Assembly (NCBI GenBank): GCA_958296025.1
Contig: OY282430.1
Location: forward strand, 3,586,477 to 3,650,476
Source: an uncultured Pseudomonadales bacterium
Lineage (GTDB): Bacteria > Pseudomonadota > Gammaproteobacteria > Pseudomonadales > Azotimanducaceae
DNA length: 64,000 nucleotides
Reading direction: 5' to 3'
Positions 1-64,000 of the stretch are shown here, piece after piece; the first letter of the stretch is position 1, and the number at the start of each line of letters is the position of its first letter. The notes below the pieces were generated by a model, which was not told the DNA's origin, searched no databases, and saw nothing but the letters and a program-made list of their open reading frames with translations. The position numbers were made by a program, and so were the translations under genes.

Positions 1-420
1 GATATTCGAGGAAAAGTCGCTAGAGTTCTCAACTCTCGCGAGATTGCAATCAACGTGGGCACCAAAGACGGAGTAATGGCGGGCATGTACTTCGACGTAT
101 TGGCTCCCAACCGTGAGGATATATTGGACCCTGACACAAATGAAGTTTTGGGATCTGTAGAGAGGCCAAAGGTAAGGGTGAAAGTAGTTCATGTTCAGGA
201 CAATCTTTCTGTTGCGTCCACCTATAGGAAGAGCCACGTTAACATTGGGGGCAAAGAGCTCCTTGGTGGATATCTCGGTAAAATGCTTGCGACCCCGCCG
301 AAATGGGTAGAAAAATACGAGACCCTAAAAACAGATGAAGCCACTTGGGAAGACCTTAATGAGTATCATAGTTATGTAAAGATTGGCGATCCTGTTGTTC
401 AGGTCAATGAGGATATTTAG
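1..420 (+). CDS. Hypothetical protein, 5'-truncated by window edge
   Basis: The reading frame is open from base 1, so the gene starts before the window; 139 codons plus a TAG stop are visible. The visible part resembles the small beta-rich C-terminal domain seen at the end of FlgT-like and other envelope or defence-associated proteins: a 'VGTKDGVMAGM' turn followed by 'DPDTNEVLG'. No catalytic motif is present. Base composition is more AT-rich than the downstream genes, which hints at transfer. The gene converges on the DUF4143 ATPase with only 11 bp between the stop codons. Function is not recognised; the family comparison is a resemblance only. Confidence 0.6.
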   Translation, partial: DIRGKVARVLNSREIAINVGTKDGVMAGMYFDVLAPNREDILDPDTNEVLGSVERPKVRVKVVHVQDNLSVASTYRKSHVNIGGKELLGGYLGKMLATPPKWVEKYETLKTDEATWEDLNEYHSYVKIGDPVVQVNEDI

Positions 421-431
421 TTGACTTTACC

Positions 432-1595
432 TCAAGTTGGCCGCAAGGCCAAGTCCGTATGCAAACGCTCGGCCGCTACCGTGCGCACGCGGTGGGCAAG
501 GCGGTGCGAATCCTTGCCGGCGTGGACGATGATTAGCTCCGAGAGGTCCAGATCATCAAGTGCTATGCGCATTGACCGCGTGACCTTCGGCGCCGTGGTG
601 CGCTTGATCTCCACGCCGATGAGCTTGGTGCCCCGGGGGATGACGAGATCGAGTTCCGCGCCGCCGTGGGTGGCCCAAAAGTGGGCTTGATCGTCCTGCA
701 GGCCCAGGATGTCGATGATCGCTTCCAACACGAACCCCTCCCAGGACGCGCCGGATTTGGGGTGCGAGTTGAGTGAGCGCAGGTCATCGATGCCGAGCAG
801 GATGTGCAGCAAGCCGGTGTCGCGCAGATAGACTTTCGGCGCCTTAACTTGGCGCTTGGCGATGTTCGCATACCAAGGTTGCAGTTGGCGGACCACCAAG
901 GCGCCCGTCAGGATGTCTAGATAGCGCCGCACCGTGGTGTCCGCCACGCCGAAGGAGCGGGCAAATTCGGACGACCGCCAGACCTGCCCATGCCAATGGC
1001 CCAACATGGTCCAGAAACGTCGCATGGCCGGCGCGGGAACGCGCACCCCCAATTGGGGAAGGTCCCGCTCCAGAAACGTCCTCACGAAGCTCTCCAGCCA
1101 CAGAAAGGCGGCGGCGTTGGAACGAGCCAGCCAAGCCTCCGGGAAGCCACCCCGCAGCCAGCGCTGGTTGAGTTGGCGGCCCACCTCATCCAGCCCCAGC
1201 CCGCCTAGGCTGTAGTAGTTTATGCGCCCCGCCAACGACTCCGAAGACTGCCGGATCAAATCCGGCGAAGCGCTGCCGAGCAATAAAAACCTCGCCGGAC
1301 GGGGGCGACGGTCCGCCAACACGCGCAGCACGGGGAAAAGGTCTGGACGGCGCTGCACTTCGTCAAGGACCACTAGGCCGCGCAATTCATCCAAAACGAG
1401 GACCGGATCCTCCATCAGCCTGTTGAGGTCCGCGGGGTTCTCCAAATCCAGTCGATGCACCACCCCTTTGTACCCCTTGGCCACTTGCCGCGCCAAGGTC
1501 GTCTTGCCGATCTGCCGCGGGCCCAATATGCCGACCACGGGAAAGGCGCGCAGCCGCTGCAGGATGGTTCGGATATGCCCAGTGCGCTGAATCAT
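432..1595 (-). CDS. AAA-type ATPase with C-terminal DUF4143 domain
   Basis: A 387-residue protein of the AAA_14/DUF4143 family. Walker A is GPRQIGKTT (residues 25-33), Walker B is LVVLDEVQ (74-81), and a sensor-like 'LLLGSAS' follows near residue 105. The C-terminal half carries the DUF4143 signature, ending with an 'EIKRT' motif like that of PD-(D/E)xK-related folds. The family is widespread, often near mobile or toxin-antitoxin genes, and its cellular role is not established. Length is normal. The ATG start is preceded by purine-rich sequence. A second family member lies at 43118-44284, with clearly different sequence, so the two are not recent duplicates. Confidence 0.85.
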   Translation of the reverse strand: MIQRTGHIRTILQRLRAFPVVGILGPRQIGKTTLARQVAKGYKGVVHRLDLENPADLNRLMEDPVLVLDELRGLVVLDEVQRRPDLFPVLRVLADRRPRPARFLLLGSASPDLIRQSSESLAGRINYYSLGGLGLDEVGRQLNQRWLRGGFPEAWLARSNAAAFLWLESFVRTFLERDLPQLGVRVPAPAMRRFWTMLGHWHGQVWRSSEFARSFGVADTTVRRYLDILTGALVVRQLQPWYANIAKRQVKAPKVYLRDTGLLHILLGIDDLRSLNSHPKSGASWEGFVLEAIIDILGLQDDQAHFWATHGGAELDLVIPRGTKLIGVEIKRTTAPKVTRSMRIALDDLDLSELIIVHAGKDSHRLAHRVRTVAAERLHTDLALRPT

Positions 1596-1606
1596 GGGGG
1601 GAGATT

Positions 1607-1645
1607 ACCATGAAAATTCGGCGGTTGCCGCAGAGATTTCATGGT
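1607..1645. promoter_or_regulatory. 9-bp inverted repeat upstream of DUF4143 ATPase
   Basis: ACCATGAAA at 1607-1615 is exactly complementary to TTTCATGGT at 1637-1645, with a 21-nt spacer. It lies in the 144-bp gap between the ATPase start codon (1595) and the abiEii stop (1740). It may be a protein-binding site or chance symmetry; no promoter can be placed with confidence. Confidence 0.2.
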
Positions 1646-1739
1646 TTTCTTCCTGCCCGATGCGAATCCGGTCGCTGTTTTATTTGGCGCGATCCGTCGT
1701 ATCACGCCACCAAACGACAGGATTGTGGCGCAAAGGCAT

Positions 1740-2552
1740 TTAGGCGAGCAAACTCAGCGCATTCTCCTTGGTGACCAACGCCACATCCTCTTGACGTTCG
1801 AGAAATGGCTCCACATCCGCAGCAACCTGCCCCCAATTCAAGGCATCAAGGCGTTCTCTAAGCACTGCCCGCCACGAGTCGAACGCCAGTTCAGTTCCAG
1901 CCCACCCGCTTTGGCGCAGGGCCGCGTTCAGCAGCGGTAGGTTGGGGGCCGGCCAGTCAGGAGCGCTCAAGTACCAGATGAGGTCGTAGAGGTCCCGGCC
2001 CTTGGTGTAGGGCCGTTGCAGGATGGCGTGCAGCTTGCCGGCCAGCAGGGACGCCTTGTCGTGGTGGTGCAGCCTTAGGGTTGCGTGGCGGCGGACCAAG
2101 CTGATGTCCACCTTGGCACCTAGCGGCGGATTGGTGTCCACTTCCACCTTGACCGCCAGCACCTCCGATGCATGGGGCGAAAGGTCAAGTTCATGCAGAA
2201 GGCCGGGAAAGCGCACCAAGGCGCTGTGGACCGTCCGGCAGTCTCGAATGCGCAGGTCAACTTCGTATTGCTCTGCTGAGAGTTCCGCCCGGACCGTGCG
2301 CAAGCAGCGCCCCAAGTCGTAAAGGGAGCGGTCGCCCTCCAAGGTGAAGTCCAAGTCCTCCGAGTAGCGCGGCAGGGAGAAGAGGAAGCGCAGGCAGGTT
2401 CCACCCTGAAACGCCAGAACCGTCATTGCGCCGCTGCGTTGCAGCGCACCGAGGATGCAGGCCTGCAGATACTCTCGGGCAAGGTTGCGTCCCTGCAAGG
2501 GGCTGCGTTGCCGAACCAGCGATTGCAGGTGCGCCTTCACAGTGTTTGCCAC
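1740..2552 (-). CDS. abiEii: Nucleotidyltransferase AbiEii/AbiGii toxin family protein
   Basis: A 270-residue DNA-polymerase-beta-like nucleotidyltransferase of the AbiEii family, the toxin of type IV AbiE systems, known in the family to act by nucleotide transfer onto tRNA. The catalytic loop is visible: GGT at 50-52 followed by SEDLDF at 64-69. The later conserved basic segment is 'AGKLHAILQRPYTKGRDLYDL'. The GTG start at 2552 lies inside the end of abiEi (16-nt overlap), so the pair is translationally coupled in antitoxin-then-toxin order. Length is normal and the active site looks intact. Confidence 0.88.
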   Translation of the reverse strand: MANTVKAHLQSLVRQRSPLQGRNLAREYLQACILGALQRSGAMTVLAFQGGTCLRFLFSLPRYSEDLDFTLEGDRSLYDLGRCLRTVRAELSAEQYEVDLRIRDCRTVHSALVRFPGLLHELDLSPHASEVLAVKVEVDTNPPLGAKVDISLVRRHATLRLHHHDKASLLAGKLHAILQRPYTKGRDLYDLIWYLSAPDWPAPNLPLLNAALRQSGWAGTELAFDSWRAVLRERLDALNWGQVAADVEPFLERQEDVALVTKENALSLLA

Positions 2553-3172
2553 TCCGGTTCAGCCTCGGCCAATTGGCGAACGCGCCGGGCGGTACGCAGC
2601 AGCTTCGGTGCGCCGCATGTTGACGCCAGCGCGTCCAAGGCGTCCAGACGCAGCGCCTCGAAGTTCAGGCGCAATTCCTGCAGATAGGCCCGGTCGTCGC
2701 CGCCGGGTTGCAGGTGAACTAAGTCCAGCAGGGCCTTTTCAGGGGTGGCCACAAATGCCTGCTGGCTGTCCCCCAACTCCGTTTGGCGATAGCCGAACTG
2801 CAGCTCGGCCTTGAGGTGTCGGAATGAGAACCGGCCCAAGGGCAGGTTGCGGCGGTGCGGCCGCCCGCTGGTGATGCTGGTCACCTCGGCGACGTGTTCC
2901 GGGATGGCGTGGGCGAACGCCAAGGCGGAGAGGCCGCTGACGTAGGCACCAGGCGCCAGCCGGTTCGCCACGAGGAAGGGGTGGGGAATGCGCTTTCGCC
3001 AAGGCGGCGCCAAGGCGTACAGACCGCGCCGCAGTTGCAGAACCCGCTCCGTGCGGACCCAACGGGAGAGCTGCCGATGAACCTGGGCGGGGCTGACCGG
3101 GCCGGCCAAAAGCAAACCCGTGTCAAACACCGGCTCGTCCGCGACGATGGCCACTAGGTCTTGAAATTTCAT
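2537..3172 (-). CDS. abiEi: AbiEi-type antitoxin
   Basis: A 211-residue protein placed directly before, and overlapping, the AbiEii toxin. The N-terminal third reads as a winged-helix DNA-binding domain (residues about 1-60, ending in 'RGLYALAP'). The rest matches the AbiEi C-terminal domain, including 'YVSGLSALAFAHAIPE' and 'FVATPEKALLDLVHL'. In the family this protein represses the operon and neutralises the toxin. Its ATG (3172) overlaps the stop of the 46-codon ORF upstream by 4 nt (ATGA), linking it to the VapC-like module and suggesting one transcript for both toxin-antitoxin units. Confidence 0.85.
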   Translation of the reverse strand: MKFQDLVAIVADEPVFDTGLLLAGPVSPAQVHRQLSRWVRTERVLQLRRGLYALAPPWRKRIPHPFLVANRLAPGAYVSGLSALAFAHAIPEHVAEVTSITSGRPHRRNLPLGRFSFRHLKAELQFGYRQTELGDSQQAFVATPEKALLDLVHLQPGGDDRAYLQELRLNFEALRLDALDALASTCGAPKLLRTARRVRQLAEAEPEWQTL

Positions 3173-3309
3173 TGCGTTAACTTACCAAATTCGGCCTCCT
3201 GTTGCGACAATTTATGGTGCAAGCAATTCAAAGCAAGGCGGCGGATGCTCGCCTCTTCGCACAGCCCCCGCTTGAAGGCGGCCCGGTCTTCAGCATTAAT
3301 GGAAATCAT
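3169..3309 (-). CDS. Small 46-residue ORF bridging two toxin-antitoxin modules
   Basis: A short frame from ATG 3309 to TGA 3169. Its start codon overlaps the vapC stop (ATGA) and its stop overlaps the abiEi start (ATGA). Such overlaps at both ends are the strongest sign that it is translated. The product is basic, amphipathic and probably helical ('EDRAAFKRGLCEEASIRRLAL...'). I recognise no family. It could be a small regulatory protein, a remnant of a longer gene, or a translation-coupling spacer. The coupling is direct sequence evidence; any function is unknown. Confidence 0.5.
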   Translation of the reverse strand: MISINAEDRAAFKRGLCEEASIRRLALNCLHHKLSQQEAEFGKLTQ

Positions 3310-3728
3310 GCACTGCCCCACGGATTGGCAACATCCACCCCTATCCCCTCGAAATCCCGGACATTTCTCGTCACCAAGGTTGCCCGTCGCGAGTGGGCAA
3401 TTGCCGCAATTTGGCAATCGGCGTGTGAAATGGGCCGGCCGGCGGAGCGACGCTCGGCTGCGATCCAGGCAAAGGCGCGGGCTGCTTCGCTGTCGAACGG
3501 CAACACCCGCCCGGAAAAATCCTCACGCAACATCCCTTCGACTGCCGCGGCAAGCAACTCCCGGCGTGCGCCGACCGGCATAGTTGCAATGCCGAAGCGT
3601 AGCTCGGCCTCGCCAACCGCCGAGAAGAACAGGTCTTCCGCCGGACATTCAGCCACCCACTTCTCAACCGCCGGTGAAGGCACTGGGCGCATCAACTCCG
3701 AGACGACATTGGTGTCCAGAACGAACAT
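3306..3728 (-). CDS. VapC/FitB-like PIN-domain ribonuclease toxin
   Basis: A 140-residue PIN-domain protein. Conserved acidic residues sit at expected positions: D5 in 'FVLDTNVVSE', E42 in 'GEAELRFG', D104 in 'ISHADCQIAAIA' and D125 in 'RNVRDFEGIGV'. A longer open frame extends upstream but lacks family similarity, and the ATG at 3728 gives the canonical PIN start. It follows the FitA-like antitoxin by 10 bp, the usual antitoxin-toxin arrangement. The family cleaves RNA and inhibits growth when free of antitoxin. The active site appears complete. Confidence 0.9.
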   Translation of the reverse strand: MFVLDTNVVSELMRPVPSPAVEKWVAECPAEDLFFSAVGEAELRFGIATMPVGARRELLAAAVEGMLREDFSGRVLPFDSEAARAFAWIAAERRSAGRPISHADCQIAAIAHSRRATLVTRNVRDFEGIGVDVANPWGSA

Positions 3729-3738
3729 CGCCCTTCGC

Positions 3739-3981
3739 TCAATCGAACCTTGGCGGCTCGCGTATCGGGTCTCGCGGAGGAATATCCAGCTCCACTCCGC
3801 CAATGGGCGCGAAGCGAGCGCGTATCGCTTGCGCCAAGTTTCCCTGTTCCGTCCGCAGGTTGAGCGCCTCCCGCAGAATAATCCGCACTTCCTCCTCCAT
3901 CGAGCGGCCACGCTCGGCCGCCCGCACTCGAAGCCGGGCCTTTAAGCCATCTTCGAGATTCCGGATCGTGATGCTAGCCAT
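3739..3981 (-). CDS. FitA-like ribbon-helix-helix antitoxin
   Basis: An 80-residue protein beginning 'MASITIRNLEDGLKARLRVR', a typical ribbon-helix-helix DNA-binding start (residues 1-40). A C-terminal tail with 'DIPPRDPIREPPRFD' probably wraps the PIN toxin. The start at 3981 is preferred over an upstream in-frame ATG at 4017 because it begins exactly at the conserved beta-strand. The gene is immediately upstream of the PIN toxin. A 19-bp near-perfect palindrome 54 bp upstream (4035-4053) is a plausible autoregulatory operator. Confidence 0.88.
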   Translation of the reverse strand: MASITIRNLEDGLKARLRVRAAERGRSMEEEVRIILREALNLRTEQGNLAQAIRARFAPIGGVELDIPPRDPIREPPRFD

Positions 3982-4034
3982 GATTTGGCCCCCATCCTTT
4001 TCAAACTCAAGCAGCATTCAAGGCTATACAGCAG

Positions 4035-4053
4035 TTGATTGCAATGCAATCAA
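4035..4053. promoter_or_regulatory. Palindromic operator candidate upstream of fitA
   Basis: TTGATTGCAATGCAATCAA is a 19-bp palindrome with symmetric 9-bp arms around one central base. It lies upstream of the ribbon-helix-helix antitoxin. Antitoxins of this fold normally bind such inverted repeats to repress their own operon. The remaining sequence of this 305-bp gap (3982-4286) shows no gene. Confidence 0.5.
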
Positions 4054-4286
4054 GGACGCAGCGGCCTCCATCAGCCATGAGCTTCGGCGCTATAAGCCCT
4101 TGGCACAGGTCTGCTTTGCACCTCCGTGACCATCTTGGGAGTCGCACACCATTTTTCGGCGCAAAACGTCTCAGGAGTTCTCCCGCAGCCGAGCGCGAAG
4201 CTCTGCGGTGGCTTGCACATCCACCCTGCCGGCCTGTACGCCCATGCGCCGCACGCACTATTTTTTGCACAGGTCGGCGCGGGAAA

Positions 4287-5876
4287 TCATCTTCCAGCCG
4301 CCAACTCCTCTTCCGATTTGGCTGAACCGAACAAGCGTTCGAGGTGGTCGTGCGGCAGCGGTTGAGTGCGTTTGGAGACCGCCCAGGTCACCGCCACCGA
4401 AATAATTTCCCCGATGGCGGCGCAAGACCAGGGGTTGTCCGCCTCCCGCGCCAGCCAGTCCGCCGCCGCCTGCAACAGGCCGGGGGCAAACCAGTTGGGG
4501 TCTATCAGGGCGCTGTGCAGGACGGTGAAGACGCCGGCGCCGCTGATCAAGCCGGCGATGGCCCCGGCCTTGGTGACGCCACGCCAGACGGCACCGACCA
4601 CCAAGGGGCCGGCGAAGGCGGCCATCATGCCTCCAATGCCCACCCAGACGATCAGCGCCACGTTGCGGCCCATCAGCCACCAAGCCATTAGAGTGCAGAT
4701 GACCATCACCGCCACGGTGGCGATGCGGCTGATGGTCAGCACCCGCCGGTCCACCTGCCGTTCGCTTAGATGCTTGCCAAACTTAGGCACATAGCTTAAG
4801 CGGTAAAGGTCGTTGGCGATGATCTGCGAGCTGGACACCACCAACCCGTCCGCCGTGGACATGACGGCGGCGAGAATGCCGACGCCCAGGAGTGCGGCCA
4901 GCCAAGCGGGAAACAACCCCATGAACAAAAGCGCCAACGCGCTGTTGCTGCTGGCGCCCGGTTCGGTCAGCACATCGCCCAACAGGGCGCGGGCCAGCAG
5001 GCCGCCCAGCCCCAGCATTCCGAGAGTGAGGCCGAAGGTGAACGCCAAGACGATGAACCGCCGCCGCTCGCTGGGTTTCTGCAGCGCCCAGAGCTTGTTG
5101 CCGATATGGGGCAGCAGGCCCAGGGGCAGATGGGAAATGACGATGGCCAGAATGGACCACCAGGAGTGGTACAGCACCGACTCCTCGTTCAGCCAGCCCA
5201 CTAGGTTCGGGTCCTGCCGGCGCAGGTTGCCGACCAGGCCCGTCAGCCCCCCCTCAATGCCGTAGCCGATCAAGAACATGAAGACCAAGGCGGCGGCGAT
5301 GACCACCATCAATAGTCCCTGCACACCGTCCGTTAGGATGTCCGCGTGGGCACCGCCGAGCATCACATAGACCATCAAGACGGCGGCGGTGATGCCCAGC
5401 GCCCATTCCGAGGGGACGCCCAACATCATCTCAAACATGACGATGCCGGAAACCAACTGTCCGGCCAAATAAAAGAACAGCATCAGCGAGAACAGCGAAA
5501 CCATGATGCGCACCCCGTCCGACTGGTAGCGGCTGCCCAGGTACTCCGGGATGGAGCGGTTGCCGAAGCGATGGCCGCTGTTGCTGACCAAGCGCAGGCA
5601 GATCAGAACGCCGAGGTAGGTGCCGAAGGGATAGAGAAACGCCGACCAAATGGCGGCAAAGCCGTGGTCGTAGGTGATGCCAGGAAAGCCAACGAAGGTG
5701 GCGCCGCTGGCGGTGGTGGCGGCGAAGGCGAAGGCCAGGAACACCGGTCCGTATGCGCTGCGGGCGGTGGCGAAGTCATCGGCGCTCTTTACCCGCATCC
5801 GGCCAACGACGCCGAAGGCCACCATCACGCCGATGTAGATGGCGAGAAACAGCCAAGACCAAGCGACCAGATCCAC
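4287..5876 (-). CDS. Sodium:solute symporter family protein
   Basis: A 529-residue polytopic membrane protein of the SSS (sodium-solute symporter) family with about 13 hydrophobic segments. Family marks include 'FAAIWSAFLYPFGTYLGVLICLRL' and 'ISHLPLGLLPHIGNKLWAL', and the sodium-site region 'AAVMSTADGLVVSSSQIIANDLYR'. An upstream in-frame start would give 570 residues. I chose the GTG at 5876 because a strong Shine-Dalgarno (GGGGGAGGA) sits 4 nt before it and the first helix starts right after. The substrate cannot be told; the family imports proline, pantothenate, sugars and similar solutes. No neighbouring metabolic gene points to one. Confidence 0.88.
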   Translation of the reverse strand: MDLVAWSWLFLAIYIGVMVAFGVVGRMRVKSADDFATARSAYGPVFLAFAFAATTASGATFVGFPGITYDHGFAAIWSAFLYPFGTYLGVLICLRLVSNSGHRFGNRSIPEYLGSRYQSDGVRIMVSLFSLMLFFYLAGQLVSGIVMFEMMLGVPSEWALGITAAVLMVYVMLGGAHADILTDGVQGLLMVVIAAALVFMFLIGYGIEGGLTGLVGNLRRQDPNLVGWLNEESVLYHSWWSILAIVISHLPLGLLPHIGNKLWALQKPSERRRFIVLAFTFGLTLGMLGLGGLLARALLGDVLTEPGASSNSALALLFMGLFPAWLAALLGVGILAAVMSTADGLVVSSSQIIANDLYRLSYVPKFGKHLSERQVDRRVLTISRIATVAVMVICTLMAWWLMGRNVALIVWVGIGGMMAAFAGPLVVGAVWRGVTKAGAIAGLISGAGVFTVLHSALIDPNWFAPGLLQAAADWLAREADNPWSCAAIGEIISVAVTWAVSKRTQPLPHDHLERLFGSAKSEEELAAGR

Positions 5877-6047
5877 CGATTCCTCCCCCGTTGCCGCAAA
5901 AGCCCGTGCGCCCATGCAGGCGCAGCGAGTGCAATGAAGCTTCCCGGCGCACGACGCAGTGCTTCCAATTCCGGCGAACTTTAAGCCATTTTGGAGCAAC
6001 TTGGCACGATCATGATGGCCCTTGGCGACAAGCGGCGTTTGCGCGGG

Positions 6048-7115
6048 TTACCAGAGAGACAGCTGCCCGCCCTTGCCCGGAGGGGTGAAAATATCCGTTC
6101 TAAGCGGCGGCAGGCGCTTCCCGTCCAAGCCGTTGCGCCGCCGCGCCGCCGCCATCCGGCTGCTCACCAAGTCCGCGAACGGCCCCTCGCCGCGCATCCG
6201 CTTGCCCCAAGTGGAGTCATAAGCCTTGCCGCCCCTCGTGTCGTAAATGGCCGCCATCACCCGCTTGGCCTTCAGGGGGTAGTGCTCGGCCAGCCAAGCC
6301 TCAAACAACTCCTTAACCTCCAAGGGCAGGCGGATGAGCACATGGCCGGCGGCTTGGGCACCCGCCGCCGCGGCCTGAGCGACGATGGCTTCAATCTCCT
6401 GATCATTGATGAAGGGGATCACCGGCGCCACCATCACCGCCGTTGGCACCCCCCGCCGGTGCAGGCTGGCGATGGCCCTCAGCCTAGCCGCCGGGCTGGA
6501 AGTGCGCGGCTCCAGCTTGACCTTGAGGGCATTCGACAGAGTGGTGACGCTCAACGCCACGGAGACTAGGTTGCGCTCCGCCAACCGCTCCAGCAGGTCC
6601 AAGTCCCGCAGCACCAACTGCCCCTTGGTGACGATGCTGATGGGATGCCCGCACTCCACCGCCACCTCCAAGATGGTGCGAGTGATGCGCAGGCGCTTCT
6701 CCACCGGCTGGTACGGGTCCGTGTTGGTGCCCAAGGCGATGGGCCGGCATTGGTAGTTGCGGGCGCCGATCTCCTTCAACAGCAGTTCCCGCACATTGGT
6801 CTTGTAGAAGATCTTGGTCTCGAAATCGAGGCCGGGGGAAAGATCCAGATAGGCGTGGGTGGGCCGGGCGAAGCAATAGACGCAGCCGTGCTCACAACCC
6901 CTGTAGGCGTTGATGGAGCGGTCAAAGGGCACGTCCGGGGATTTGTTGCGGGTGATGATGCGTTGGGTGCGATCCGCATGAAACTCCGTCTCCGGCGCTG
7001 GTTCCGGCTCTTCGTCCAACTCCCAGCCGTCCTCAATCGCCTCCGAAGCGGTTGGCAGGTAACGGCCTTGGGGGTTCAGCGTGGCCCCCCGGCCTTTGTG
7101 GGCCTTAATGCGCAT
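6048..7115 (-). CDS. PA0069 family radical SAM protein
   Basis: A 355-residue radical SAM enzyme. The iron-sulfur motif is C74-x3-C78-x2-C81 in 'RGCEHGCVYCFARP', and the spacing with 'HAYLDLSPGLDFETKI' is typical of the PA0069 subgroup, related to spore photoproduct lyase (SplB). The exact reaction of this subgroup is not established. Length is normal. The gene stands alone between the symporter and a 205-bp gap. A perfect CTGT-N8-ACAG LexA-type box lies 24 bp before the ATG, so DNA-damage induction is a reasonable inference. Confidence 0.88.
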   Translation of the reverse strand: MRIKAHKGRGATLNPQGRYLPTASEAIEDGWELDEEPEPAPETEFHADRTQRIITRNKSPDVPFDRSINAYRGCEHGCVYCFARPTHAYLDLSPGLDFETKIFYKTNVRELLLKEIGARNYQCRPIALGTNTDPYQPVEKRLRITRTILEVAVECGHPISIVTKGQLVLRDLDLLERLAERNLVSVALSVTTLSNALKVKLEPRTSSPAARLRAIASLHRRGVPTAVMVAPVIPFINDQEIEAIVAQAAAAGAQAAGHVLIRLPLEVKELFEAWLAEHYPLKAKRVMAAIYDTRGGKAYDSTWGKRMRGEGPFADLVSSRMAAARRRNGLDGKRLPPLRTDIFTPPGKGGQLSLW

Positions 7116-7138
7116 GGTCCATCCGCGCCAAACGGAAT

Positions 7139-7154
7139 CTGTGTTTATTCACAG
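7139..7154. promoter_or_regulatory. LexA-type SOS box upstream of radical SAM gene
   Basis: CTGTGTTTATTCACAG matches the gammaproteobacterial LexA consensus CTGT-N8-ACAG exactly, with an A/T-rich centre and the favoured TA after ACAG. It lies 24 bp upstream of the start codon of the PA0069-family gene, where repressor would block transcription. The rest of 7116-7320 shows no gene. Confidence 0.55.
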
Positions 7155-7320
7155 TAACATGAATTCCGGCGCAAGCGAACAAAACGGGTGGGTTGAGCTG
7201 AGCAAAGCGTGTTTTTCCGGCCTTTGGGGGCCAGCTTGAAAACGGCGAATTTCACCGTGCGCTAACGGGCCGGATCGTCCGGTGGGGGCTGGTGACCGGG
7301 CGCATCAAACCTTCATCGCA

Positions 7321-8229
7321 TTAAAACCAACCTCTTTCAAGAACGTCCTGCCCACTTTCCTGGTCCCTTCCCAGTAAGCGTTCCACATGGGACAGGAAGC
7401 GTTCGAACATGCTTGATTCAAAAGGATGCTGGCTCAAGTGCTGCTCAAAAGCCTCACGGTTGTTGATCCTGCCTGCCGCGGTGGAGAATTGGCCTCGTAA
7501 ATCCGCTGCAAGGCGTCTTTCTTTTCGCAGCACGATCACCTCTTCAATCTCCGTCAAATTCGTGTTGATTGGCGTCATGTCCAGCCACTCGCAAAGCAGG
7601 AAATAACGCGAACTCGGAATAGCGAGTTTCAAATCCCGAGCGGTCGCACTCGCTTCCTGGAACATCGTCTTGTCGAGATTGGTCTTGATTTCAGCGGCTA
7701 TGTAGGCGAGATGGGTGCTCTCACTGCGAGCGCTAGTGAAGTCTTCATGGTGGGAAGCTTGTAGAAACAACGGGCGCACGATAGCGAAGTCATGATCCTT
7801 TGCGCGAGCCGTCATGCCGCCGCCAACAGAAACGCTCTGCAAATCCGAATCGAAGCGCAGTTGGGCAAGGGCGTTCGCCGGCCCAATGATCAACCCGCGC
7901 CCCTCAATGCGTTCGGAGAACTGGTTGCCCACCAGCCGAGGCAGAAATTCCTCAAGAACAGTGTTGTCGAGTTTAAGCTGTCCTCTCTGCCGATAGAGGA
8001 AGTCTTCGCTGCTGTCATAGATCAGTTCGAGATCAATAAATTTCTTGTAGCGATCAAGCGACGCCACGAGAGAGCCTATCGACTGCTGGCCTTGGAAGCC
8101 ATCCAGTTCCCGGATCCACGCTTGGTATTTCTCGACAGCGCGGCGCACTCTAGGTCGATCCCTCTGCGGGAGCTTGTCATTGTCAAGTAGCGCCGCCAGT
8201 TTGTCGCCGTGTGGGGTTTGGTAGCCCAT
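7321..8229 (-). CDS. Type II restriction endonuclease, Bpu10I-like
   Basis: A 302-residue protein directly downstream of a DNA methyltransferase. A PD-(D/E)xK-type core is suggested by 'KDHDFAIVRP' (D near 147) and 'AAEIKTNLDKTMFQEA' (E180 and K182). The overall pattern resembles the Bpu10I endonuclease family, whose member cuts an interrupted CCTNAGC-type site. The target here is unknown. The ATG at 8229 starts 2 nt after the methyltransferase stop; a TTG at 8235 is the alternative and would overlap it. Composition is slightly less GC-rich than neighbouring core genes. Family assignment is from motif resemblance only. Confidence 0.7.
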   Translation of the reverse strand: MGYQTPHGDKLAALLDNDKLPQRDRPRVRRAVEKYQAWIRELDGFQGQQSIGSLVASLDRYKKFIDLELIYDSSEDFLYRQRGQLKLDNTVLEEFLPRLVGNQFSERIEGRGLIIGPANALAQLRFDSDLQSVSVGGGMTARAKDHDFAIVRPLFLQASHHEDFTSARSESTHLAYIAAEIKTNLDKTMFQEASATARDLKLAIPSSRYFLLCEWLDMTPINTNLTEIEEVIVLRKERRLAADLRGQFSTAAGRINNREAFEQHLSQHPFESSMFERFLSHVERLLGRDQESGQDVLERGWF

Positions 8230-8231
8230 TT

Positions 8232-9497
8232 TCAAGCAAATGCCTGCGAAAGCGCTGAGGGGACTGGCGTAGGCGACGGTGAAGCCTCACTGATCCTAGC
8301 CAAAACCTCCTCCAACCCCGCGCGCTCCTTTTGGGGCGTGAGAGGGCGAGAGGCCGCCAGCACTTGCCCAGCGGTCTGGCGCGCCGCAACTAAGGCATCC
8401 TCCCGGTCCCTGATTTCGCCCGTGGTGCGGAAGTGCAGGATATCTTCATAGATGTTGGTTCCAAAGCGGTTGCGGAATACGCGCTCCTGACGTCGCTCGA
8501 TCACAAGACCCACCCCCAAAACCGCAAGTTCGGCCACCAGTTCGCCATTGAAGAACCGGGTGCCGCGCACCGACGACTCGCGCCCAACCACCAGAATCAG
8601 AAGGGCCCCGGCTTTGGCCGTGCGAGCCATCTCCCGCAGCGCTAACACCATGTCCAAGGCGTACTGCACGACGGTGCGGAAGCGGTTTCCTCGATTTTGG
8701 CGGTTCGAACCAATTTCGGAATGGGCGATGGCCAATATGTTGCATTCCAGCGCTTCGACGGACCGGCGAAACTGTTGATGGTAGTTGTGTACGTTGATGT
8801 AGGGAGGAGATGTGAGCACCAAATCAACGGTTTCGGATTCGATGGGCAGGGACCTGGCGTCCGCATGGGCCACCGCGACAGGGTTGGCGACATCAGGCAG
8901 GTTGCGGACCACCTGCTCCAAACGCAGCCAGTTTTTGTGAACGGTTTCTGCGTCCAAGTGCTTTTGGTGGAAGTCGCACAACACCACCAGTGCTGCCGCA
9001 AGGTCTTTTGTGGGGCCTGGTGTGCTTCCGCGCCACAACTGGACAAGTGCCGCCTCCAGCTCCTTTCTGGCTGTCACGCCGCCACGACTGCAAAACAGAG
9101 GGCCATAGGGTGTCCCAATTGATTCGTAGAGCCTTTTTTGCAGGCAATGGAGGGTATCCTCGCGCACCGATGGGTCCAAGTTGATGATCTGGTAAACCCG
9201 GGCGAGCACTACGGCAGCGGGATTGAGATCGCTTCCCGTGGAGGCCAGCCCCAATCGCGCCGCTTCAACCAATGACGTGCCACTACCAACAAAAGGATCA
9301 AGAACCACCGCCCTGCGGCGGGCGTAGGCGCTGAGCAATCCCTCCACGAGCTGTGGAGAAAACTGCCCGTTCCACGGCAAGAGGTTGGTCCGCACCCGGT
9401 CGGCAATGTCAAGGCGGCTTTGGGGGAGCGATTCCCGGTCCAAGGGCGTGGCGGAGAAGGCTCTAAGTGGACGCCGGCTATTTAGTGGAGGGTTCAT
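8232..9497 (-). CDS. Site-specific DNA methyltransferase (SPPY type)
   Basis: A 421-residue SAM-dependent DNA methyltransferase. The AdoMet-binding motif I is LDPFVGSGT (66-74), followed by acidic 'GSDLNP', and the catalytic motif IV is TSPPY (229-233). SPPY is usual for N4-cytosine or some N6-adenine enzymes. Motif I precedes motif IV, with about 155 residues between them that could hold part of target recognition. It immediately precedes the restriction endonuclease, so together they form a two-gene type II system with the protective enzyme translated first. Confidence 0.85.
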   Translation of the reverse strand: MNPPLNSRRPLRAFSATPLDRESLPQSRLDIADRVRTNLLPWNGQFSPQLVEGLLSAYARRRAVVLDPFVGSGTSLVEAARLGLASTGSDLNPAAVVLARVYQIINLDPSVREDTLHCLQKRLYESIGTPYGPLFCSRGGVTARKELEAALVQLWRGSTPGPTKDLAAALVVLCDFHQKHLDAETVHKNWLRLEQVVRNLPDVANPVAVAHADARSLPIESETVDLVLTSPPYINVHNYHQQFRRSVEALECNILAIAHSEIGSNRQNRGNRFRTVVQYALDMVLALREMARTAKAGALLILVVGRESSVRGTRFFNGELVAELAVLGVGLVIERRQERVFRNRFGTNIYEDILHFRTTGEIRDREDALVAARQTAGQVLAASRPLTPQKERAGLEEVLARISEASPSPTPVPSALSQAFA

Positions 9498-9616
9498 CCT
9501 CGGCCCCGCATCAAGTTCGCTCCCAACGGCCTAGCTCCCAGTATGCGCTGTCATTGAGGGCGTGTGAAAGGACTGCTGACCATCCACATTTTGCCATCCA
9601 GCAGCCATTGCACAGC

Positions 9617-9952
9617 ATGATAGCCTTTTCGGGGAGCGTCCACATTACCGGCAAGCAGTATCGGTCCCAGCTATTGTGGATTTCCGCGTTGTTCTACTTC
9701 TGTCGGGAGCACGTCGTCACCCAAGAACGCTATGGCGATGAGGTTCCGCTAAAGCTGTTGGCCCGCAATCCGGCGTGGTTCCACACCCTGATGGATTTGG
9801 CCGATCCCTGCGGCTGGGATGCGCGTGGCCCGGACATGACGCGGTTGCGCCCAGGGCTTCCCAAATTTGGGTGTAAGCTAAGGTTACATTCATGCCGCCG
9901 AGACTGCCCATGTCCTCGTCTGCTGGGTTTTTTCCACGGGAGCAACCTCTAG
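9617..9952 (+). CDS. Doubtful ORF of unknown function
   Basis: The 546-bp gap between the methyltransferase start (9497) and the monooxygenase operon contains one plus-strand frame of 111 codons from ATG 9617. The middle part ('FYFCREHVVTQERYGDEVPLKLLARNPAWFH') looks more protein-like than the ends, but I recognise no family. The last 30 residues are Cys/Arg-rich and look non-coding. It may be a decayed gene fragment near the restriction system. No clear ribosome-binding site is seen. Confidence 0.2.
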   Translation: MIAFSGSVHITGKQYRSQLLWISALFYFCREHVVTQERYGDEVPLKLLARNPAWFHTLMDLADPCGWDARGPDMTRLRPGLPKFGCKLRLHSCRRDCPCPRLLGFFHGSNL

Positions 9953-10043
9953 TTTAGTTGCGCCACCTAGGTCGCCGGCCATGCGGCAGCAAGGGTGCAA
10001 GGCGGCGGCTGGCCATCGGATCATCAACATCAGGAGGGAAACC

Positions 10044-10346
10044 TTGATTGTCGTGAACGCCCGCATCCAAACCAGCGCCGACACTGTGGCGGCGCTGAAA
10101 GACGCCATTCTCACCATGCAAAACGCCACCTTGAAGGAGGATGGCTGCGAGGACTACAGCTTCAGCGTGGAGTTGGCGGACCCCGGCGCCATCCGCGTCG
10201 TCGAACGCTGGACCACCAAGGAAGCCCTGAGCGCCCACTTCAAAACGCCGCACATGGCTGCGTTCCTGGCCGCCATGCAAGCGCATCCTTCGGGGAAGGC
10301 CAGCGCCCACTTCTACGAGGCCAGCGAAATAGAAATGTCGCTGTGA
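10044..10346 (+). CDS. Antibiotic biosynthesis monooxygenase (ABM) domain protein
   Basis: A 100-residue single-domain protein of the ABM ferredoxin-like fold: 'IVVNARIQTSADTVAALKDAI' at the start, 'EDGCEDYSFSVEL' in the middle, 'VVERWTTKEALSAHFKTPHM' near the end. An upstream ATG (9981) exists, but a strong GGAGGG (10033-10038) sits 5 nt before the TTG at 10044, where the domain begins, so TTG is the likely start. It is the first gene of a three-gene operon with a GST and a luciferase-like oxidoreductase. The substrate is unknown; small ABM proteins act on quinone-like compounds or as accessory subunits. Confidence 0.85.
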   Translation: MIVVNARIQTSADTVAALKDAILTMQNATLKEDGCEDYSFSVELADPGAIRVVERWTTKEALSAHFKTPHMAAFLAAMQAHPSGKASAHFYEASEIEMSL

Positions 10347-10987
10347 TCACCGTCTGGGGCGGCGGCACGGCGCGCACCCTGCGCGCCCACTGGATGGCCC
10401 ACGAACTGGGTTTGGACTACCAGTCCAAGCTGGTCGGGCCGCGCACCGGGGAGACCCGCACCCCGGAATTCACCGCCCTCAACGCCAAGGGCAAGATCCC
10501 GGTGCTGGTCGATGGCGGCTTCGTGCTGACCGAGAGCGCCGCCATCGTCACCTACTTGGCGGACGCCTACGGCCCAGACGCAGGCTTAACGCCCAAGCCC
10601 GGCTCAAGGGAACGGGCGCGGTACAACGAGTGGCTGGCTTACGTGCAGATGGAGTTGGACGCCCACACCCTGTACGTCCTGCGCAAGCACCAGGACCTCG
10701 CTGCCCTGTACGGAGAGGCCCCCGCCGCCGTGGAGACCGCCATCAAGGGCTTCGCCAAGCAGATCGCCTTCGCCGAAGGACGGCTTAGGGATCACGCCTA
10801 CCTGGTGGGTGAGCGTTTCACCGGCGCGGACATCATGCTGACCAGTTGCCTGCTCTGGGCCGCCGCCTATAAGGTTGATCTGGCGCCGGCGCTGCACGAC
10901 TACGCCGACCGCCAAACTAGCCGTCCGGCCTATAGGTCGGCGGCGCAACTGAATTCGTCCGTCAACCCGAGAAGGAAGGGGGCCTAG
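10343..10987 (+). CDS. Glutathione S-transferase family protein
   Basis: A 214-residue GST-fold protein. The N-terminal thioredoxin-like domain holds the cis-proline region 'NAKGKIPVLVDGGFVLTESAAIVTYLADAYG'. The helical C-terminal domain has 'LVGERFTGADIMLTSCLLWA', the usual N-capping/Asp motif. The GTG at 10343 overlaps the stop of the monooxygenase (GTGA), so translation is coupled. A much longer open frame upstream is an artefact overlapping the monooxygenase gene. The next gene starts at the base following its stop. Its job is probably glutathione-dependent handling of a substrate shared with its two neighbours. Confidence 0.88.
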   Translation: MITVWGGGTARTLRAHWMAHELGLDYQSKLVGPRTGETRTPEFTALNAKGKIPVLVDGGFVLTESAAIVTYLADAYGPDAGLTPKPGSRERARYNEWLAYVQMELDAHTLYVLRKHQDLAALYGEAPAAVETAIKGFAKQIAFAEGRLRDHAYLVGERFTGADIMLTSCLLWAAAYKVDLAPALHDYADRQTSRPAYRSAAQLNSSVNPRRKGA

Positions 10988-12196
10988 ATGCGCTTTGGCG
11001 TATTTTACGAGCTGCAGCTGCCCAAGCCTTGGGACGACGATGCGGAGCGCCGGCTGATCCACGAAGCCATCGAACAGGTTCAGCTTGCCGACCGGCTGGG
11101 CATCGACCACGCTTGGGCGGTGGAGCACCACTTTTTGGATGAATACTCCCACTGCTCCGCCTCGGACGTGTTCCTCACGGCGCTGGCCGCTAAAACGGAG
11201 CGCATTCGGGTTGGGTTCGGCATTCGCCAAGTGATACCCAACTACAACCATCCTGCGCGCACCGCCGAATCCGTGGCCATGCTCGACTTGGTCTCCAATG
11301 GCCGGGTCGATTTCGGCATCGGCGAGGGCGCCACCCGGCTGGAGCTGCATGGCTACGGCGTCCCGGCCAAGCGCAAGCAGGCGCTCTCCCTGGAGGCGGC
11401 GGAGCAAATCGCCAACATGATGGTGCTGGACCCCTATCCTGGCTACGAGGGGGAAGGCTTCTCCATGCCCTGCCGCAACGTCCTGCCCAAGCCTCTGCAA
11501 AAACCCCATCCGCCCATGTGGATGGCCTGCACCAGCCGCAGGACCATAGAGACCGCCGCCAGAAACGGCATCGGCGCCCTGGCCTTCACCTTCATGGACC
11601 CGGAGGAGGCGCGAACCTGGGCGGACACCTACTACAACATCATCAAATCGGATGAATGCGTGCCCTTGGGCCACCAAGTCAACGCCAACCTGGCCGTGGT
11701 GGCCGGTTTCTCCCTGCATGAGGACCCGGACGAAGCCCGGCGCCGGGGAGTCGATGGCTTCGCCTTCTTCCGCTACGCCATCAACGCCTTGGTCGCCAAC
11801 GACAGCAAGCCCGGCCGCTCCCAACTATGGAGGGAGTACGAATCCCTACGGGATCGGGACCTGCCCACCATCGGCGCTCCGGGCATCGGCACACCAGTAC
11901 ACTTTGCGGAGCACATCCGGGATTTTCAGGAGGCCGGCATCGACCAAATCATCTTCCTGCAGCAGGGCGGCAAGAACCGCCACGACCACATCTGCGCAAG
12001 CCTGGAGCTCTTTGGGCGGCAGGTGCTGCCGGAGTTCGCGGCTGAACGGGAGGTGCGGGAGGCCCACAAAGCGGAGGACTTAGCGCCGCACATCGAACGC
12101 GCCTTGGCCCGCAAGCAGTGGATGGCGGGGCTGACCGACGATGAGATTCCAGTGGTCAGGGCGTCCCGCAAACGGGAAGCGTTTTACCGCAGCTAG
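10988..12196 (+). CDS. LLM class flavin-dependent oxidoreductase
   Basis: A 402-residue protein of the bacterial-luciferase-like flavin monooxygenase superfamily. The start 'MRFGVFYELQLPKPW', 'WAVEHHFLDEYSHCSASDVFLTALA', 'GFGIRQVIPNYNHPARTAESVAMLD' and 'VDFGIGEGAT' follow the luciferase-like barrel order. The reduced flavin (FMN or F420) and the substrate cannot be told. It starts directly after the GST stop with a GGAAGGGGG ribosome-binding site. Operon context suggests oxidation followed by glutathione conjugation of an aromatic or similar compound. Its stop overlaps that of the convergent Bax-inhibitor gene (CTAG). Confidence 0.88.
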   Translation: MRFGVFYELQLPKPWDDDAERRLIHEAIEQVQLADRLGIDHAWAVEHHFLDEYSHCSASDVFLTALAAKTERIRVGFGIRQVIPNYNHPARTAESVAMLDLVSNGRVDFGIGEGATRLELHGYGVPAKRKQALSLEAAEQIANMMVLDPYPGYEGEGFSMPCRNVLPKPLQKPHPPMWMACTSRRTIETAARNGIGALAFTFMDPEEARTWADTYYNIIKSDECVPLGHQVNANLAVVAGFSLHEDPDEARRRGVDGFAFFRYAINALVANDSKPGRSQLWREYESLRDRDLPTIGAPGIGTPVHFAEHIRDFQEAGIDQIIFLQQGGKNRHDHICASLELFGRQVLPEFAAEREVREAHKAEDLAPHIERALARKQWMAGLTDDEIPVVRASRKREAFYRS

Positions 12197-12855
12197 TCGT
12201 CGCTCATCACCCCGAAGATGTGCAACAGGGACAGGAACAGGTTGTAGAAGGACGCGAACAGGGTGACCGTGGCGCGGATGTAGTTGGTCTCTCCGCCGTG
12301 AATGATGGCGCCGGTCTGCCACAGGATGGCGGCGCCGGCGAACAGCACGAAGCCGCAGGAGATGGCCACGGAAAAGGCCGAAAGGTCGAAGAATAGCCCC
12401 AGCACCACAGCCCCCATCAGCACGAAGAAGCCCACCACCAGAAAGCCGGAAAGAAAGCTGAAGTCCTTGCGCGTGACGACGGCGTAGGCGGAAAGCCCAA
12501 TGAAGGCCGCCGCCGTAGTGCCCAGCGCCGACATCACTAGGCTGGCGCCGTTGGCGAGGCTTAGGTAGGCGTTGAGAATGGGGCCGATGGTGAAGCCCAT
12601 GAAACCGGTCAGCAGAAAGGTGAACAGCAGCCCCAAGGCGCTGTCCGCCGTCTTATGCACGGCGAAGACCAGGCCGAAAAACCCGATCAGGGTGACGATG
12701 GGGCCTAGGTAGGGCGCTCCCATGGCCATGGAAACCCCGGCCATGAGGGCGGCGAAGGCCAAGGTGACGCCCAATAGCATGTAGGTGTTGCGCAGAACCT
12801 TGTTGATTTCCACCACGCCGACGGCGCCGGCGGTGATCCTGTCCATCTGAGCCAT
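12193..12855 (-). CDS. Bax inhibitor-1/YccA family membrane protein
   Basis: A 220-residue protein with seven hydrophobic segments spanning about residues 20-215, in the BI-1/YccA pattern ('LRNTYMLLGVTLAFAALMAG', 'GPILNAYLS', 'FYNLFLSLLHIFG'). Bacterial homologues modulate the membrane protease FtsH or act as pH-sensitive ion leaks. A longer frame reaches 12954, but the ATG at 12855 has a good GGAGG 9 nt upstream and starts with a conserved short cytosolic stretch. It is convergent with the LLM oxidoreductase, sharing overlapping stop codons. Single-gene unit. Confidence 0.9.
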   Translation of the reverse strand: MAQMDRITAGAVGVVEINKVLRNTYMLLGVTLAFAALMAGVSMAMGAPYLGPIVTLIGFFGLVFAVHKTADSALGLLFTFLLTGFMGFTIGPILNAYLSLANGASLVMSALGTTAAAFIGLSAYAVVTRKDFSFLSGFLVVGFFVLMGAVVLGLFFDLSAFSVAISCGFVLFAGAAILWQTGAIIHGGETNYIRATVTLFASFYNLFLSLLHIFGVMSDD

Positions 12856-13082
12856 TTGCAAACCTCCGTCTTGGTTGCTCTGTGCCTGCATAAGATGCGG
12901 ATTTTCGCGGCAAGTTGCAAGTGTCCCGTGCGCGGCACGGATATGGCCTTTCAAAGGCTAGGCCGGCCTTCGGCAGGGCTTTGAGCAGGGCCGAGCCGAC
13001 GGACGGGCACCGCTATGCCGCCAAGCGGCACGACCGGTAGAGGCATGGACAGGTCGGCGGCAAAGGTGCATCGGTTGCCCTG

Positions 13083-14129
13083 TCATCCGGGGCGCACGTC
13101 CAGCGCCACGGACTTCACCAAGGCGAACAGAGCCATGCCCAGTTTGAGGTCCAAATTTTCTAGGGAGCGGCGGGTGATGCGGGCGCGCAGGCGTTGGCCG
13201 GCGCAGTCCAGCTCTGCGAACAGGGTGCCGTCCTGGGCTGGCGCAAGGCCCGTTAGGGTGACGTCAAGGATGTTAAGAATGCTGGTTCGGGCGGGGGGCT
13301 CCAAGGCTAGGGACAGGTCCCGGGCGGGGATTTGCACACGCAAAGGAGATGGCGCGTCGCTGAGGTCGCCGCGCACCCAGAGCCTTTGCCGGCCGAAGCG
13401 CAAGGCGCTTAGGTCATTCTTGGCGTCGTAGGCGTCAAAGCCGGCTTCGAGAATGGCGCCGGTGTCGATCAGCGGGGATAGCGGATGGTCGAGTTCCGCG
13501 GCAACGGTTTCCGGCGGGCCGCTGCCGATCACCGCTCCCGCCTCCACAATCACCAAGTGGTCGGCGATTTGCAGCACCTCCGCCAAGGCGTGGGTGACGT
13601 AGATCACGGGCCTGTTCAAGGTGCGGCAAAGTCCGCTGAGCATGGGCGCCAGTGCTGAGCGAGCCAAGGGATCCAAGGCCGCAAGGGGTTCGTCCAACAG
13701 CCAAAGAGCGGCGGGCTTGAGGTAGGACCGGGCCAACGCCACCCTCTGTTGTTGACCCCCCGACAGGGTAGCCGGCTTGCGTGCAAGAAGGCCCTGCAAG
13801 CCGAATCTTGCCGCCGCTTCGTCGATCGCCTTGACGCCGGGAACAGCCTTCAGATTGCCGGCAACCGTTAGGTGAGGGAACAGGGCCGGCTGTTGCAAGG
13901 TCATGCTTATGGGGCGGCGGTGGGCCGGCAGCGGGTCCCAACGCTGGCCGTCAAAGGCCACGGTGAAGCCGTCGGGCCGCTCCAATCCGGCGATGATGCG
14001 CAGCAGGGTGGACTTGCCAGCCCCGGAGGCGCCGATGAGCGCAGTGACGCCAGTGCTGGGCAACTTCAGGTCCAGCTGCAGGCGGAAGCCGCTGGCACTT
14101 TCCGCTGTGCCTTTTAGCCGCAGGCTCAT
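13083..14129 (-). CDS. modC: Molybdenum ABC transporter ATP-binding protein
   Basis: A 348-residue ABC ATPase. Walker A is GASGAGKST (33-41), the signature is 'LSGGQQQRVALARS' and Walker B is 'LWLLDEPLAALDP'. The C-terminal part beyond residue 280 has the Mop/TOBE domain ('LDVTLTGLAPAQDGTLFAELD') that binds molybdate in ModC. The ATG at 14129 overlaps the modB stop (ATGA). The frame is open well upstream through modB, but homology begins here. With ModB and ModA it imports molybdate (or tungstate) at the inner membrane for molybdenum-cofactor enzymes. Confidence 0.93.
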   Translation of the reverse strand: MSLRLKGTAESASGFRLQLDLKLPSTGVTALIGASGAGKSTLLRIIAGLERPDGFTVAFDGQRWDPLPAHRRPISMTLQQPALFPHLTVAGNLKAVPGVKAIDEAAARFGLQGLLARKPATLSGGQQQRVALARSYLKPAALWLLDEPLAALDPLARSALAPMLSGLCRTLNRPVIYVTHALAEVLQIADHLVIVEAGAVIGSGPPETVAAELDHPLSPLIDTGAILEAGFDAYDAKNDLSALRFGRQRLWVRGDLSDAPSPLRVQIPARDLSLALEPPARTSILNILDVTLTGLAPAQDGTLFAELDCAGQRLRARITRRSLENLDLKLGMALFALVKSVALDVRPG

Positions 14130-14788
14130 CGCCGCCGCAAAGCACCGTAGGTGAGGGTCAGCGCCGCCAAGGAGAAGGCAAGCAGAAGGCCGGCGGTGAG
14201 ATGGGCGCTGGCGTAATCCAGGGATTCCACTTGGTCGAACAGCAGAATCGACAGCACCCTGGTCTGCCCTGGAATGCTGCCTCCGATCATCAGCACGATG
14301 CCGAATTCCCCCACCGTATGGGCGAAGCCCAGCACCCCGGCGGCCGCAAGCGCCCGCCAATGCAGGGGCAGCATGAGGCGCAAAAACCGGGCTATCGGGC
14401 CGATTCCCATGACGGCTGCGGCGTCCAGCAGTTCCGGCGGCGTGTTGCGGAAGCTGGCGGTCAAGGGCTGGCTGACGAAGGGCAGCGAATAGATGATGGA
14501 GGCGATCACCAGGCCGCTGAAAGTGAAGGCCAGCGGCTGCCCGGTAAGCGCCCGCCAAGCTCCGCCCAGCCAGCCGTCTTCGGCCATGGCCAGCAACAGG
14601 TAAAAGCCGAGTACGGTTGGCGGCAGCACCAAGGGCAGGGCCACCACGGCCTCCACCAAGGAGGAGGCGGCGTGTCGGCTGCGGGCCAGCCACCAAGCCA
14701 ATGGCGGCGCGATCAGCAGCAACGCCAAGCTGGTGGCCATCGCTAGCGCCGCCGTCAGGGCCAAGGCGGTCAATACGCCTTCATTCAT
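14126..14788 (-). CDS. modB: Molybdate ABC transporter permease
   Basis: A 220-residue inner-membrane permease with five to six hydrophobic segments. The binding-protein-dependent transport motif is visible ('ELLDAAAVMGIGPIARFLRLMLP'), and 'VVALPLVLPPTVLGFYLLLA' and 'GEFGIVLMIGGSIPGQTRVLS' are characteristic of ModB. The start at 14788 (MNEGVLTALALT) is chosen over an upstream ATG because it matches the family's start. It overlaps the modA stop by 8 nt. ModA, ModB and ModC thus form one translationally coupled operon. Confidence 0.93.
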   Translation of the reverse strand: MNEGVLTALALTAALAMATSLALLLIAPPLAWWLARSRHAASSLVEAVVALPLVLPPTVLGFYLLLAMAEDGWLGGAWRALTGQPLAFTFSGLVIASIIYSLPFVSQPLTASFRNTPPELLDAAAVMGIGPIARFLRLMLPLHWRALAAAGVLGFAHTVGEFGIVLMIGGSIPGQTRVLSILLFDQVESLDYASAHLTAGLLLAFSLAALTLTYGALRRR

Positions 14789-15680
14789 TGGCGACGGGGC
14801 CGGGATTGGCGCCCGGTAAAGGGCCGGGATCGGCCAGCGGGGCATCGCTAGCGCCAGCGACAGGGACATAGCCCAGATCGGTCAACTGCTGCTGAACGGG
14901 CGCCCCCGTCATGAAGTCCAGAAAGGCGGCGGCGAGTTGGCCGGCGGCACCGCCGCGCAACACCACGGCCCCTTGGTCGATGGGCCGGTGGGCCTGCTCC
15001 CCACAAACCCAGTATTGCTGCGCCGGCACATGCATCGCGACGAGTTGGCCCAAGGAAACAAAGCCTGCCGGCAAGGCTCCGGAACGGAGGAAATGGCCCA
15101 CTTGGGCCACATTGGAGCCCAATACCAAGCTATCCCGCAAAGGGTCCCAAAGTTGCAATGTTTGCAGGCACTCCACCGCCGCTTGCCCGTAAGGCGCCAG
15201 TCTTGGATTGGGCAAGCCGATGCGGCCTAGGTTCCCGGCTGCGGGGCTTGCCGTGCGTCCCGGCGTCCATAGGGCCACCCGCCCCCGGGCGTACAGGCGC
15301 ACCGGCCCTGGCACCAGACCGTCCTCGACCAACCCACGGGGCCTTTCCATGTCAGCGGAAAGGAGAGCATCGAACGGCGCACCTTGGCGGATCTGCGCCG
15401 TGAGCAGGCCCGAGGCACCGAAGATCGGCACCAGTTCAATGCCGCTGGCCTGCGTAAACTCTGGGGCCAACCGCTCGAAAGGCACCCGGAAGTTGGCGGC
15501 TACGGCAATTCTGAGGCTGGCCTTTCCGCCAACGACCAAGGTGACGGCATCGGCGCGGGGCGTCGCGGCCGCCGAAGGCAGTAGGAGGCAACACAAGCCG
15601 AACGGCAGCGCGGCCAAGGCCAACGCCCAACCACCGCTCCGCAGCCAACGCTGTCTCGCCAATGCCCAGTATGCTTGCAT
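14781..15680 (-). CDS. modA: Molybdate ABC transporter substrate-binding protein
   Basis: A 299-residue periplasmic binding protein. A hydrophobic signal segment covers about residues 15-40. The mature part has the ModA marks 'RIAVAANFRVPFERLAPEF', 'GASGLLTAQIRQGAPFDALLSADMERP' and 'IGLPNPRLAPYGQAAVECLQ'. Cleavage is probably around residue 40, but the region before RIAVAANF is longer than usual. First gene of modABC. No ModE-type operator could be identified in the 85 bp between its start and the comF stop. Confidence 0.92.
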   Translation of the reverse strand: MQAYWALARQRWLRSGGWALALAALPFGLCCLLLPSAAATPRADAVTLVVGGKASLRIAVAANFRVPFERLAPEFTQASGIELVPIFGASGLLTAQIRQGAPFDALLSADMERPRGLVEDGLVPGPVRLYARGRVALWTPGRTASPAAGNLGRIGLPNPRLAPYGQAAVECLQTLQLWDPLRDSLVLGSNVAQVGHFLRSGALPAGFVSLGQLVAMHVPAQQYWVCGEQAHRPIDQGAVVLRGGAAGQLAAAFLDFMTGAPVQQQLTDLGYVPVAGASDAPLADPGPLPGANPGPVANE

Positions 15681-15765
15681 TCCTATAGGTTAGTGCCCCG
15701 CCTTGCTTCGAGTCGATAGGCGGAACGCCCAAACGTCCTGTGTGCCGGTGGTCTGGTTCTGCCGG

Positions 15766-16443
15766 TCAGGCCACTCGGGCTGCGGTCCAGATCACCACCT
15801 CATCCATGCCAGCCGCGATCAGCGTTTGCGCCAGTTCAGAGGCGGTGGCGCCGGTGGTCATCACGTCATCGACGATGGCGGCCCGGCCGGCCAAGGGCCG
15901 CACCGCACGAAAGGCGCCGCGTACGCTGCCGGCCCTAGCGGCGCGGGTCTGGCCCCGTTGGGACTTCCCCGATCCGGTGCGGCGCACATCGGCCCGATGC
16001 AAGGGGATGCCGAAACGCCGCGCCAACGGCCTGGCCAGCAACACCGCCTGGTTATGGCCGCGCCGCAACAACCGCCCCGTGGTCAGCGGCACCGGAACCA
16101 AGGCGTCCGGCAAGGGATCGGCCGCCGCTGCAACGGCATCCGCCAACAGCCGCGCCAGCAGCTTCGCCTCGGCAAAGCCCCTGCCGAACTTGATGGCGTA
16201 CACCAGCTTCGGCGTGGCCCCGGCAAACAGTAGGGGCGCAATCGTGCGCGTGAACGGCGGCGGCTTGGCGGCGCACCGAACACAGAGCCGGCTGTCGTCC
16301 GCCAGCGGCAGCCCGCAACGCCCGCAAGCCCGCAGGTTCCAAGGCAGGCTGCGCCAGCACGGCGGGCACAGATCGATGTCCCCATCGACCGGCGCATCGC
16401 ATAGCCGGCAGATTCTCGGCAGCAGTAGGTCGATCCATCGCAT
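15766..16443 (-). CDS. comF: ComF family protein (phosphoribosyltransferase-like)
   Basis: A 225-residue protein with an N-terminal zinc-ribbon (CRLCD...CPPC, then CGRCG and CVRC, residues about 12-60) and a C-terminal type I phosphoribosyltransferase fold. The PRPP-binding loop is AAIVDDVMTTGAT (about 188-200). 'PVPLTTGRLLRRGHNQAVLLARPLA' is the usual ComF segment. Homologues are required for natural transformation, acting on incoming single-stranded DNA in the cytoplasm; the enzymatic substrate is not known. It is a single gene downstream of ppk1, with a 188-bp gap (16444-16631) in which I see no gene. Confidence 0.9.
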   Translation of the reverse strand: MRWIDLLLPRICRLCDAPVDGDIDLCPPCWRSLPWNLRACGRCGLPLADDSRLCVRCAAKPPPFTRTIAPLLFAGATPKLVYAIKFGRGFAEAKLLARLLADAVAAAADPLPDALVPVPLTTGRLLRRGHNQAVLLARPLARRFGIPLHRADVRRTGSGKSQRGQTRAARAGSVRGAFRAVRPLAGRAAIVDDVMTTGATASELAQTLIAAGMDEVVIWTAARVA

Positions 16444-16631
16444 CAGTGGAGATTCTTTCGTCCACCTCCCCCCAAGCTAGTGGTGATCGCTGAATTTCGC
16501 GTAGGAAAGCAGCCATTTTTCGCTGCATCTGGAGTCCCTACGGGTCCCTGAGGATTTGGGTCGGCACTGTCGGACCTTCAACCAAGGTTCGAGTGAACCA
16601 CCAATTTCGGCGAAAATGCAGCTAACTTCCG

Positions 16632-18704
16632 CTAACTAGCCGATAAACCCGCCAAAAGAGTTTCTTGGGCGCTGAGCCGTTTGCTGCTGCGGCTGGCAGC
16701 GGGGGCGTAGGTGCCGTCGGTTTGCAACTGCCAAGCTTGGCTGTTGTCCCGCAGGTAGTTGTCGAAGGATTCGGCCACCACGCGGCGCTTCAAGCGCTCA
16801 TCCTCCACGGGGAAGCAGACTTCCACCCGGTTGAAGAAGTTGCGGCCCATCCAGTCGGCGCTTGATAGATAGACCTTCGGGTCGCCGTTGTTCTCGAAGT
16901 AGAACACCCGGGTGTGCTCCAGAAAGCGGCCGATGATGGAGCGCACCCGGATGTTCTCCGACACCCCCGGCACACCGGGGCGCAGGGCGCAAATGCCGCG
17001 CACGATCAGGTCGATCTGCACACCGGCTTGACTGGCCCGGTACAGCGCCTGAATGATCTGTGGCTGCACAAGGGAGTTCATCTTTGCCATCACCTTGGCC
17101 GGCTGGCCGTTGCGGGCGCGCTCCGCTTCGGCGTCGATGAAGTCCAGCGTGGAGCTGTGCAGGGTGAACGGCGATTGCAGCAGCTTCTTCAGCCGTCCAG
17201 CCTTGCCCATGGCGGTCAACTGATGAAACACCTTCTGCACATCCGAACCGATGGCCGGGTCGCAGGTGAACAGGCCGTAGTCCGTGTAAAGACGGGCGGT
17301 GCGGGTGTGGTAGTTGCCGGTGCCTAGGTGGACGTAACGTTTCAGGGTGCGGCCCTCGCGGCGGATCACCATGCACATCTTGGCGTGGGTCTTGTGCCCC
17401 ACCACGCCATATACCACCTGTGCGCCGGCGCTTTGCAAGTGATTGGCCAGTTCGATGTTGGCCGCTTCGTCAAAGCGGGCGCGCAGTTCGATGACCACCG
17501 CCACCTCCTTGCCGTTGGCAGCGGCGTCCGTCAACGCTTCCACCACCGCCGACTGGGCGCCGGTGCGGTACAGCGTCTGGCGGATGGACAACACGCCCGG
17601 GTCCTTGGCCGCTTGGCGCAGGAACTCCAGGACCGGGGCGAAGGATTCAAACGGATGGTGCAGCAGGATGTCCCCGGCGGAGATGGCCTCGAACATGTCT
17701 GTGGCGCTGCGAACGCGCTCTGGCGAGCCGGGCATGAACCCTGGGTACTTGAGGTCCGGGCGGTCCACCAGATCCGGCACTGCGGCCAAGCGCATCAGGT
17801 TGACCGGACCGTTGCAGCGATAGATGTCGTATGCAGTCAGGTGGAACTGGTCCATCAGGAAGGACTCCAGTTCCTCCGGGCAGTTTTTAGCCACCTCCAA
17901 GCGCACTGCATCGCCGTAGCGGCGGGATGGCAGTTCGCCCTCCAAGGCGCGCAGCAGGTCATCCACCTCCTCTTCATCCACGAACAGGTCGCTGTTGCGG
18001 GTGACGCGAAACTGATAGACGCCGGTGGCCTGCATCCCCGGGAAGAGATCGTCCATGTGGGCGTCGATGATCCAGGAAAGCAGAACGAATTCGTTGGGTC
18101 CCTCGGCGCAGGACTCCGGCAGCCGCACCACCCGCGGCAAGGCCCTGGGCGCCTGGACGATGGCCTTGCCGCTGTTGCGGCCAAAGGCATCCTTGCCCTT
18201 GAGGTTGACGATGAACGCCAAGCTCTTGTTCAGCGGGTCCGGGAAGGGGTGGGCCGGATCCAGGCCGATGGGCGTCATGATGGGCGCCAGTTCATTATTG
18301 AAATAGCGCTTGATCCACTTGATCTGTGCGGGGTTCCATTGCTCCTTGCTAACGAAGCGGATGTGCTGCTCCTTCAAAGCCGGCAGCAGCACCTCGTTCA
18401 GCACCCGGTATTGTTCGTCGATGATGGTCCGGGCAGTCTGGGCAATGCGCCGCAACTGCTCCGAGGGCGTCATGTTGTCGGCGCCGCGCTGCATGGCGCC
18501 GTATGCCTCCTGCTGCTTCAAGCCAGCCACCCGGATCTCGAAAAACTCATCGAGCACGGAACTGGAGATGCACAGGAAGCGCAGCCGCTCCAACAACGGC
18601 AGCGCCTCATCCTTGGCTTGGGCTAGGACGCGGCGATGGAATTCCAATAGGGAGAGTTCCCTATTGATGTAAAAGTCAGGATTGTTGAAGGCTTCCGCGT
18701 TCAT
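16632..18704 (-). CDS. ppk1: Polyphosphate kinase 1
   Basis: A 690-residue polyphosphate kinase making inorganic polyphosphate from ATP. The N-terminal domain starts 'FYINRELSLLEFHRRVLAQA'. The catalytic phospholipase-D-like halves contain 'VVGHKTHAKMCMV' (about 434-446) and 'HLGTGNYHTRTARLYTDYGLF' (459-479). These hold the conserved histidines of the phosphoenzyme cycle. The ATG at 18704 is preferred over an upstream start at 18779, giving the usual length of about 690. The gene is divergent from cmoB. No phoB-like regulator or ppx gene is adjacent. Confidence 0.95.
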   Translation of the reverse strand: MNAEAFNNPDFYINRELSLLEFHRRVLAQAKDEALPLLERLRFLCISSSVLDEFFEIRVAGLKQQEAYGAMQRGADNMTPSEQLRRIAQTARTIIDEQYRVLNEVLLPALKEQHIRFVSKEQWNPAQIKWIKRYFNNELAPIMTPIGLDPAHPFPDPLNKSLAFIVNLKGKDAFGRNSGKAIVQAPRALPRVVRLPESCAEGPNEFVLLSWIIDAHMDDLFPGMQATGVYQFRVTRNSDLFVDEEEVDDLLRALEGELPSRRYGDAVRLEVAKNCPEELESFLMDQFHLTAYDIYRCNGPVNLMRLAAVPDLVDRPDLKYPGFMPGSPERVRSATDMFEAISAGDILLHHPFESFAPVLEFLRQAAKDPGVLSIRQTLYRTGAQSAVVEALTDAAANGKEVAVVIELRARFDEAANIELANHLQSAGAQVVYGVVGHKTHAKMCMVIRREGRTLKRYVHLGTGNYHTRTARLYTDYGLFTCDPAIGSDVQKVFHQLTAMGKAGRLKKLLQSPFTLHSSTLDFIDAEAERARNGQPAKVMAKMNSLVQPQIIQALYRASQAGVQIDLIVRGICALRPGVPGVSENIRVRSIIGRFLEHTRVFYFENNGDPKVYLSSADWMGRNFFNRVEVCFPVEDERLKRRVVAESFDNYLRDNSQAWQLQTDGTYAPAASRSSKRLSAQETLLAGLSAS

Positions 18705-18810
18705 GGCCGATCGTTGCACCGATGCATCGCAAGCACAACGGCAGTGTAGCACCCCGCAGCCGCCTACAAAACTCGTCAATCCGGTCTGGTCCCCCAGCTA
18801 AACGGTGCCT

Positions 18811-18824
18811 GGACAGGACACTAG
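18811..18824. repeat. Isolated copy of an element end (GGACAGGACACTAG)
   Basis: This 14-bp string is identical to the right terminus of the inverted-repeat element at 44285-46109 (46100-46113). It lies in the 290-bp ppk1-cmoB divergent gap, which contains no gene. No partner repeat is seen nearby, so it may be a relic of an excised element or a chance match. Confidence 0.3.
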
Positions 18825-18994
18825 GGGCTTGGTTTGCACGTCGGCCCGCTTGTTCAGTTGCTTGGAATTCGAGAACATTGAACCCGAAGTCCGCGGTGAT
18901 GGGGCGCAGGAACGGATTCACGCGAAAGTGATGCGGGATGACAGCACGGGAAACAACCCCGCAGCGATTTCCCTGCCAAGGGGAAGCGCACAGG

Positions 18995-19969
18995 ATGAGC
19001 GTGGTTGAGACGTTGAAGCCTGCGCCTGACGGACGCTTTTCCGGACTCTACGCGCAACTGCCGGATTGGGCGGCGCTGGATGCCGTCCTGTCGGCCAATC
19101 TACAGGCCCACGGCGACAATCCCGTCTGGCAAGCCGCCGTGGACAGGCTGCCAATGTGTGGCGGCGTTCGTCTGACGGCCGACGACCTGGTCAGCTTGGA
19201 CGGCCCAATGGCCGCCAACGGTCGGGCGCAATTGCAAACGGCGCTACAAGCCCTGCACCCTTGGCGCAAAGGGCCGTTCTCCTTGTTCGGTATCGAGGTG
19301 GATGCGGAGTGGCGTTCGGACCTGAAGTGGCGGCGGGTGGCGCCGGCGGTGCATCTGGCCGGCTGCCGGGTGTTGGACGTCGGCTGCGGCAACGGCTATT
19401 TCGGATGGCGGATGTTGGCGGCCGGCGCCGACCTCGTGGTGGGGCTGGATGCCTCGGTGTTGTTCCACATGCAGCATCAGGCCATCAACCGCTACGCACA
19501 AAGCCGCCGCAATTGGGTGCTGCCGCTGCGTTTTGAGCAGTTGCCGCTGCACCTGAGCGAAGCCCGCTTCGACGTCGTCTTCAGCTTGGGCGTGATCTAC
19601 CACCAAAGAGAGCCGCGCCAACATCTCGCCCGATTGCGGCGCTGCCTGAAGGCCGGCGGCCAAGCTGTGGTGGAGAGCCTGGTGGTGAATGGTCCTAAAC
19701 CTTTGCACCCGGTCGGGCGTTACGCACGGATGCGCAACGTTTGGACCGTCCCCACGCCAACGTGTTTGATCGCATGGCTGGCCGAGGCCGGCTTTCAGGA
19801 CATTCACATCATCGACATCAGCGCCACCATCCCGGACGAGCAGCGATCAACGCCTTGGATGCGCTTCCAGTCCCTCGCCGAGGCCTTGGACCCGACCGAC
19901 TCCAGCCGCACCCTCGAAGGCCATCCAGCACCCAAGCGCTGCGTGGTGGCGGCAAGGAACCCAGCCTGA
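18995..19969 (+). CDS. cmoB: tRNA U34 carboxymethyltransferase
   Basis: A 324-residue SAM-fold enzyme matching CmoB, which uses carboxy-SAM to carboxymethylate 5-hydroxyuridine at the tRNA wobble position (forming cmo5U). The binding motif is 'VLDVGCGNGYFGWRMLAAGA', followed by 'GLDAS'. Family marks are 'GPFSLFGIEVDAEWRSDLKWRR', 'FSLGVIYHQREP' and 'ARMRNVWTVPT'. Length agrees with the family (about 323). The ATG at 18995 is preferred over an in-frame ATG at 18938. cmoA, its usual partner, is not visible in this window. Confidence 0.95.
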   Translation: MSVVETLKPAPDGRFSGLYAQLPDWAALDAVLSANLQAHGDNPVWQAAVDRLPMCGGVRLTADDLVSLDGPMAANGRAQLQTALQALHPWRKGPFSLFGIEVDAEWRSDLKWRRVAPAVHLAGCRVLDVGCGNGYFGWRMLAAGADLVVGLDASVLFHMQHQAINRYAQSRRNWVLPLRFEQLPLHLSEARFDVVFSLGVIYHQREPRQHLARLRRCLKAGGQAVVESLVVNGPKPLHPVGRYARMRNVWTVPTPTCLIAWLAEAGFQDIHIIDISATIPDEQRSTPWMRFQSLAEALDPTDSSRTLEGHPAPKRCVVAARNPA

Positions 19970-19988
19970 GACGCCGCCCGTCGGGGGA

Positions 19989-20053
19989 CAGTGTCTCATT
20001 TACAATCGTAAAGGGGCCTACAGTGCGGACCGGTCGGCTGAACTGAGACACTG
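19989..20053. repeat. Inverted-repeat pair CAGTGTCTCA/TGAGACACTG
   Basis: Two 10-bp arms, CAGTGTCTCA (19989-19998) and TGAGACACTG (20044-20053), are perfect inverse complements 45 bp apart. The interior starts with TTTACAATCGTAAA, itself a short palindrome. A related structure occurs at 38501-38559. It resembles the short dispersed palindromic intergenic repeats of gammaproteobacteria, placed just after cmoB; it could also act as a folded mRNA end. Confidence 0.5.
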
Positions 20054-20105
20054 CGGCAGCGGCGGGCGTTGCCTTGCGCGGCCAAGCCACCTAAGCTGAC
20101 GAACA

Positions 20106-20477
20106 ATGTTCAACTTGTTGCCCATCAGCTTTCGCTTCCGCGGCAAGGTCCGGCGGCTGTTCGATCTGTACCGTTGCTTCCTGGACCACCCCGGCAAGGG
20201 TCTGCATCCCACTCAGTTGGCCCGCCACACGGGCATCGACTTCGCCAACACGGTGCGCCTGCTCGAGCGCACCCCGGAACTGTTCTTGCGCCTGCCGAAG
20301 CGGGACGGCATCACCCGCTACCGCCTGACCAGCGCCATGACCGCCCAAGACCCGGATCAGGTGGAACGGTTCCTGCTGCGCAACGCCCGCCGCGAAAGCC
20401 TCATCTTCTACGCCTTCGGCTTCATGGTGCTGTGCGCACTGCTGATCGTGGTCCTGCTCATCGGGCCGGCCCTGTAG
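20106..20477 (+). CDS. Hypothetical protein with winged-helix-like region and C-terminal membrane anchor
   Basis: A 123-residue protein. Residues about 10-85 ('RLFDLYRCFLDHPGKGLHPTQLARHTGIDFANTVRLLERTPELFLRLP') have the look of a winged-helix DNA-binding fold. The end is a single hydrophobic helix (about 101-121, 'FYAFGFMVLCALLIVVLLIGPAL'). A membrane-anchored regulator is possible. I do not recognise a named family. The codon composition is like the neighbouring core genes. It sits alone between cmoB and the flavoprotein gene, all on the same strand. Confidence 0.6.
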   Translation: MFNLLPISFRFRGKVRRLFDLYRCFLDHPGKGLHPTQLARHTGIDFANTVRLLERTPELFLRLPKRDGITRYRLTSAMTAQDPDQVERFLLRNARRESLIFYAFGFMVLCALLIVVLLIGPAL

Positions 20478-20575
20478 AGAGGCACTTGTTGAAGGCACCA
20501 CGGCGGCGCGAGACCTAGACTTGACCCGGTGCGGCCTTTGTCAATTCGCAAGCACCAAACGGGATAGCTAAGCCA

Positions 20576-22516
20576 ATGGATGACCGGATCACCCGGCGGG
20601 ACTTTCTGAACGGGTTTGCGTTGCCCCTGACGGCCGGGGCCTTGGGCCTGCGCCCGCTTGCTGCCTTGGCGGAACAAAGCGGCGGCGTTTTTGATTCTTC
20701 GGTCGGATACTACCCGCCGGCCCTGACGGGGATGCGCGGCAGCCATGCGGGGTCCTTTGAGGTGGCGCACGGCTTGGTGATGGGCGGCGCTCGCTGGCCG
20801 CGGCCAGAGCGCCGCACGGATGGCGAGTACGATCTCGTGGTGGTCGGCGGCGGCCTCTCCGGGCTGGCGGCGGCTTGGCATTTCCGCGACCAAGTTGGCG
20901 GCGACGCGAAAATCCTGGTGCTGGACAACCATGACGACTTCGGCGGTCACGCCAAGCGCACCGAATTTTCGGTGGATGGCCGCGCCCTGATCGGCTACGG
21001 CGGCAGCCAAAGCATCGACAGCCCGGCGGACCACTCCAGGTCGGCCAAGCGCTTGCTACGCACCTTGGCGGTGGATGTGGAGCGCTTTTACGACTACTTC
21101 GACGACGGCTTCTTCACCCGCTTTGGCCTAAGGTCCGGGGTTTACTTTCCACCTGCTATCTTTGCGTCGGGCGGCGGCGGCACGGCGAAAGTGCTTCTCG
21201 ACGCGCTGCATCCCTTCCAAATGGGGGCAACGTCCCTCGCGGAAAGGGAGCAGGCGATCAGTGGCTATCCCTTGAGCGAGCAATCCAAAAACGCCCTGAA
21301 CAAGCTGGTGCGCGGCGAACTTTCCTTCATGCCGAACGCCTCCTTTAGGAAGCGTCGGGCGGCGCTAAGGGAAATGTCTTGCGAAGCCTTCTACAAGAGC
21401 GTGGCGGGGCTTGCCGACGATGGCGTCAAGGCCGTTGCCGATGTGCCGCGCCCGTTGATGGGCTTCAGCGCGGACGTGATGTCCGCTCGGGAACTGCTTG
21501 AGTACGGCCTTTTAGGCGACGCGGGGTTCGCCTTGCTCTACACCGGCAGCGCCAAGGTGAGCGACGCCTTCGCCAAGGAATTGGAGGAGGAATCCGAACC
21601 CTACATCTTCCACTTTCCCGACGGCAACGCCGCCATCGCCCGCCTGTTGGCGCGCAGCCTAGTGCCTGGCGCGGCACCCGGCCGCAGCATGGAGGACATC
21701 GTTCAGGCCCGCTTCGACTACGGCAAGTTGGACGCGGCGGCCAACGGCACCCGGATTCGCCTCAACAGCACGGCCGTCGATGTGCGGCACACCCCCGGCG
21801 GCAAAGCCGTCGATGTCACCTACGTCCGCCAAGGGACTGCTGAGCGGGTGTCCGGCAAGCATGTGGTGCTGGCCTGCTACAACCGGATGATCCCCCACAT
21901 CTGTTCGGAGGTCGGCGAGGACCAAGCCGCCGTCAATGCGCTGAACTATGCTGAGAAGTGCCCCATCACCTACATCAACATCGCCCTGCGCGACTGGCGG
22001 GCGCTGGCCAAATCCGGCTTCGCCCGGGTCTATGCGCCAGAGTCCTTCCTGACCGTCGTGACGATGGACTTCCCCGTCAGCATGGGCGGCTATGCGTTCA
22101 CCCCCGCACCGGAGCAGCCGGCCTTGCTGCAGGGCTTCCACGTCTCCAGCCTGAAGGCCCGCGGCCTGAACCCCCGGGAGCAGATGCGCTTGGGCCGCCA
22201 GCAATTGCTGAACACCAGCTTTGCGGACTTTGAACGGGAAATCAGGGCGCAGCTGGATGCCTATTGGGGCGGCCACGGGCTGGATGTGGACCGGGACGTC
22301 GCCGCCATCACGGTCAATCGCTGGCCGCACGGCTACGCCTATGAATACCTCGATCTTTGGGACCCGAAGTGGGACCGAGGCGCAGCGCCCCATGTGGTCG
22401 GGCGGCGGCGACGGGGGCGCATCTCCATCGCCAACTCGGATTCCGAGGCCCTGGCCTACCTCGATGGCGCCCTCGACGCCGCCTACCGCGCTGTGCGGGA
22501 GCAACTGGGCGCTTAG
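20576..22516 (+). CDS. Tat-exported FAD/NAD(P)-binding oxidoreductase, spermidine-dehydrogenase-like
   Basis: A 646-residue flavoprotein. The N terminus carries a twin-arginine signal ('ITRRDFLNGFALPLTAGALGL', residues 5-25), so export in folded form to the periplasm is expected. A dinucleotide-binding GGGLSG lies at 91-96 in 'DLVVVGGGLSGLAAAWHF'. The region 'LDNHDDFGGHAKRTEF' and the overall layout resemble periplasmic spermidine dehydrogenases and related amine oxidoreductases. The substrate is not determined. It converges on the PhyH gene with a 4-nt overlap of the ends. A usual cytochrome partner is not adjacent. Confidence 0.82.
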   Translation: MDDRITRRDFLNGFALPLTAGALGLRPLAALAEQSGGVFDSSVGYYPPALTGMRGSHAGSFEVAHGLVMGGARWPRPERRTDGEYDLVVVGGGLSGLAAAWHFRDQVGGDAKILVLDNHDDFGGHAKRTEFSVDGRALIGYGGSQSIDSPADHSRSAKRLLRTLAVDVERFYDYFDDGFFTRFGLRSGVYFPPAIFASGGGGTAKVLLDALHPFQMGATSLAEREQAISGYPLSEQSKNALNKLVRGELSFMPNASFRKRRAALREMSCEAFYKSVAGLADDGVKAVADVPRPLMGFSADVMSARELLEYGLLGDAGFALLYTGSAKVSDAFAKELEEESEPYIFHFPDGNAAIARLLARSLVPGAAPGRSMEDIVQARFDYGKLDAAANGTRIRLNSTAVDVRHTPGGKAVDVTYVRQGTAERVSGKHVVLACYNRMIPHICSEVGEDQAAVNALNYAEKCPITYINIALRDWRALAKSGFARVYAPESFLTVVTMDFPVSMGGYAFTPAPEQPALLQGFHVSSLKARGLNPREQMRLGRQQLLNTSFADFEREIRAQLDAYWGGHGLDVDRDVAAITVNRWPHGYAYEYLDLWDPKWDRGAAPHVVGRRRRGRISIANSDSEALAYLDGALDAAYRAVREQLGA

Positions 22517-23376
22517 GCCAAGACCAACCCCGGATATTGATCGGAGCGGCTGCCGGGGATGGGCCGGTTATCCGCCGCATGGTAGGTGAACACGCAGGAC
22601 AGCTTCACTTCGTCACTGCGGTTGGTCCCTGCCGCATGCAACGCCCGGCAGTGGAAGAACAGCACATCGCCCGGCGCCAACGCAACCTCTTTGGCTGCGC
22701 GGATCAGCGCCTTGTTGTCCGCCTGATCGGTGCGCAAAAACAGGTCCCGGTCGAAGCGTCCCCGGTCTAAGTCGAAGCGATGGCTGCCGGGGATGATGCG
22801 AAGCGCCCCGTTGCGGGTGTTCTCCTCCCCCAACGCCAGCCACACGGACACCAGTTCCGACCGCTCAAACGACCAGTAGCGGATGTCTTGATGCCAAAGG
22901 GTGGCGCTGCTGTAGCCGGGCTGCTTGGTCATCACGCAGTTATGGTGGCATTGCGAAAGCCGCACGGGACCATTCAGGCAAGCCTTGAGCGCCTCGCCCA
23001 AGGCAGGGCTTCGCGCCCATTCCGCCAGCTGGGGGAAGCGCGACAGAGCGTGCAGCAACCGCCTTGGCGTGCGCCCCCCTTCGCAGTCCGCCGCCGCCGG
23101 GGCGCCGGGATAGCCCAGGTCCGCTTCATACTCCACCGGCCCCAGCAACGGGTCGAGGGCCATCAGCACGGACCGGCGCACTGTGCGAACGAGGCGTTCA
23201 TCCGCCAAGCCGTTGAGCACGAAGAAGCCGTCCCGCGCAAAGGCCGAACGTGGATCTGCGGGCGTCAATGGGTCATGAGGCCGTGCTGGCCGGTCAACGA
23301 CTGTACGGTCAGCCGCCACGCCGCTCCCAACGGCTGGTTCGGGGCGCTTCTCCACAGGGGCGGCGAGGTTGCTCAT
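22513..23376 (-). CDS. Phytanoyl-CoA dioxygenase (PhyH) family protein
   Basis: A 287-residue Fe(II)/2-oxoglutarate dioxygenase of the PhyH family. The metal ligands are visible as H162-x-D164 in 'TLWHQDIRYW' and distal H248 in 'FFHCRALHAAGTNRS'. 'GALRIIPGSHRF' is the usual strand between them. The substrate is unknown; bacterial PhyH proteins hydroxylate lipids, ectoine or secondary metabolites. The first 45 residues are Pro/Ala-rich and variable. It converges with the flavoprotein gene and is followed upstream by a glycosyltransferase on the same strand. Confidence 0.85.
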   Translation of the reverse strand: MSNLAAPVEKRPEPAVGSGVAADRTVVDRPARPHDPLTPADPRSAFARDGFFVLNGLADERLVRTVRRSVLMALDPLLGPVEYEADLGYPGAPAAADCEGGRTPRRLLHALSRFPQLAEWARSPALGEALKACLNGPVRLSQCHHNCVMTKQPGYSSATLWHQDIRYWSFERSELVSVWLALGEENTRNGALRIIPGSHRFDLDRGRFDRDLFLRTDQADNKALIRAAKEVALAPGDVLFFHCRALHAAGTNRSDEVKLSCVFTYHAADNRPIPGSRSDQYPGLVLA

Positions 23377-23469
23377 TTTCGGAGTATAGCCGTGTTGCGG
23401 TTCGCGGCCGGCTTAGCCCCTTACCCCTTTGTCTTTCACTATCCCAACGTTGGCCTTGTGGGTGTCGAT

Positions 23470-24585
23470 TTACCAAATATTTCGGATGGCCGTGAGCAAG
23501 TCGTGGAATTGGGCGCGTTCGGCGGCCAGAGAGTGGCGTTGAGCGGTTTGCCGGGCTTGGCTGAGCATGGCGTTGCGGGTTTCGGGGGGCTGGCCTAGGG
23601 CCTCCTGAACAGTGGCGGTGAGGGATTCGGCGGTCGGTTGGGCGATGAGGCAGTTGCTTTGGTGGCGGCAGAAGCCTCGATTGCCGATGCAGTCCAAGGT
23701 GACGGCGACGCAGTTGCTGGCCATGGCTTCCAAGGCCGGCAGGTAGAACCCCTCCTTGGCGTGAGGCAGGCAGACGACCACCGTGCTGGCAACCAAGGTG
23801 GCCAGAAACCGGTGGCGGGGCTGAAAGCCGACCAGCAGGTGGTGGCGAATGCCGGCTTGGTCCAGGCTATGGGAAAGGGCTTGGGCCAAGTCTGGTCTTT
23901 TATAGCCGACTATGGTGGTGACGGGGGCTTGCAGGCGCCGTTGCGCCAAGGCCCAAACCTGCAAGCCCTGGCGCCAGCCAAAGCCGCGCTGGGCAGGGCC
24001 TTGGAAACGCACATCCACGGCGTTGGGGATGGTGAAGACCGGGCCGTTGACTCGGCCGGTGGCGGCGATGGCATCCGCAACCTCTTGGCTGACGCAGATG
24101 CGCACCGCCCGTTTTTTCAAGTAACTGCGAAGCTCGCTGCCGGGGTCCGCGTGGCGCACATGCTGGACCAAATTGATCCTTGGATTGGGCAGGGCGTCGA
24201 GACCCGTTTGGACTAGATGGCGCCAATCCAGTCCGGCTAGGAAAAACACGTCGCCCTGGCGGGGCGCCCATTTGGGTGTACGGAAGGCCTTGCCGGATGG
24301 CCAAAGGCGGTTCTGGTCCGGCGATGGGCTTGTCCCCGGCAAATTGGCGGTGAAGTGGATGCGGGGACCGTATCCAGCGAAGCGGCGGACATGGTCGAAA
24401 TAATGGGCGTGCTTAACTTGGCCGCCGGTCAGCCGGTCGAAGTCCCGATGGAACCAGACGGTGACCTCAGGCTGCGATCTGATCATGGCTTCATTGGGCA
24501 GCCCGCAAGGCAAGTGGTCCCGCATATCCCCAATGCGGAAAAAAAACTGGCGAACGCCGCTGTTCGCGTGCCGGCACGGAAGCAT
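23470..24585 (-). CDS. Glycosyltransferase, GT4-like
   Basis: A 371-residue glycosyltransferase of the GT-B fold. The donor-binding E-x7-E region is 'KEGFYLPALEAMASN', followed by 'IGNRGFCRHQSNCLIA', as in group 1 transferases. 'NLVQHVRHADP' and 'FTIPNAVDVRF' mark the inter-domain region. The start is uncertain: ATG at 24525 or 24486 ('MIRSQPEVTVWFHRDFDR') may be truer than the first. The gene follows the secretin gene on the same strand, 28 bp from it. With the rml genes and the GT2 enzyme it suggests polysaccharide synthesis. Confidence 0.78.
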   Translation of the reverse strand: MLPCRHANSGVRQFFFRIGDMRDHLPCGLPNEAMIRSQPEVTVWFHRDFDRLTGGQVKHAHYFDHVRRFAGYGPRIHFTANLPGTSPSPDQNRLWPSGKAFRTPKWAPRQGDVFFLAGLDWRHLVQTGLDALPNPRINLVQHVRHADPGSELRSYLKKRAVRICVSQEVADAIAATGRVNGPVFTIPNAVDVRFQGPAQRGFGWRQGLQVWALAQRRLQAPVTTIVGYKRPDLAQALSHSLDQAGIRHHLLVGFQPRHRFLATLVASTVVVCLPHAKEGFYLPALEAMASNCVAVTLDCIGNRGFCRHQSNCLIAQPTAESLTATVQEALGQPPETRNAMLSQARQTAQRHSLAAERAQFHDLLTAIRNIW

Positions 24586-24613
24586 AGCCCCCCCGGACCA
24601 GGAGCAGTGGAAT

Positions 24614-26770
24614 TCATTCCGTCATGTGCCTTTGGTGCAGTTCCAGCTTGTTCTTGATCTCCTCGGTCAGCCGGGCGCCTTCGGAGTGGTTGCGGATGAC
24701 GTAGGGGGTGACCATGACCATCAATTCGGTGCGGTCGCTGTCGTAGGTCTGCCGACGGAACAGCCGGCCTAGGCCCGGAATCCGCGCCAAACCAGGAACG
24801 CCCTGCTGCACTAGGCTGCGGTTCTCCGAAATCAAACCGCCCATCAGCAGGGAGCCGCCATCCTGCAAGGTCAAGCTGGTGCTCAGGCTCCGGTTCAAAA
24901 TGGTGGGGCTGCCCTGAATGCTGGTGGCGGCGGAGCTCCTGGCTTCGCTAAGCTCCTGTTGGATGGTGAGGTCCACCAAGCCGCTGGCCTGCACCAAGGG
25001 AGTGATGGACAGATTAACGCCGGTTCTGCGGTAACTAACCTGCTGCAGCACGTTGGTGGAGCCCTCGATCTGCAAACTGGCTTGCGAAATCTGGGTGATG
25101 ACGGGAATTTCGTTGCCCACCTCTATGGTGGCTTCCTCTCCGCTCTTCACCAACATCTTGGGCTGGGAGCGGATGGCCACCTTGTTGTCTTCGTAGAACA
25201 GGTTCAGCACTGCCCGAACTTCGCCGGCATTGTTCAAGTTGAGGGACAGGCCTTTATCGCTTACGCCCAACTTGCCCCGGGTGCCACCGCCTAGTTCGTA
25301 GCCACTGATACCTGTGCTCGCGTTCTTTAGGAGGAAGTCGAAACCGGTACCTTCCTCCTCGGTCAGCGTAATTTCAGCGATCAGCACCTCAATCAGCACT
25401 GAAGGCACCGGCTTGTCCAAGTGGTCCAAGGCCTTGCGGATGTCGGCCCACTCCTCGCCGGAGCCGCGGAAGATCAGCAAGTTGCGTTTTGCATCGACCA
25501 CCAAGGGGCTATCACCAGCGGTCGTGAAGCCACCTGCACCCTCCGACTGGCCGCCGGCACCGCCACCACTGCGGTCACGCCCGCCAGCTGTCGCGGTTGC
25601 GCCGCCGCCCAAGAGTTGGCCTAGGGTCTCCACCAAATCGGTGACCTGGGTGTTCTTGACCTCATAAATGAACAAGCCTTCCTCAATTTCCTTGCGGTGG
25701 GCCACGTCAAAGCGGTCCATCCAAGCGACGGCATGGTCCAGCAAATCTTGGCTTTGGGCAAAAGTCACCAACTTGCCCAGTTCCTCGAAAGGCAGGAAGA
25801 CGATGTTGCCGCCCATGCCGTCAACGTTGTAGCCTTCAGCGCCAAGAACCTTTTCCATGGTGGTGGCCAAGGCCTCCGGGCCAAGGTATTCGGGTTCAAC
25901 GATCAGACCGTATCGGCCGCGTAAGAGGGGCTGATCCAGCACCTCGATCAATTCGATGGCTTGGCTGACTCGCTCCGCGTTGCCCTTGAGCAACACGGCG
26001 TTGCGGTCCGTTTGATCCCTCGCCTGCAGGTCGGTGCTCGGAAAGGCGTCGCGCAGCATGCTGATGACCTGATTCGGCGCCACCACCATCAGGGGCACTA
26101 GCTGGAACACGGTACGGTGGGTGGCCGGCACTTCCGGCTGGGTGCGTCCGCTGATGAGCAGCGGAATCTCCCCAGTGGTGATGTCCTGGGTGGCCACGAA
26201 GGTCAGCACGCCATCCCGTTCGCGGATGGTGACCCCGTACTCCTGCAGGACCTGACGGGCGGTGTCGAAAAACTGGCGAGGGGGTACGGCCTCGGTGAGA
26301 CGCAGGGTCACCAAATCCGTCTTTTGCTGCAGGCCTGGCGAAATGACGAAGGACATGCCCAGCTGGGTGCCAAACACCTCATTGATGAAGGCGACGATGG
26401 GCACCCCGTTGAAGGCGGCTTCAATGGGGGGGCCCTGCAAATCCGTGCCCAATTCGTCGGCGACGCCCCGGGCTCGGGTTCTGGTGATGCGCACACCGGG
26501 GACCGGCGCATACCTGCTTTGCGCATCCGCCTGCGGGGCATCATCCATGCTCTCGTCTTGCGTCGGGGTGGTTGGCGGACGGACCGGTTGCGGAAAGGGC
26601 TCCACCGCAAAGTTTGTGCAGGCCGTCAAGCCGACGCCGGCAACAAGCGTGGCTAGGCTGCGCAAGGTTGCTCGCACACGATGACCCTTGGCCGCGCCGC
26701 TGACGGACAGGGCCAGCAGCCGCCGAAAACGTCGGCGCCAAGGCAAGCAAAATGGGGAACGAACGCTCAA
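24614..26770 (-). CDS. gspD: Type II secretion system secretin
   Basis: A 718-residue outer-membrane secretin. The N domain ('FAVEPFPQ...FNGVPIVAFINEVFGTQLGMSFVISP') and repeated N-domain modules precede the secretin core, which ends in 'DGGSLLMGGLISENRSLVQQGVPGLARIPGLGRLFRRQ' and 'TELMVMVTPYVIR'. A Gly-rich loop near residues 395-420 separates the N3 halves. A lipoprotein-type 'LTAC' occurs at residues 48-51; a GTG at 26677 might be the true start of a lipidated form. It is preceded by gspC with 71 bp between. No other T2SS genes are in the window. Confidence 0.9.
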   Translation of the reverse strand: MSVRSPFCLPWRRRFRRLLALSVSGAAKGHRVRATLRSLATLVAGVGLTACTNFAVEPFPQPVRPPTTPTQDESMDDAPQADAQSRYAPVPGVRITRTRARGVADELGTDLQGPPIEAAFNGVPIVAFINEVFGTQLGMSFVISPGLQQKTDLVTLRLTEAVPPRQFFDTARQVLQEYGVTIRERDGVLTFVATQDITTGEIPLLISGRTQPEVPATHRTVFQLVPLMVVAPNQVISMLRDAFPSTDLQARDQTDRNAVLLKGNAERVSQAIELIEVLDQPLLRGRYGLIVEPEYLGPEALATTMEKVLGAEGYNVDGMGGNIVFLPFEELGKLVTFAQSQDLLDHAVAWMDRFDVAHRKEIEEGLFIYEVKNTQVTDLVETLGQLLGGGATATAGGRDRSGGGAGGQSEGAGGFTTAGDSPLVVDAKRNLLIFRGSGEEWADIRKALDHLDKPVPSVLIEVLIAEITLTEEEGTGFDFLLKNASTGISGYELGGGTRGKLGVSDKGLSLNLNNAGEVRAVLNLFYEDNKVAIRSQPKMLVKSGEEATIEVGNEIPVITQISQASLQIEGSTNVLQQVSYRRTGVNLSITPLVQASGLVDLTIQQELSEARSSAATSIQGSPTILNRSLSTSLTLQDGGSLLMGGLISENRSLVQQGVPGLARIPGLGRLFRRQTYDSDRTELMVMVTPYVIRNHSEGARLTEEIKNKLELHQRHMTE

Positions 26771-26841
26771 GTAAACTGCCGTTGGTTTTCAGAAAGGCGC
26801 AATAGTGCGCTTAAAGATGGGCGGATGGCAAGCCTTGGGAC

Positions 26842-27426
26842 CTATCGCCCGGCGGCGGCTTGCCCGCCCACTTTCGGGAACAACAGCAATTCGTATCGCT
26901 GTTCGTTAGCGTCCACCAAGGTCAGCTGGGTGCCGCTGACTTCGGCGAGGCGGCGGCCGTCGGGCACTTCGTCGCCGATGTCCAAGCGCTGCACGGTGCC
27001 GTTCTCCAAGATCATCAGGATGGAGGTGCGGCCGGGCACCACGAACAGGCCCACGAAGCCCATTTCCCGCAGTTCCGGGTTCAATGCGCCGCCTTCGCCG
27101 GCAGCGGCCCGCCGGGCCGCCTCTTCGCGTTGCACCTCATCCAAGGAGACGCCCCAACGGATGCTGCGCACGAAATGCCGCAAATCCTCCTGTGGCGGTC
27201 CGCCATCGGCTTGGGACTCTGGGGGGCCTGGGGATGGGGAAAGGGGGGGTGGGGCAGACGCCGGCAACAACAGAGCCAGCAATGCGGTCAGGCCCCATAG
27301 GCCGACGGCCGCCAAGGCCAGCCTTCTGGCTTGGGGGCGGGACAACCTTAGTTTGGCGACCATTTCCTGCAAAGGATCGGTTTCCCCGTTGCTTGCTGGA
27401 TCTCGGTCGCTACTGTGCTTGTTCAC
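26842..27426 (-). CDS. gspC: Type II secretion system protein C-like (inner-membrane clamp)
   Basis: A 194-residue protein with one transmembrane helix (about 36-56), a Pro/Ser-rich linker (57-80) and a C-terminal homology region ('GFVGLFVVPGRTSILMILENGTVQRLDIGDEVPDGRRLAEVSGTQLTLVD') like the HR domain of GspC/PulC, which binds secretin N domains in the periplasm. The usual PDZ domain is absent, as in short PilP/GspC variants. A GTG start is used at 27426. It is immediately upstream of gspD, the normal gene order. Confidence 0.75.
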   Translation of the reverse strand: MNKHSSDRDPASNGETDPLQEMVAKLRLSRPQARRLALAAVGLWGLTALLALLLPASAPPPLSPSPGPPESQADGGPPQEDLRHFVRSIRWGVSLDEVQREEAARRAAAGEGGALNPELREMGFVGLFVVPGRTSILMILENGTVQRLDIGDEVPDGRRLAEVSGTQLTLVDANEQRYELLLFPKVGGQAAAGR

Positions 27427-27506
27427 GCATCAACATCCGTCGGCCAGGGAACGTCGCGGTTGGGAAAACCAGAGTGGTTGTCGGGAACGGGACGCATGGG
27501 GGCAGT

Positions 27507-28397
27507 TTACGCCAACTGTCGCAGGACGCCGGCAAGTTCTGGGCGCCAATCCGCCGGCTCCACCCCAAAGACGCTTTGCAGGCGCGTGCCGTCCAACAGG
27601 GCGTTGCGCGGGCGAGGCACCGGCCGTCGGTTGGCTTGGGCGAGGTAATCGTCCGTGCTGACGGACCGCAGGCAAGGCGTCCGGGCTCCGCCATCCCGCT
27701 CCGCTAGAAGGGCGAAGATGGCGGCGGCGAAGCCATGCCATGTGGTCGCCGGGCGAGAGGCGAGGTGGTAGAGACCGTAATGGGGGGCAGGGACGGCGGC
27801 CAAGCGGTCCAGAATGCGCCAGATGGCCTTGGCGATGCTGGCGGCGGCGGTGGGCGCTCCACACTGATCCGCCACCACATCGATTGCCTCGCGGTCCGCT
27901 AGGCGCAGCATGGTCTTGACGAAGTTGGCGCCGGTGGCGCTGAACACCCATGAGGTCCTCAATATAAGGTGCGCGTCCAAGGCCTGGGCGACCTCCCGCT
28001 CCCCTTGCAGCTTGCTGCGACCATAGACGTTCACCGGTGCCGGCACATCGGTTTCCGCGTAGGGAGCGGCCTTTTTTCCGTCAAAGACATAATCCGTGGA
28101 GATGTGCAGCATGGGGCAGCCGACGGCGGCGCAAGCCCAGGCCAGATGACGCGGCCCGTCGGCGTTGACCGCGAACGCTTGATCTGGTTCATCCTCGGCC
28201 CGGTCCACTTGGGTGTAGGCCGCCGCGTTGACCAGCACATCCGGACGCCACTTGGCGAAGGCGGCCCGCACACTGGCGGGGTTGCGGATGTTCAACTCGT
28301 TGGATGACGGCGCCAACACACGCAACCGCGCCGGCGCCGACCTCTGCAAGGCGCAACCGACTTGGCCGCTACCGCCCGTGATGAGAATCCTACGCAT
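27507..28397 (-). CDS. rmlD: dTDP-4-dehydrorhamnose reductase
   Basis: A 296-residue extended-SDR enzyme reducing dTDP-4-keto-L-rhamnose to dTDP-L-rhamnose. The nucleotide-binding GGSGQVG is at residues 8-14 in 'RILITGGSGQVGCAL'. The catalytic Tyr-x3-Lys is in 'VNVYGRSKLQGEREVA', and 'ISTDYVFDG' is a family mark. Length is normal. It is the last of the rmlB-rmlC-rmlD series, 176 bp after rmlC; I see no gene in that gap. Confidence 0.94.
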   Translation of the reverse strand: MRRILITGGSGQVGCALQRSAPARLRVLAPSSNELNIRNPASVRAAFAKWRPDVLVNAAAYTQVDRAEDEPDQAFAVNADGPRHLAWACAAVGCPMLHISTDYVFDGKKAAPYAETDVPAPVNVYGRSKLQGEREVAQALDAHLILRTSWVFSATGANFVKTMLRLADREAIDVVADQCGAPTAAASIAKAIWRILDRLAAVPAPHYGLYHLASRPATTWHGFAAAIFALLAERDGGARTPCLRSVSTDDYLAQANRRPVPRPRNALLDGTRLQSVFGVEPADWRPELAGVLRQLA

Positions 28398-28573
28398 CGT
28401 CGTTCAAAACCAGATCACTGTGGGCGGCAGCCGCCCAGCGGCCCCCGCGCCCTCGCGAGCAGGCAGCTGCTGCGGCAAAGCGCCCTGGGCTGTGGGTTGG
28501 CGCATCGCCATCCGCTCGCGGCCTGATCTGGCCGATTCCCACCGACGCATACCTGGCGATGGATGGCCGCGCC

Positions 28574-29140
28574 TCAACCCGGACGGGCAGCCGCACTTCG
28601 GCTGTTGCGCAGGTAGCCCTGCAGACTGGGATTGGCGGCGTCCCGAGGCGACAGGATCGGTTCCCGCACTGGCCAGTCGATGGCGAGGTCTGGATCGCTC
28701 CAGAGCAGGCCCCGCTCATCGTCGGCATGGTGAAAGTCCGTGCATTTGTACAGCAGATCGGCTTGCTCCGAAAGCACGCAGAAGCCGTGCGCGTAGCCAG
28801 GAGGGACATAGAACTGCCTGTGGTTTTCGGCGCTGAGCTCCACACCCACCCAGCGACGGAAGGTCGGGGATTGCGCGTTGATGTCCACCGCCACGTCCCA
28901 AACCCGACCGGCTAATACGCTGACCAACTTACCTTGGGGATGCCTCTCCTGAAAGTGCAGGCCGCGCAACACACCGCGCTTGGAACGGGAGTGGTTGTCC
29001 TGCACAAAGTCTAGGTCAAGGCCGGGCAGGCGGGCGTAGCGACGCCGATGGTAGCGCTCCAGGAAGAAGCCGCGGTCGTCCTGATGAACCTTGGGGTGCA
29101 GGATCAGAACTCCCGGCAAGTCGGTATGCTCCGCCTTCAT
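28574..29140 (-). CDS. rmlC: dTDP-4-dehydrorhamnose 3,5-epimerase
   Basis: A 188-residue cupin-fold epimerase. The active-site region is 'QDNHSRSKRGVLRGLHFQ', with its catalytic His near residue 61. 'VWDVAVDIN' and 'FYVPPGYAHGFCVLSEQADLLYKCTDFH' follow in order. A longer frame runs upstream into the rmlB side, but the ATG at 29140 matches the family start ('MKAEHTDLPGVLILHPKVHQD'). It is the second enzyme of the dTDP-rhamnose branch in this cluster. Confidence 0.94.
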   Translation of the reverse strand: MKAEHTDLPGVLILHPKVHQDDRGFFLERYHRRRYARLPGLDLDFVQDNHSRSKRGVLRGLHFQERHPQGKLVSVLAGRVWDVAVDINAQSPTFRRWVGVELSAENHRQFYVPPGYAHGFCVLSEQADLLYKCTDFHHADDERGLLWSDPDLAIDWPVREPILSPRDAANPSLQGYLRNSRSAAARPG

Positions 29141-29240
29141 CAGCAAATCCCGCCCGGCCAATTCCGGCTGCCTAGACACCAAGCCATCAGCTGATGTCCG
29201 CTGACGGCGACCTTCGCGCACGCCGCCGCCCCCAAAAGGG

Positions 29241-30239
29241 TCAACGCCCGCCCCACCATTCCCGATTATCCAAATACCAAGCCACTGTCCGGCGTACGCC
29301 ATCGGCAAACTCCGTCTTAGCCCGCCAGCCCAACGCCCGCCGAATGCGGCTGCTGTCAATGGCGTAGCGGCGGTCGTGGCCGGGCCGGTCGGGCACGAAC
29401 TCGATCAGGCTGAGCAGGGCCGACGGGTCGCCGCCAGTCCGTTCCGCCACCGCCCTCAGCACTTCTTCCCCCACCTGCAGGTTGGTCTTTTCGCAGCCGC
29501 CGCCAATGTTGTAGGTGACGCCGAGGGCGCCGTCCTCAAGTACCGCAACCAATCCAGCCACATGGTCATCGACGTACAGCCAGTCCCGCACCTGCAGCCC
29601 GTCGCCGTAAAACGGCGCCGGCCGCCCTTCAAGGGCGCACAGGATGATCACCGGGATCAGTTTTTCCGGAAATTGAAAGGGGCCGTAGTTGTTGGAGCAG
29701 TTGGTGATGATGGTCGGCAGACCGTAGGTGGCCCGCCATGCCCGCACCAAGTGGTCCGATGCCGCCTTGGAGGCGGAGTACGGGGAGTTGGGGCGGTACG
29801 GGCTGAGTTCGGTGAAGGCGCCTTCCGGCCCCAAGGCACCGTAAACCTCATCGGTGGAGACGTGCAGAAAACGGAACTCTCCGCCGCGGCTAGCGCAATA
29901 TTCCCTAGCGATTTCCAGCAGATTGTAGGTGCCCAATATGTTGGTGTGGATGAAGGGCGCCGAGCCGTCGATGGAGCGGTCCACATGGGATTCCGCCGCC
30001 AAATGCATGAGCGCATCCGGGGCGAAGTCTAAGATCAGGGGCCTGACGCGCCGCGCATCACCGACATCGACGATCTCCAGCCGATGGTTGGGATGCCCCG
30101 CCACCGCCGCCAAGTTGGCTGGGTTGCCGGCATAGGTGAGCTTGTCCAGGGTCAGCACCTCGTCGCCGCGCACGTTCACTAAATGGCGCACCAAGGCCGA
30201 GCCGATGAACCCGGCGCCGCCGGTGACGATGACTTTCAT
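29241..30239 (-). CDS. rmlB: dTDP-glucose 4,6-dehydratase
   Basis: A 332-residue SDR enzyme. The NAD-binding GGAGFIG is at residues 7-13 in 'MKVIVTGGAGFIGSALV'. Other marks are 'HLAAESHVDRSIDGSAPFI', catalytic 'YSASKAASDHLVRAW', and 'NYGPFQFPEKLIPVIILCALEG'. The ATG at 30239 is preferred over a start at 30284. It makes dTDP-4-keto-6-deoxyglucose, the substrate of RmlC. The thymidylyltransferase rmlA, normally adjacent, is not in this window. Confidence 0.95.
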   Translation of the reverse strand: MKVIVTGGAGFIGSALVRHLVNVRGDEVLTLDKLTYAGNPANLAAVAGHPNHRLEIVDVGDARRVRPLILDFAPDALMHLAAESHVDRSIDGSAPFIHTNILGTYNLLEIAREYCASRGGEFRFLHVSTDEVYGALGPEGAFTELSPYRPNSPYSASKAASDHLVRAWRATYGLPTIITNCSNNYGPFQFPEKLIPVIILCALEGRPAPFYGDGLQVRDWLYVDDHVAGLVAVLEDGALGVTYNIGGGCEKTNLQVGEEVLRAVAERTGGDPSALLSLIEFVPDRPGHDRRYAIDSSRIRRALGWRAKTEFADGVRRTVAWYLDNREWWGGR

Positions 30240-30414
30240 GAGGTCCCGCACCCAGCGAGGCCAGGCCCCAAAACCAGCGGACATTCGCCGCAGGGCTTGA
30301 GCCGCTTACTGGGCACGGCGCACCCCGACTTTCCTGCCCCGCTTCCCCAATCTGCAGGGGAACGCACGCACACCCACGTGAATAAGCGCATCGGGCTTGC
30401 CGGCCTCTCCATGC

Positions 30415-31242
30415 TCACCACAGCCGCCAACCATAGCGATGGAAGAAGCGCACCGCGGAACAGGCAAAGTGGAAACTCCTTCTGAGGCCGCGACTGGCAG
30501 TATAGCCCCCGTCGTGGCGGATTTTCAGTTCCGGCAGTTCGCAAACGCCGCCTTGGGCCGCCAAGCGCCGGCACAGGTCGAAATCCTCAAAGTAAAGAAA
30601 GTAGCGCTCATCAAAGCCACCAACCGCCTGGACGGCGGCCGTGCGGCAGGCCATGAAGCAGCCGCTCAGCAGTTCCACCGGCTCGGCCTTGGTGGACGGC
30701 AGTTTGTCGTCATAAACATAGGTACCGACCCGCCGGCCGAAAAAGCCCTGCGATGCCTGCACCGAAAGCGCCCGCAGCAGCAAGGCCAGTATCGTCGGCT
30801 GGCGCTTGGCCAGGTTGGCGTAGCGTCCGGCGGCGTCGGTGCCCTGCGGTCCGACAGCCACCACCTCTGGATGCTCGCGCAGGAAGCGCACGCCGTGCAG
30901 CAGCGCCCCGCGGTCCAACACGAGGTCGGCATTGGAGATGAAGTGGCAGGCCGCCTGCGTGCGCCGGATGGCGAGATTCTGCGCAGCCCCGTAGCCGAGA
31001 TTGCCGTGGCCATGCAGAATTTGCCAGCGCACTCGATCGGACGGGCGCTGGCGCCGCTGCACGGCGGCGACCATGGCTGACGCCCGCTGCGGGCCATCGT
31101 TGCTGATGGCATAGACCACCACCTGCCCGTCCATGTTCTGAACAAGGGCATCGATAGCCTCATTCACACTGCACAGGAAGCGGTTCAGCACCTTGTCTGA
31201 TGTGCGCCAAGTGACGAAGCTGAGGGAGACAGCAGCGCTCAT
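30415..31242 (-). CDS. Glycosyltransferase family 2, probable rhamnosyltransferase
   Basis: A 275-residue GT-A transferase. It begins with the nucleotide-binding strand ('LSFVTWRTSDKVL'), has the donor/metal site in 'HFISNADLVLDRGALL', and later 'GCFMACRTAAVQAVGGFDERYFLYFEDFDLCRRLAAQG', the ED-rich segment typical of rhamnosyl- and related transferases. Proximity to rmlBCD supports use of dTDP-rhamnose, as inference. The acceptor is unknown. The gene lies between rmlB and the intron-containing tRNA-Ile gene. Confidence 0.85.
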   Translation of the reverse strand: MSAAVSLSFVTWRTSDKVLNRFLCSVNEAIDALVQNMDGQVVVYAISNDGPQRASAMVAAVQRRQRPSDRVRWQILHGHGNLGYGAAQNLAIRRTQAACHFISNADLVLDRGALLHGVRFLREHPEVVAVGPQGTDAAGRYANLAKRQPTILALLLRALSVQASQGFFGRRVGTYVYDDKLPSTKAEPVELLSGCFMACRTAAVQAVGGFDERYFLYFEDFDLCRRLAAQGGVCELPELKIRHDGGYTASRGLRRSFHFACSAVRFFHRYGWRLW

Positions 31243-31387
31243 GGTTGGCCGAGGCGGTGTGCGCGACCGCGTCGAGACGACACAATGGCGTTCGCGCCTA
31301 AAGCAGCGGACGCGGCCAAGACCAAGGGAGAACTCGGGCGCAACGGCGGGGCGGCAATCAACATGGCTGCCTGTCCAACAGCGAAAT

Positions 31388-31739
31388 TGGTGGGCCCACC
31401 AGGACTCGAACCTGGGACCAATGGATTCACGAACCCCCGGCGTTTCCGCCGGGCGCGGACTATCTCACCGCCCTCGGCTTGACGTTAGGGCGCGGGACGC
31501 TCCAGCCTGTCATTAAGGGCGCTTTGACCGACACCCCGCTCAACGACCAGCAAGCGGAGGCCCGATCAGCCCTCAGGTAGTCTCTGCACCTTCCGGCGGT
31601 GTACCGCCGGCTTGGCTCAGGGTTGCCGCCGGCCTGCCCCGCTGCGGGTTCCCTGAATTCATCCCGTTCCACCCGGCCCTTTCGGAGCGGGGGCACCTAT
31701 TGATGAGTCCACTGCTCTAACCAACTGAGCTATAGGCCC
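31388..31739 (-). tRNA. tRNA-Ile(CAU), interrupted by a group I intron
   Basis: The minus strand encodes a full tRNA in two exons: 31739-31703 and 31427-31388. Acceptor GGGCCTA pairs with TGGGCCC (including one G-U), the D arm is 'GCTCAGTTGGTTAGAGC', the T arm is 'CCAGGTTCGAGTCCTGG', and CCA is encoded. Joining the exons gives anticodon loop CTCATAA, anticodon CAU. The variable region and overall sequence resemble the lysidine-modified tRNA-Ile2 rather than initiator or elongator Met. The 275-nt insertion lies between T36 and A37. The same tRNA is the host of the known Azoarcus group I intron. Confidence 0.9.
31428..31702 (-). ncRNA. Group I self-splicing intron in the tRNA-Ile anticodon loop
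   Basis: All four conserved group I elements occur in order on the minus strand: P (AATTCAGGGAACCC, 31659-31646), Q (CAACCCTGAGCCAAGCC, 31625-31609), R (GGTGCAGAGACTA, 31590-31578) and S (GATAGTCC, 31464-31457). P1 can form between exon CAU and intron GUG (31696-31694), giving the required U-G pair at the 5' splice site. The last intron base (31428) is G. No protein is encoded, so it relies on RNA catalysis. The size (275 nt) and site resemble the small IC3-type bacterial tRNA introns, such as that in Azoarcus tRNA-Ile. Confidence 0.9.
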
Positions 31740-31832
31740 TGAACGCGGACTATAACACTTGCGGCGCTGGCCGGGGCGGCAAGCCGAAGAAACGCCCCTC
31801 GGCAAAGCCAGCCCGAATAGTGCTAACCGACC

Positions 31833-34268
31833 CTAACGCTTGCCGGCGGAGGCCGCCTCTTCCAAGAAGCTGCGCAAATGCTCAGAGCGGCTGGGATGGC
31901 GCAGCTTGCGCAGCGCCTTGGCCTCGATTTGGCGAATGCGCTCCCGGGTGACGTCGAACTGCTTGCCGACCTCCTCCAAGGTGTGGTCGGTGTTCATGCC
32001 AATGCCGAAGCGCATGCGCAGCACCTTGGCCTCACGCGCCGTCAGGCCGCCGAGAGCGTTGCCGATCAGCTGCTTCAGGCCGTCCTCGGTGGCGATATCC
32101 ACCGGCAGGCCGCCATTCGGGTCCTCCACGAAGTCGCCGATGTGGGAGTCGTCATCGTCGCCGATGGGAGTTTCCATGGAGATCGGCTCCTTGGCGATCT
32201 TCAGCACCCGACGCACCTTGTCCTCGGTCATCTCCATGCGCTGACCGAGTTCCTCCGGCTTCGGCTCCCGCCCCATTTCCTGCACCATCTGCCGGGACAC
32301 CCGGTTCAGCTTGTTGATGGTCTCGATCATATGCACCGGAATGCGGATGGTGCGCGCCTGGTCGGCGATGGAGCGGGTGACCGCCTGACGTATCCACCAA
32401 GTGGCGTAGGTGGAAAACTTGTAGCCGCGCCGGTACTCGAACTTGTCCACCGCCTTCATCAAGCCGATGTTGCCCTCCTGGATGAGATCCAGAAACTGCA
32501 AGCCGCGGTTGGTGTATTTTTTGGCAATGGAGATCACTAGGCGCAAGTTGGCTTCCACCATGTCCTTTTTGGCCCGCCGCGCCTTGGCCTCGCCCAAGGA
32601 CATGGCGCGGTTGACTTCCTTGATCTCCGTCACCGACAGACCGGTTTCGGCGCACAGGGCGCGCAGCTTCCTAAGGATGCGGGCGATCTCCTCCTTGTGC
32701 GCCGCGACGGCCGGCGAATAGGGTTGGTTAGCCCGAATCAGCCGATTGGCCCAGTTGATGGTGGTCTCCTTGCCGACGTACTCCTTGCGGAAGACTTCCC
32801 GCGGCACCCGTGCCTGCTGCAAGCAGATGGTGGTGAGGGCGCGCTCCAAGCGGCGCACTTCAATGAACGCCTGCCGCCCCCAGCTGACGATCTCGTCGTA
32901 ATACCTAGGCGTCAGCTTGAAATACTGGAATTTGCGTCCGAGGGCGGCGACCTGCGCCTTGGACTCGCGGCTGGCGCGGCCTCGTTCGCCGATTATCTTC
33001 TGCGTCTTGTTGAATTGGCGCCGCAAGGCCGTGAAGCGCTTTTTCGCCTTCACCGGATCCGGCCCCTTGGGAGCGTTTGCGGGCGCGACGCTCTTTTTCA
33101 CCGCCGCCGCCTTGTCCTGCCCCTTGTCCCCGCCCGCTTCCAAGCCGCCGGCCGCAACGGCTTCGTTGGCGGCGCCTTGACCCTCGTTGAGTTCCAGGCT
33201 GCCAGCGCTCTTTGGGCCGGCAGCGGCCTCGGCACCGTCGGCGACAGCCTCCTCGGCTTGGCCGGCAGACTCGGCTGGCGCTTCAGCGCCGGCCAAGCCT
33301 TCCGCCGTTGCGCCGGCCTCGGCACGGTCGATGGCGACCGCGGCCGCGGCCTGATGCTCAGCCCCATGCTGGGCTGCGGGAGGCTGCTCGACGCTTTCTT
33401 GGCCTTGGTTGGCGGTGCCGCCGTCCGCATCGGCGCTGGCATTGACGCCTTCTGCGGCCGGAGTTGGCGCAGCCGCCACGGTTGGCGCCGCCGCAGTTGG
33501 CACCGCCTTCACCATTGGGACTGCCATTGTGGTCGGCACCGCCGCTGGGGCTGGCACGGCTGCCAGCGTTGGCACGGCTGCCAGCGTTGGCGCGGCTGCG
33601 GCGGTCGGCATGGCCGCAGCAACTGGCATGGCCGAGGCGCTTGGGGGTGGCGCCGCCTCTACGGCCTTGGCCTCCCCTACCGCGCCCATCGCCGCCGGGG
33701 CTTCTTTTTTGGCCGCCGGCCCCGTTTGCGGAGCGCGGGGCACATGATCCGTGGGATCCAAATAGCCGACCAACAGGTTGGAGAGCTGCCCTTCCTTGCT
33801 GAGTTCGCTGTAGGCGTCCAGGATGTACTCCACGACTTCCGGAAACTTGGCCAAGGCCGAAAGCACATCCCGAATGCCCTCCTCGATACGCTTGGCGATG
33901 GCGATCTCGCCCTCGCGGGTCAGCAGATCCACGGAACCCATCTCCCGCATGTACATGCGCACTGGATCCGTGGTGCGGCCGGCCTCGGTCTCCACTGCGG
34001 CTAGAGCGGCGGCAGCCTCCTCGGCGGCCAGTTCATCGACGGTGTTCTCTTCGGCGCTCAGCAGGTCATCGGCATCCGGCGCATGTTCATGCACCTCAAT
34101 GCCCATGTCGTTGATCTTGGAGATGACTTCCTCGATTTGGTCGGAATCCGACAGGTCTTCGGGCAGATGGTCGTTGACCTCAGAAAAGGTCAGGTAGCCC
34201 TGCTCCTTGCCCTTGGCGATCAGTTCCTTCAAACGGGAGGGTTGCTGCTGCTGAGCTTGGTTTTTCAT
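31833..34268 (-). CDS. rpoD: RNA polymerase primary sigma factor, with long Ala/Pro-rich insertion
   Basis: An 811-residue sigma-70. Region 1.1 is at residues 1-80; '[22 protein letters not shown]' is region 1.2. The core has '[69 protein letters not shown]' scattered over regions 2.1-2.4, then 3 and region 4 ('[29 protein letters not shown]'). Typical RpoD has about 610 residues. The extra length, residues roughly 180-400, is low-complexity Ala/Pro/Glu sequence with short repeats, in the normally variable non-conserved region. It is downstream of dnaG with a 293-bp gap holding a probable own promoter. Confidence 0.95.
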
Positions 34269-34442
34269 GGTGCCTCAACGGTTGCTCTGGTCTGTTCCTG
34301 AATGCGGGGGAAACTGAGAAAATGAGCTGCACCGCTCAACCGACGCCCGCCATTCGTCGGCCCCAAGGCAACGCCCGCTTGCGGTGCTTGGGCCGGAACG
34401 CATCCGGCGCGACCAAGCCAAGCGAACCTAAGCAAACGACAT

Positions 34443-34448
34443 ATTATA
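34443..34448 (-). promoter_or_regulatory. Probable -10 element of an rpoD promoter
   Basis: A perfect TATAAT occurs on the minus strand about 180 bp upstream of the rpoD ATG, inside the dnaG-rpoD gap (34269-34561). A weak -35 candidate (TTCAAC, 34474-34469) is 20 bp away, longer than ideal. Internal promoters before rpoD are known in macromolecular-synthesis operons of relatives. No other gene is seen in this gap. Confidence 0.35.
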
Positions 34449-34561
34449 GCCGCACAAACCTATTTGGTGTTGAAAAAGGCGTTTTCAAGCGGCGACGCCG
34501 CCTTCCTTGGCCGAGCATTCGCCGGGTTCATTAAACGGGAACGGTCAGACGCCTTCCCGCT

Positions 34562-36334
34562 TCAAGGGTTCAGCACAGGCGGTGAGTTGGCGCGGTTTTT
34601 CTCGACATCCCGGCGAAGCGCGGAAAAGCCTTCAGCCAGCTTTTCCATCGCATGGGTGGGGTCTTCACGCATTTCCTGCTTGAGACGTTCGCGCCGCCGC
34701 CGCCGCGCGGAAGCCAGCAGCCGATCCATTCCCTCCCGAAACTCCACGGCCATGGCCTCCGGCGCCAGCATGACCAGCCGCCGATGCAGCTCCAGCAGAT
34801 CGGCATGGCCCTCTTGGCCGGCCCAGCGGCCGAGCAGCTGGGCCGGATCAAGCTCGCTGTGCTCGGCGGCGTAACGGACCACCTCGCCGAACAACCGCTG
34901 TGGCTGCGACTCCGCCAAGGCGTCCACCGCCTCCGGCGCCGATTGGCGAATCAACTGCGGCGCCTTCAACAGCAGCGACAGCAGGTGCTGCGCCAAGCCG
35001 TTGCGCTGCGGCCGACGGGCGGAGGCCCTCGGCACCGCCGGCCGCGCTTGCGACGTCGGCCACTTAGCGCTTTCGCCAACCCCGGTGAGGTCCCGCAGGC
35101 GCCCACGCATCATCTGCTGCAGTGGGCTTTGCGCCGGCGCCCGCTCAATGTAAGGCGTGGCCAGCTCGGCAAGGCGGGCGCGGTCGTCTATGGTGGATAG
35201 ATCGAGGCCCTCGCTCAGCCCAGCGAAAAGATGCTCGATGGCCGGCGTGGCCCGCGTCAGCCGAAGATGAAAGCCCTCGGCGCCCTCCCGCCGCACCAAG
35301 CTGTCCGGATCCTCCCCTTCGGGTAGCAGCACGAACTTGAGGCGGCGCCCGCCGCTCAGGCTGCCGAGTGCGCTCTCCAAGGCCTTCCAAGCGGCGCGGC
35401 GCCCGGCAGGGTCCCCATCAAAACAGCAGATCACTTCCTCCACATAGCGGTAGAGCTTGCGGTAGTGATCCTCGCCCGTGGCGGTGCCCAAGGTGGCCAC
35501 GGTGTTGCGGATGCCGGCTTGGGCCAGGGCGATGACGTCCAAGTAGCCTTCAACGACGATCAGGGATTTGAGTTGACGGGCCGACCGACGGGCTTCAAAC
35601 AGCCCGTAGAGTTCCTGGCCCTTGCGGAAAATGGGCGTTTCCGGCGAGTTCAGATATTTCGGCCCTTGGCCTTCGCCAAGCAGCCGCCCGCCGAAGGCGA
35701 TGACGCGGCCTTGGGCGTCGCGCACCGGAAACAGGATGCGATGGCGGAAGCGGTCGTATTCCCGGCCCTTCTCGTTTTTGCCGATCAGCCCAGCTTCCAA
35801 AAGCACCTTGGCGTTGATGGAGTGGTCGCCGCCGGTCATGGCCCGATGCAGGGCGTCCCGGGCGTTGGGGGCGAAGCCGAGGCAAAACTCTCGGGCGATG
35901 TCGCCGGTTAGGCCGCGTCCTTTGAGGTAGGCGATGGCGTCAGGGGCTTTCTTCAGCTTGTCTCTGTAGTAGCCCTCAGCGGCGAGCATGGCGTCATAGA
36001 GGGGGCGCAAGTCCCGTCGCGGGGCGTTCGACCTTTGCCGGGGAACCTCCATGCCCACGGAGGCGGCCAAGGATTCCACCGCCTCGGGAAACGTCAACCC
36101 CTCAAATTGCTGCAGGAACTTGATGGCGCTGCCGCCGGCGCCGCAGCCAAAGCAGTAGAAGAGGTTCTTGGCGGGGCTGACGGTGAACGAGGGCGTCTTC
36201 TCGTCGTGAAACGGGCATAGCCCCTTGAAGTCCTTGCCCCCCTGCTTGATTCGCACCCGGGCACCGACGATCTCAACGATGTTGATGCGGTTCAGGAGTT
36301 CGTCAATGAACCCTTCGGGAATGGAGCCGGCCAT
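34562..36334 (-). CDS. dnaG: DNA primase
   Basis: A 590-residue primase that makes RNA primers at replication forks. The CHC2 zinc finger has C40, H43, C61 and C64 ('CPFHDEKTPSF' and 'CFGCGAGGS'). The catalytic centre follows ('EFCLGFAPNARDAL', 'IPFRDAQGR'-like 'FPVRDAQGRVIAFGGR'), then Toprim 'VVEGYLDVIALAQAG' and 'FDGDPAGRRAAW'. The C-terminal part would bind DnaB. The ATG at 36334 is preferred over an upstream in-frame start (36406), as 'MAGSIPEGFIDELL' is the family start. It lies between a sugar-nucleotide gene and rpoD. Confidence 0.95.
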   Translation of the reverse strand: MAGSIPEGFIDELLNRINIVEIVGARVRIKQGGKDFKGLCPFHDEKTPSFTVSPAKNLFYCFGCGAGGSAIKFLQQFEGLTFPEAVESLAASVGMEVPRQRSNAPRRDLRPLYDAMLAAEGYYRDKLKKAPDAIAYLKGRGLTGDIAREFCLGFAPNARDALHRAMTGGDHSINAKVLLEAGLIGKNEKGREYDRFRHRILFPVRDAQGRVIAFGGRLLGEGQGPKYLNSPETPIFRKGQELYGLFEARRSARQLKSLIVVEGYLDVIALAQAGIRNTVATLGTATGEDHYRKLYRYVEEVICCFDGDPAGRRAAWKALESALGSLSGGRRLKFVLLPEGEDPDSLVRREGAEGFHLRLTRATPAIEHLFAGLSEGLDLSTIDDRARLAELATPYIERAPAQSPLQQMMRGRLRDLTGVGESAKWPTSQARPAVPRASARRPQRNGLAQHLLSLLLKAPQLIRQSAPEAVDALAESQPQRLFGEVVRYAAEHSELDPAQLLGRWAGQEGHADLLELHRRLVMLAPEAMAVEFREGMDRLLASARRRRRERLKQEMREDPTHAMEKLAEGFSALRRDVEKNRANSPPVLNP

Positions 36335-36412
36335 AGCGGTCAGATTATCACCAATGCGCCTTGGTGTGGAACCGGCCGCCGGTCGTGGCCCGACGCAGAG
36401 CAGCAAGTGGAG

Positions 36413-38131
36413 TCAGGCGGGCGGGGGCGGCGCCTCGCCCTCCTTCAGCCGTTCGCCTTCGCCTTCGTCTTCGTCCAGCTGCTCGCCCACTTGCACTTCA
36501 ATGAGCTCCAACGGCGTTTGGCCGGCATTGCGCAGCCGGTGCGCGGACCCCTGCGGAGTTTGCGCACCGCAGTTCTCGTCCAAAGTGAAGGTTCTCCCAT
36601 CCCCTGTGATCTCGGCGACCCCTTGCACCACCACCCAATGCTCAGCGCGATGGCGATGCTTCGGCAAGGTGATGCCGGCGCCGGGCTTGAGCTTGAGGCG
36701 CCTGATCTTGAAGCGGGGACCCTCGTGCAGTTTCCGCCAGCTTCCCCAAGGACGAAAGACTTCGCAATGCCGTCCGTGTTCCGAGCGGCCGGAGTGCTTG
36801 AGTTGGTCGGCCAAGGCACCGACGTCCTGCACACGGCCGCGGTCCGCAACCAACACGGCGTCAGCAGTCTCCACGATGGTGAGGTTGCTCACTCCCAAGG
36901 CGCCAACCAGCCGGTTCTGCGCTTGGATGAGGTTGTTGTCGGCATCCAAAGCCACCACGTCGCCCTGAATGCGGTTGCCCCTTGCATCGGCTGGAATGGC
37001 TTGCCCGATCGCCCGCCAGGAGCCGACGTCGGCCCAGCCGACGTCCATCGGCACCACCGCGGCCCGGTCGGTCTTCTCCATCACCACCTTGTCGAAGGAG
37101 CCGGCTGGGCTGTCCAGAAAGGCCGGGCCGGGCCGGAAGAATCCAGATTTGCTCGGCGGCGGAGAAGTTTTTTGCATCGAACTAGGGCCGGCTTGGCCGC
37201 TGCCGCCCTCCGCGTCGGACGGCTTTTCCCCCGTTTGTTCGGGGCCTGACCACGCCTGCCCGGAACGGCCTTGCCGGTAGGCCGCCACTACCGCTTGCGC
37301 CATCTGGGGGCTGTGGGCTTCGATTTCAGCCAAGCCGATTTGCGCATTGAATAGGAACATGCCGCTGTTCCAGAAGTGGCTGCCGGAGCGAACCAAGGCT
37401 TGGGCGGTTACCCAATCCGGCTTCTCCACGAATGACCGCACGGAGAGGGATTCCAATGGGGCCGGAGACGATGCCGTCGCAGCGGCATCCGCCCCTTCGG
37501 CAACGCATGGCGCCGACGCAGTTCCCTCCGGGGCGGCAGACGCCGCTGCGCCTGAGCCTGACCCTTTGGCCATGAGCGACGCCCAAGGCGTCCTTTCCGG
37601 GATGTCGAGCTCAATGTAGCCGTATCCGGTTTCCGGGAAGCCGGGACGAACGCCAAAGGTCACCAGCTTGCCTTGGGCGGCGGCCAGGGCGCCGACTTCC
37701 ACCACCGCTTTGAAGCCATCCACATCGTCGATCAAATGATCGGAAGGCAACACCAGCAACTGCGCCTGAGCATGGTCGGCCACGGCGATATGGGCCGCCA
37801 CAGCGATGGCCGGTGCGGTGTTGCGGCCCTCGGCTTCAAGCACGATGCAGCGCCAAGGCAAAGCCAAAGCCTCGCACTGCTGTGCGGCGGCGAAGCGATG
37901 CGCCTCGTTGCAGACCAGGATGGGCGGCTCGACACTGACCTTGGCGGCCCGCAGCAGGGTGTTCTGCAGCAGCGAGCGCCCGCCGAAAAAGGCTTGAAAC
38001 TGCTTTGGAAACAAGGCTCTGGACATCGGCCAGAGGCGGCTGCCCAGCCCTCCGGCCAAAATGACGGGTATCAGCGGCCCCCTCCCCTCCGACCCCTCGG
38101 CGGCGGCTTCAGTTAACGGCCTGGCATCCAT
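36413..38131 (-). CDS. manC: Mannose-1-phosphate guanylyltransferase/mannose-6-phosphate isomerase, enlarged
   Basis: A 572-residue bifunctional enzyme supplying GDP-mannose. The nucleotidyltransferase start is 'LIPVILAGGLGSRLWPMSR', with 'PKQF' and 'LPSDHLIDD'. The C-terminal cupin has 'VFRPWGSWRKLHEG' and 'KLKPGAGITLPKHRHRAEHWVVVQG'. Family members are about 470-490 residues. The excess comes from two Ala/Gly/Ser-rich insertions, near 195-235 and 285-335, and a Glu/Pro-rich tail. ATG 38131 has AGGG upstream and is favoured over GTG 38167. The gene sits between rpsU and dnaG, an unusual place. Confidence 0.88.
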   Translation of the reverse strand: MDARPLTEAAAEGSEGRGPLIPVILAGGLGSRLWPMSRALFPKQFQAFFGGRSLLQNTLLRAAKVSVEPPILVCNEAHRFAAAQQCEALALPWRCIVLEAEGRNTAPAIAVAAHIAVADHAQAQLLVLPSDHLIDDVDGFKAVVEVGALAAAQGKLVTFGVRPGFPETGYGYIELDIPERTPWASLMAKGSGSGAAASAAPEGTASAPCVAEGADAAATASSPAPLESLSVRSFVEKPDWVTAQALVRSGSHFWNSGMFLFNAQIGLAEIEAHSPQMAQAVVAAYRQGRSGQAWSGPEQTGEKPSDAEGGSGQAGPSSMQKTSPPPSKSGFFRPGPAFLDSPAGSFDKVVMEKTDRAAVVPMDVGWADVGSWRAIGQAIPADARGNRIQGDVVALDADNNLIQAQNRLVGALGVSNLTIVETADAVLVADRGRVQDVGALADQLKHSGRSEHGRHCEVFRPWGSWRKLHEGPRFKIRRLKLKPGAGITLPKHRHRAEHWVVVQGVAEITGDGRTFTLDENCGAQTPQGSAHRLRNAGQTPLELIEVQVGEQLDEDEGEGERLKEGEAPPPPA

Positions 38132-38199
38132 CCGCAACCCTGCGAACGCGCTTCGCGTTCGCGGCACTGGTGAAGGCGGCGGGGGAGCGTTGTGGAAGG

Positions 38200-38415
38200 C
38201 TAGTGGGTTCTTTCAAAGCGACGGGCTTCGCGTTGCAGCTTCTTGACGTGGCGCTTGACCGCGGCGGCGGCCTTGCGTTTGCGTACGGAGGTGGGTTTTT
38301 CGTAAAACTCGCGACGGCGCACCTCGGAGAGGATGCCGGCCTTCTCGCACGAACGCTTGAACCGCCTCAAGGCGGCGTCAAAGGGTTCGTTCTCCCGGAT
38401 CCGTACATGGGGCAT
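38200..38415 (-). CDS. rpsU: 30S ribosomal protein S21
   Basis: A 71-residue basic protein matching S21 end to end ('[28 protein letters not shown]', '[27 protein letters not shown]'). The ATG at 38415 gives the family's length; an upstream frame to 38472 is non-coding. It is the first gene of the rpsU-dnaG-rpoD cluster, here separated from dnaG by manC. A promoter with -10 TACAAT is recognisable upstream. Confidence 0.95.
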
Positions 38416-38449
38416 GGACATTCGACCTGTTGTTGAAAAAAGGGCGGCG

Positions 38450-38477
38450 ATTGTACTGGAAAAGGACGTCAACGCAA
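38450..38477 (-). promoter_or_regulatory. Candidate rpsU promoter
   Basis: On the minus strand TTGCGT (38477-38472) is separated by 16 bp from TACAAT (38455-38450), a fair sigma-70 match located 35 bp before the rpsU start codon. No other candidate in the 184-bp upstream gap is better. Confidence 0.4.
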
Positions 38478-38500
38478 AACGGCGCCGCTTCGCCAGACCC

Positions 38501-38559
38501 TGTCTCAGCTCAGCCCTTCGACTCGCGCCGCTGCTTGCTGCCCATTTCGAACTGAGACG
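38501..38559. repeat. Related TGTCTCA...TGAGAC inverted-repeat structure
   Basis: TGTCTCA (38501-38507) and GAACTGAGACGCTGC (from 38549) repeat the terminal motifs of the structure at 19989-20053, where the right side reads GAACTGAGACACTGC. Total length is similar (59 versus 65 bp), while the interior differs. It lies upstream of rpsU. A dispersed intergenic repeat is the simplest reading. Confidence 0.4.
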
Positions 38560-38599
38560 CTGCTCTAAACCGCCGCCCTCTGTTGGGCGGCGACGGTCT

Positions 38600-39163
38600 C
38601 TATTGCCGATCGGAGGACTTGAGATAGGCGTGAAACCAAACCTCGCCGGACGCGCCGGGGGCTAGGCTTAACTCGTAGATCCAGCGCAACGCCCGCACAT
38701 CCGCAGCCTTGGCCGGCCGCGGCGAGTTGCCCTCTACCACGGAAAGATGCTGGAAGGTGGCGAAATCCCCGTCCGGGTCAACCGCGTAAAGGACCCGGGC
38801 GCCATCCCCGCCGGCGGAACCGAATACATACTCCGCGGCCTCGGGGATGGGGTTGGTGATGACGATGGCGCCGCCATCCACCGCAAGCACGCCGGTGTTG
38901 ATGAAGGTGATGACGTAGCGCAGTTCGTCCCCCGCCACCGCCAAGGCCGAATCCGCCAGCTGGGCTTGCGAACTGCCGTCCGGCGCAACCACCATGCGCA
39001 CCAAGCTGACCGATGTGGCCAAGCGCACTTCCGCGAGCCCCGCCGTCGGCGCCGCGGCAGCGGCCAACGCCAAGGCCGCCCAACGAACGGCCAACTTGCA
39101 CAGGCGCAGCCCACAAACGCCACTCCGAGGTGACAGCCCGTTGCACTCTTTTCGCCACTTCAA
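38600..39163 (-). CDS. Hypothetical secreted protein with DUF11-like beta domain
   Basis: A 187-residue protein with an N-terminal basic stretch and hydrophobic signal ('[23 protein letters not shown]', residues about 24-46). The mature part resembles the conserved-repeat beta-sandwich domain: '[41 protein letters not shown]' and '[23 protein letters not shown]'. Such domains occur in surface and adhesin proteins. Function is unknown. It ends just upstream of rpsU and follows the ybbP permease by 51 bp on the same strand. Confidence 0.7.
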
Positions 39164-39214
39164 GAGGACACCCCCAATTTCCCCACGGCCAGCTCGCGCA
39201 TCGACACCCCAAGC

Positions 39215-41707
39215 CTACTCCACGTTGCGCAACACCAGCATGGGCGGCGACGACACCAGCCGCCGGGTGCCGACCAGCCCTACGCCCAAAACTAGTAAGG
39301 CACCAACCGCCGGCCCTAAGGCCCAAAGCGCTGGATGGGCGCTGGCCGGCAGTTCAAACACCTGGGTTTGCAGCAGCGCCACGGTGACCTCCGCGCCCAC
39401 CGTCGCCACCAAACCGGAGAAGGCGCCCAATAGGGCGAATTCAAAGGCCAGGCTGCCGGTGATTAGGGCGCGGGTACCGCCCAAGGCACGCAGCAGCGCG
39501 TGTTCGGAAAGACGGGCGTCCCGGCTGGCCTGAATGCTGGCCACTAGCACCAAGCAGCCGGAGGCCAGCACCAGCGCCAGCACCAACTCCACCGCTTGGG
39601 TCACTCGGTCGATGATGCGCTTGATCTGCTCCACTATGGCGTCCACCTCAATGACGGTCACGGTGGGAAACTCGGAAAGCAGGCGGTTCAAAAAGGCCTT
39701 GTCTTCGGCCGGCAGGAAAAAGCTGGTCATGTAGGTGGTCGGAAAGTTGCGCAGGGCACTAGGAGAAAGGATGACCAAGAAGTTGGGCTGCATGCTCTCC
39801 CAGTCGAGGGACCGCAGGCTGGCGACCTCGGTCTCCACCCGACGTCCGCCGATGTCGAACTCAATGCGGTCGCCCAAGCCGAGACCGAGTTCCGCGGCGT
39901 ACTCATCCTCCAAGGAAGCCAACGGCCGTTCGTCGTTCGGCGCCCACCAAGACCCGGCGGTGACCTCGTTGTCCTTGGGCAACGTCTGCGTCCAAGTCAG
40001 GTTAAGCTCTTCCGAAAGTTCCCCTTCCCGTTCTCTCTCAGCGCTTAACCCGGCATCCCATGCCTTGGCGTCCACGCCGTTCACCGTCACCGCCCGGCCC
40101 CGCACCATGGGATACAGAGGGCCTCGGCGTTCGGTATGGGCGTCCAACAAGGCGTCCACCCCCGCCAGCTGCGCCGGGGTGACGTTCATCAGGAAGTGGT
40201 TGGGCACGTCGTCGGGCAACGCCGAACGCCACTCATCGATCAAGGTGGTGCGCAGCAGCACCAAGACCAACAGCAGCATGATGGCCAGCCCGAACACCAG
40301 AATCTGCGCGATGCTGTCCCGATGCCGTCGCTGCAAGGCGGCCAACGCCAAGCGCAGGCGGCTGCCGGCCTGCATGCCGGCGGCGCGGCTGCCGTGCAGC
40401 AGCAGCCAGGCCAAGCCGCCGAAGGCCAAGAGCACCGTCCCGCTACCCAACAGGGTCCAAAGGGTCAAGGTCAGGCTCTTGCTGTACCAGATCAACAGCA
40501 GCAGGCCGCCGGCCGCCGCGGCACCCCAAGTCAGCCACTCGGACATCGGGGCCGCGCCCAGGTTGCGGCGAATCACGCGCAACGGGGAGATGTTCTTGAG
40601 ATGCAGGAGCGGCGGCATGGCGAAGGCCAAGGCGCAAATCAGGCCAGTAGCGGTGCCAAGCAGGAGGGGCCGGGCGCTCGGCGGCGGTAAGTTGACGGGA
40701 ATCAGGGCGTCCAAGGCGGCCACGATGCTCAAGTGCAAGACGCCGCCTAGGGAAAGGCCGAGGGCCACGCTCAACAGGCCGACCACGCTCAGAATGCCAA
40801 GAAAGCCATACAGAATGCCCTTTGGCCCCGCCCCCAAGGTCTTCAGGATGCCCACATGGTCGTAGTGGCGGCGGGCGTAGCGGTGCGCCGACAGGGCCAC
40901 CGCCACGCCGGCCAGCAGCACGGCCAGCAGCCCGCCCAACAGCAGGAAGCTCTCCGCCCGGCGCAAGGCGGCGCCGATGCGTGGGCTGCTCTCGCGAATG
41001 CCCACCCAACGATAGCCAGGACCAAGGCTCAGGGCGTCCCTCAAGGCGTCTAGTTCCGCCTCCTCGCCGCGCAGCAGCAGCCGATAGCGGATGCGACTGC
41101 CGGGCTGCACCACCTCCGTGGCCGGCACGTCGGCGAGGTTCATCAACAGCCTGGGCCCCAAGTCGAAGAAGCTGCCACCGCGGTCCGGCTCCTTGATGAG
41201 CACCCGACCGACTCTGAAGGACGCCACCCCAACCTCCACTCGGTCCCCCAACTCAACCCCCAAGGCGGGAAACAACCGGGAGTCCAGCCAGATTTCGCCC
41301 GGTGCGGGGATGCCCGCCGACGGAGCGCCTCGGCCAAAGGGCACCTGCCCGGTGATCAGGGTTCCCCGCAAAGGGTAGCCGGCGCCGACAGCCTTCACGC
41401 TAATGAGTTGGTGCCGCTCATCGCCGGCATAGACCATGGAGGGAAAAACCAAGGCGTCCACATGGGCGAGGCCGCGCACTTCCGCCTCGTGGCGCAGCGC
41501 CTCGGGAATGGGATGGGAGGCGCGCACCTGAAGGTCCGCCGCCAGGAAGTTGGCGGACTCCAGCAGCAGCGCTTGGTGTAGCCGGTCCACAAACAAGCTG
41601 ATGGCGGTGACCGTGCCCACCGCCACCAACAAGGCCAACAGCAGCAGCGCCAATTCCCCGGAGCGCCAGTCCCGCCATGCTAGGCGCAGGGCCAGACGCA
41701 GGTTCAC
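39215..41707 (-). CDS. ybbP: FtsX-like ABC transporter permease (YbbP type)
   Basis: An 830-residue permease with an N-terminal helix (about 15-40), a large periplasmic domain, and two FtsX-like membrane blocks ('[50 protein letters not shown]' and '[37 protein letters not shown]'). The layout and length match E. coli YbbP. It overlaps ybbA by 4 nt (ATGA). The family exports lipoprotein-like or hydrophobic substrates; the real substrate is unknown. Together with a divergent TesA-like esterase this repeats the conserved tesA-ybbA-ybbP neighbourhood. Confidence 0.9.
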
Positions 41708-42375
41708 GACAGCAGCCTCCCAGCCTCGATCTCCACCACCCGCCCACAGCCGGCGGCCAAGCGATCGTCGTGGGTGACCAGCACCAAGGTGGTGGCGAAG
41801 GCCCTGTTTAAGTCGAAGAGCAGGTCGATGATGCGCGCGCCGGTGCGGGTGTCCAGGTTGCCGGTGGGTTCGTCGGCGAATAGGACGCTGGGGCGCGAGG
41901 CGAAGGCCCGGGCGATGGCCACGCGCTGCTGTTCGCCGCCGGACAACTGACGTGGGTAGTGGCCGCTGCGGTTACCAATGCCCACCTGCCGCAGCAGGTC
42001 CAAGGCGCTGTCGGCGGCGTCCGCGTCGCCGCGCAGTTCGGCCGGCAGCATGACGTTCTCCAAGGCGGTTAGACTGCTCAGTAATTGAAAAGTCTGAAAA
42101 ACGAAGCCGACATGTTCGCCGCGCACCAAGGCGCGCTGCTCCTCATCCATGGCGGTGATTTCCCGACCGGCCAAGGTGACGCTGCCGGCGCTCGGCAAAT
42201 CCAGCCCGGCGAGTATGCCGAGCAGGGTGGTCTTCCCCGAACCGGAGGCGCCGATGATGGCCAAGCTCTCTCCAGCGTTGATTTCGATGTCGACGCCATT
42301 CAAGATGTGCAGCCGTCCCGCCGCAGTGGGGACGCTTTTTTCAACGCCAACCGCCCGAACAACACAAGAACTCAT
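41704..42375 (-). CDS. ybbA: ABC transporter ATP-binding protein (YbbA type)
   Basis: A 223-residue ABC ATPase of the LolD/MacB group. Walker A is GASGSGKTT (42-50), the signature is '[14 protein letters not shown]', and Walker B is '[12 protein letters not shown]'. The ATG at 42375 gives the family start ('[15 protein letters not shown]'). It shares the CATG tetramer with the start codon of the divergent esterase, so the two genes overlap by 2 nt and neither has a conventional leader. It pairs with the YbbP permease. Confidence 0.92.
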
Positions 42376-43021
42376 GCAGCAAACCGTATCCTGGTGGGTG
42401 GTAGCCGTACGCCGAGCCGCCCTAGCGGGCGTTCTGACGATCATTGCGGCGGCGGCGAACGCCGATCGACGCGCAACTATTTTAATTTACGGCGACAGTA
42501 TCAGCGCCGCCTACGGGATTCAACGAGAACAGGGCTGGGTGGCCCTGCTGCAGTGGCGGCTGGACCAACAGCAGCGCCCTTGGCGGGTGGTGAACGCCAG
42601 CATCAGCGGGGAAACCACCAACGGCGGCTTGGCGCGGCTGCCGACGGCGCTGGCCGCCCATGACCCGGACTTGCTCGTCATCGAACTCGGCGGCAACGAT
42701 GGCCTGCGCGGCTACCCGATAGAGGAAATCAAGCGCAACCTCGGGCAAATGATCCAACTGGCGGACCCGACCAGCCGCCGCCTGTTGCTGGTGCCCATGC
42801 AGATACCACCTAACTACGGGCACCGCTACACCGAGGCGTTCAAGGCCCTGTTCGCCGAGGTCGCCGACGCCCATGACGTGCCCTTGGCCGAGTCCTTCAT
42901 CGACGCCGTGGCCCTACAGCCCGGCCTGATGCAGGCGGACGGCATCCACCCCACCGCGAAGGCGCAACCTCTGCTGCTGGACGCCCTGTGGCCGACGATG
43001 GCGCCGCTGCTTGCGGACTGA
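42374..43021 (+). CDS. tesA: Arylesterase/lysophospholipase L1, TesA-like
   Basis: A 215-residue SGNH hydrolase. A signal peptide covers about residues 1-30 ('VVAVRRAALAGVLTIIAAAANA'). The catalytic blocks are GDS (40-42, 'LIYGDSISAAYG'), 'ISGETTNGG', 'ELGGNDGLRG' and 'DGIHPTAKA'. In the family this periplasmic enzyme hydrolyses thioesters and lysophospholipids. The ATG at 42374 is inferred from the signal peptide; a much longer frame upstream overlaps ybbA and is not coding. Its divergent partner is ybbA. Confidence 0.92.
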   Translation: MQQTVSWWVVAVRRAALAGVLTIIAAAANADRRATILIYGDSISAAYGIQREQGWVALLQWRLDQQQRPWRVVNASISGETTNGGLARLPTALAAHDPDLLVIELGGNDGLRGYPIEEIKRNLGQMIQLADPTSRRLLLVPMQIPPNYGHRYTEAFKALFAEVADAHDVPLAESFIDAVALQPGLMQADGIHPTAKAQPLLLDALWPTMAPLLAD

Positions 43022-43117
43022 GCAAACAAGCCGCGTCCGGGTCACGCGGAGAAGCACCGACATCGTCCGGCGTAAATAGCCATATAAGTATCCAAAATTC
43101 CGGTAAAATCGGCATCT

Positions 43118-44284
43118 ATGTACACAAGATTACTGCCGACGCCGGCCCGATCCATCTTCTTGTTCGGCCCCCGAGGCACCGGAAAATCCACCTGGATCCG
43201 CAGCCGTTTTCCTGACGCGGTCAGCTACGACCTGCTTGATACGGGCGAGGCCTTGCGGCTGAGCAAGGAGCCGCAGGCACTGTACAGGGAGCTCGCCGCC
43301 CTGCCGCCGCACAGCTGGGCGGTGATCGACGAAGTGCAGAAGGTGCCGCAACTGCTGGACGAGGTGCATAGACTGATGGAGTCTCGGCGCCTGCGCTTCG
43401 TGCTCTCTGGCTCAAGCGCCCGCAAGCTGAGGCGCGGCGGCGTTAATCTGCTCGCCGGCCGCGCCGTCACCAAGTCCATGATGCCGTTGGTGTCGGCGGA
43501 GATGGCCTCCGACCTGGACGTGGCGCGGATCTTGCCGTTCGGCGCCCTGCCGATGGCGGTGACCGAGGCGGACCCCAAGGACTACCTGCGAACCTACGCC
43601 GAAACCTATCTGATGCAGGAGGTGCAGGCGGAGGCGCTCACCCGGAATCTGGGGGCCTTCGCACGGTTCCTGGAAGTGGCCGCCCGTCAGAACGCGCAGA
43701 TGACCAACGCCTCCAGCATTGCGCGCGACGTAGGCGTCAACCGCCGAACGGTGCAGAGCCACTTCGAGATACTCACGGACACGCTGCTCGGCTACTGGCT
43801 GCCGCCTTGGCGGCTGAAGTCCGCCAACAAACAGGTGCGGCAGAGCAAATTCTACTTCTTCGACAGCGGCGTCGCCCGGGCGCTGACCGGCCGGCTGCCC
43901 TATCCGCCCACCGATCAGGAGTTGGGGCCGCTGGCGGAAACCTTTATCCTGAACGAACTGCGCGCCTACCTTGCCTATTCCGCCTTGGACTACAAGCTGC
44001 ACTTCTGGCGCAGCTACGACGGGGCGGAGGTGGACGTGCTGTGCGAGACGGCGGCCGGCTTCGTCGCCGTTGAGGTGAAGGCGTCGTCCCGTTGGGAGAA
44101 GCGCTTCAACCGAGGGCTGCATCGGGTCAGGGAGGACCTCGGCAAAGGCCGCACCGTCTGCTACGGTGTGTACTTGGGCGAGCGGCAGGCACTTTGGGAC
44201 GACATTCGCGTCCTGCCCATGGTGACGTTTCTTAAGCGCCTCTGGGGCGGCGAGATCATCCGTTGCGGTCTCACCCAAACCTAA
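43118..44284 (+). CDS. AAA-type ATPase with C-terminal DUF4143 domain
   Basis: A 388-residue protein of the AAA_14/DUF4143 family. Walker A is GPRGTGKST (17-25); Walker B is 'WAVIDEVQKVP'; a helix-turn-helix-like 'NASSIARDVGVNRRTVQSHFEILTDTLLGYWLPP' follows; DUF4143 ends 'FVAVEVKASSRWEKRF'. Role is unknown. Its stop codon TAA (44282-44284) abuts the left inverted repeat of the following element, so the last few residues may have been altered by that insertion. It marks the left edge of the defence island. Confidence 0.85.
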   Translation: MYTRLLPTPARSIFLFGPRGTGKSTWIRSRFPDAVSYDLLDTGEALRLSKEPQALYRELAALPPHSWAVIDEVQKVPQLLDEVHRLMESRRLRFVLSGSSARKLRRGGVNLLAGRAVTKSMMPLVSAEMASDLDVARILPFGALPMAVTEADPKDYLRTYAETYLMQEVQAEALTRNLGAFARFLEVAARQNAQMTNASSIARDVGVNRRTVQSHFEILTDTLLGYWLPPWRLKSANKQVRQSKFYFFDSGVARALTGRLPYPPTDQELGPLAETFILNELRAYLAYSALDYKLHFWRSYDGAEVDVLCETAAGFVAVEVKASSRWEKRFNRGLHRVREDLGKGRTVCYGVYLGERQALWDDIRVLPMVTFLKRLWGGEIIRCGLTQT

Positions 44285-44384
44285 TGTCCTGTCCCGCAAA
44301 TAACCACACATTGTCTGCGGGTCTTTTAGGCTTGCATGGAACATCCAGCCAACCACCGATTTTCGGCGTGAGAGCGATCCGTTT

Positions 44385-45707
44385 TCAAGCGGCTTGTTCC
44401 GCTGGCACGAGCGCTAGGTCGAAGTGCCGTGCTTGGCGCTGCAGGTGTTTGATCTGGCGGTCGCGACGCTCCGTTTCCATGGCCGCCAAGTCGCGTTCGA
44501 CGTACTCCTCGCCGCGGGTCAGCATGGCGTACATCAACCGGGCCAGTTGATGGGCGGTTGCCTTGACCGCCTTGGCGGAGTCCATGCGCGAGAGGCGTCG
44601 GCGATGCGCTGCGCCGATGGCGGTCTTGCTGTTGCGGGCGGTGCTCGCCGCCATGCGCAACGCCTGACCGACCCGGTTGGTCTGTCTAGCCGGTGGGCCG
44701 CCCAGACGCTTGTCGCCGCTGATGCGGGTCCCGGGCGCCAAGCCCAGCCACGAGCAGAAGTGGGCGGCCGTGGCAAAGCGCGACAAGTCCGCGCCGACCT
44801 CCGCGGCGACCGTCAGGGCCGTCTCCACGCCCACGGTCGGAATCGCGGTCAAGTCGGCCCCCAGCATTTGCCGCAACCGTTCCCGCAGGAGGCGTTCGCG
44901 GGCGCTCCGCGCCGTCGGGGACGGCTGGTTCGCCGCCCTGTTCCGGGCCTGTCCGTCAAGTTCGGCGTTGATGCGCGTCTCGCACGCCTCGATCTGGCCT
45001 TGCAGCACGTCGTGGCGGACCAACGCCTGTTCCAGGGCGAACAGGTGCTCGCCGCGCCAGTTGCCCTGCAGGCTTGCCGCGATGGTCGCCTCGTCGGCCT
45101 TGCAGCGCCCATCCCGGCACCGCGCCAGCGCCGCCCCGTCTCGCTCGCCCGCGACGATGGCGCGCACGATCAACTGGCCGGTCTTGCCCATGATGTCGCT
45201 CAGCACATTGTCCAACTGCACGTTCATTTGCGTCAGCGCCTTTTGCATGTGTTGCGCCGAGCGGCTGCGGTCGCGGATGAGTTGGCCGCGCTGGCGCACG
45301 TAGGAGCGCATCGGACACAGTGCGTCCGGCGCCCGGAACGCTCCCCGCAACAGTCCGTAGCTCATGAGTTGCCGGACCCATTGGCAGTCCAGCACGTCGC
45401 TCTTGCGCCCGCTCACCTGCTTGGTCGCCCTCGGGTTCACCAGGCACACCTCGAAACCCGCCCGGTCGAGCACCTCGAACACCGGGATCCAGTACACCCC
45501 CGTGGACTCCATCGCCACTTGGCGAACCCCGCACGCCCCAAGCCATTCGGCCATTGCCTCCAGATCGCCCGTGAACGTCCCGAAGTTGCGCACCGGATCC
45601 TCGAACCGCGAGGGGTCCACCGCCACGTAGTGCTTGCGCTTGCCCACGTCGATGCCCGCACAGTCCGGATGAACGACCTCCAAAGGCGCCGCTTTCTTGC
45701 CAGCCAT
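44385..45707 (-). CDS. IS110 family transposase
   Basis: A 440-residue DEDD transposase. The N-terminal RuvC-like domain has 'CAGIDVGKRKHYVAVD', 'VAMESTGVYWIPVFEVL' and 'KSDVLDCQWVRQLMSYGLLRGAF', which supply the acidic residues. The C-terminal Transposase_20 domain has 'LTAIPTVGVETALTVAAEVGADLSRF' and 'SWLGLAPGTRISGDKRLG', with the serine region used by this family. GGAGGG 8 nt before ATG 45707 fixes the start. The gene looks intact. In the IS110 family a non-coding bridge RNA directs target choice; the candidate is the stretch upstream. Confidence 0.93.
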   Translation of the reverse strand: MAGKKAAPLEVVHPDCAGIDVGKRKHYVAVDPSRFEDPVRNFGTFTGDLEAMAEWLGACGVRQVAMESTGVYWIPVFEVLDRAGFEVCLVNPRATKQVSGRKSDVLDCQWVRQLMSYGLLRGAFRAPDALCPMRSYVRQRGQLIRDRSRSAQHMQKALTQMNVQLDNVLSDIMGKTGQLIVRAIVAGERDGAALARCRDGRCKADEATIAASLQGNWRGEHLFALEQALVRHDVLQGQIEACETRINAELDGQARNRAANQPSPTARSARERLLRERLRQMLGADLTAIPTVGVETALTVAAEVGADLSRFATAAHFCSWLGLAPGTRISGDKRLGGPPARQTNRVGQALRMAASTARNSKTAIGAAHRRRLSRMDSAKAVKATAHQLARLMYAMLTRGEEYVERDLAAMETERRDRQIKHLQRQARHFDLALVPAEQAA

Positions 45708-45732
45708 CTCAAATCCCTCCACTATTGTCCAA

Positions 45733-45895
45733 CGGTCGCGTTGGGCGAGGCTGCGGCAAAACGTTCACTCTTGCATACGGGGTCGCGGCACAAGGCCGCG
45801 CCGCCAGCGTTAAAACGCCGATCACAGCCCGGGCCAAACTCCTGGACGGGTGCGCACACACCAGTGCCTGAACGGCCTCGCGCCCAACGCGACCG
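45733..45895. ncRNA. Foldable non-coding region, possible IS110 bridge RNA
   Basis: CGGTCGCGTTGGGCG-AGGC (45733-45751) and GCCTCGCGCCCAACGCGACCG (45875-45895) are inverse complements apart from a 2-nt bulge, closing a stem around 120 nt of non-coding DNA upstream of the transposase. A local CCAACG-GTCG-CGTTGG hairpin lies inside the left arm. IS110-type elements encode a bridge RNA in their non-coding end. That this is such an RNA is inference; target and donor loops were not resolved. Confidence 0.35.
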
Positions 45896-45975
45896 CCTTT
45901 ATATCGGATATTGGAAGCGCGTGACGCACCCTCAGGTTCCCTGCGCGTCAGCGCAGCGAATCCGCTGCGAGAACT

Positions 45976-46019
45976 CCTGGCTGCGTTGCTCCGCCTTCCT
46001 GGCTGCGTTGCTCCGCCTT
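45976..46019 (+). repeat. 22-bp perfect tandem duplication
   Basis: The unit CCTGGCTGCGTTGCTCCGCC plus TT occurs twice without a gap (45976-45997 and 45998-46019), inside the element between IS110 and drmD. It probably arose by slippage. A reading frame continuous with drmD runs through here but is not a likely protein extension. Confidence 0.7.
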
Positions 46020-46114
46020 GTGTGGTGCCTGCCACACGGCGTTGTCGCGCCTTGCCAGGAGCCAAAAAATCCCTCGCATCCAAAGCGCACTTATTCACGG
46101 GACAGGACACTAGT

Positions 46115-49100
46115 ATGGGCGCCATTTCGACAACTCGCCTTCCCGACCGCCCGCCCCGCATTGGGGAGTTGGTGCAGGTACGCTCCCGGCGCTGGCTGGT
46201 GGAGGATGTGGTGCGGCCTACAGATGGCGGCTCGGCGCAGGTGGCGCTGGCTTGTGCGGACGACGACGCCCAAGGCCAGAAGCTTCGTATCTTCTGGGAA
46301 TGCGAACTGGACCGGCGCATCCTGGAGGAGGAGGGCTGGGCGGACCTTGCCGCCAAGGGGTTCGATGCGCCGCGCTACTTCGCCGCCTTCTTCCACACCC
46401 TGCGCTGGAACTGCACCACGGCGACGGAGCCGAACCTGTTCCAAGCGCCCTTTCGGGCCGGCATCAAGATCGACGCCTATCAGATGGAGCCGCTGCGCAA
46501 GGCCCTGCGCCTGCCCCGTGTCAACCTGTTCATCGCCGACGACACCGGCCTCGGCAAGACCATCGAAGCGGGGCTGATCGCCCGGGAGCTGTTGCTGCGC
46601 CGCAAGGTCAAGAGCATCGTAGTCGCCGCGCCACCCTCCGTGCTGGAGCAATGGAAGGGGGAACTGGAGGACCGCTTCGGGCTGATCTTCGCGGTTCTAG
46701 ACCGCGCCTACGTCTCCAGAATGCGCCGGGAGCGCGGCTTCGGCGTCAACCCTTGGCGCACCCACAGCCGCTTTTTGGTCTCCCACAACCTGCTGATCGA
46801 CCCGGCATACACCGACCCCATGCGCGAATGGCTGGGAGACATGCTGCCGGGCAGCTTGCTGATCCTGGACGAAGCGCACCACGCGGCGCCATCGTCCGGC
46901 GGGCGCTACGGCATCGAGACCAAGTTCACCCGCGCTGCTCGGGACCTCTGTGCCCGCTTCGAGCACCGCCTGTTCCTCTCAGCAACGCCCCACAACGGCC
47001 ACTCCAACAGCTTCCCCACCTTGCTGGAACTGCTGGACCCCTACCGCTTCACCCGGGGCGTCAAGGTGCGCGGCAAGCGCGACTTGGAAGACGTGATGGT
47101 GCGCCGCCTGAAGGACGACATCCGCGAGATCCAAGGCGGGTTCCCGAACCGCAACGTCAAGCGGCTCGCCATTGACGGCTTGCCGCCAGACGCGCCGGAG
47201 CTTCAGCTTTCCCGCCTGCTCGATGAGTACCGCACCGCCCGCGAACGGCGGCACACCCAAGCATCCAACAAAGCGAAGGCCGCCGCCGGCCTGCTGGTGG
47301 TGGGCTTGCAGCAACGCCTGCTGTCCTCCATTGAGGCGTTCGCCCGCAGCCTGAAAGTACACAGCGCCACCGTGGAGCGGCATTGGGCCAATATGCATCA
47401 GGCCGAAGCACGCGGCGCACCTGTCCCGGAAGCGCACGCCGATGCCGAACTTTTTCTGCAGCTGGTGGACGCGGACGACGAACGCGCCGCATGGCGAGGT
47501 GAGGAGGTCGAAGCGGAGGAAGAGGCGCAGATAAAGGCCCTCACCTTGGCCGCTGAGAAGAAGGCGGCGGACATGGAGGCCGCGCTTTGGGCCAAGGAGC
47601 AGGAGCTTCTTCGGCAAATGCGGAATATCGCCGAAGACCATCGCCACCTACCGGACGCCAAAACCCACCGCCTGATCGACTGGATGCGCGAAAATCAATG
47701 CTCAGACCTGCCGCCCTTAGGGCAGCCGCCCAGCAGCAACGAACCGGCTTGGAACAACCGCCGTATGCTGATCTTCACGGAAAACCGCGAAGGCACGAAG
47801 CGCTATCTCAAGAATATGCTGGAACAGGCCATTGAGGGCACGGACCGCGCCGACGAGCGCATCGAGATCATCGACGGTCTGACCAGCGGCCCCCGCCGCC
47901 GGGAGATCCAGCGCCGCTTCAATGCCGACCCCGCGAAGGATCCCTTGCGCATCCTGATCGCCACGGACGCCGCCCGCGAGGGCCTGAACTTGCAGGCCCA
48001 TTGCACGGACCTCTTCCACTTTGATCTGCCTTGGAACCCCGGCCGCATCGAACAGCGCAACGGCCGCATCGACCGCAAGCTACAGCCGGCCGGCGAGGTC
48101 AACTGCCACTACTTCGTGCTGCCGCAACGGGTGGAAGACTGGGTACTGGAAGTGCTGGCGACCAAGACGGAGACCATCAAGAGGGAGCTGGGCAGCCTGT
48201 CCAAAGTCATTGACGACGATGTGGAATGGCGGCTGCGGAGCGGCATCCGCCATCGTGAGGCGGACAACCTGAAGCGCCAAATCGAAAAAGCCAATCTGGA
48301 TGTGGCCCGAAAGCAGGCAGCAACCGAGGAACTCGAAGACGCCAGGGAGCGGAAGGCCGAGTTGACCAAACAGATCGAGACCTGCCGAAGCCTTCTGGAC
48401 CGCTCCCGAAGTTGGGTGGGATTCCAGATCGCGCCCTTCCGCGAAGCCCTCTCCTGCTCCTTGGAATTGCTGAACGCCAAGCCCCTTGCGGAGGGCCGGG
48501 ACGAAACCGGCCGAACCGTATGGACCTTCCCGCCCCTGGAGCACCGCGCCGCCACGGACCCAAGTTGGACGGCGACTCTGGATTCCCTGCGCATCCCGCG
48601 CAAGATTGACCAAAAGCTCGCCGAATGGCGAAAGGATGCGCCCATCCGCCCGGTCGTTTTTGAAGACGCCGGACACTTGAGCGAAGACAGCGTACACCTG
48701 CACTTGGAGCAGCGGGTGGCGCAACGGCTGCTGGCCCGGTTCCGCGCCCAGGGGTTCATCCATCACGACCTTTCCCGGGCCTGCCTTGCGCAAACCAAGG
48801 ATGCCATTCCCCGGGTCATCCTGCTGGGCCGGCTGGCCCTGTACGGCATGGGCGCGGAACGGCTGCACGAGGAACTGGTGCCGGTGGCCGCCCGCTGGAC
48901 CGATCCAAGCCGCCGCGAAGGGCCGCTGCGGGCCTACGCCCGGGAAGCGGAAGCCCGCACCCTAACCCTGTTGGACGAATCCCTGAAAAGCGGCGGCCCG
49001 GCGCCAAACGAAATCATCCAGCGCAAGCTGCTGAACGCCGCCCCAAGGGACATCGCCGCCCTCCATCCGCAGCTTGAAGGCCGCGCTCAAGAATTCGCGG

Positions 49101-49414
49101 ACATCGCCAAGCGCCGCCTGACCGAACGCGGCCAACGCGAAAGCACGGCCCTGCGCGATACCCTGCAACGGCAGCGGGGCCGCGTAGTCGCGGAACTGGC
49201 CCGGCACAACGCGGAACGCCGGCAACTCACCCTAGGCTTCAAGCGGGAGGAAACCCGCCAACTGGAAGCCGACATGCGCCACTGGCAGCGCCGCCTCGAT
49301 CAATTCGACCGGGACTTGGAGCGCGAACCAGCACGGATCCGGGAGTTCTACGAGGTTCAAGCCCAACGGGTGGAGCCGGTGGGGCTGGTGTACCTCTGGC
49401 CGGAGACGAACTGA
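46115..49414 (+). CDS. drmD: DISARM system SNF2-like helicase DrmD
   Basis: A 1099-residue SNF2-family helicase. Walker A is DDTGLGKT (142-149), DEAH is at 252-255 ('LLILDEAHHAAP'), then 'LSATPHNGHSNSFPTLL', and the C-terminal RecA domain ends 'DAAREGLNLQAHCTDLFHFDLPWNPGRIEQRNGRIDR'. A long coiled-coil and variable tail follow. This architecture, together with drmMI, drmA and drmB downstream, identifies class 1 DISARM, an anti-phage system. A longer upstream frame runs into the mobile element; ATG 46115 is favoured. The AGGA within the element's terminal repeat (46103-46106) seems to serve as the ribosome-binding site. Confidence 0.85.
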   Translation: MGAISTTRLPDRPPRIGELVQVRSRRWLVEDVVRPTDGGSAQVALACADDDAQGQKLRIFWECELDRRILEEEGWADLAAKGFDAPRYFAAFFHTLRWNCTTATEPNLFQAPFRAGIKIDAYQMEPLRKALRLPRVNLFIADDTGLGKTIEAGLIARELLLRRKVKSIVVAAPPSVLEQWKGELEDRFGLIFAVLDRAYVSRMRRERGFGVNPWRTHSRFLVSHNLLIDPAYTDPMREWLGDMLPGSLLILDEAHHAAPSSGGRYGIETKFTRAARDLCARFEHRLFLSATPHNGHSNSFPTLLELLDPYRFTRGVKVRGKRDLEDVMVRRLKDDIREIQGGFPNRNVKRLAIDGLPPDAPELQLSRLLDEYRTARERRHTQASNKAKAAAGLLVVGLQQRLLSSIEAFARSLKVHSATVERHWANMHQAEARGAPVPEAHADAELFLQLVDADDERAAWRGEEVEAEEEAQIKALTLAAEKKAADMEAALWAKEQELLRQMRNIAEDHRHLPDAKTHRLIDWMRENQCSDLPPLGQPPSSNEPAWNNRRMLIFTENREGTKRYLKNMLEQAIEGTDRADERIEIIDGLTSGPRRREIQRRFNADPAKDPLRILIATDAAREGLNLQAHCTDLFHFDLPWNPGRIEQRNGRIDRKLQPAGEVNCHYFVLPQRVEDWVLEVLATKTETIKRELGSLSKVIDDDVEWRLRSGIRHREADNLKRQIEKANLDVARKQAATEELEDARERKAELTKQIETCRSLLDRSRSWVGFQIAPFREALSCSLELLNAKPLAEGRDETGRTVWTFPPLEHRAATDPSWTATLDSLRIPRKIDQKLAEWRKDAPIRPVVFEDAGHLSEDSVHLHLEQRVAQRLLARFRAQGFIHHDLSRACLAQTKDAIPRVILLGRLALYGMGAERLHEELVPVAARWTDPSRREGPLRAYAREAEARTLTLLDESLKSGGPAPNEIIQRKLLNAAPRDIAALHPQLEGRAQEFADIAKRRLTERGQRESTALRDTLQRQRGRVVAELARHNAERRQLTLGFKREETRQLEADMRHWQRRLDQFDRDLEREPARIREFYEVQAQRVEPVGLVYLWPETN

Positions 49415-49458
49415 GGCGGAAATCCTGTGCATTGGCGGGTGTGACCCATCGGCGGCTT

Positions 49459-49559
49459 GCTGCCAAATAGTGCGTCAAATAAGGCGTCAAATAAAACTAA
49501 TAAAACTTGATTTTCAAATTTATTTCAGTAGGTTAGTTTGTCAAATAAGCTGCCAAATA
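49459..49559. repeat. Cluster of GTCAAATA and GCTGCCAAATA repeats before fic
   Basis: An AT-rich 100-bp stretch holds GTCAAATA at 49474-49481, 49486-49493 and 49540-49547, flanked on both sides by GCTGCCAAATA (49459-49469 and 49549-49559). All copies point the same way, like iterons or multiple operator sites. It ends 7 bp before the fic start codon, so autoregulation of fic by a DNA-binding factor is plausible. Composition contrasts with the GC-rich surroundings. Confidence 0.6.
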
Positions 49560-49566
49560 ATAGGTC

Positions 49567-50754
49567 ATGAAAGTGCGGTGGGAGCAGTTCAAGTTTGACT
49601 ACCGGGTGCAATTGCGCACCCTGCAATCCGATCTGATCCAGATCGAAGCCTACAAGGAGGCGGCGCTGAACTTAGTTCTGCCGCCCCCTTGGCGGGAGCA
49701 ACTGGATCGGTTGAATCGGATCAGGGCCGTGCATGGCACCACCGCCCTTGAAGGCAATCCACTCACCGAAGCGGAAGTGGGCCGGCAGATGGACATGTTG
49801 GACGAAGGCGCGCTCCCTGCGCCGGATCAATCACGGGAACAGCAGCAAGTCAGGAACGCCGCCCGCGCCCAACAGTGGATTAGGGAAACGTTCGTGCCCG
49901 GCGGCCGTCCCATCCGTCTCTCCGACATTCTGCACATGCACCAAATGGTGACCCAAGGGTCTGACGAAGTGAACAATGTTCCCGGCCGGCTCAGAAACCA
50001 CTCCGTGGTGGTCGGGTCGCAAGCCCTTGGCGGCGTACATCGGGGTGCGCCTCACGAACGCCTGCCCCTCCTGATGGACGATTTCATTGCCTTCATCACC
50101 TCCCGACAGGCAAGGGCCGAGCATCCCGTGGTGCAGGCGTTGCTGGCACACTTCTTCCTGGTCACCCTGCACCCGTTCGGCGATGGCAACGGCAGGGTGT
50201 CTCGGCTGGTCGAAGCCAGCATCCTCTTTCACGGCACCTACAACGTTCTTGGCTTTTACGGCCTGTCCAACTACTTCTACCGCAACGGCGATGAATACAA
50301 GCTGCTGCTGCAACGAAGCCGGCGTTCGCAGCCGTTCGACCTGAGTGAATTCGTAGCCTTCGGCGTCCGTGGATTCGCCGCCGAGTTGAAGGTCATCAAC
50401 AACTTCATCAAGACGAAGCTGAACCGCTTGGTGTATCGGGACGCACTGCAGAGAGCATTCAATACGCGGGTCAGCAAGCGCCGGCATACGATCAGCCAAC
50501 GGGAGAACGGGTTGCTGGCGTTCCTCCTGCAGCAAACAGAGCCGATGGACCCGTTCGCCGACGAACCCTCGGCCAAGCTGAAGTATGCAGACTTGCGCCA
50601 AGCCCCCTACATCAAGGCCGCCTACGCCAACGTGACGGACCGCACCTTTCATCGAGAGTTGACGCGCTTAGCGGAGCTCGGCTTCATCAAGCTCGCCAAC
50701 AGCGGTTCCGAGCCAGCCATCGAGATCGACTTCAACGCCATCGGCCGGCATTGA
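49567..50754 (+). CDS. Fic family protein (probable AMP-transferase)
   Basis: A 395-residue Fic-fold protein. The catalytic loop HPFGDGNGRVSR (202-213) matches H-x-F-x-(D/E)-G-N-G-R-x-x-R perfectly. An N-terminal inhibitory motif [S/T]-x3-E-[G/N] is present as T58...E62-G63 (in 'GTTALEGNP'), so this is a class II, self-inhibited enzyme. The C-terminal third probably has a winged helix ('DRTFHRELTRLAELGFIKLAN'), which could bind the repeat cluster upstream. Family members transfer AMP to protein hydroxyls. It sits between drmD and drmMI, on the same strand. Confidence 0.9.
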   Translation: MKVRWEQFKFDYRVQLRTLQSDLIQIEAYKEAALNLVLPPPWREQLDRLNRIRAVHGTTALEGNPLTEAEVGRQMDMLDEGALPAPDQSREQQQVRNAARAQQWIRETFVPGGRPIRLSDILHMHQMVTQGSDEVNNVPGRLRNHSVVVGSQALGGVHRGAPHERLPLLMDDFIAFITSRQARAEHPVVQALLAHFFLVTLHPFGDGNGRVSRLVEASILFHGTYNVLGFYGLSNYFYRNGDEYKLLLQRSRRSQPFDLSEFVAFGVRGFAAELKVINNFIKTKLNRLVYRDALQRAFNTRVSKRRHTISQRENGLLAFLLQQTEPMDPFADEPSAKLKYADLRQAPYIKAAYANVTDRTFHRELTRLAELGFIKLANSGSEPAIEIDFNAIGRH

Positions 50755-50819
50755 ACGGCGCCCACCCCCGGCAGTTCTCTGCTAGACTCGACTAGGCGGC
50801 TGGCCAAGTTTATCCGTGT

Positions 50820-51047
50820 GTGCTTACGCCAGAGGAAGGCGGTGGGTTCTTTGTTGCCTTCCCCGATATGCTGGGAGCCAACACTTGCGGGGACGACCGG
50901 GCCGAGGTCTTGAAGATGGCGGAGGACGCCTTGGCGGTGGCTTTGGCTGGTTTTGTGCATGGACATCGGGACATCCCGCTCCCCAGTCCTGCGGCGCTCG
51001 GACAAGTTCCCGTTGCCGTGCCCTCCTTGGTTGCGGTGGACGGTTGA
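50820..51047 (+). CDS. HicB-like antitoxin, 5' end degraded
   Basis: A 75-residue frame from GTG 50820 matching the HicB N-terminal domain ('LTPEEGGGFFVAFPDMLGANTCGDDRAEVLKMAEDALAVALAGF'). In-frame codons upstream (VYPC-) continue the HicB pattern, but no start codon precedes them before a TAG at 50793, so the native start seems lost. The usual C-terminal DNA-binding part and a HicA partner are absent. It may be a relic or a solitary regulator lying between fic and drmMI. Confidence 0.55.
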   Translation: MLTPEEGGGFFVAFPDMLGANTCGDDRAEVLKMAEDALAVALAGFVHGHRDIPLPSPAALGQVPVAVPSLVAVDG

Positions 51048-51106
51048 GGACCAAACCGCGTAACCGAGCGATTCGATAGGCCAATGGTTCTCGTCTGAAA
51101 TCGACC

Positions 51107-52399
51107 ATGCCCGCCCGCGACCCCAACATCACCGCCCACTTGGAATGGCTGGGTTTTGTGCGGCCCACGGGACTGGTGCTGTCCGCGCCGGCGCTGGTCA
51201 GTGCGGGGGCGATACTCAACCGGCGTGATGCTGAGGGGCAGCGATGCCTGCAGGCTTGCGTGGAGGAACGGCACGTCGATGCAGGGGATGCGGCGGAACC
51301 CTATCTGCCAGACTTTGGTGCCTTCGCGCACTCCGTGCTCGGCTGGAGCTTTTCCCCAAGGGGCTACGCTGGCACGGGGGAAGCGCCGCTGCCCAAAGAA
51401 CTGGAAGCGGCTTCGCCGGACATCGGCGAGATTTTGCGGCCAAACTTCGCGGTGCGCTCTGGCGCTGTCCCCGGCGCAAACTCTGCCAGCGCAGCCCATG
51501 CGGTTGGGGAGACAAGGGCGGAGTACGCCGTAAGCGAAACTTCCTCTTGGCAACTGCTGGTCATCGTTTGCGGACTTGGGGAGGATTTTGACCGCTCAGC
51601 CCAAGGCCGGGGCAAACCGGAGGCTTCTGCACACGGGCATACGGAGCGGCCCCGAAGCATCCAGGCAGGCGGTATCGGCCTGTCGGGGATTTCCGCCCAT
51701 GGGCGCATGGAACGGCTGCTGCGGCAGACCGGCACACCGGCCGGACTGCTGTTCAACGGCATCTGCCTGCGCTTGATCTCCGCGCCCCGGGGCGAAAGCT
51801 CCGGCTGGCTGGACTTCCGCGTTCAAGACATGGTGCAGACCGCCGGCCGACCTATCTGCACCGCCATGCGCCTGTTGCTCAGTCAGACGCGGTTGCTGAG
51901 CGTACCGCGCCCGCAACGCCTCGCCGGCTTGCTGGAAAACAGCCGCAAGTTTCAGAACGAAGTGAGCGAGCGCTTGGCCGAACAGGTGCTCCATGCGCTC
52001 TACGAACTGCTGCGCGGCTTTCAGGCGGCGCACGACGCCACTAGGGGCGAACTGCTCAAACGCCCCCTAGAGGACGGCCCGGACGAGGTGTACCGGGGCC
52101 TGCTCACGGTGGTGCTGCGCTTGGTCTTTCTGCTGTACGCCGAAGAACGAGACATGCTGCCCCAAGACGAGACTTTCCTGCACGGCTATTCCTTGGCGAA
52201 CTTGCATCAGCGGCTGCGGGAGGACGCGGCCCTGCACCCGGACACCATGGACCAACGCTACGGCGCCTACGCTCAACTGCTCGCCCTGTTCCGCATGGTG
52301 CATGACGGCGCCCGCGCCGGCACGGCGCCCTGTTCAACCCGGACCGTTACCGCTTTCTGGAGGGCCGGGGTGCGCAAGTCGGCGGTGCCCGACAGGTGA
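51107..52399 (+). CDS. drmMI: DrmMI adenine methyltransferase, N-terminal part (before frameshift)
   Basis: A 430-codon frame corresponding to the N-terminal third of DISARM DrmMI, a large N6-adenine methyltransferase. The end of genuine similarity is 'AQLLALFRMVHDGAR' (to about 52320). The last 25 codons up to the TGA are out of frame; the next frame carries 'LFNPDRYRFLEGRGAQVGGARQV', the expected continuation. One missing base (or two extra) in the GC-rich run 52310-52335 explains this. It is followed at 52396 by the C-terminal part. Either a real inactivating mutation or an assembly error is possible. Confidence 0.7.
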   Translation: MPARDPNITAHLEWLGFVRPTGLVLSAPALVSAGAILNRRDAEGQRCLQACVEERHVDAGDAAEPYLPDFGAFAHSVLGWSFSPRGYAGTGEAPLPKELEAASPDIGEILRPNFAVRSGAVPGANSASAAHAVGETRAEYAVSETSSWQLLVIVCGLGEDFDRSAQGRGKPEASAHGHTERPRSIQAGGIGLSGISAHGRMERLLRQTGTPAGLLFNGICLRLISAPRGESSGWLDFRVQDMVQTAGRPICTAMRLLLSQTRLLSVPRPQRLAGLLENSRKFQNEVSERLAEQVLHALYELLRGFQAAHDATRGELLKRPLEDGPDEVYRGLLTVVLRLVFLLYAEERDMLPQDETFLHGYSLANLHQRLREDAALHPDTMDQRYGAYAQLLALFRMVHDGARAGTAPCSTRTVTAFWRAGVRKSAVPDR

Positions 52400-55206
52400 G
52401 CGAACGAGTGGAAGCGCCTTTGGTGGCCGACGGCACCATCTACCGAGTGCTGGAAAAGCTGATCGTTCTGAATGGGGAGCGCATCTCATACCGGGCACTG
52501 GACGTGGAGCATATCGGCGCCGTCTATCAAACCATGATGGGCTTCCGGCTAGAAACCGCCAAGGGACGCGCCATCGCCATCAAGGCCGCCAAGAAGCACG
52601 GAGCGCCAGCCACGGTGGACTTGGAGGCGCTGCTGAGGGAGGCACCGGCCAAGCGCGGCAAGTGGTTCCATGACCGCACCGACCGCAAGCCCACGGACCG
52701 GATCCTGCAAGCCATTCGGGGGGTGGAAACCCTTGAGGCCCTGCACGCCGCCCTGGAACCCATTATCGACCGGGAGGCCACTCCAGATTTGGTTCCCACT
52801 GGCGGCATGGTGTTGCAGCCGAGCGAGGAGCGGCGGCGCTCCGGCTCGCACTACACGCCCCGCGAACTGACGGAACCCATCGTCCGGTCCGCCTTGGAAC
52901 CTATCCTGCAACGGCTGACAAAGGAGAACCGCCCACCCCAGCCTGACCAGATTCTCGACATCAAGGTGTGCGACCCGGCGATGGGTTCGGGCGCCTTTCT
53001 GGTGGAGGCCTGCCGGCAACTGACCGACGCCTTGGTTGCCTCCTGGCATGCCCATGACGCGGTGCCGGAAATTCCTCCCGACGAAACCGAGATCATCTTC
53101 GCCCGCCGTTTGGTGGCGCAGCGTTGCCTCTACGGGGTGGACCGCAACCCGGTGGCGGCGGACCTTTCCAAGCTATCCCTCTGGCTCATCACCTTGGCCA
53201 AGGATCACCCCCTCACCTTCCTGGACCATGCCTTGCGCCACGGCGATGCGCTGGTCGGCCTGACGCGGGGGCAAATCGAAGCCTTCCACTGGGCGGACGG
53301 CAAGGGGCAACTGCAAACCGGCTTCGAGATGCTGCGCAGCCGCGAGCATCTACGCAGGGTCGCCGCCCTGCGTCAACGCATCCGCGAGGCCGGCGAAGAC
53401 GTCCCCGACTACGAGCTGCGCCTTTGGTGGAGCGACGCCCGCACCGCGCTGCACCAAGTGCGCGTATATGGCGATCTAGCGCTGGCCGCGTTCTTTGAGG
53501 GGGCGAAGCCGAAGCAGCGCGAGGACTTGCGCAAGCAGTTCGCCAACGATGTTCAGCACGACCGAGTGGACCAATATCAAAGCTGGCTGGAGGAACTGGC
53601 CAACGCCGACCCACCGTTGGCGCCCTTCCATTGGCAGATCGAGTTCCCGGAAGTGTTCGACCGGGACAATCCCGGCTTCGACGCCGTGGTGGGCAACCCG
53701 CCCTTCGCCGGCAAAAACACCGTGGCAGCGGCCAACGTTTCCCATTATCCCGACTGGCTGAAAGTCATGCATCCGCAAAGCCACGGCAACGCCGACTTGG
53801 TGGCGCACTTTTTCCGCCGCGCCTTCAACCTGATCCGCCGCGGCGGCACCTTCGGCTTGATCGTCACCAACACCATCGCCCAAGGGGACACTCGCTCCAC
53901 CGGCCTGCGCTGGATCTGCGAGCACGGCGGCGAGATTTACGATGTGCGCACCCGGGTGAAGTGGCCCGGCCTGGCCGCCGTGGTGGTGAGCGTACTGCAC
54001 GTCGCCAAGGGCCGCTTCCTCAGAGAGAAGCACCTTGACGGGAAAGCCGTGGAGAAAGTCACCGCCTTCCTGTTCCACCGCGGCGGCAACAGCGACCCGG
54101 CGCGGCTGAAGGCGAATGCGGGCAAGAGCTTTCAGGGGAGCATCGTGCTCGGCATGGGTTTCACCTTTGATGACAGCGACCGCAAGGGCGTAGCCACCCC
54201 CCTTGCGGAGATGCGGCGGCTGCTTGAAGATAACCCACGCAACCGGGAAGCGATCTTTCCCTACATCGGCGGCAAGGAAGTGAACACCAGCCCGACCCAC
54301 GCGCATCATCGCTACGTCATCAATTTCCGGGACTACCCGCTGCGGCGGGAGGATGTGCGAGAGCTTTGGGCGGATGCCGATGCGGAAAGGCAGCGGGAAC
54401 TGCGGCGGCAGGTGGTGGCGCCGGAGGATTATCCGGGGCCGGTGGCGGCGGATTGGCCGGAGTTGTTGGGGATTGTGGAGGAGAGGGTGAAGCCGGAGCG
54501 CGCCCATCTCACCAAAAATGCCATTGGCCGGAAACGCGCCATGTATTGGTGGCAGTACGGCTCGCTGGCTAAGGAACTTTATGCTGCTATAGCGGGGCTG
54601 GAACGGGTGCTGGTGTTGTCTAGAGTTGGCCAACAAGCCGCATTCGCCTTCTTGCCAGCACACTTAGTTTGCGCGGACTCGATAATCGCCTTCCCAATAG
54701 CCACCCACGCCGCCTTCTGCGCCCTCCAATCCCGCCCCCACGAAATCTGGACGCGCTTCTTCGGCTCGTCCATGAAGGACGACCTGCGCTACACGCCCTC
54801 CGACTGCTTCGAGACCTTCCCTTTCCCCGATAACTGGGAGACCCATCCCGACCTCGAAGCCGCCGGCAAGGCGTATCATGACTTCCGCGCCGCCCTCATG
54901 GTTGAGCGCAACGAGGGCCTCACCAAGACCTACAACCGCTTCCACGACCCCAACGAAGCCGCCCCCGATATCACCCAACTCCGCACCCTGCACACCGCTA
55001 TGGACCGCGCTGTCCTCAACGCCTACGACTGGCCGGACCTCCCCACCGACTGCGATTTCCACCTAGACTACGAAATCGACGAGGAAACTTGGGGCACCAA
55101 GAAAAAACCCTACCGCTACCGCTGGCCCAACGACATCCGCGACGAAGTCCTCGCCCGCCTGCTGGAACTCAACGCGGAACGGGCGGCACAGGAGACGCTA
55201 AGCTGA
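52396..55206 (+). CDS. drmMI: DrmMI adenine methyltransferase, C-terminal catalytic part
   Basis: A 936-residue frame holding the methyltransferase core. AdoMet motif I is 'VCDPAMGSGAFLVEA' (near 52970), and the catalytic motif is NPPF (53694-53705, 'AVVGNPPFAGKNT'), typical of N6-adenine enzymes such as type I, BREX and DISARM methylases. The target-recognition region is C-terminal ('SSMKDDLRYTPSDCFETFPFP'). True similarity in this frame begins before the GTG, around 52320, so the two frames are one broken gene of about 1,365 codons. In DISARM it marks host DNA and limits self-damage. Its stop overlaps the next ATG (TGATG). Confidence 0.78.
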   Translation: MSERVEAPLVADGTIYRVLEKLIVLNGERISYRALDVEHIGAVYQTMMGFRLETAKGRAIAIKAAKKHGAPATVDLEALLREAPAKRGKWFHDRTDRKPTDRILQAIRGVETLEALHAALEPIIDREATPDLVPTGGMVLQPSEERRRSGSHYTPRELTEPIVRSALEPILQRLTKENRPPQPDQILDIKVCDPAMGSGAFLVEACRQLTDALVASWHAHDAVPEIPPDETEIIFARRLVAQRCLYGVDRNPVAADLSKLSLWLITLAKDHPLTFLDHALRHGDALVGLTRGQIEAFHWADGKGQLQTGFEMLRSREHLRRVAALRQRIREAGEDVPDYELRLWWSDARTALHQVRVYGDLALAAFFEGAKPKQREDLRKQFANDVQHDRVDQYQSWLEELANADPPLAPFHWQIEFPEVFDRDNPGFDAVVGNPPFAGKNTVAAANVSHYPDWLKVMHPQSHGNADLVAHFFRRAFNLIRRGGTFGLIVTNTIAQGDTRSTGLRWICEHGGEIYDVRTRVKWPGLAAVVVSVLHVAKGRFLREKHLDGKAVEKVTAFLFHRGGNSDPARLKANAGKSFQGSIVLGMGFTFDDSDRKGVATPLAEMRRLLEDNPRNREAIFPYIGGKEVNTSPTHAHHRYVINFRDYPLRREDVRELWADADAERQRELRRQVVAPEDYPGPVAADWPELLGIVEERVKPERAHLTKNAIGRKRAMYWWQYGSLAKELYAAIAGLERVLVLSRVGQQAAFAFLPAHLVCADSIIAFPIATHAAFCALQSRPHEIWTRFFGSSMKDDLRYTPSDCFETFPFPDNWETHPDLEAAGKAYHDFRAALMVERNEGLTKTYNRFHDPNEAAPDITQLRTLHTAMDRAVLNAYDWPDLPTDCDFHLDYEIDEETWGTKKKPYRYRWPNDIRDEVLARLLELNAERAAQETLS

Positions 55207-55658
55207 TGGACCCGAAACTCAAGCATCTGGAATTCATCCAAGGCGTCATCAACCGCCTCGCGTCCAACTCCTTCCAAATGAAGGGCTGGAGCGTCGTGCT
55301 AGTGGCCGCGATGCTCGTGCTGCTGGCGCGGGAGGGCAGGCTCGATGCCGCACCTATCGCTCTAGGCCCTGTGCTGGTGTTCTGGGGGCTCGATGGTTAC
55401 TTTCTCTGGCAGGAACGCCTATTCCGAGCGCTGTATGACCATGTGCGAACTCTCGATGACGCCCAGATCGACTTCTCCATGGACATCATTCCCTGTAAAA
55501 TCGGCTACAATCGCACTTGGCTTGGCGCAGCTCTCTCAAGAACGCTTCTGTCTTTCTATGGAGCCTTGATCGCTGCCATCGGCCTAGCCACGGTTATCTT
55601 TCGACAAGGAGACGCTAATGGCGCGACGAGTCTTCTACAGCTTTCACTACAAGCCTGA
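55206..55658 (+). CDS. Small three-helix membrane protein, RipA-like, paired with TIR-like protein
   Basis: A 150-residue membrane protein with hydrophobic segments at about 26-42, 49-68 and 111-132. Its start 'KLKHLEFIQGVINRLASNSFQMKGWSV' recalls the small octameric membrane proteins often found next to TIR-like (DUF1863) genes. That is from memory of family context, not a computed match. Its ATG overlaps the drmMI stop (TGATG), and its end overlaps the next gene by 41 nt, so the three are translationally coupled. A membrane effector, opened by a signal from the TIR-like partner, is a reasonable hypothesis. Confidence 0.65.
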   Translation: MDPKLKHLEFIQGVINRLASNSFQMKGWSVVLVAAMLVLLAREGRLDAAPIALGPVLVFWGLDGYFLWQERLFRALYDHVRTLDDAQIDFSMDIIPCKIGYNRTWLGAALSRTLLSFYGALIAAIGLATVIFRQGDANGATSLLQLSLQA

Positions 55659-56109
55659 CAATTGGCGAGCGGCCCAAGTGCGCAACATTGGGGCCACAGA
55701 GGGCAACAAGCCAGCCTCAGACAACGACTGGGAGAAAGTCACGAAGGACGGGGATGCGGCCATCAAGCGCTGGATCGCCAGCCAAATGCACGGACGCTCA
55801 TGCACCGTAGTTCTAGTAGGCACGAACACGGCAAACCGCAAGTGGATTAACCATGAAATCATCGAATCTTGGAAACAAGGCATGGGCGTTGTCGGGATTC
55901 GTATTCACGGGTTGAAGGATTTAGATGACAATACGTCATCTATGGGCAATAATCCTTTCGACTACATAAAATGCGGAAACAAGAAGCTATCTTCGATAGT
56001 CAAATGCTACAACCCCGTGGGGCAAGACAGCAAAGAAAAATACGAATGGATTTCGAAGCGTCTAGCGAAAGCGGTTGAGGAAGCGATAAAGATCCGGAAG
56101 GAAAACTAA
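55618..56109 (+). CDS. TIR-like (MTH538/DUF1863, ThsB-like) domain protein
   Basis: A 163-residue protein with the start 'MARRVFYSFHYKPDNWRAAQ' and conserved 'TVVLVGTNTANRKWINHEI' (62-81), matching the MTH538 TIR-like family that includes Thoeris ThsB. Such proteins make nucleotide signals from NAD in phage defence. It has an AAGGAG ribosome-binding site (55606-55611). It overlaps the membrane-protein gene by 41 nt. The gene is clearly more AT-rich than its neighbours, supporting recent transfer. No ThsA-type sirtuin-SLOG gene is nearby, so it is not a classic Thoeris pair. Confidence 0.82.
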   Translation: MARRVFYSFHYKPDNWRAAQVRNIGATEGNKPASDNDWEKVTKDGDAAIKRWIASQMHGRSCTVVLVGTNTANRKWINHEIIESWKQGMGVVGIRIHGLKDLDDNTSSMGNNPFDYIKCGNKKLSSIVKCYNPVGQDSKEKYEWISKRLAKAVEEAIKIRKEN

Positions 56110-56150
56110 TTACCACCAATCCAATGTTATCATGACCCTTGGTCCAGACC

Positions 56151-57179
56151 TCACGCCTCCGGCAAGGCGGCTCCCCTTGTCGGCATAGCTTTGCTGGAAG
56201 ACTTGCCGATCTCCAAAACGTTCACCGAAGTATCTTGGTTTGCTGCTCGTTCCTCCACGAAGCCCGTCGGCACGTTCGCAAAGATGCTCTTCGTCGCCGC
56301 CATTAAGACAGCGTCGCGAGTCGCGGGATCGTCTGTCGCCTGCACGAATGCTTGAAAGGTCTTAAGGCTGAGAGCTCGATGCCTATTGATCGAGCGTTGA
56401 TGCTTCAAAGCGCGATAGATTCGCCCACACCAAATCGTTCCGGTGAAGAGGATGGCGATAACGGAGACCTTGGCAACCACAAAACGCAACGTCGCCCAGC
56501 TATTTGCATCCCCTGAAAGGGACGGCCAAAAAAATGAACCTATGGCGGAGGCGAGTGTGAGGAATGCAAGAGCCGCAACGGCCCCAAGCCACCATCGGGA
56601 ACTACCGGCCAATGCCGTCGCCTCGCGGTCGAACTCGCTGGTAAACGTGGCGACACCGGCGCTCGCTGATGCCTCGCGTGTTAGATGTACGATCTTGTCG
56701 ACTTCCTCCCGCTTGGCCGCAGCGTAGGTTTCAGCTTTGTCAAGCCGGTGCCTAGCGTCGGTGACTGCTGTTTCAATCTGCTTGATGTTCGCGGAGAAGT
56801 CTCCGCGCTTGTACGCAAGGTAGGGTATCCACTGGCTAGCGGCGGTATGTAGGGCCGCCACAGCGTTTTTGAGATGGGCAGCTATGTTATTGCGATTTTT
56901 CGAGGCGTCGCCTTCGAGCTTGAACTCGTCGATCAGTTGCAGATGTGTGGAGACATGCGGTATCTGCGCCATGATGTCCTGAGCCGCTTGGTCGGTGAGG
57001 TACATCAACGGCATGGCCGACAGGTCGCTGGCAATGGATAGCGCTAGCTCAATGTCCTGGGAGGCAATCTTGAATGTTATCGTTCCCCAGTCCGAGCGGC
57101 GTATCAACTCGGCGTCTTGGTACCGATTGATTTTCTCAAGCTGTTCCTTTAGCTGCAGAACGATAGCTTCCGAAGCCAT
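56151..57179 (-). CDS. Hypothetical coiled-coil protein with two transmembrane helices
   Basis: A 342-residue protein. Residues about 1-180 are helical, with a long coiled-coil-like stretch ('FSANIKQIETAVTDARHRLDKAETYAAAKREEVDKIV'). Two hydrophobic helices follow ('WWLGAVAALAFLTLASAIGSFF' and 'FVVAKVSVIAILFTGTIWCGRIY'), then a soluble tail. ATG 57179 has AGGAG 8 nt upstream; an upstream in-frame start at 57254 is less likely. I do not recognise a family. It is on the strand opposite to the DISARM genes and follows a GIY-YIG gene by 71 bp, so these two may be one cargo unit. Confidence 0.65.
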   Translation of the reverse strand: MASEAIVLQLKEQLEKINRYQDAELIRRSDWGTITFKIASQDIELALSIASDLSAMPLMYLTDQAAQDIMAQIPHVSTHLQLIDEFKLEGDASKNRNNIAAHLKNAVAALHTAASQWIPYLAYKRGDFSANIKQIETAVTDARHRLDKAETYAAAKREEVDKIVHLTREASASAGVATFTSEFDREATALAGSSRWWLGAVAALAFLTLASAIGSFFWPSLSGDANSWATLRFVVAKVSVIAILFTGTIWCGRIYRALKHQRSINRHRALSLKTFQAFVQATDDPATRDAVLMAATKSIFANVPTGFVEERAANQDTSVNVLEIGKSSSKAMPTRGAALPEA

Positions 57180-57250
57180 GCCATCTCCTCTATTGTTCGT
57201 GTGGTCGTGGCGACATAACGGTGGCGCTGGTGTGGTCTGGATTGTCTGCG

Positions 57251-57508
57251 TCAACCATCGGTATCGTTGTTGTACCGGGGGTTCTTTCCGTCGTGCCCCT
57301 TTCGGTATTTGGCGAGATTCTCGGCTTCCTTCCTTCTCGCGCCTTCGGCAGTCATGCGGCGCGAGGTCACAACAAGCCGATCAAAGTTCTTCCCTTGCGC
57401 TCTGTGTTCCTGCGTTCGCCGGTCAGGATCGTTGGTAGTGCCTCGGTAGACCACCTTCCGACCCTGCTTAAGGTCGTACATGACAGTATCTCGTGGTTTC
57501 TTGGGCAT
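57251..57508 (-). CDS. GIY-YIG nuclease-like small protein
   Basis: An 85-residue protein with a GIY-YIG-type core: 'VMYDLKQGRKVVYRGTTNDPDRRTQEH' (9-35) and the following helix with 'GKNFDRLVVTSRRMTAEGARRKEAENLAKY'. The second tyrosine motif reads VYRG instead of YIG. The catalytic Arg and Glu are present, so it could be active or a DNA/RNA-binding derivative. ATG 57508 has GGAGAGG before it. It lies in the minus-strand cargo block between the TIR-like gene and drmA. Confidence 0.7.
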   Translation of the reverse strand: MPKKPRDTVMYDLKQGRKVVYRGTTNDPDRRTQEHRAQGKNFDRLVVTSRRMTAEGARRKEAENLAKYRKGHDGKNPRYNNDTDG

Positions 57509-57655
57509 TCAGCCTCTCCAAAGTGCGGCACCGAGCAACAATAGGGACACTCGCCCGTCTTTTCAACCCCGACGGAGGGCCTACGGCACAAGGGCCTTGG
57601 TTGGAGGCACGGCCCACAAATGACCTGCTCCGAACACAAGGTTGCGCTGCTAGCA

Positions 57656-58042
57656 CTAGCCGCCCTGCTGTGCAATGCGGCGGGTCATCCATTCCACGAA
57701 CGCCTTGCGCGTCATGCCGCGCCGACGAGCTTCCGAGTCCATGAACGCGACCACGCCCTCGTCTAGCGTCAAGTTAGCGCGAACCGTGCGTCCAGAAAGG
57801 CGGATGAGCGGAATGGCGACGAGGACCGACCCTTCTGGCGGCGACACTTGCTCCAACGGGCTCGCTTCACCGACTCGCCCGCCGTCCCTTGCGGTCTCCG
57901 TCACATAGTCACGAAGCGCTTCCTCGGCGTTTACCAAGGCGTCGTCCATGGTTTCTCCCATGGCGACGATGCCCGGGATATCTGGAAACGCCACTCCGTA
58001 AGCGCCTGTTTCTCCGTCAACGAACGCAGGGTATCTGGACAT
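57656..58042 (-). CDS. hicB: HicB family antitoxin
   Basis: A 128-residue HicB protein. The N-terminal RNase-H-like domain begins 'MSRYPAFVDGETGAYGVAFPDIPGIVAMGETMDDALVNAEEALRDYV'; the C-terminal part ('TVRANLTLDEGVVAFMDSEARRRGMTRKAFVEWMTRRI') is a ribbon-helix-helix-type DNA-binding end. ATG 58042 shares one base with the hicA stop (TGATG). Downstream of the toxin, in the usual hicA-hicB order. It neutralises HicA and represses the operon in the family. Confidence 0.9.
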   Translation of the reverse strand: MSRYPAFVDGETGAYGVAFPDIPGIVAMGETMDDALVNAEEALRDYVTETARDGGRVGEASPLEQVSPPEGSVLVAIPLIRLSGRTVRANLTLDEGVVAFMDSEARRRGMTRKAFVEWMTRRIAQQGG

Positions 58043-58248
58043 CAAAAATCTCCTTTGTTCCGCCCGAGCCAACCAGCCTTCTTGGCAATGGACATAGCCA
58101 CCACCGGCGTGACTCGCCTATGCCGAGGCAGCGTCAAGATGCCATCGATCTCGGGATGCCGATAGATGTCGTGGGCACCGCCGTGGCGTGCCATGAACCA
58201 CCCCTCGCTCTCGAGCCGCCGCCTGATTCGAGCTGTGCTAGTTTCCAC
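58042..58248 (-). CDS. hicA: HicA family mRNA-interferase toxin
   Basis: A 68-residue HicA toxin of double-stranded-RNA-binding fold. The catalytic His region is 'MARHGGAHDIYRHPEIDGI', followed by 'LPRHRRVTPVVAMSIAKKAGW', the family pattern. The GTG start at 58248 is inferred from the domain start ('VETSTARIRRRLESEGW'); a longer frame to 58317 adds non-homologous residues. HicA cleaves mRNA. Intact pair with hicB. Confidence 0.85.
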   Translation of the reverse strand: METSTARIRRRLESEGWFMARHGGAHDIYRHPEIDGILTLPRHRRVTPVVAMSIAKKAGWLGRNKGDF

Positions 58249-58480
58249 GGTGCAGATATTTGCACGTTCAAGGTGCCTATGCAACCTAGGCTGACCGCAA
58301 GCGGCCATTGATGCCACGCCGTGACCAGAGAGCGGCGGGAACGACGCTTCCGCCAGCTCTTGCTGTCCGCGTACCCTGCCCCGAGCCCTAGATTCTTAAG
58401 GCTCAAGGCCCTGCGCACTTCATGCCGCAATTGACCTTGGCAGCCGCCGTTGCCGCCACCGCCACTGAAAAAGGCTGAGC

Positions 58481-58771
58481 TTGAGCGGCGGCGGGAGATC
58501 GGAAGCCCTTTGGTCCGAAGTCGGCAAGCACAGAACGTCAGTGCCTTTAGGACGGCTGTTCGATGAGTTTCAGCGCTGCGGCTGGCGGCACCCTCCATAC
58601 AAGGAGCCCTTCGCCATGAAGGGCGAGACACCCAAGCGCTTCGAGCGGCTATGCCTCCAAGCCTTGACGGAAGGGGCGATCAGCGAACCCAAGGCCGCGG
58701 AGTTGCTGGGCGTTTCCGTTCACGATCTGGACCGCCGGATACGGGGACAGCCCAGCGCCAGGCTGAATTGA
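58481..58771 (+). pseudogene. 3' fragment of an XRE/ImmA-type toxin-antitoxin gene
   Basis: A frame of 96 codons whose last half ('ETPKRFERLCLQALTEGAISEPKAAELLGVSVHDLDRRI') matches the C terminus of proteins with XRE helix-turn-helix and ImmA/IrrE peptidase domains. The N-terminal two-thirds is missing and the preceding 150 bp is broken by stops; adjacent frames carry short protein-like pieces. The supposed start is a TTG with no ribosome-binding site. Most likely a decayed gene in the defence island. Confidence 0.5.
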
Positions 58772-58781
58772 ACAGTCCCAC

Positions 58782-59183
58782 TTGACATCCTCATCGCCGA
58801 GGTTCCATGATTACGGACGTTTGGCGATTGTGCCCCTACACCGTTTGGCTGTAGAGGCGTATATGGGCGATCAGCGCGAGGACTACGGCATTATGAGCCA
58901 ATCGAGGGCTAATACGCCCAAGCGAACATTGTTTGCGGGCAGTCGGCGGGCGAAGCCGATGACGGTGTTCCTCTCAATGCAATTTCCAGCATCCCGCGCT
59001 GGCACTAGGTTTTACGTTAGCGCCTTGCGGTCCTTGAGCAGCGCAGGCGATTTCCATTCGGCGATCAATCTGCCCAAATATCCACGGGATGCCCAGCACC
59101 AAGACTTAGTGCGCATCGGCCAAGACATGTACAAGGCGATGGGCCGCCATGCAGACGAAACGGCGAAAACGCAGCAAGCCTGA
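58782..59183 (+). CDS. ORF of unknown function upstream of DUF2335 gene
   Basis: A 133-codon frame. The last 70 codons ('MQFPASRAGTRFYVSALRSLSSAGDFHSAINLPKYPRDAQHQDLVRIGQDMYKAMG') look protein-like, while the first 50 do not. Its end overlaps the DUF2335 gene by 35 nt. It could be a real short gene starting at a downstream ATG, or the continuation of the decayed XRE/ImmA region. No family is recognised. Confidence 0.3.
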   Translation: MTSSSPRFHDYGRLAIVPLHRLAVEAYMGDQREDYGIMSQSRANTPKRTLFAGSRRAKPMTVFLSMQFPASRAGTRFYVSALRSLSSAGDFHSAINLPKYPRDAQHQDLVRIGQDMYKAMGRHADETAKTQQA

Positions 59184-59598
59184 CGCAAATCCGCCGGAAG
59201 ATAAGCCTACGGCTTCCGCGCCCAATCTGCCTTCCAAGGCGGTGCTTGATGCCCTGCCCGAATCGGTGCGCACAGCGGTTGTCGAGGCTGCTTCCTTTTC
59301 CGGCCCCCTTCCCCCGCCATCCATGTACGGAGGATATGATCGCGTTCTTCCCGGCAGCGCTGAACGCATTCTCTCCATGGCTGAAAAGGAGCAAGGTCAC
59401 CGCATTGCGGCTGAGCAGACTGCGCTCAGCGCTTCGGTGCAAGATTCAAAGCTGGGCCAATGGTTTGGCTTCGCTATAGCAGTCATCTGTATTGGCGCGG
59501 GTGTATTCCTAGCCATGAAGGGGCAAACTGTAGCAGCCTGCATTGCGCTGGGCGCTAGCGCAATAGGTCTGGTGGGCCGTTTCTTGGAAACGAGATAG
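59149..59598 (+). CDS. DUF2335 domain-containing membrane protein
   Basis: A 149-residue protein. A charged, Pro-rich N terminus (1-45) is followed by 'FSGPLPPPSMYGGYDRVLPGSAERILSMAEKEQGHRI', the DUF2335 signature, and two C-terminal transmembrane helices ('WFGFAIAVICIGAGVFLAMKG' and 'VAACIALGASAIGLVGRFL'). The family is common in mobile and phage-related regions and its role is unknown. ATG 59149. It precedes the short unassigned frame before drmA. Confidence 0.72.
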   Translation: MQTKRRKRSKPDANPPEDKPTASAPNLPSKAVLDALPESVRTAVVEAASFSGPLPPPSMYGGYDRVLPGSAERILSMAEKEQGHRIAAEQTALSASVQDSKLGQWFGFAIAVICIGAGVFLAMKGQTVAACIALGASAIGLVGRFLETR

Positions 59599-59789
59599 CC
59601 AAGCCCAAACACATCGATTCAGGCGGCCACGCCGATGCGGGTCCCGACCAATTCCTGCTGCCGTCCCAACGCATCGACGCAGCACACCTAGCGCCTTTGC
59701 GCGGCAAGCTCCGGCGCGGGCGCGACAGCTTTGATATCGTGGCTTTCCGCGAGCAAATCGGGATTGATGCATGGAAACCCACTAAGTGA
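59599..59789 (+). other. Open frame coupled to drmA, no start codon found
   Basis: A frame ending TGA 59787-59789 overlaps the drmA GTG start by 4 nt (GTGA). The readable part ('DAGPDQFLLPSQRIDAAHLAPLRGKLRRGRDSFDIVAFREQIGIDAW...') looks protein-like, but no ATG or convincing GTG/TTG start exists after the in-frame stop upstream. It is probably the 3' end of a gene that once preceded drmA and was cut by the inserted cargo. Confidence 0.3.
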
Positions 59790-62700
59790 CTGAAACGACA
59801 GCAGCCCAACAGGACGTGCCCACCACCTCCCAAAAAGTCCGCGCCCGCTTGGCCGAAGCCCTCAATCTAGACCTTATCGGCCCTTGGGCGAACCATCAGC
59901 TTGCTGAGGAACGCCTGCCCGGTTGGGTACGCCCCTCGAACTGGTATCTCACCGGCTTTCTCGTCCCTTCCGGTACGCGGCCCGAACACTACAACGACGC
60001 CAATGGTGACGAAGACCTTGACGAAACGCCGGAGTCCGGCGGCTTGGCGGAGGAGTCATCGGAGGAGCGAAAGGCCGCCAAGCGGGGCTTCTTCCCGTCG
60101 TCCATGGGGTTGAGCTTCCTCATAGCGAAGGAGGCGCAAGCGCTGGATGTGACGGTGCGCTGGGGCGACTACCAACAAGGGGAGACGGAGGGCGGTGACG
60201 GCAAGCCGCTGTCCGTCTGGCAGCGGCGTCCGCAGGAACGGATCATACAGGTATCCATCGCTCAAGGCAGGGCTCCATCCAAGCCGGATTCCGCCACCAC
60301 CGCCATGCGGCCGGCATCCAATGACGCCGCTGCCCAAACCGCAGATTTGCCCATCCCAGATTCCAACGGTCTTTGCCTGCATGTGGAGGAACGGTCCATC
60401 AACACCGAAGGTCTAGTCGGAATTCCCGACGGAACGCGGGCGGTGTCCATTTTTCTGGTGAACCGTCGCGAGCCGCAGGCGGAGAACCCCGACCTTGCCT
60501 TCGCCTTCCAAGCCGAAATCGAAGTAAGCGGCGAGAAAGCCTTCGTGCCCCGGCCAAATCTGCGCGGGGCGCGGGAGGGGGATTGGGATGAACGGGTGGC
60601 GGACCTGCACTACGCGGACACACCGGAATACGCCACGGGCCACGGCGTTTCGGCGGATTGGGAACTGGTCGATGGCGGCTGCCGGCGGCTGCGCACCGCC
60701 TGGGTTCCCAGCGCCGAAGTCGAGAAGACGGAAACCATGCCGGTGCCCGGCGCGGAGCTTGGCATGGATGCGCTTGGCGCATTGGCCGACGGGCCAGCCG
60801 CACAGGCCGCCCTGCGCCCCTTGGTGGCGGAGTACCGCGCCTGGGTTGAGTCCCGGCGCAACGACGTTTCCATGCTCACCGGAGCGCGGCGCGAAACCGC
60901 AGAGGAACTGTTGCGCTTGGCCGCCCTCGCCGCGCAGCGGATGGAGCGCGGCATCGATGTGCTGACGAATGACGCGGATGCCTTGGATGCCTTCCGGCTT
61001 GCCAACCGCGCCGTGGCGCGGGCGCTGCGGCAAAGGCTGCCCGAACAGTTCACCGAGCAACCACCCCGCTGGCGCGCCTTCCAACTCGCCTTCATCCTGC
61101 TGAACCTGCCCGGCATCGCGGACCCTTCCGACCCGCATCGGGAAACCGTGGATCTGTTGTTCTTCCCCACCGGTGGCGGCAAGACGGAGGCGTACCTAGG
61201 GCTGGCCGCCATGGCGATGGTGCTGCGCCGACGGCGCAACCCTGAGCTGGACGGGCGGCACGGGGCCGGAGTCAGCGTCATCATGCGCTACACCCTACGC
61301 TTGCTGACCTTGGATCAACTCGCCCGGGCCGCCGGGCTGGTCTGCGCCTTGGAACTGGAGCGCACAGCCAACACCGAACGCTACGGCGAATGGCCCTTCG
61401 AGATCGGCCTTTGGGTGGGCAAGGCGGCCACGCCCAACCTTATGGGCAGGCGGGGCGAACAAAGATCAGACTCGGCGCGGGCCAAGACCCGGCAGTTCAA
61501 GGCGAACCCCAACGGCAAGCCCTCGCCCATTCCCCTGGAGAATTGTCCTTGGTGCGCAACCAAATTCACGCCGGATTCCTTCCACCTGCTGCCCAACGAC
61601 GATGCGCCCAAGGAGTTGCGGGTGGCCTGCGCCAACTTCGAGTGCGACTTCAGCGGCGAACGGTCCTTGCCCATTCTGGCGGTGGATGAGCCGATCTACC
61701 GCCGCCTGCCGGCCTTCCTCATCGCCACTGTCGATAAGTTCGCCTCCCTGCCTTGGGTGGCGCAAACCGGAAAGCTACTCGGCGGCGCGGAGCGCTACGA
61801 TGCGCAAGGCTTTTATGGTGCGGCGGAGCCAAGCAGGGGCCAACGCCTCAAGCATCCGCTGCCGCCGCCGGACCTCATCATCCAAGACGAGCTGCATCTG
61901 ATTTCAGGCCCGCTCGGCACCATGGTGGGTCTGTACGAAACTGCTATTGAAGCACTGTGCACGGGCGGCCTTGTCGGTGCGTCAGCACGGCCCAAGATCG
62001 TCGCATCCACCGCCACCGTGCGCCGCGCCCAGGAGCAGATTCAAGCCCTGTTCGGCCGGCCGCAAACCCAGATCTTCCCGCCGCCGGGGCCGGACCGGCG
62101 GGATTCTTTCTTTGCCCGCACCCTTCCGGCGGAAGAGACTCCGGGACGCCGCTATCTCGGCATCGCCGCCCCAGGGCGCAGCCCCAAACTGGTCATGCGC
62201 AAGGTTTGGCTGGCGCTGATGGGTGCCGCGGAGCGGGCCTTTCGGGAAGTTGGCGGGCACAAAAACCACGACAACCCCGCCGACCCTTACATGACCGTGC
62301 TCGGCTACTTCAACAGCCTGCGCGAACTCGGCGGCGCCCGGAGGGTTCTGGAAGAGGAGGTGCAAAACACCCTCAAGGAGTACGGCGAGCGCAAGCGCAT
62401 CGGCGAAGAACGGGGCCTGTTCCGGGACCGCCGAACCTTCTCCGAGGTGTTGGAGCTGACCTCCCGCGTCTCCACCGACCGGGTGGCCGAGGCGCGGCAA
62501 AGGCTGGAGTGCGCCTTCCACGAAAAGCGGCGGGTCGATTGCGCCATCGCCACCAACATGATCTCCGTGGGCTTGGACATCCCCCGATTGGGCCTGATGG
62601 TGGTTCAGGGCCAGCCGAAAGCCCATGCGGAATACATCCAAGCCACCAGCCGGGTGGGGCGGGACGATCAGCGGCCCGGGCTGGTGGTCACCCTGCTGAA

Positions 62701-63256
62701 TGCGCACAAGCCCCGTGACCGTTCCCATTACGAACGGTTCCGCCACTACCACGAAACCTTCTATCGCTCCGTGGAGGTTTCCAGCGTCACGCCCTTCTCC
62801 GCCCGCGCTCTGGACCGGGGCTTCGCCGGCGTTCTGGTGGGGCTGGCCCGCCACACCGAAGGCAAGCTGACGCCGCCGGAAGGTGCGGAAAGGGTTGCCG
62901 AGGTCCGCCCACAGTTGGAGCGCCAACTTGTGCAGGCGCTCCAAGAACGGATCAACAAACAGCCGTTTGCCACTGAAGCGGAGCGCGAAGAAGCGTTGGC
63001 CAGCATCCATGAACGAGTGGTCGATCTGCTGGACGCCTGGGGCCGGATCATCGCGGACTATCATGGCAACAGCGTCGCCGTGCAGTACCAAAGGCATGAA
63101 CTGAAGCAGTCCCGGCGGCCCCTGCTGCGGGAGATGCTGGACAGGGATTTCGAGTCCGAAGACCACCGCAAGTTTCGCGCCAACCGCTCCCTGCGGGATG
63201 TTGAGCCGGAGGTCAATTTGCATCTGCTGGACTCTCAAGGGCGGACCGCACCATGA
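59786..63256 (+). CDS. drmA: DISARM system helicase DrmA
   Basis: A 1156-residue helicase of the DISARM core. Walker A is 'FFPTGGGKTEAYLGLAAMA'; the DE-type box is 'IIQDELHLISGPLG'; 'ASTATVRRA' is motif III; motif VI is 'AEYIQATSRVGR' after 'MISVGLDIPRLGLMVVQGQ'. A zinc-binding insertion is suggested by 'CPWCATKF' and 'CANFECDFSGE'. It begins at GTG 59786, overlapping the preceding frame. Its stop overlaps the drmB ATG. In DISARM, DrmA and DrmB form a complex that loads on incoming DNA. Confidence 0.93.
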   Translation: MTETTAAQQDVPTTSQKVRARLAEALNLDLIGPWANHQLAEERLPGWVRPSNWYLTGFLVPSGTRPEHYNDANGDEDLDETPESGGLAEESSEERKAAKRGFFPSSMGLSFLIAKEAQALDVTVRWGDYQQGETEGGDGKPLSVWQRRPQERIIQVSIAQGRAPSKPDSATTAMRPASNDAAAQTADLPIPDSNGLCLHVEERSINTEGLVGIPDGTRAVSIFLVNRREPQAENPDLAFAFQAEIEVSGEKAFVPRPNLRGAREGDWDERVADLHYADTPEYATGHGVSADWELVDGGCRRLRTAWVPSAEVEKTETMPVPGAELGMDALGALADGPAAQAALRPLVAEYRAWVESRRNDVSMLTGARRETAEELLRLAALAAQRMERGIDVLTNDADALDAFRLANRAVARALRQRLPEQFTEQPPRWRAFQLAFILLNLPGIADPSDPHRETVDLLFFPTGGGKTEAYLGLAAMAMVLRRRRNPELDGRHGAGVSVIMRYTLRLLTLDQLARAAGLVCALELERTANTERYGEWPFEIGLWVGKAATPNLMGRRGEQRSDSARAKTRQFKANPNGKPSPIPLENCPWCATKFTPDSFHLLPNDDAPKELRVACANFECDFSGERSLPILAVDEPIYRRLPAFLIATVDKFASLPWVAQTGKLLGGAERYDAQGFYGAAEPSRGQRLKHPLPPPDLIIQDELHLISGPLGTMVGLYETAIEALCTGGLVGASARPKIVASTATVRRAQEQIQALFGRPQTQIFPPPGPDRRDSFFARTLPAEETPGRRYLGIAAPGRSPKLVMRKVWLALMGAAERAFREVGGHKNHDNPADPYMTVLGYFNSLRELGGARRVLEEEVQNTLKEYGERKRIGEERGLFRDRRTFSEVLELTSRVSTDRVAEARQRLECAFHEKRRVDCAIATNMISVGLDIPRLGLMVVQGQPKAHAEYIQATSRVGRDDQRPGLVVTLLNAHKPRDRSHYERFRHYHETFYRSVEVSSVTPFSARALDRGFAGVLVGLARHTEGKLTPPEGAERVAEVRPQLERQLVQALQERINKQPFATEAEREEALASIHERVVDLLDAWGRIIADYHGNSVAVQYQRHELKQSRRPLLREMLDRDFESEDHRKFRANRSLRDVEPEVNLHLLDSQGRTAP

Positions 63257-64000
63257 GCCGCCAAGTCGGGCAACTTCGACAAAGCCAAGTCATCACCACC
63301 TACGGTCCAGGCGCCCTGATCGACCTGCCAAGGCAAGCCGCCATCATCGGCGGCTTGGACACCTGGCCGAACGGGCTGGAGGAAGTGGTGGAGCCGCGCC
63401 TCACCCGCAAGCTGCAAGCCATGACCGGCCTGCCCCACTTGAGGCTTTACGCACCGCCCCCAGCACCAAGGGAACCTTGGGGGCCGGCCAGAGGCATCGG
63501 CGCTTGGCGCTTTCCGGAATGGTTCGTCGTGCAGGAAGAGGGCGAGCTCAGCGAGCGTCAACGCTCCCGGCGGCTGGTGCATCGCAAAGCGCTGGACGAC
63601 AAAGGGCGATTCGAGGGCCAAACCGTGGTGCCCACCCGCTTCGTGCGGGCCTGCAAGCGCGGCCATGTGGACGACTTGGACTGGCGCGGGTTCGTGCATG
63701 GCCCCGACCTGCGCTGCCACCGCCAGCTTTGGCTGGACGAGAGCGGCACCACCGGCGACCTCTCCGACCTGCGCGTTCGTTGCGAGTGCGGAAAAACGCG
63801 GTCGCTCTACGAGGCGGCAGACTTGGGATCAAACCCGTTGGGGCCTTGCCAAGGAGCGCGGCCCTGGCTGGGCCGCGACGCCAATGAAGACTGCGGCCAG
63901 CCCAGCCGCCTGTTGATCCGCTCCGCCTCCAACGCCTACTTCGCCCAAGTGGTCAGCGTCTTGTCCCTGCCGGAACCGGGAACGGCAGTGGTGGGCGCCG
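63253..64000 (+). CDS. drmB: DISARM system protein DrmB (DUF1998), 3' end beyond window
   Basis: The frame opens at ATG 63253, overlapping the drmA stop (ATGA), and stays open to base 64000 (249 codons). It matches DrmB: 'GQLRQSQVITTYGPGALIDLPRQAAIIGGLDTW' at the start, a cysteine-containing middle ('ACKRGHVDDLDWRGFVH' and 'CECGKTRSLYEA'), and 'LLIRSASNAYFAQVVSVLSLPEP', which begins the DUF1998 region. The stop and any drmC gene lie outside. Confidence 0.92.
   Translation, partial: MSRQVGQLRQSQVITTYGPGALIDLPRQAAIIGGLDTWPNGLEEVVEPRLTRKLQAMTGLPHLRLYAPPPAPREPWGPARGIGAWRFPEWFVVQEEGELSERQRSRRLVHRKALDDKGRFEGQTVVPTRFVRACKRGHVDDLDWRGFVHGPDLRCHRQLWLDESGTTGDLSDLRVRCECGKTRSLYEAADLGSNPLGPCQGARPWLGRDANEDCGQPSRLLIRSASNAYFAQVVSVLSLPEPGTAVVGA

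Follow-up and report, generated by a model that had tools for sequence, protein, structure and literature searches.

The tRNA-Ile(CAU) gene that lies beside rpoD in the window (by which we mean the whole 64-kb stretch of DNA analysed here) raises the question of what kind of intron interrupts it, how this element came to be there, and whether the cell depends on its removal.

The split gene and the fold of its intron

Positions 31388-31739 of the minus strand hold a tRNA-Ile(CAU) gene into which a group I intron of 275 nt is inserted, directly behind U36. The locus comprises:

31703-31739, minus strand: 5' exon of tRNA-Ile(CAU), G1 to U36, 37 nt
31428-31702, minus strand: group I intron, 275 nt, with its terminal G at 31428
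31388-31427, minus strand: 3' exon of tRNA-Ile(CAU), A37 to the encoded CCA, 40 nt
31833-34268, minus strand: rpoD, upstream neighbour of the tRNA gene on the same strand (from the ORF list; it also adjoins the intact gene in relatives)

The joined exons give a 77-nt cloverleaf with the anticodon CAU, which ARAGORN detects in the spliced form; the cloverleaf that the preliminary description had obtained by removing 275 nt (31428-31702) is thus reproduced with its exact coordinates. ARAGORN labels the spliced tRNA Met(cat), and the program does not separate Ile2 from Met. In the unspliced window it detected no tRNA, and when introns were allowed its splice was off by two bases, so that the window gene and 14 counterparts from the same family were read as Gln(ctg). 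The ORF list contains a 78-aa frame inside the intron (31460-31696) that overlaps the core, and no endonuclease gene, the mark of a mobile (homing) intron, was recognised in the ORF list of the window copy. A promoter belonging to the tRNA gene itself was dropped as a candidate after a scan upstream gave 0 consensus matches, although such scans carry little information. Relatives of the neighbouring RpoD include that of the isolate SAT2963, with 81.6% in the conserved end (299 aa), and those of two bins, one an uncultured gammaproteobacterium (72.4%) and the other labelled HTCC2089 (72.1%), each over 409 aa. The host itself has the look of a gammaproteobacterium.

The covariance-model search that had been proposed as a check identified RF00028 at 31436-31714 on the minus strand (E 8.8e-10, model positions 1-253), the sole Rfam match of the 64-kb window at gathering thresholds, with 50.2 bits, which exceeds the gathering score of 50 by 0.2 bits only. 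The fold was therefore tested on relatives. We named the structure P1-P9 from the window sequence and then counted its pairs in an alignment of 102 of 113 tRNA-Ile introns, leaving out introns longer than 340 nt, one with an N, and 8 that are IC3-like. The elements of the intron are the following, with pairing as found in the 102 aligned introns:

31694-31705, minus strand: P1, exon CAU (31705-31703) paired with guide GUG (31696-31694), U.G at the splice site, extended by C31702-G31697; 4/4 pairs invariant
31672-31691, minus strand: P2, with a GAAA loop; 7/7 pairs change on both sides
31493-31666, minus strand: P3 (31666-31660 / 31499-31493); 98.6% of cells paired, 4/7 pairs change on both sides
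31617-31656, minus strand: P4 (31656-31651 / 31622-31617), enclosing P5; 99.7% of P4 cells and 82.7% of P5 cells paired
31588-31616, minus strand: P6 and P6a
31458-31582, minus strand: P7, the guanosine-binding helix, GACUA (31582-31578) / UAGUC (31462-31458); invariant in 102/102
31500-31577, minus strand: insert of 78 nt between P7 and P3', a covarying hairpin described below
31469-31492, minus strand: P8; 90.0% of cells paired
31436-31453, minus strand: P9, with a GAAA loop; 7/7 pairs change on both sides

Over the 6512 cells of P1-P9, 94.3% are paired, compared with 36-47% when the partners are slid by 1-3 columns and 80.4% in shuffles; deriving the structure from one aligned sequence would by itself raise the paired fraction over that of the slid versions. 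Changes on both sides of a pair depend less on the source of the structure than the paired fraction does. Such changes occur somewhere in 44 of the 64 pairs (32.3 in shuffles, 19-29 when slid) and in 918 cells (257 shuffled, 132-231 slid). P1 and P7 do not vary, which fits their roles in guiding and in guanosine binding, and so they contribute no covariation information; P2 of the window intron contains one unpaired C-C position. The P3-P7-P8 core, whose absence had been named as grounds for rejecting the intron, is present, with P7 paired in 100% of cells and P3 and P8 as listed. With a match above gathering and a covarying fold in 102 introns, the group I intron reported at U36/A37 is confirmed, together with its CAU/GUG P1, and we consider it very probable indeed that the element is a group I intron that splices.

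The 78-nt insert between P7 and P3' folds into a hairpin made of an outer helix of 4 pairs (CCUG 31577-31574 / CAGG 31509-31506) and an inner helix of 5 pairs (AGGGC 31573-31569 / GCCCU 31520-31516), with a 3' bulge between them (UAAUGA 31515-31510; mostly UAAURA among the relatives). All 9/9 pairs of these helices change on both sides across the 102 introns. A chance insert or a mobile element within P7 was dropped as an explanation in view of this conservation and covariation. Among the 113 tRNA-Ile introns, 101 have a P7-to-P3' gap of 30 nt or longer and 8 one of 2 nt; in the remaining 4 (L069, L090, L091 and L171, all from Bacteroidota) it is 12-23 nt, where the automatic reading ends inside the hairpin. 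Accordingly, 8 introns have P7 and P3' adjacent, as in IC3, and 105, the window's included, carry the hairpin.

Distribution of the intron in bacteria and in viral contigs

The preliminary description regarded group I introns in bacterial tRNA genes as rare, an assessment that the distribution of this intron does not support. RF00028 was found in 18 of the 58 genomes searched (the host's own included), 17 of them among the 37 genomes of the window's family, and 15 of the 23 places, including that in the window, are the same tRNA-Ile(CAU) intron of 236-360 nt, identified by a pattern that demanded a terminal G. Three of the genomes (G015, G020, G029) contain more than one RF00028 place each. 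A scan of GTDB species genomes for 5' exons whose next base, position 37, is anything other than A returned at least 118 stretches: 98 have the full 3' exon, 12 end before it is complete, 7 are other or intact tRNAs, and one (L125) was left unread. There are hence at least 98 complete split genes, and all 98/98 of their inserts end in G, which this script did not demand, in agreement with the terminal G noted earlier at 31428. By their names, many of the records belong to Gammaproteobacteria, broadly understood (Woeseiaceae, Steroidobacteraceae, Granulosicoccaceae, Comamonadaceae and others), and some to Bacteroidota (Runella, Saprospiraceae, Splendidivirga). In a class-wide sample 24 of 369 genomes, the host's own included, carry the split gene. 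Among 206 genomes of the window's family, equally strict patterns identified 72 split and 59 intact alleles, 0 genomes with both (compared by genome identifier) and 75 with neither, the last being perhaps incomplete genomes or genes with other exon letters.

Several of these introns show peculiarities of their own. A same-genus intron (L051, from G007) is 360 nt long, with about 85 extra nt in the loop of P1. A MAG from Saprospiraceae (L104:5622 onward) has a 685-nt intron at the same tRNA-Ile site, with an open frame of 142 residues in which an HNH-like cysteine/histidine pattern was recognised by eye, without a Pfam match at 0.001. Introns from contigs labelled Akkermansia, Actinomycetes and Halobacteria (L066, L097 and L170, respectively) group with those of Limnohabitans or of gammaproteobacteria, and L170 also holds an rpoD stretch 67.8% like that of the window; these contigs are probably mis-binned.

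Of the 9 genomes of the window's genus, 4 have the split and 5 the intact gene. The tRNA adjoins rpoD in the split genomes of the genus and in all five intact alleles, which suggests that the gene stayed in place and the intron came or went; transfer of the whole tRNA gene was dropped as an explanation in view of the intact alleles at the same rpoD locus. The earlier suggestion of "either transfer or wider spread" is thus upheld as to wider spread, while the position beside rpoD loses its value as a sign of gene transfer, since intact alleles are found there too. We suggest that the tRNA gene remained beside rpoD while the intron spread independently of it, homing being the most likely route. 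The same pattern of presence and absence is also predicted by vertical descent from an ancient gammaproteobacterial ancestor with many losses, without recent homing or phages. Such descent would agree with the finding that the nearest introns to that of the window are from its own genus (L052 and L040, in trees without L051), and with the locus beside rpoD that split and intact genomes have in common. The mixture of split and intact alleles within a single genus speaks against it, as does the occurrence of the window's build in Bacteroidota and in viral contigs, and we regard it as unlikely, if far from absurd.

Viral contigs (so called by their source collection) contain the hairpin motif in at least 120 stretches, and a group I intron from Rfam covers the motif in 16 of the 18 viral loci tested. 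That the P7-P3 hairpin is real and shared with phage introns appears to us highly probable. When the window intron was searched against 50,697 phage records, the best named match was Vibrio phage 11895-B1 (78.5% over 93 nt of the core, E 1e-12), where the matching segment lies under an annotated terminase large subunit and would represent an intron there. Second comes a match in psbA of a Synechococcus phage, inside a segment annotated as a group I intron (50 nt at 80%, E 6e-3). Among the matches listed, no phage record covers more than 34% of the window intron. In addition, 66 mycobacterial phage records matched; those among them that are listed align over 36 nt within endolysin genes (E 2e-3), and we take these matches as chance.

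Viruses also possess split versions of the tRNA gene itself. Its 5'-exon pattern occurs in 34 viral stretches, 17 of which have the 3' exon and an insert ending in G, 2 have a 100-nt insert ending in A, and 15 are without the 3' exon. Of 16 loci scanned with RF00028, 5 (L373, L375, L380, L389, L400) have a match at gathering on the split tRNA, and 11 have no group I match there at this threshold. On two large contigs the intron encodes an HNH_3 domain and has the same kind of hairpin as the window's; it measures 763 nt in L387 (177,611 b), where it scores below RF00028 gathering, and 759 nt in L389 (158,120 b). Next to its split tRNA-Ile(CAU) gene, L387 also has a TilS-like frame, 200 aa long, which at 71.1 bits falls short of the cut-off of 93.6; it looks as though the phage carried its own equipment for decoding AUA. 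Among the other contigs, L371 encodes a terminase-like protein and L373 a member of a phage RNA ligase family. Phages with their own split tRNA-Ile(CAU) would be plausible carriers of the intron. We lean towards an origin of this intron type in a phage lineage; that phage tRNA genes were the carriers is a possibility we rate at slightly short of even, and the direction of transfer is one that we infer.

Other inserts in viral tRNA(CAU) genes look different. L384 and L394, which resemble each other, have the gene split by 451 nt, and the insert of L384 consists mostly of a PDDEXK_5 endonuclease-like frame (70.8 bits), with no group I match at gathering. In L372, L378, L388, L399 and L402 the inserts are 440-663 nt long, have blocks of letters in common and end in GTGGTACG or GTGGTAAG, again with no group I match at gathering; they may represent yet another, third type of intron architecture at this position. 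The 100-nt inserts ending in A (L374 and L390) interrupt the same tRNA and are too short for a group I intron.

Class of the intron and lineages at U36/A37

Members of IC3 lack an extension between P7 and P3, the place where the window intron has its 78-nt covarying insert, and a hairpin extension at this place is found in phage-type IA introns. The td intron of T4 (class IA2) resembles the IC3 ribozymes of Azoarcus and Synechococcus save for its P7.1/7.2 extension (PMC4498298), and because td differs from IC3 by such an extension we read the insert as an extension of IA type. The IA2 extension between P7 and P3 associates with P7-P3-P8 (PMC4498298), and the hairpin described here may likewise pack on P3-P8. 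Introns of subgroup IA2 have two hairpins in domain 7 and an extended P9 with P9.1 and P9.2 (PMC4227781). In the window intron there is one composite hairpin, P9 is separated from the 3' splice site by 8 nt, and a second P7 hairpin, P9.1 and P9.2 are absent, so that no subgroup of IA can be named. Judged from its sequence, the ribozyme appears to be built more like phage introns than like the IC3 intron of Azoarcus. Kinship with the Azoarcus intron, which the preliminary description named as the best-known one in this tRNA, is not supported: the site is the same, but the hairpin is absent from IC3 and the best named phage match lies in the terminase gene of a Vibrio phage.

Phylogenetic trees were calculated from core columns with random subsets of tRNA-Ile and phage rows, without L069, L090, L091, L171 and rows of odd length; the 103-, 104- and 102-row versions have 134-138 columns for about 100 rows. 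The 93-row tree is the 103-row set minus 10 long or odd rows, and in both of these P7 was wrongly anchored in about a dozen rows and one class was forced to a gap of at least 18 nt; the 102-row tree, with repaired anchors, omits two misread phage rows and three long or odd rows. In all three, a branch supported by 99/92 (103 rows), 100/98 (93 rows) and 100/99 (102 rows) separates 13 hairpin-less introns, found in tRNA-Ile, tRNA-Leu, tRNA-Arg and two phage tRNAs, from the window's type. In the 104-row tree, which also has repaired anchors and in which two phage rows were misread as hairpin-less, the IC3-like group is not one clade (p 0.052). The 8 tRNA-Ile introns of IC3 build group with those of tRNA-Leu and tRNA-Arg, apart from the window's type, whose core thus falls outside the IC3 grouping. 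A single clade of all tRNA-Ile introns, including those from phage tRNAs, has p-AU values of 0.289 (93 rows), 0.052 (104 rows) and 0.049 (102 rows) and is therefore at most weakly rejected. The window's type as one clade is not rejected either (p 0.323, 0.339 and 0.101), and the best trees show 4 changes instead. An AU test of tRNA-Ile introns without the phage ones (p 0.0003, 93 rows) counts as no evidence, because the phage tRNA introns nest inside the IC3-like group.

Since the hairpin marks phage-type IA introns and the IC3 build differs, U36/A37 has probably been entered by at least two group I lineages, and two independent entries are likely to be the better reading of these sequences. 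An intron of Azoarcus type, inherited from or transferred out of betaproteobacteria, that had merely gained a hairpin would account for the same tRNA, site and P1 pairing and for the GNRA-type loops in P2 and P9, and a single tRNA-Ile clade is not clearly rejected by the values above. We consider such an origin improbable in view of the well-supported separation of the 8 IC3-build introns from the window's type, the letters of the hairpin common to introns of viral contigs, and the position of the best named phage match within a phage gene.

Introns in other tRNAs bear on the range of both builds. The window's bacterial family also has tRNA introns of IC3 build, two in tRNA-Leu(UAA) (L055 and L057) and one in tRNA-Arg(CCU) (L056). 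In another family of the order a tRNA-Leu gene (L047:1468-1821) contains an intron with the same phage-like build as the window's, and this type is therefore not bound to tRNA-Ile.

Beyond the two entries, we tentatively propose that U36/A37 of tRNA-Ile2 may be a standing target, colonised separately by at least two subgroups (IC3 and phage IA-like), with phages bearing a split tRNA-Ile2 (one of them beside a TilS-like gene) and HNH endonucleases as vehicles. If this is true, phage tRNA genes seed introns into essential tRNA genes of bacteria across Pseudomonadota and Bacteroidota.

Likely dependence on splicing and comparison with known systems

The genome is a single contig of 3,915,453 b, in which the tRNA model finds 46 places, 43 of them above the cut-off. 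On the stretches holding those places ARAGORN read 43 distinct tRNAs, two of which have a CAU anticodon; from their features we take both to be tRNA-Met genes, one elongator-like and the other initiator-like. The 43 tRNAs read across the genome include no Ile(UAU) and no other Ile(CAU), and inspection by eye of two places left unread by ARAGORN (L186 and L188) revealed no Ile(CAU) gene. The first of these (L186, G000:C1:3480435-3480542) is 108 nt long, scores 43.6 bits as a tRNA and has an anticodon arm that looks enlarged. In the whole genome the split tRNA-Ile(CAU) pattern occurs once and the intact pattern has 0 matches. The genome also encodes tilS (123.6 bits, cut-off 93.6), so the search that had been called for to find another tRNA-Ile(CAU) and tilS yielded only the latter. 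The CAU anticodon, the presence of TilS and the lack of any other Ile(CAU) or Ile(UAU) among the tRNAs found identify the gene as tRNA-Ile2, with lysidine predicted at C34. AUA codons are present in 6/6 window genes counted (2 in rpoD, 1 in dnaG and 1 in each of four others). Because this is the only Ile(CAU) gene found and the window genes contain AUA codons, decoding of AUA likely depends on splicing, as had been supposed for the case that no second AUA-decoding tRNA exists.

The anatomy of the gene is observed, and we infer the steps that follow from established group I and TilS chemistry. The precursor would be transcribed, and pairing of the guide GUG with the anticodon CAU would place a U.G pair at the splice site. 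A guanosine in the P7 pocket would cut after U36, and the freed U36 would attack after the terminal G and join the exons into a normal tRNA-Ile2, which TilS would modify for the reading of AUA. A dying or dead copy, in which the intron no longer splices and AUA is decoded in another way, would fit the score barely above gathering and the unpaired C-C position in P2, but is very improbable given the AUA codons in rpoD and every other window gene counted, the retention of tilS, the intact P1, P7 and exons, the 102 aligned introns of the same anatomy, and the lack of another Ile(CAU) or an Ile(UAU) among the 43 tRNAs read.

Overall, we consider it probable that the locus represents a phage-type group I intron in an essential tRNA-Ile2, spread by movement of the element while the gene remained fixed beside rpoD. 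The presence of group I introns in tRNA-Ile2 is already known from Azoarcus and from Acidovorax and Burkholderia (PMC8450103); among open-licence papers we did not find the phage-type form, its spread or the split phage tRNA in print. With a widespread split essential tRNA on one side and viral split tRNA(CAU) genes on the other, the question of how introns enter essential RNA genes becomes testable.

One close system is the Azoarcus intron, which is 205 nt long, interrupts its tRNA at U36/A37 and pairs CAU with GUG in P1. Like it, the window intron has tRNA-Ile as host and a group I core, the intron of Azoarcus sp. BH72 having been compared by description; in contrast to that IC3 intron, it is 275 nt long and has the 78-nt extension between P7 and P3. 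For the pre-tRNA-Ile group IC3 intron of Azoarcus sp. BH72, crystal structures exist (PMC3984707). Group I introns of tRNA-Ile2 in Acidovorax and Burkholderia are mentioned in the description of tRNAscan-SE 2.0 (PMC8450103), and the same tRNA is involved; in its passage on these introns that source gives neither a structure class nor a link to phages. It attributes a missing fMet or Ile2 gene in 36 genomes to group I introns (PMC8450103). For annotation this means that genomes may only seemingly lack Ile2 or fMet, and ARAGORN missed or misread the split gene here.

The host genome has a second group I intron, in 23S rRNA after AACGGTCCTAAGGT (G000:C1:146083-146742; L002:1501-2160). It scores 46.9 bits with RF00028, below gathering, and its 138-aa ORF matches LAGLIDADG_1 (91.4 bits); a group I intron at the same rRNA sequence was found in L054. 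Like the window intron, it is a group I intron in an RNA gene of the same genome, but it differs in its site and host gene, in falling below gathering and in having an endonuclease-type gene (LAGLIDADG_1). From the phage IA2 introns, such as td of T4, and from IStron introns, the window intron differs in having a tRNA as host gene and a single composite hairpin without P9.1/P9.2, but it shares with them an extension between P7 and P3, and the motif of this extension occurs in viral contigs.
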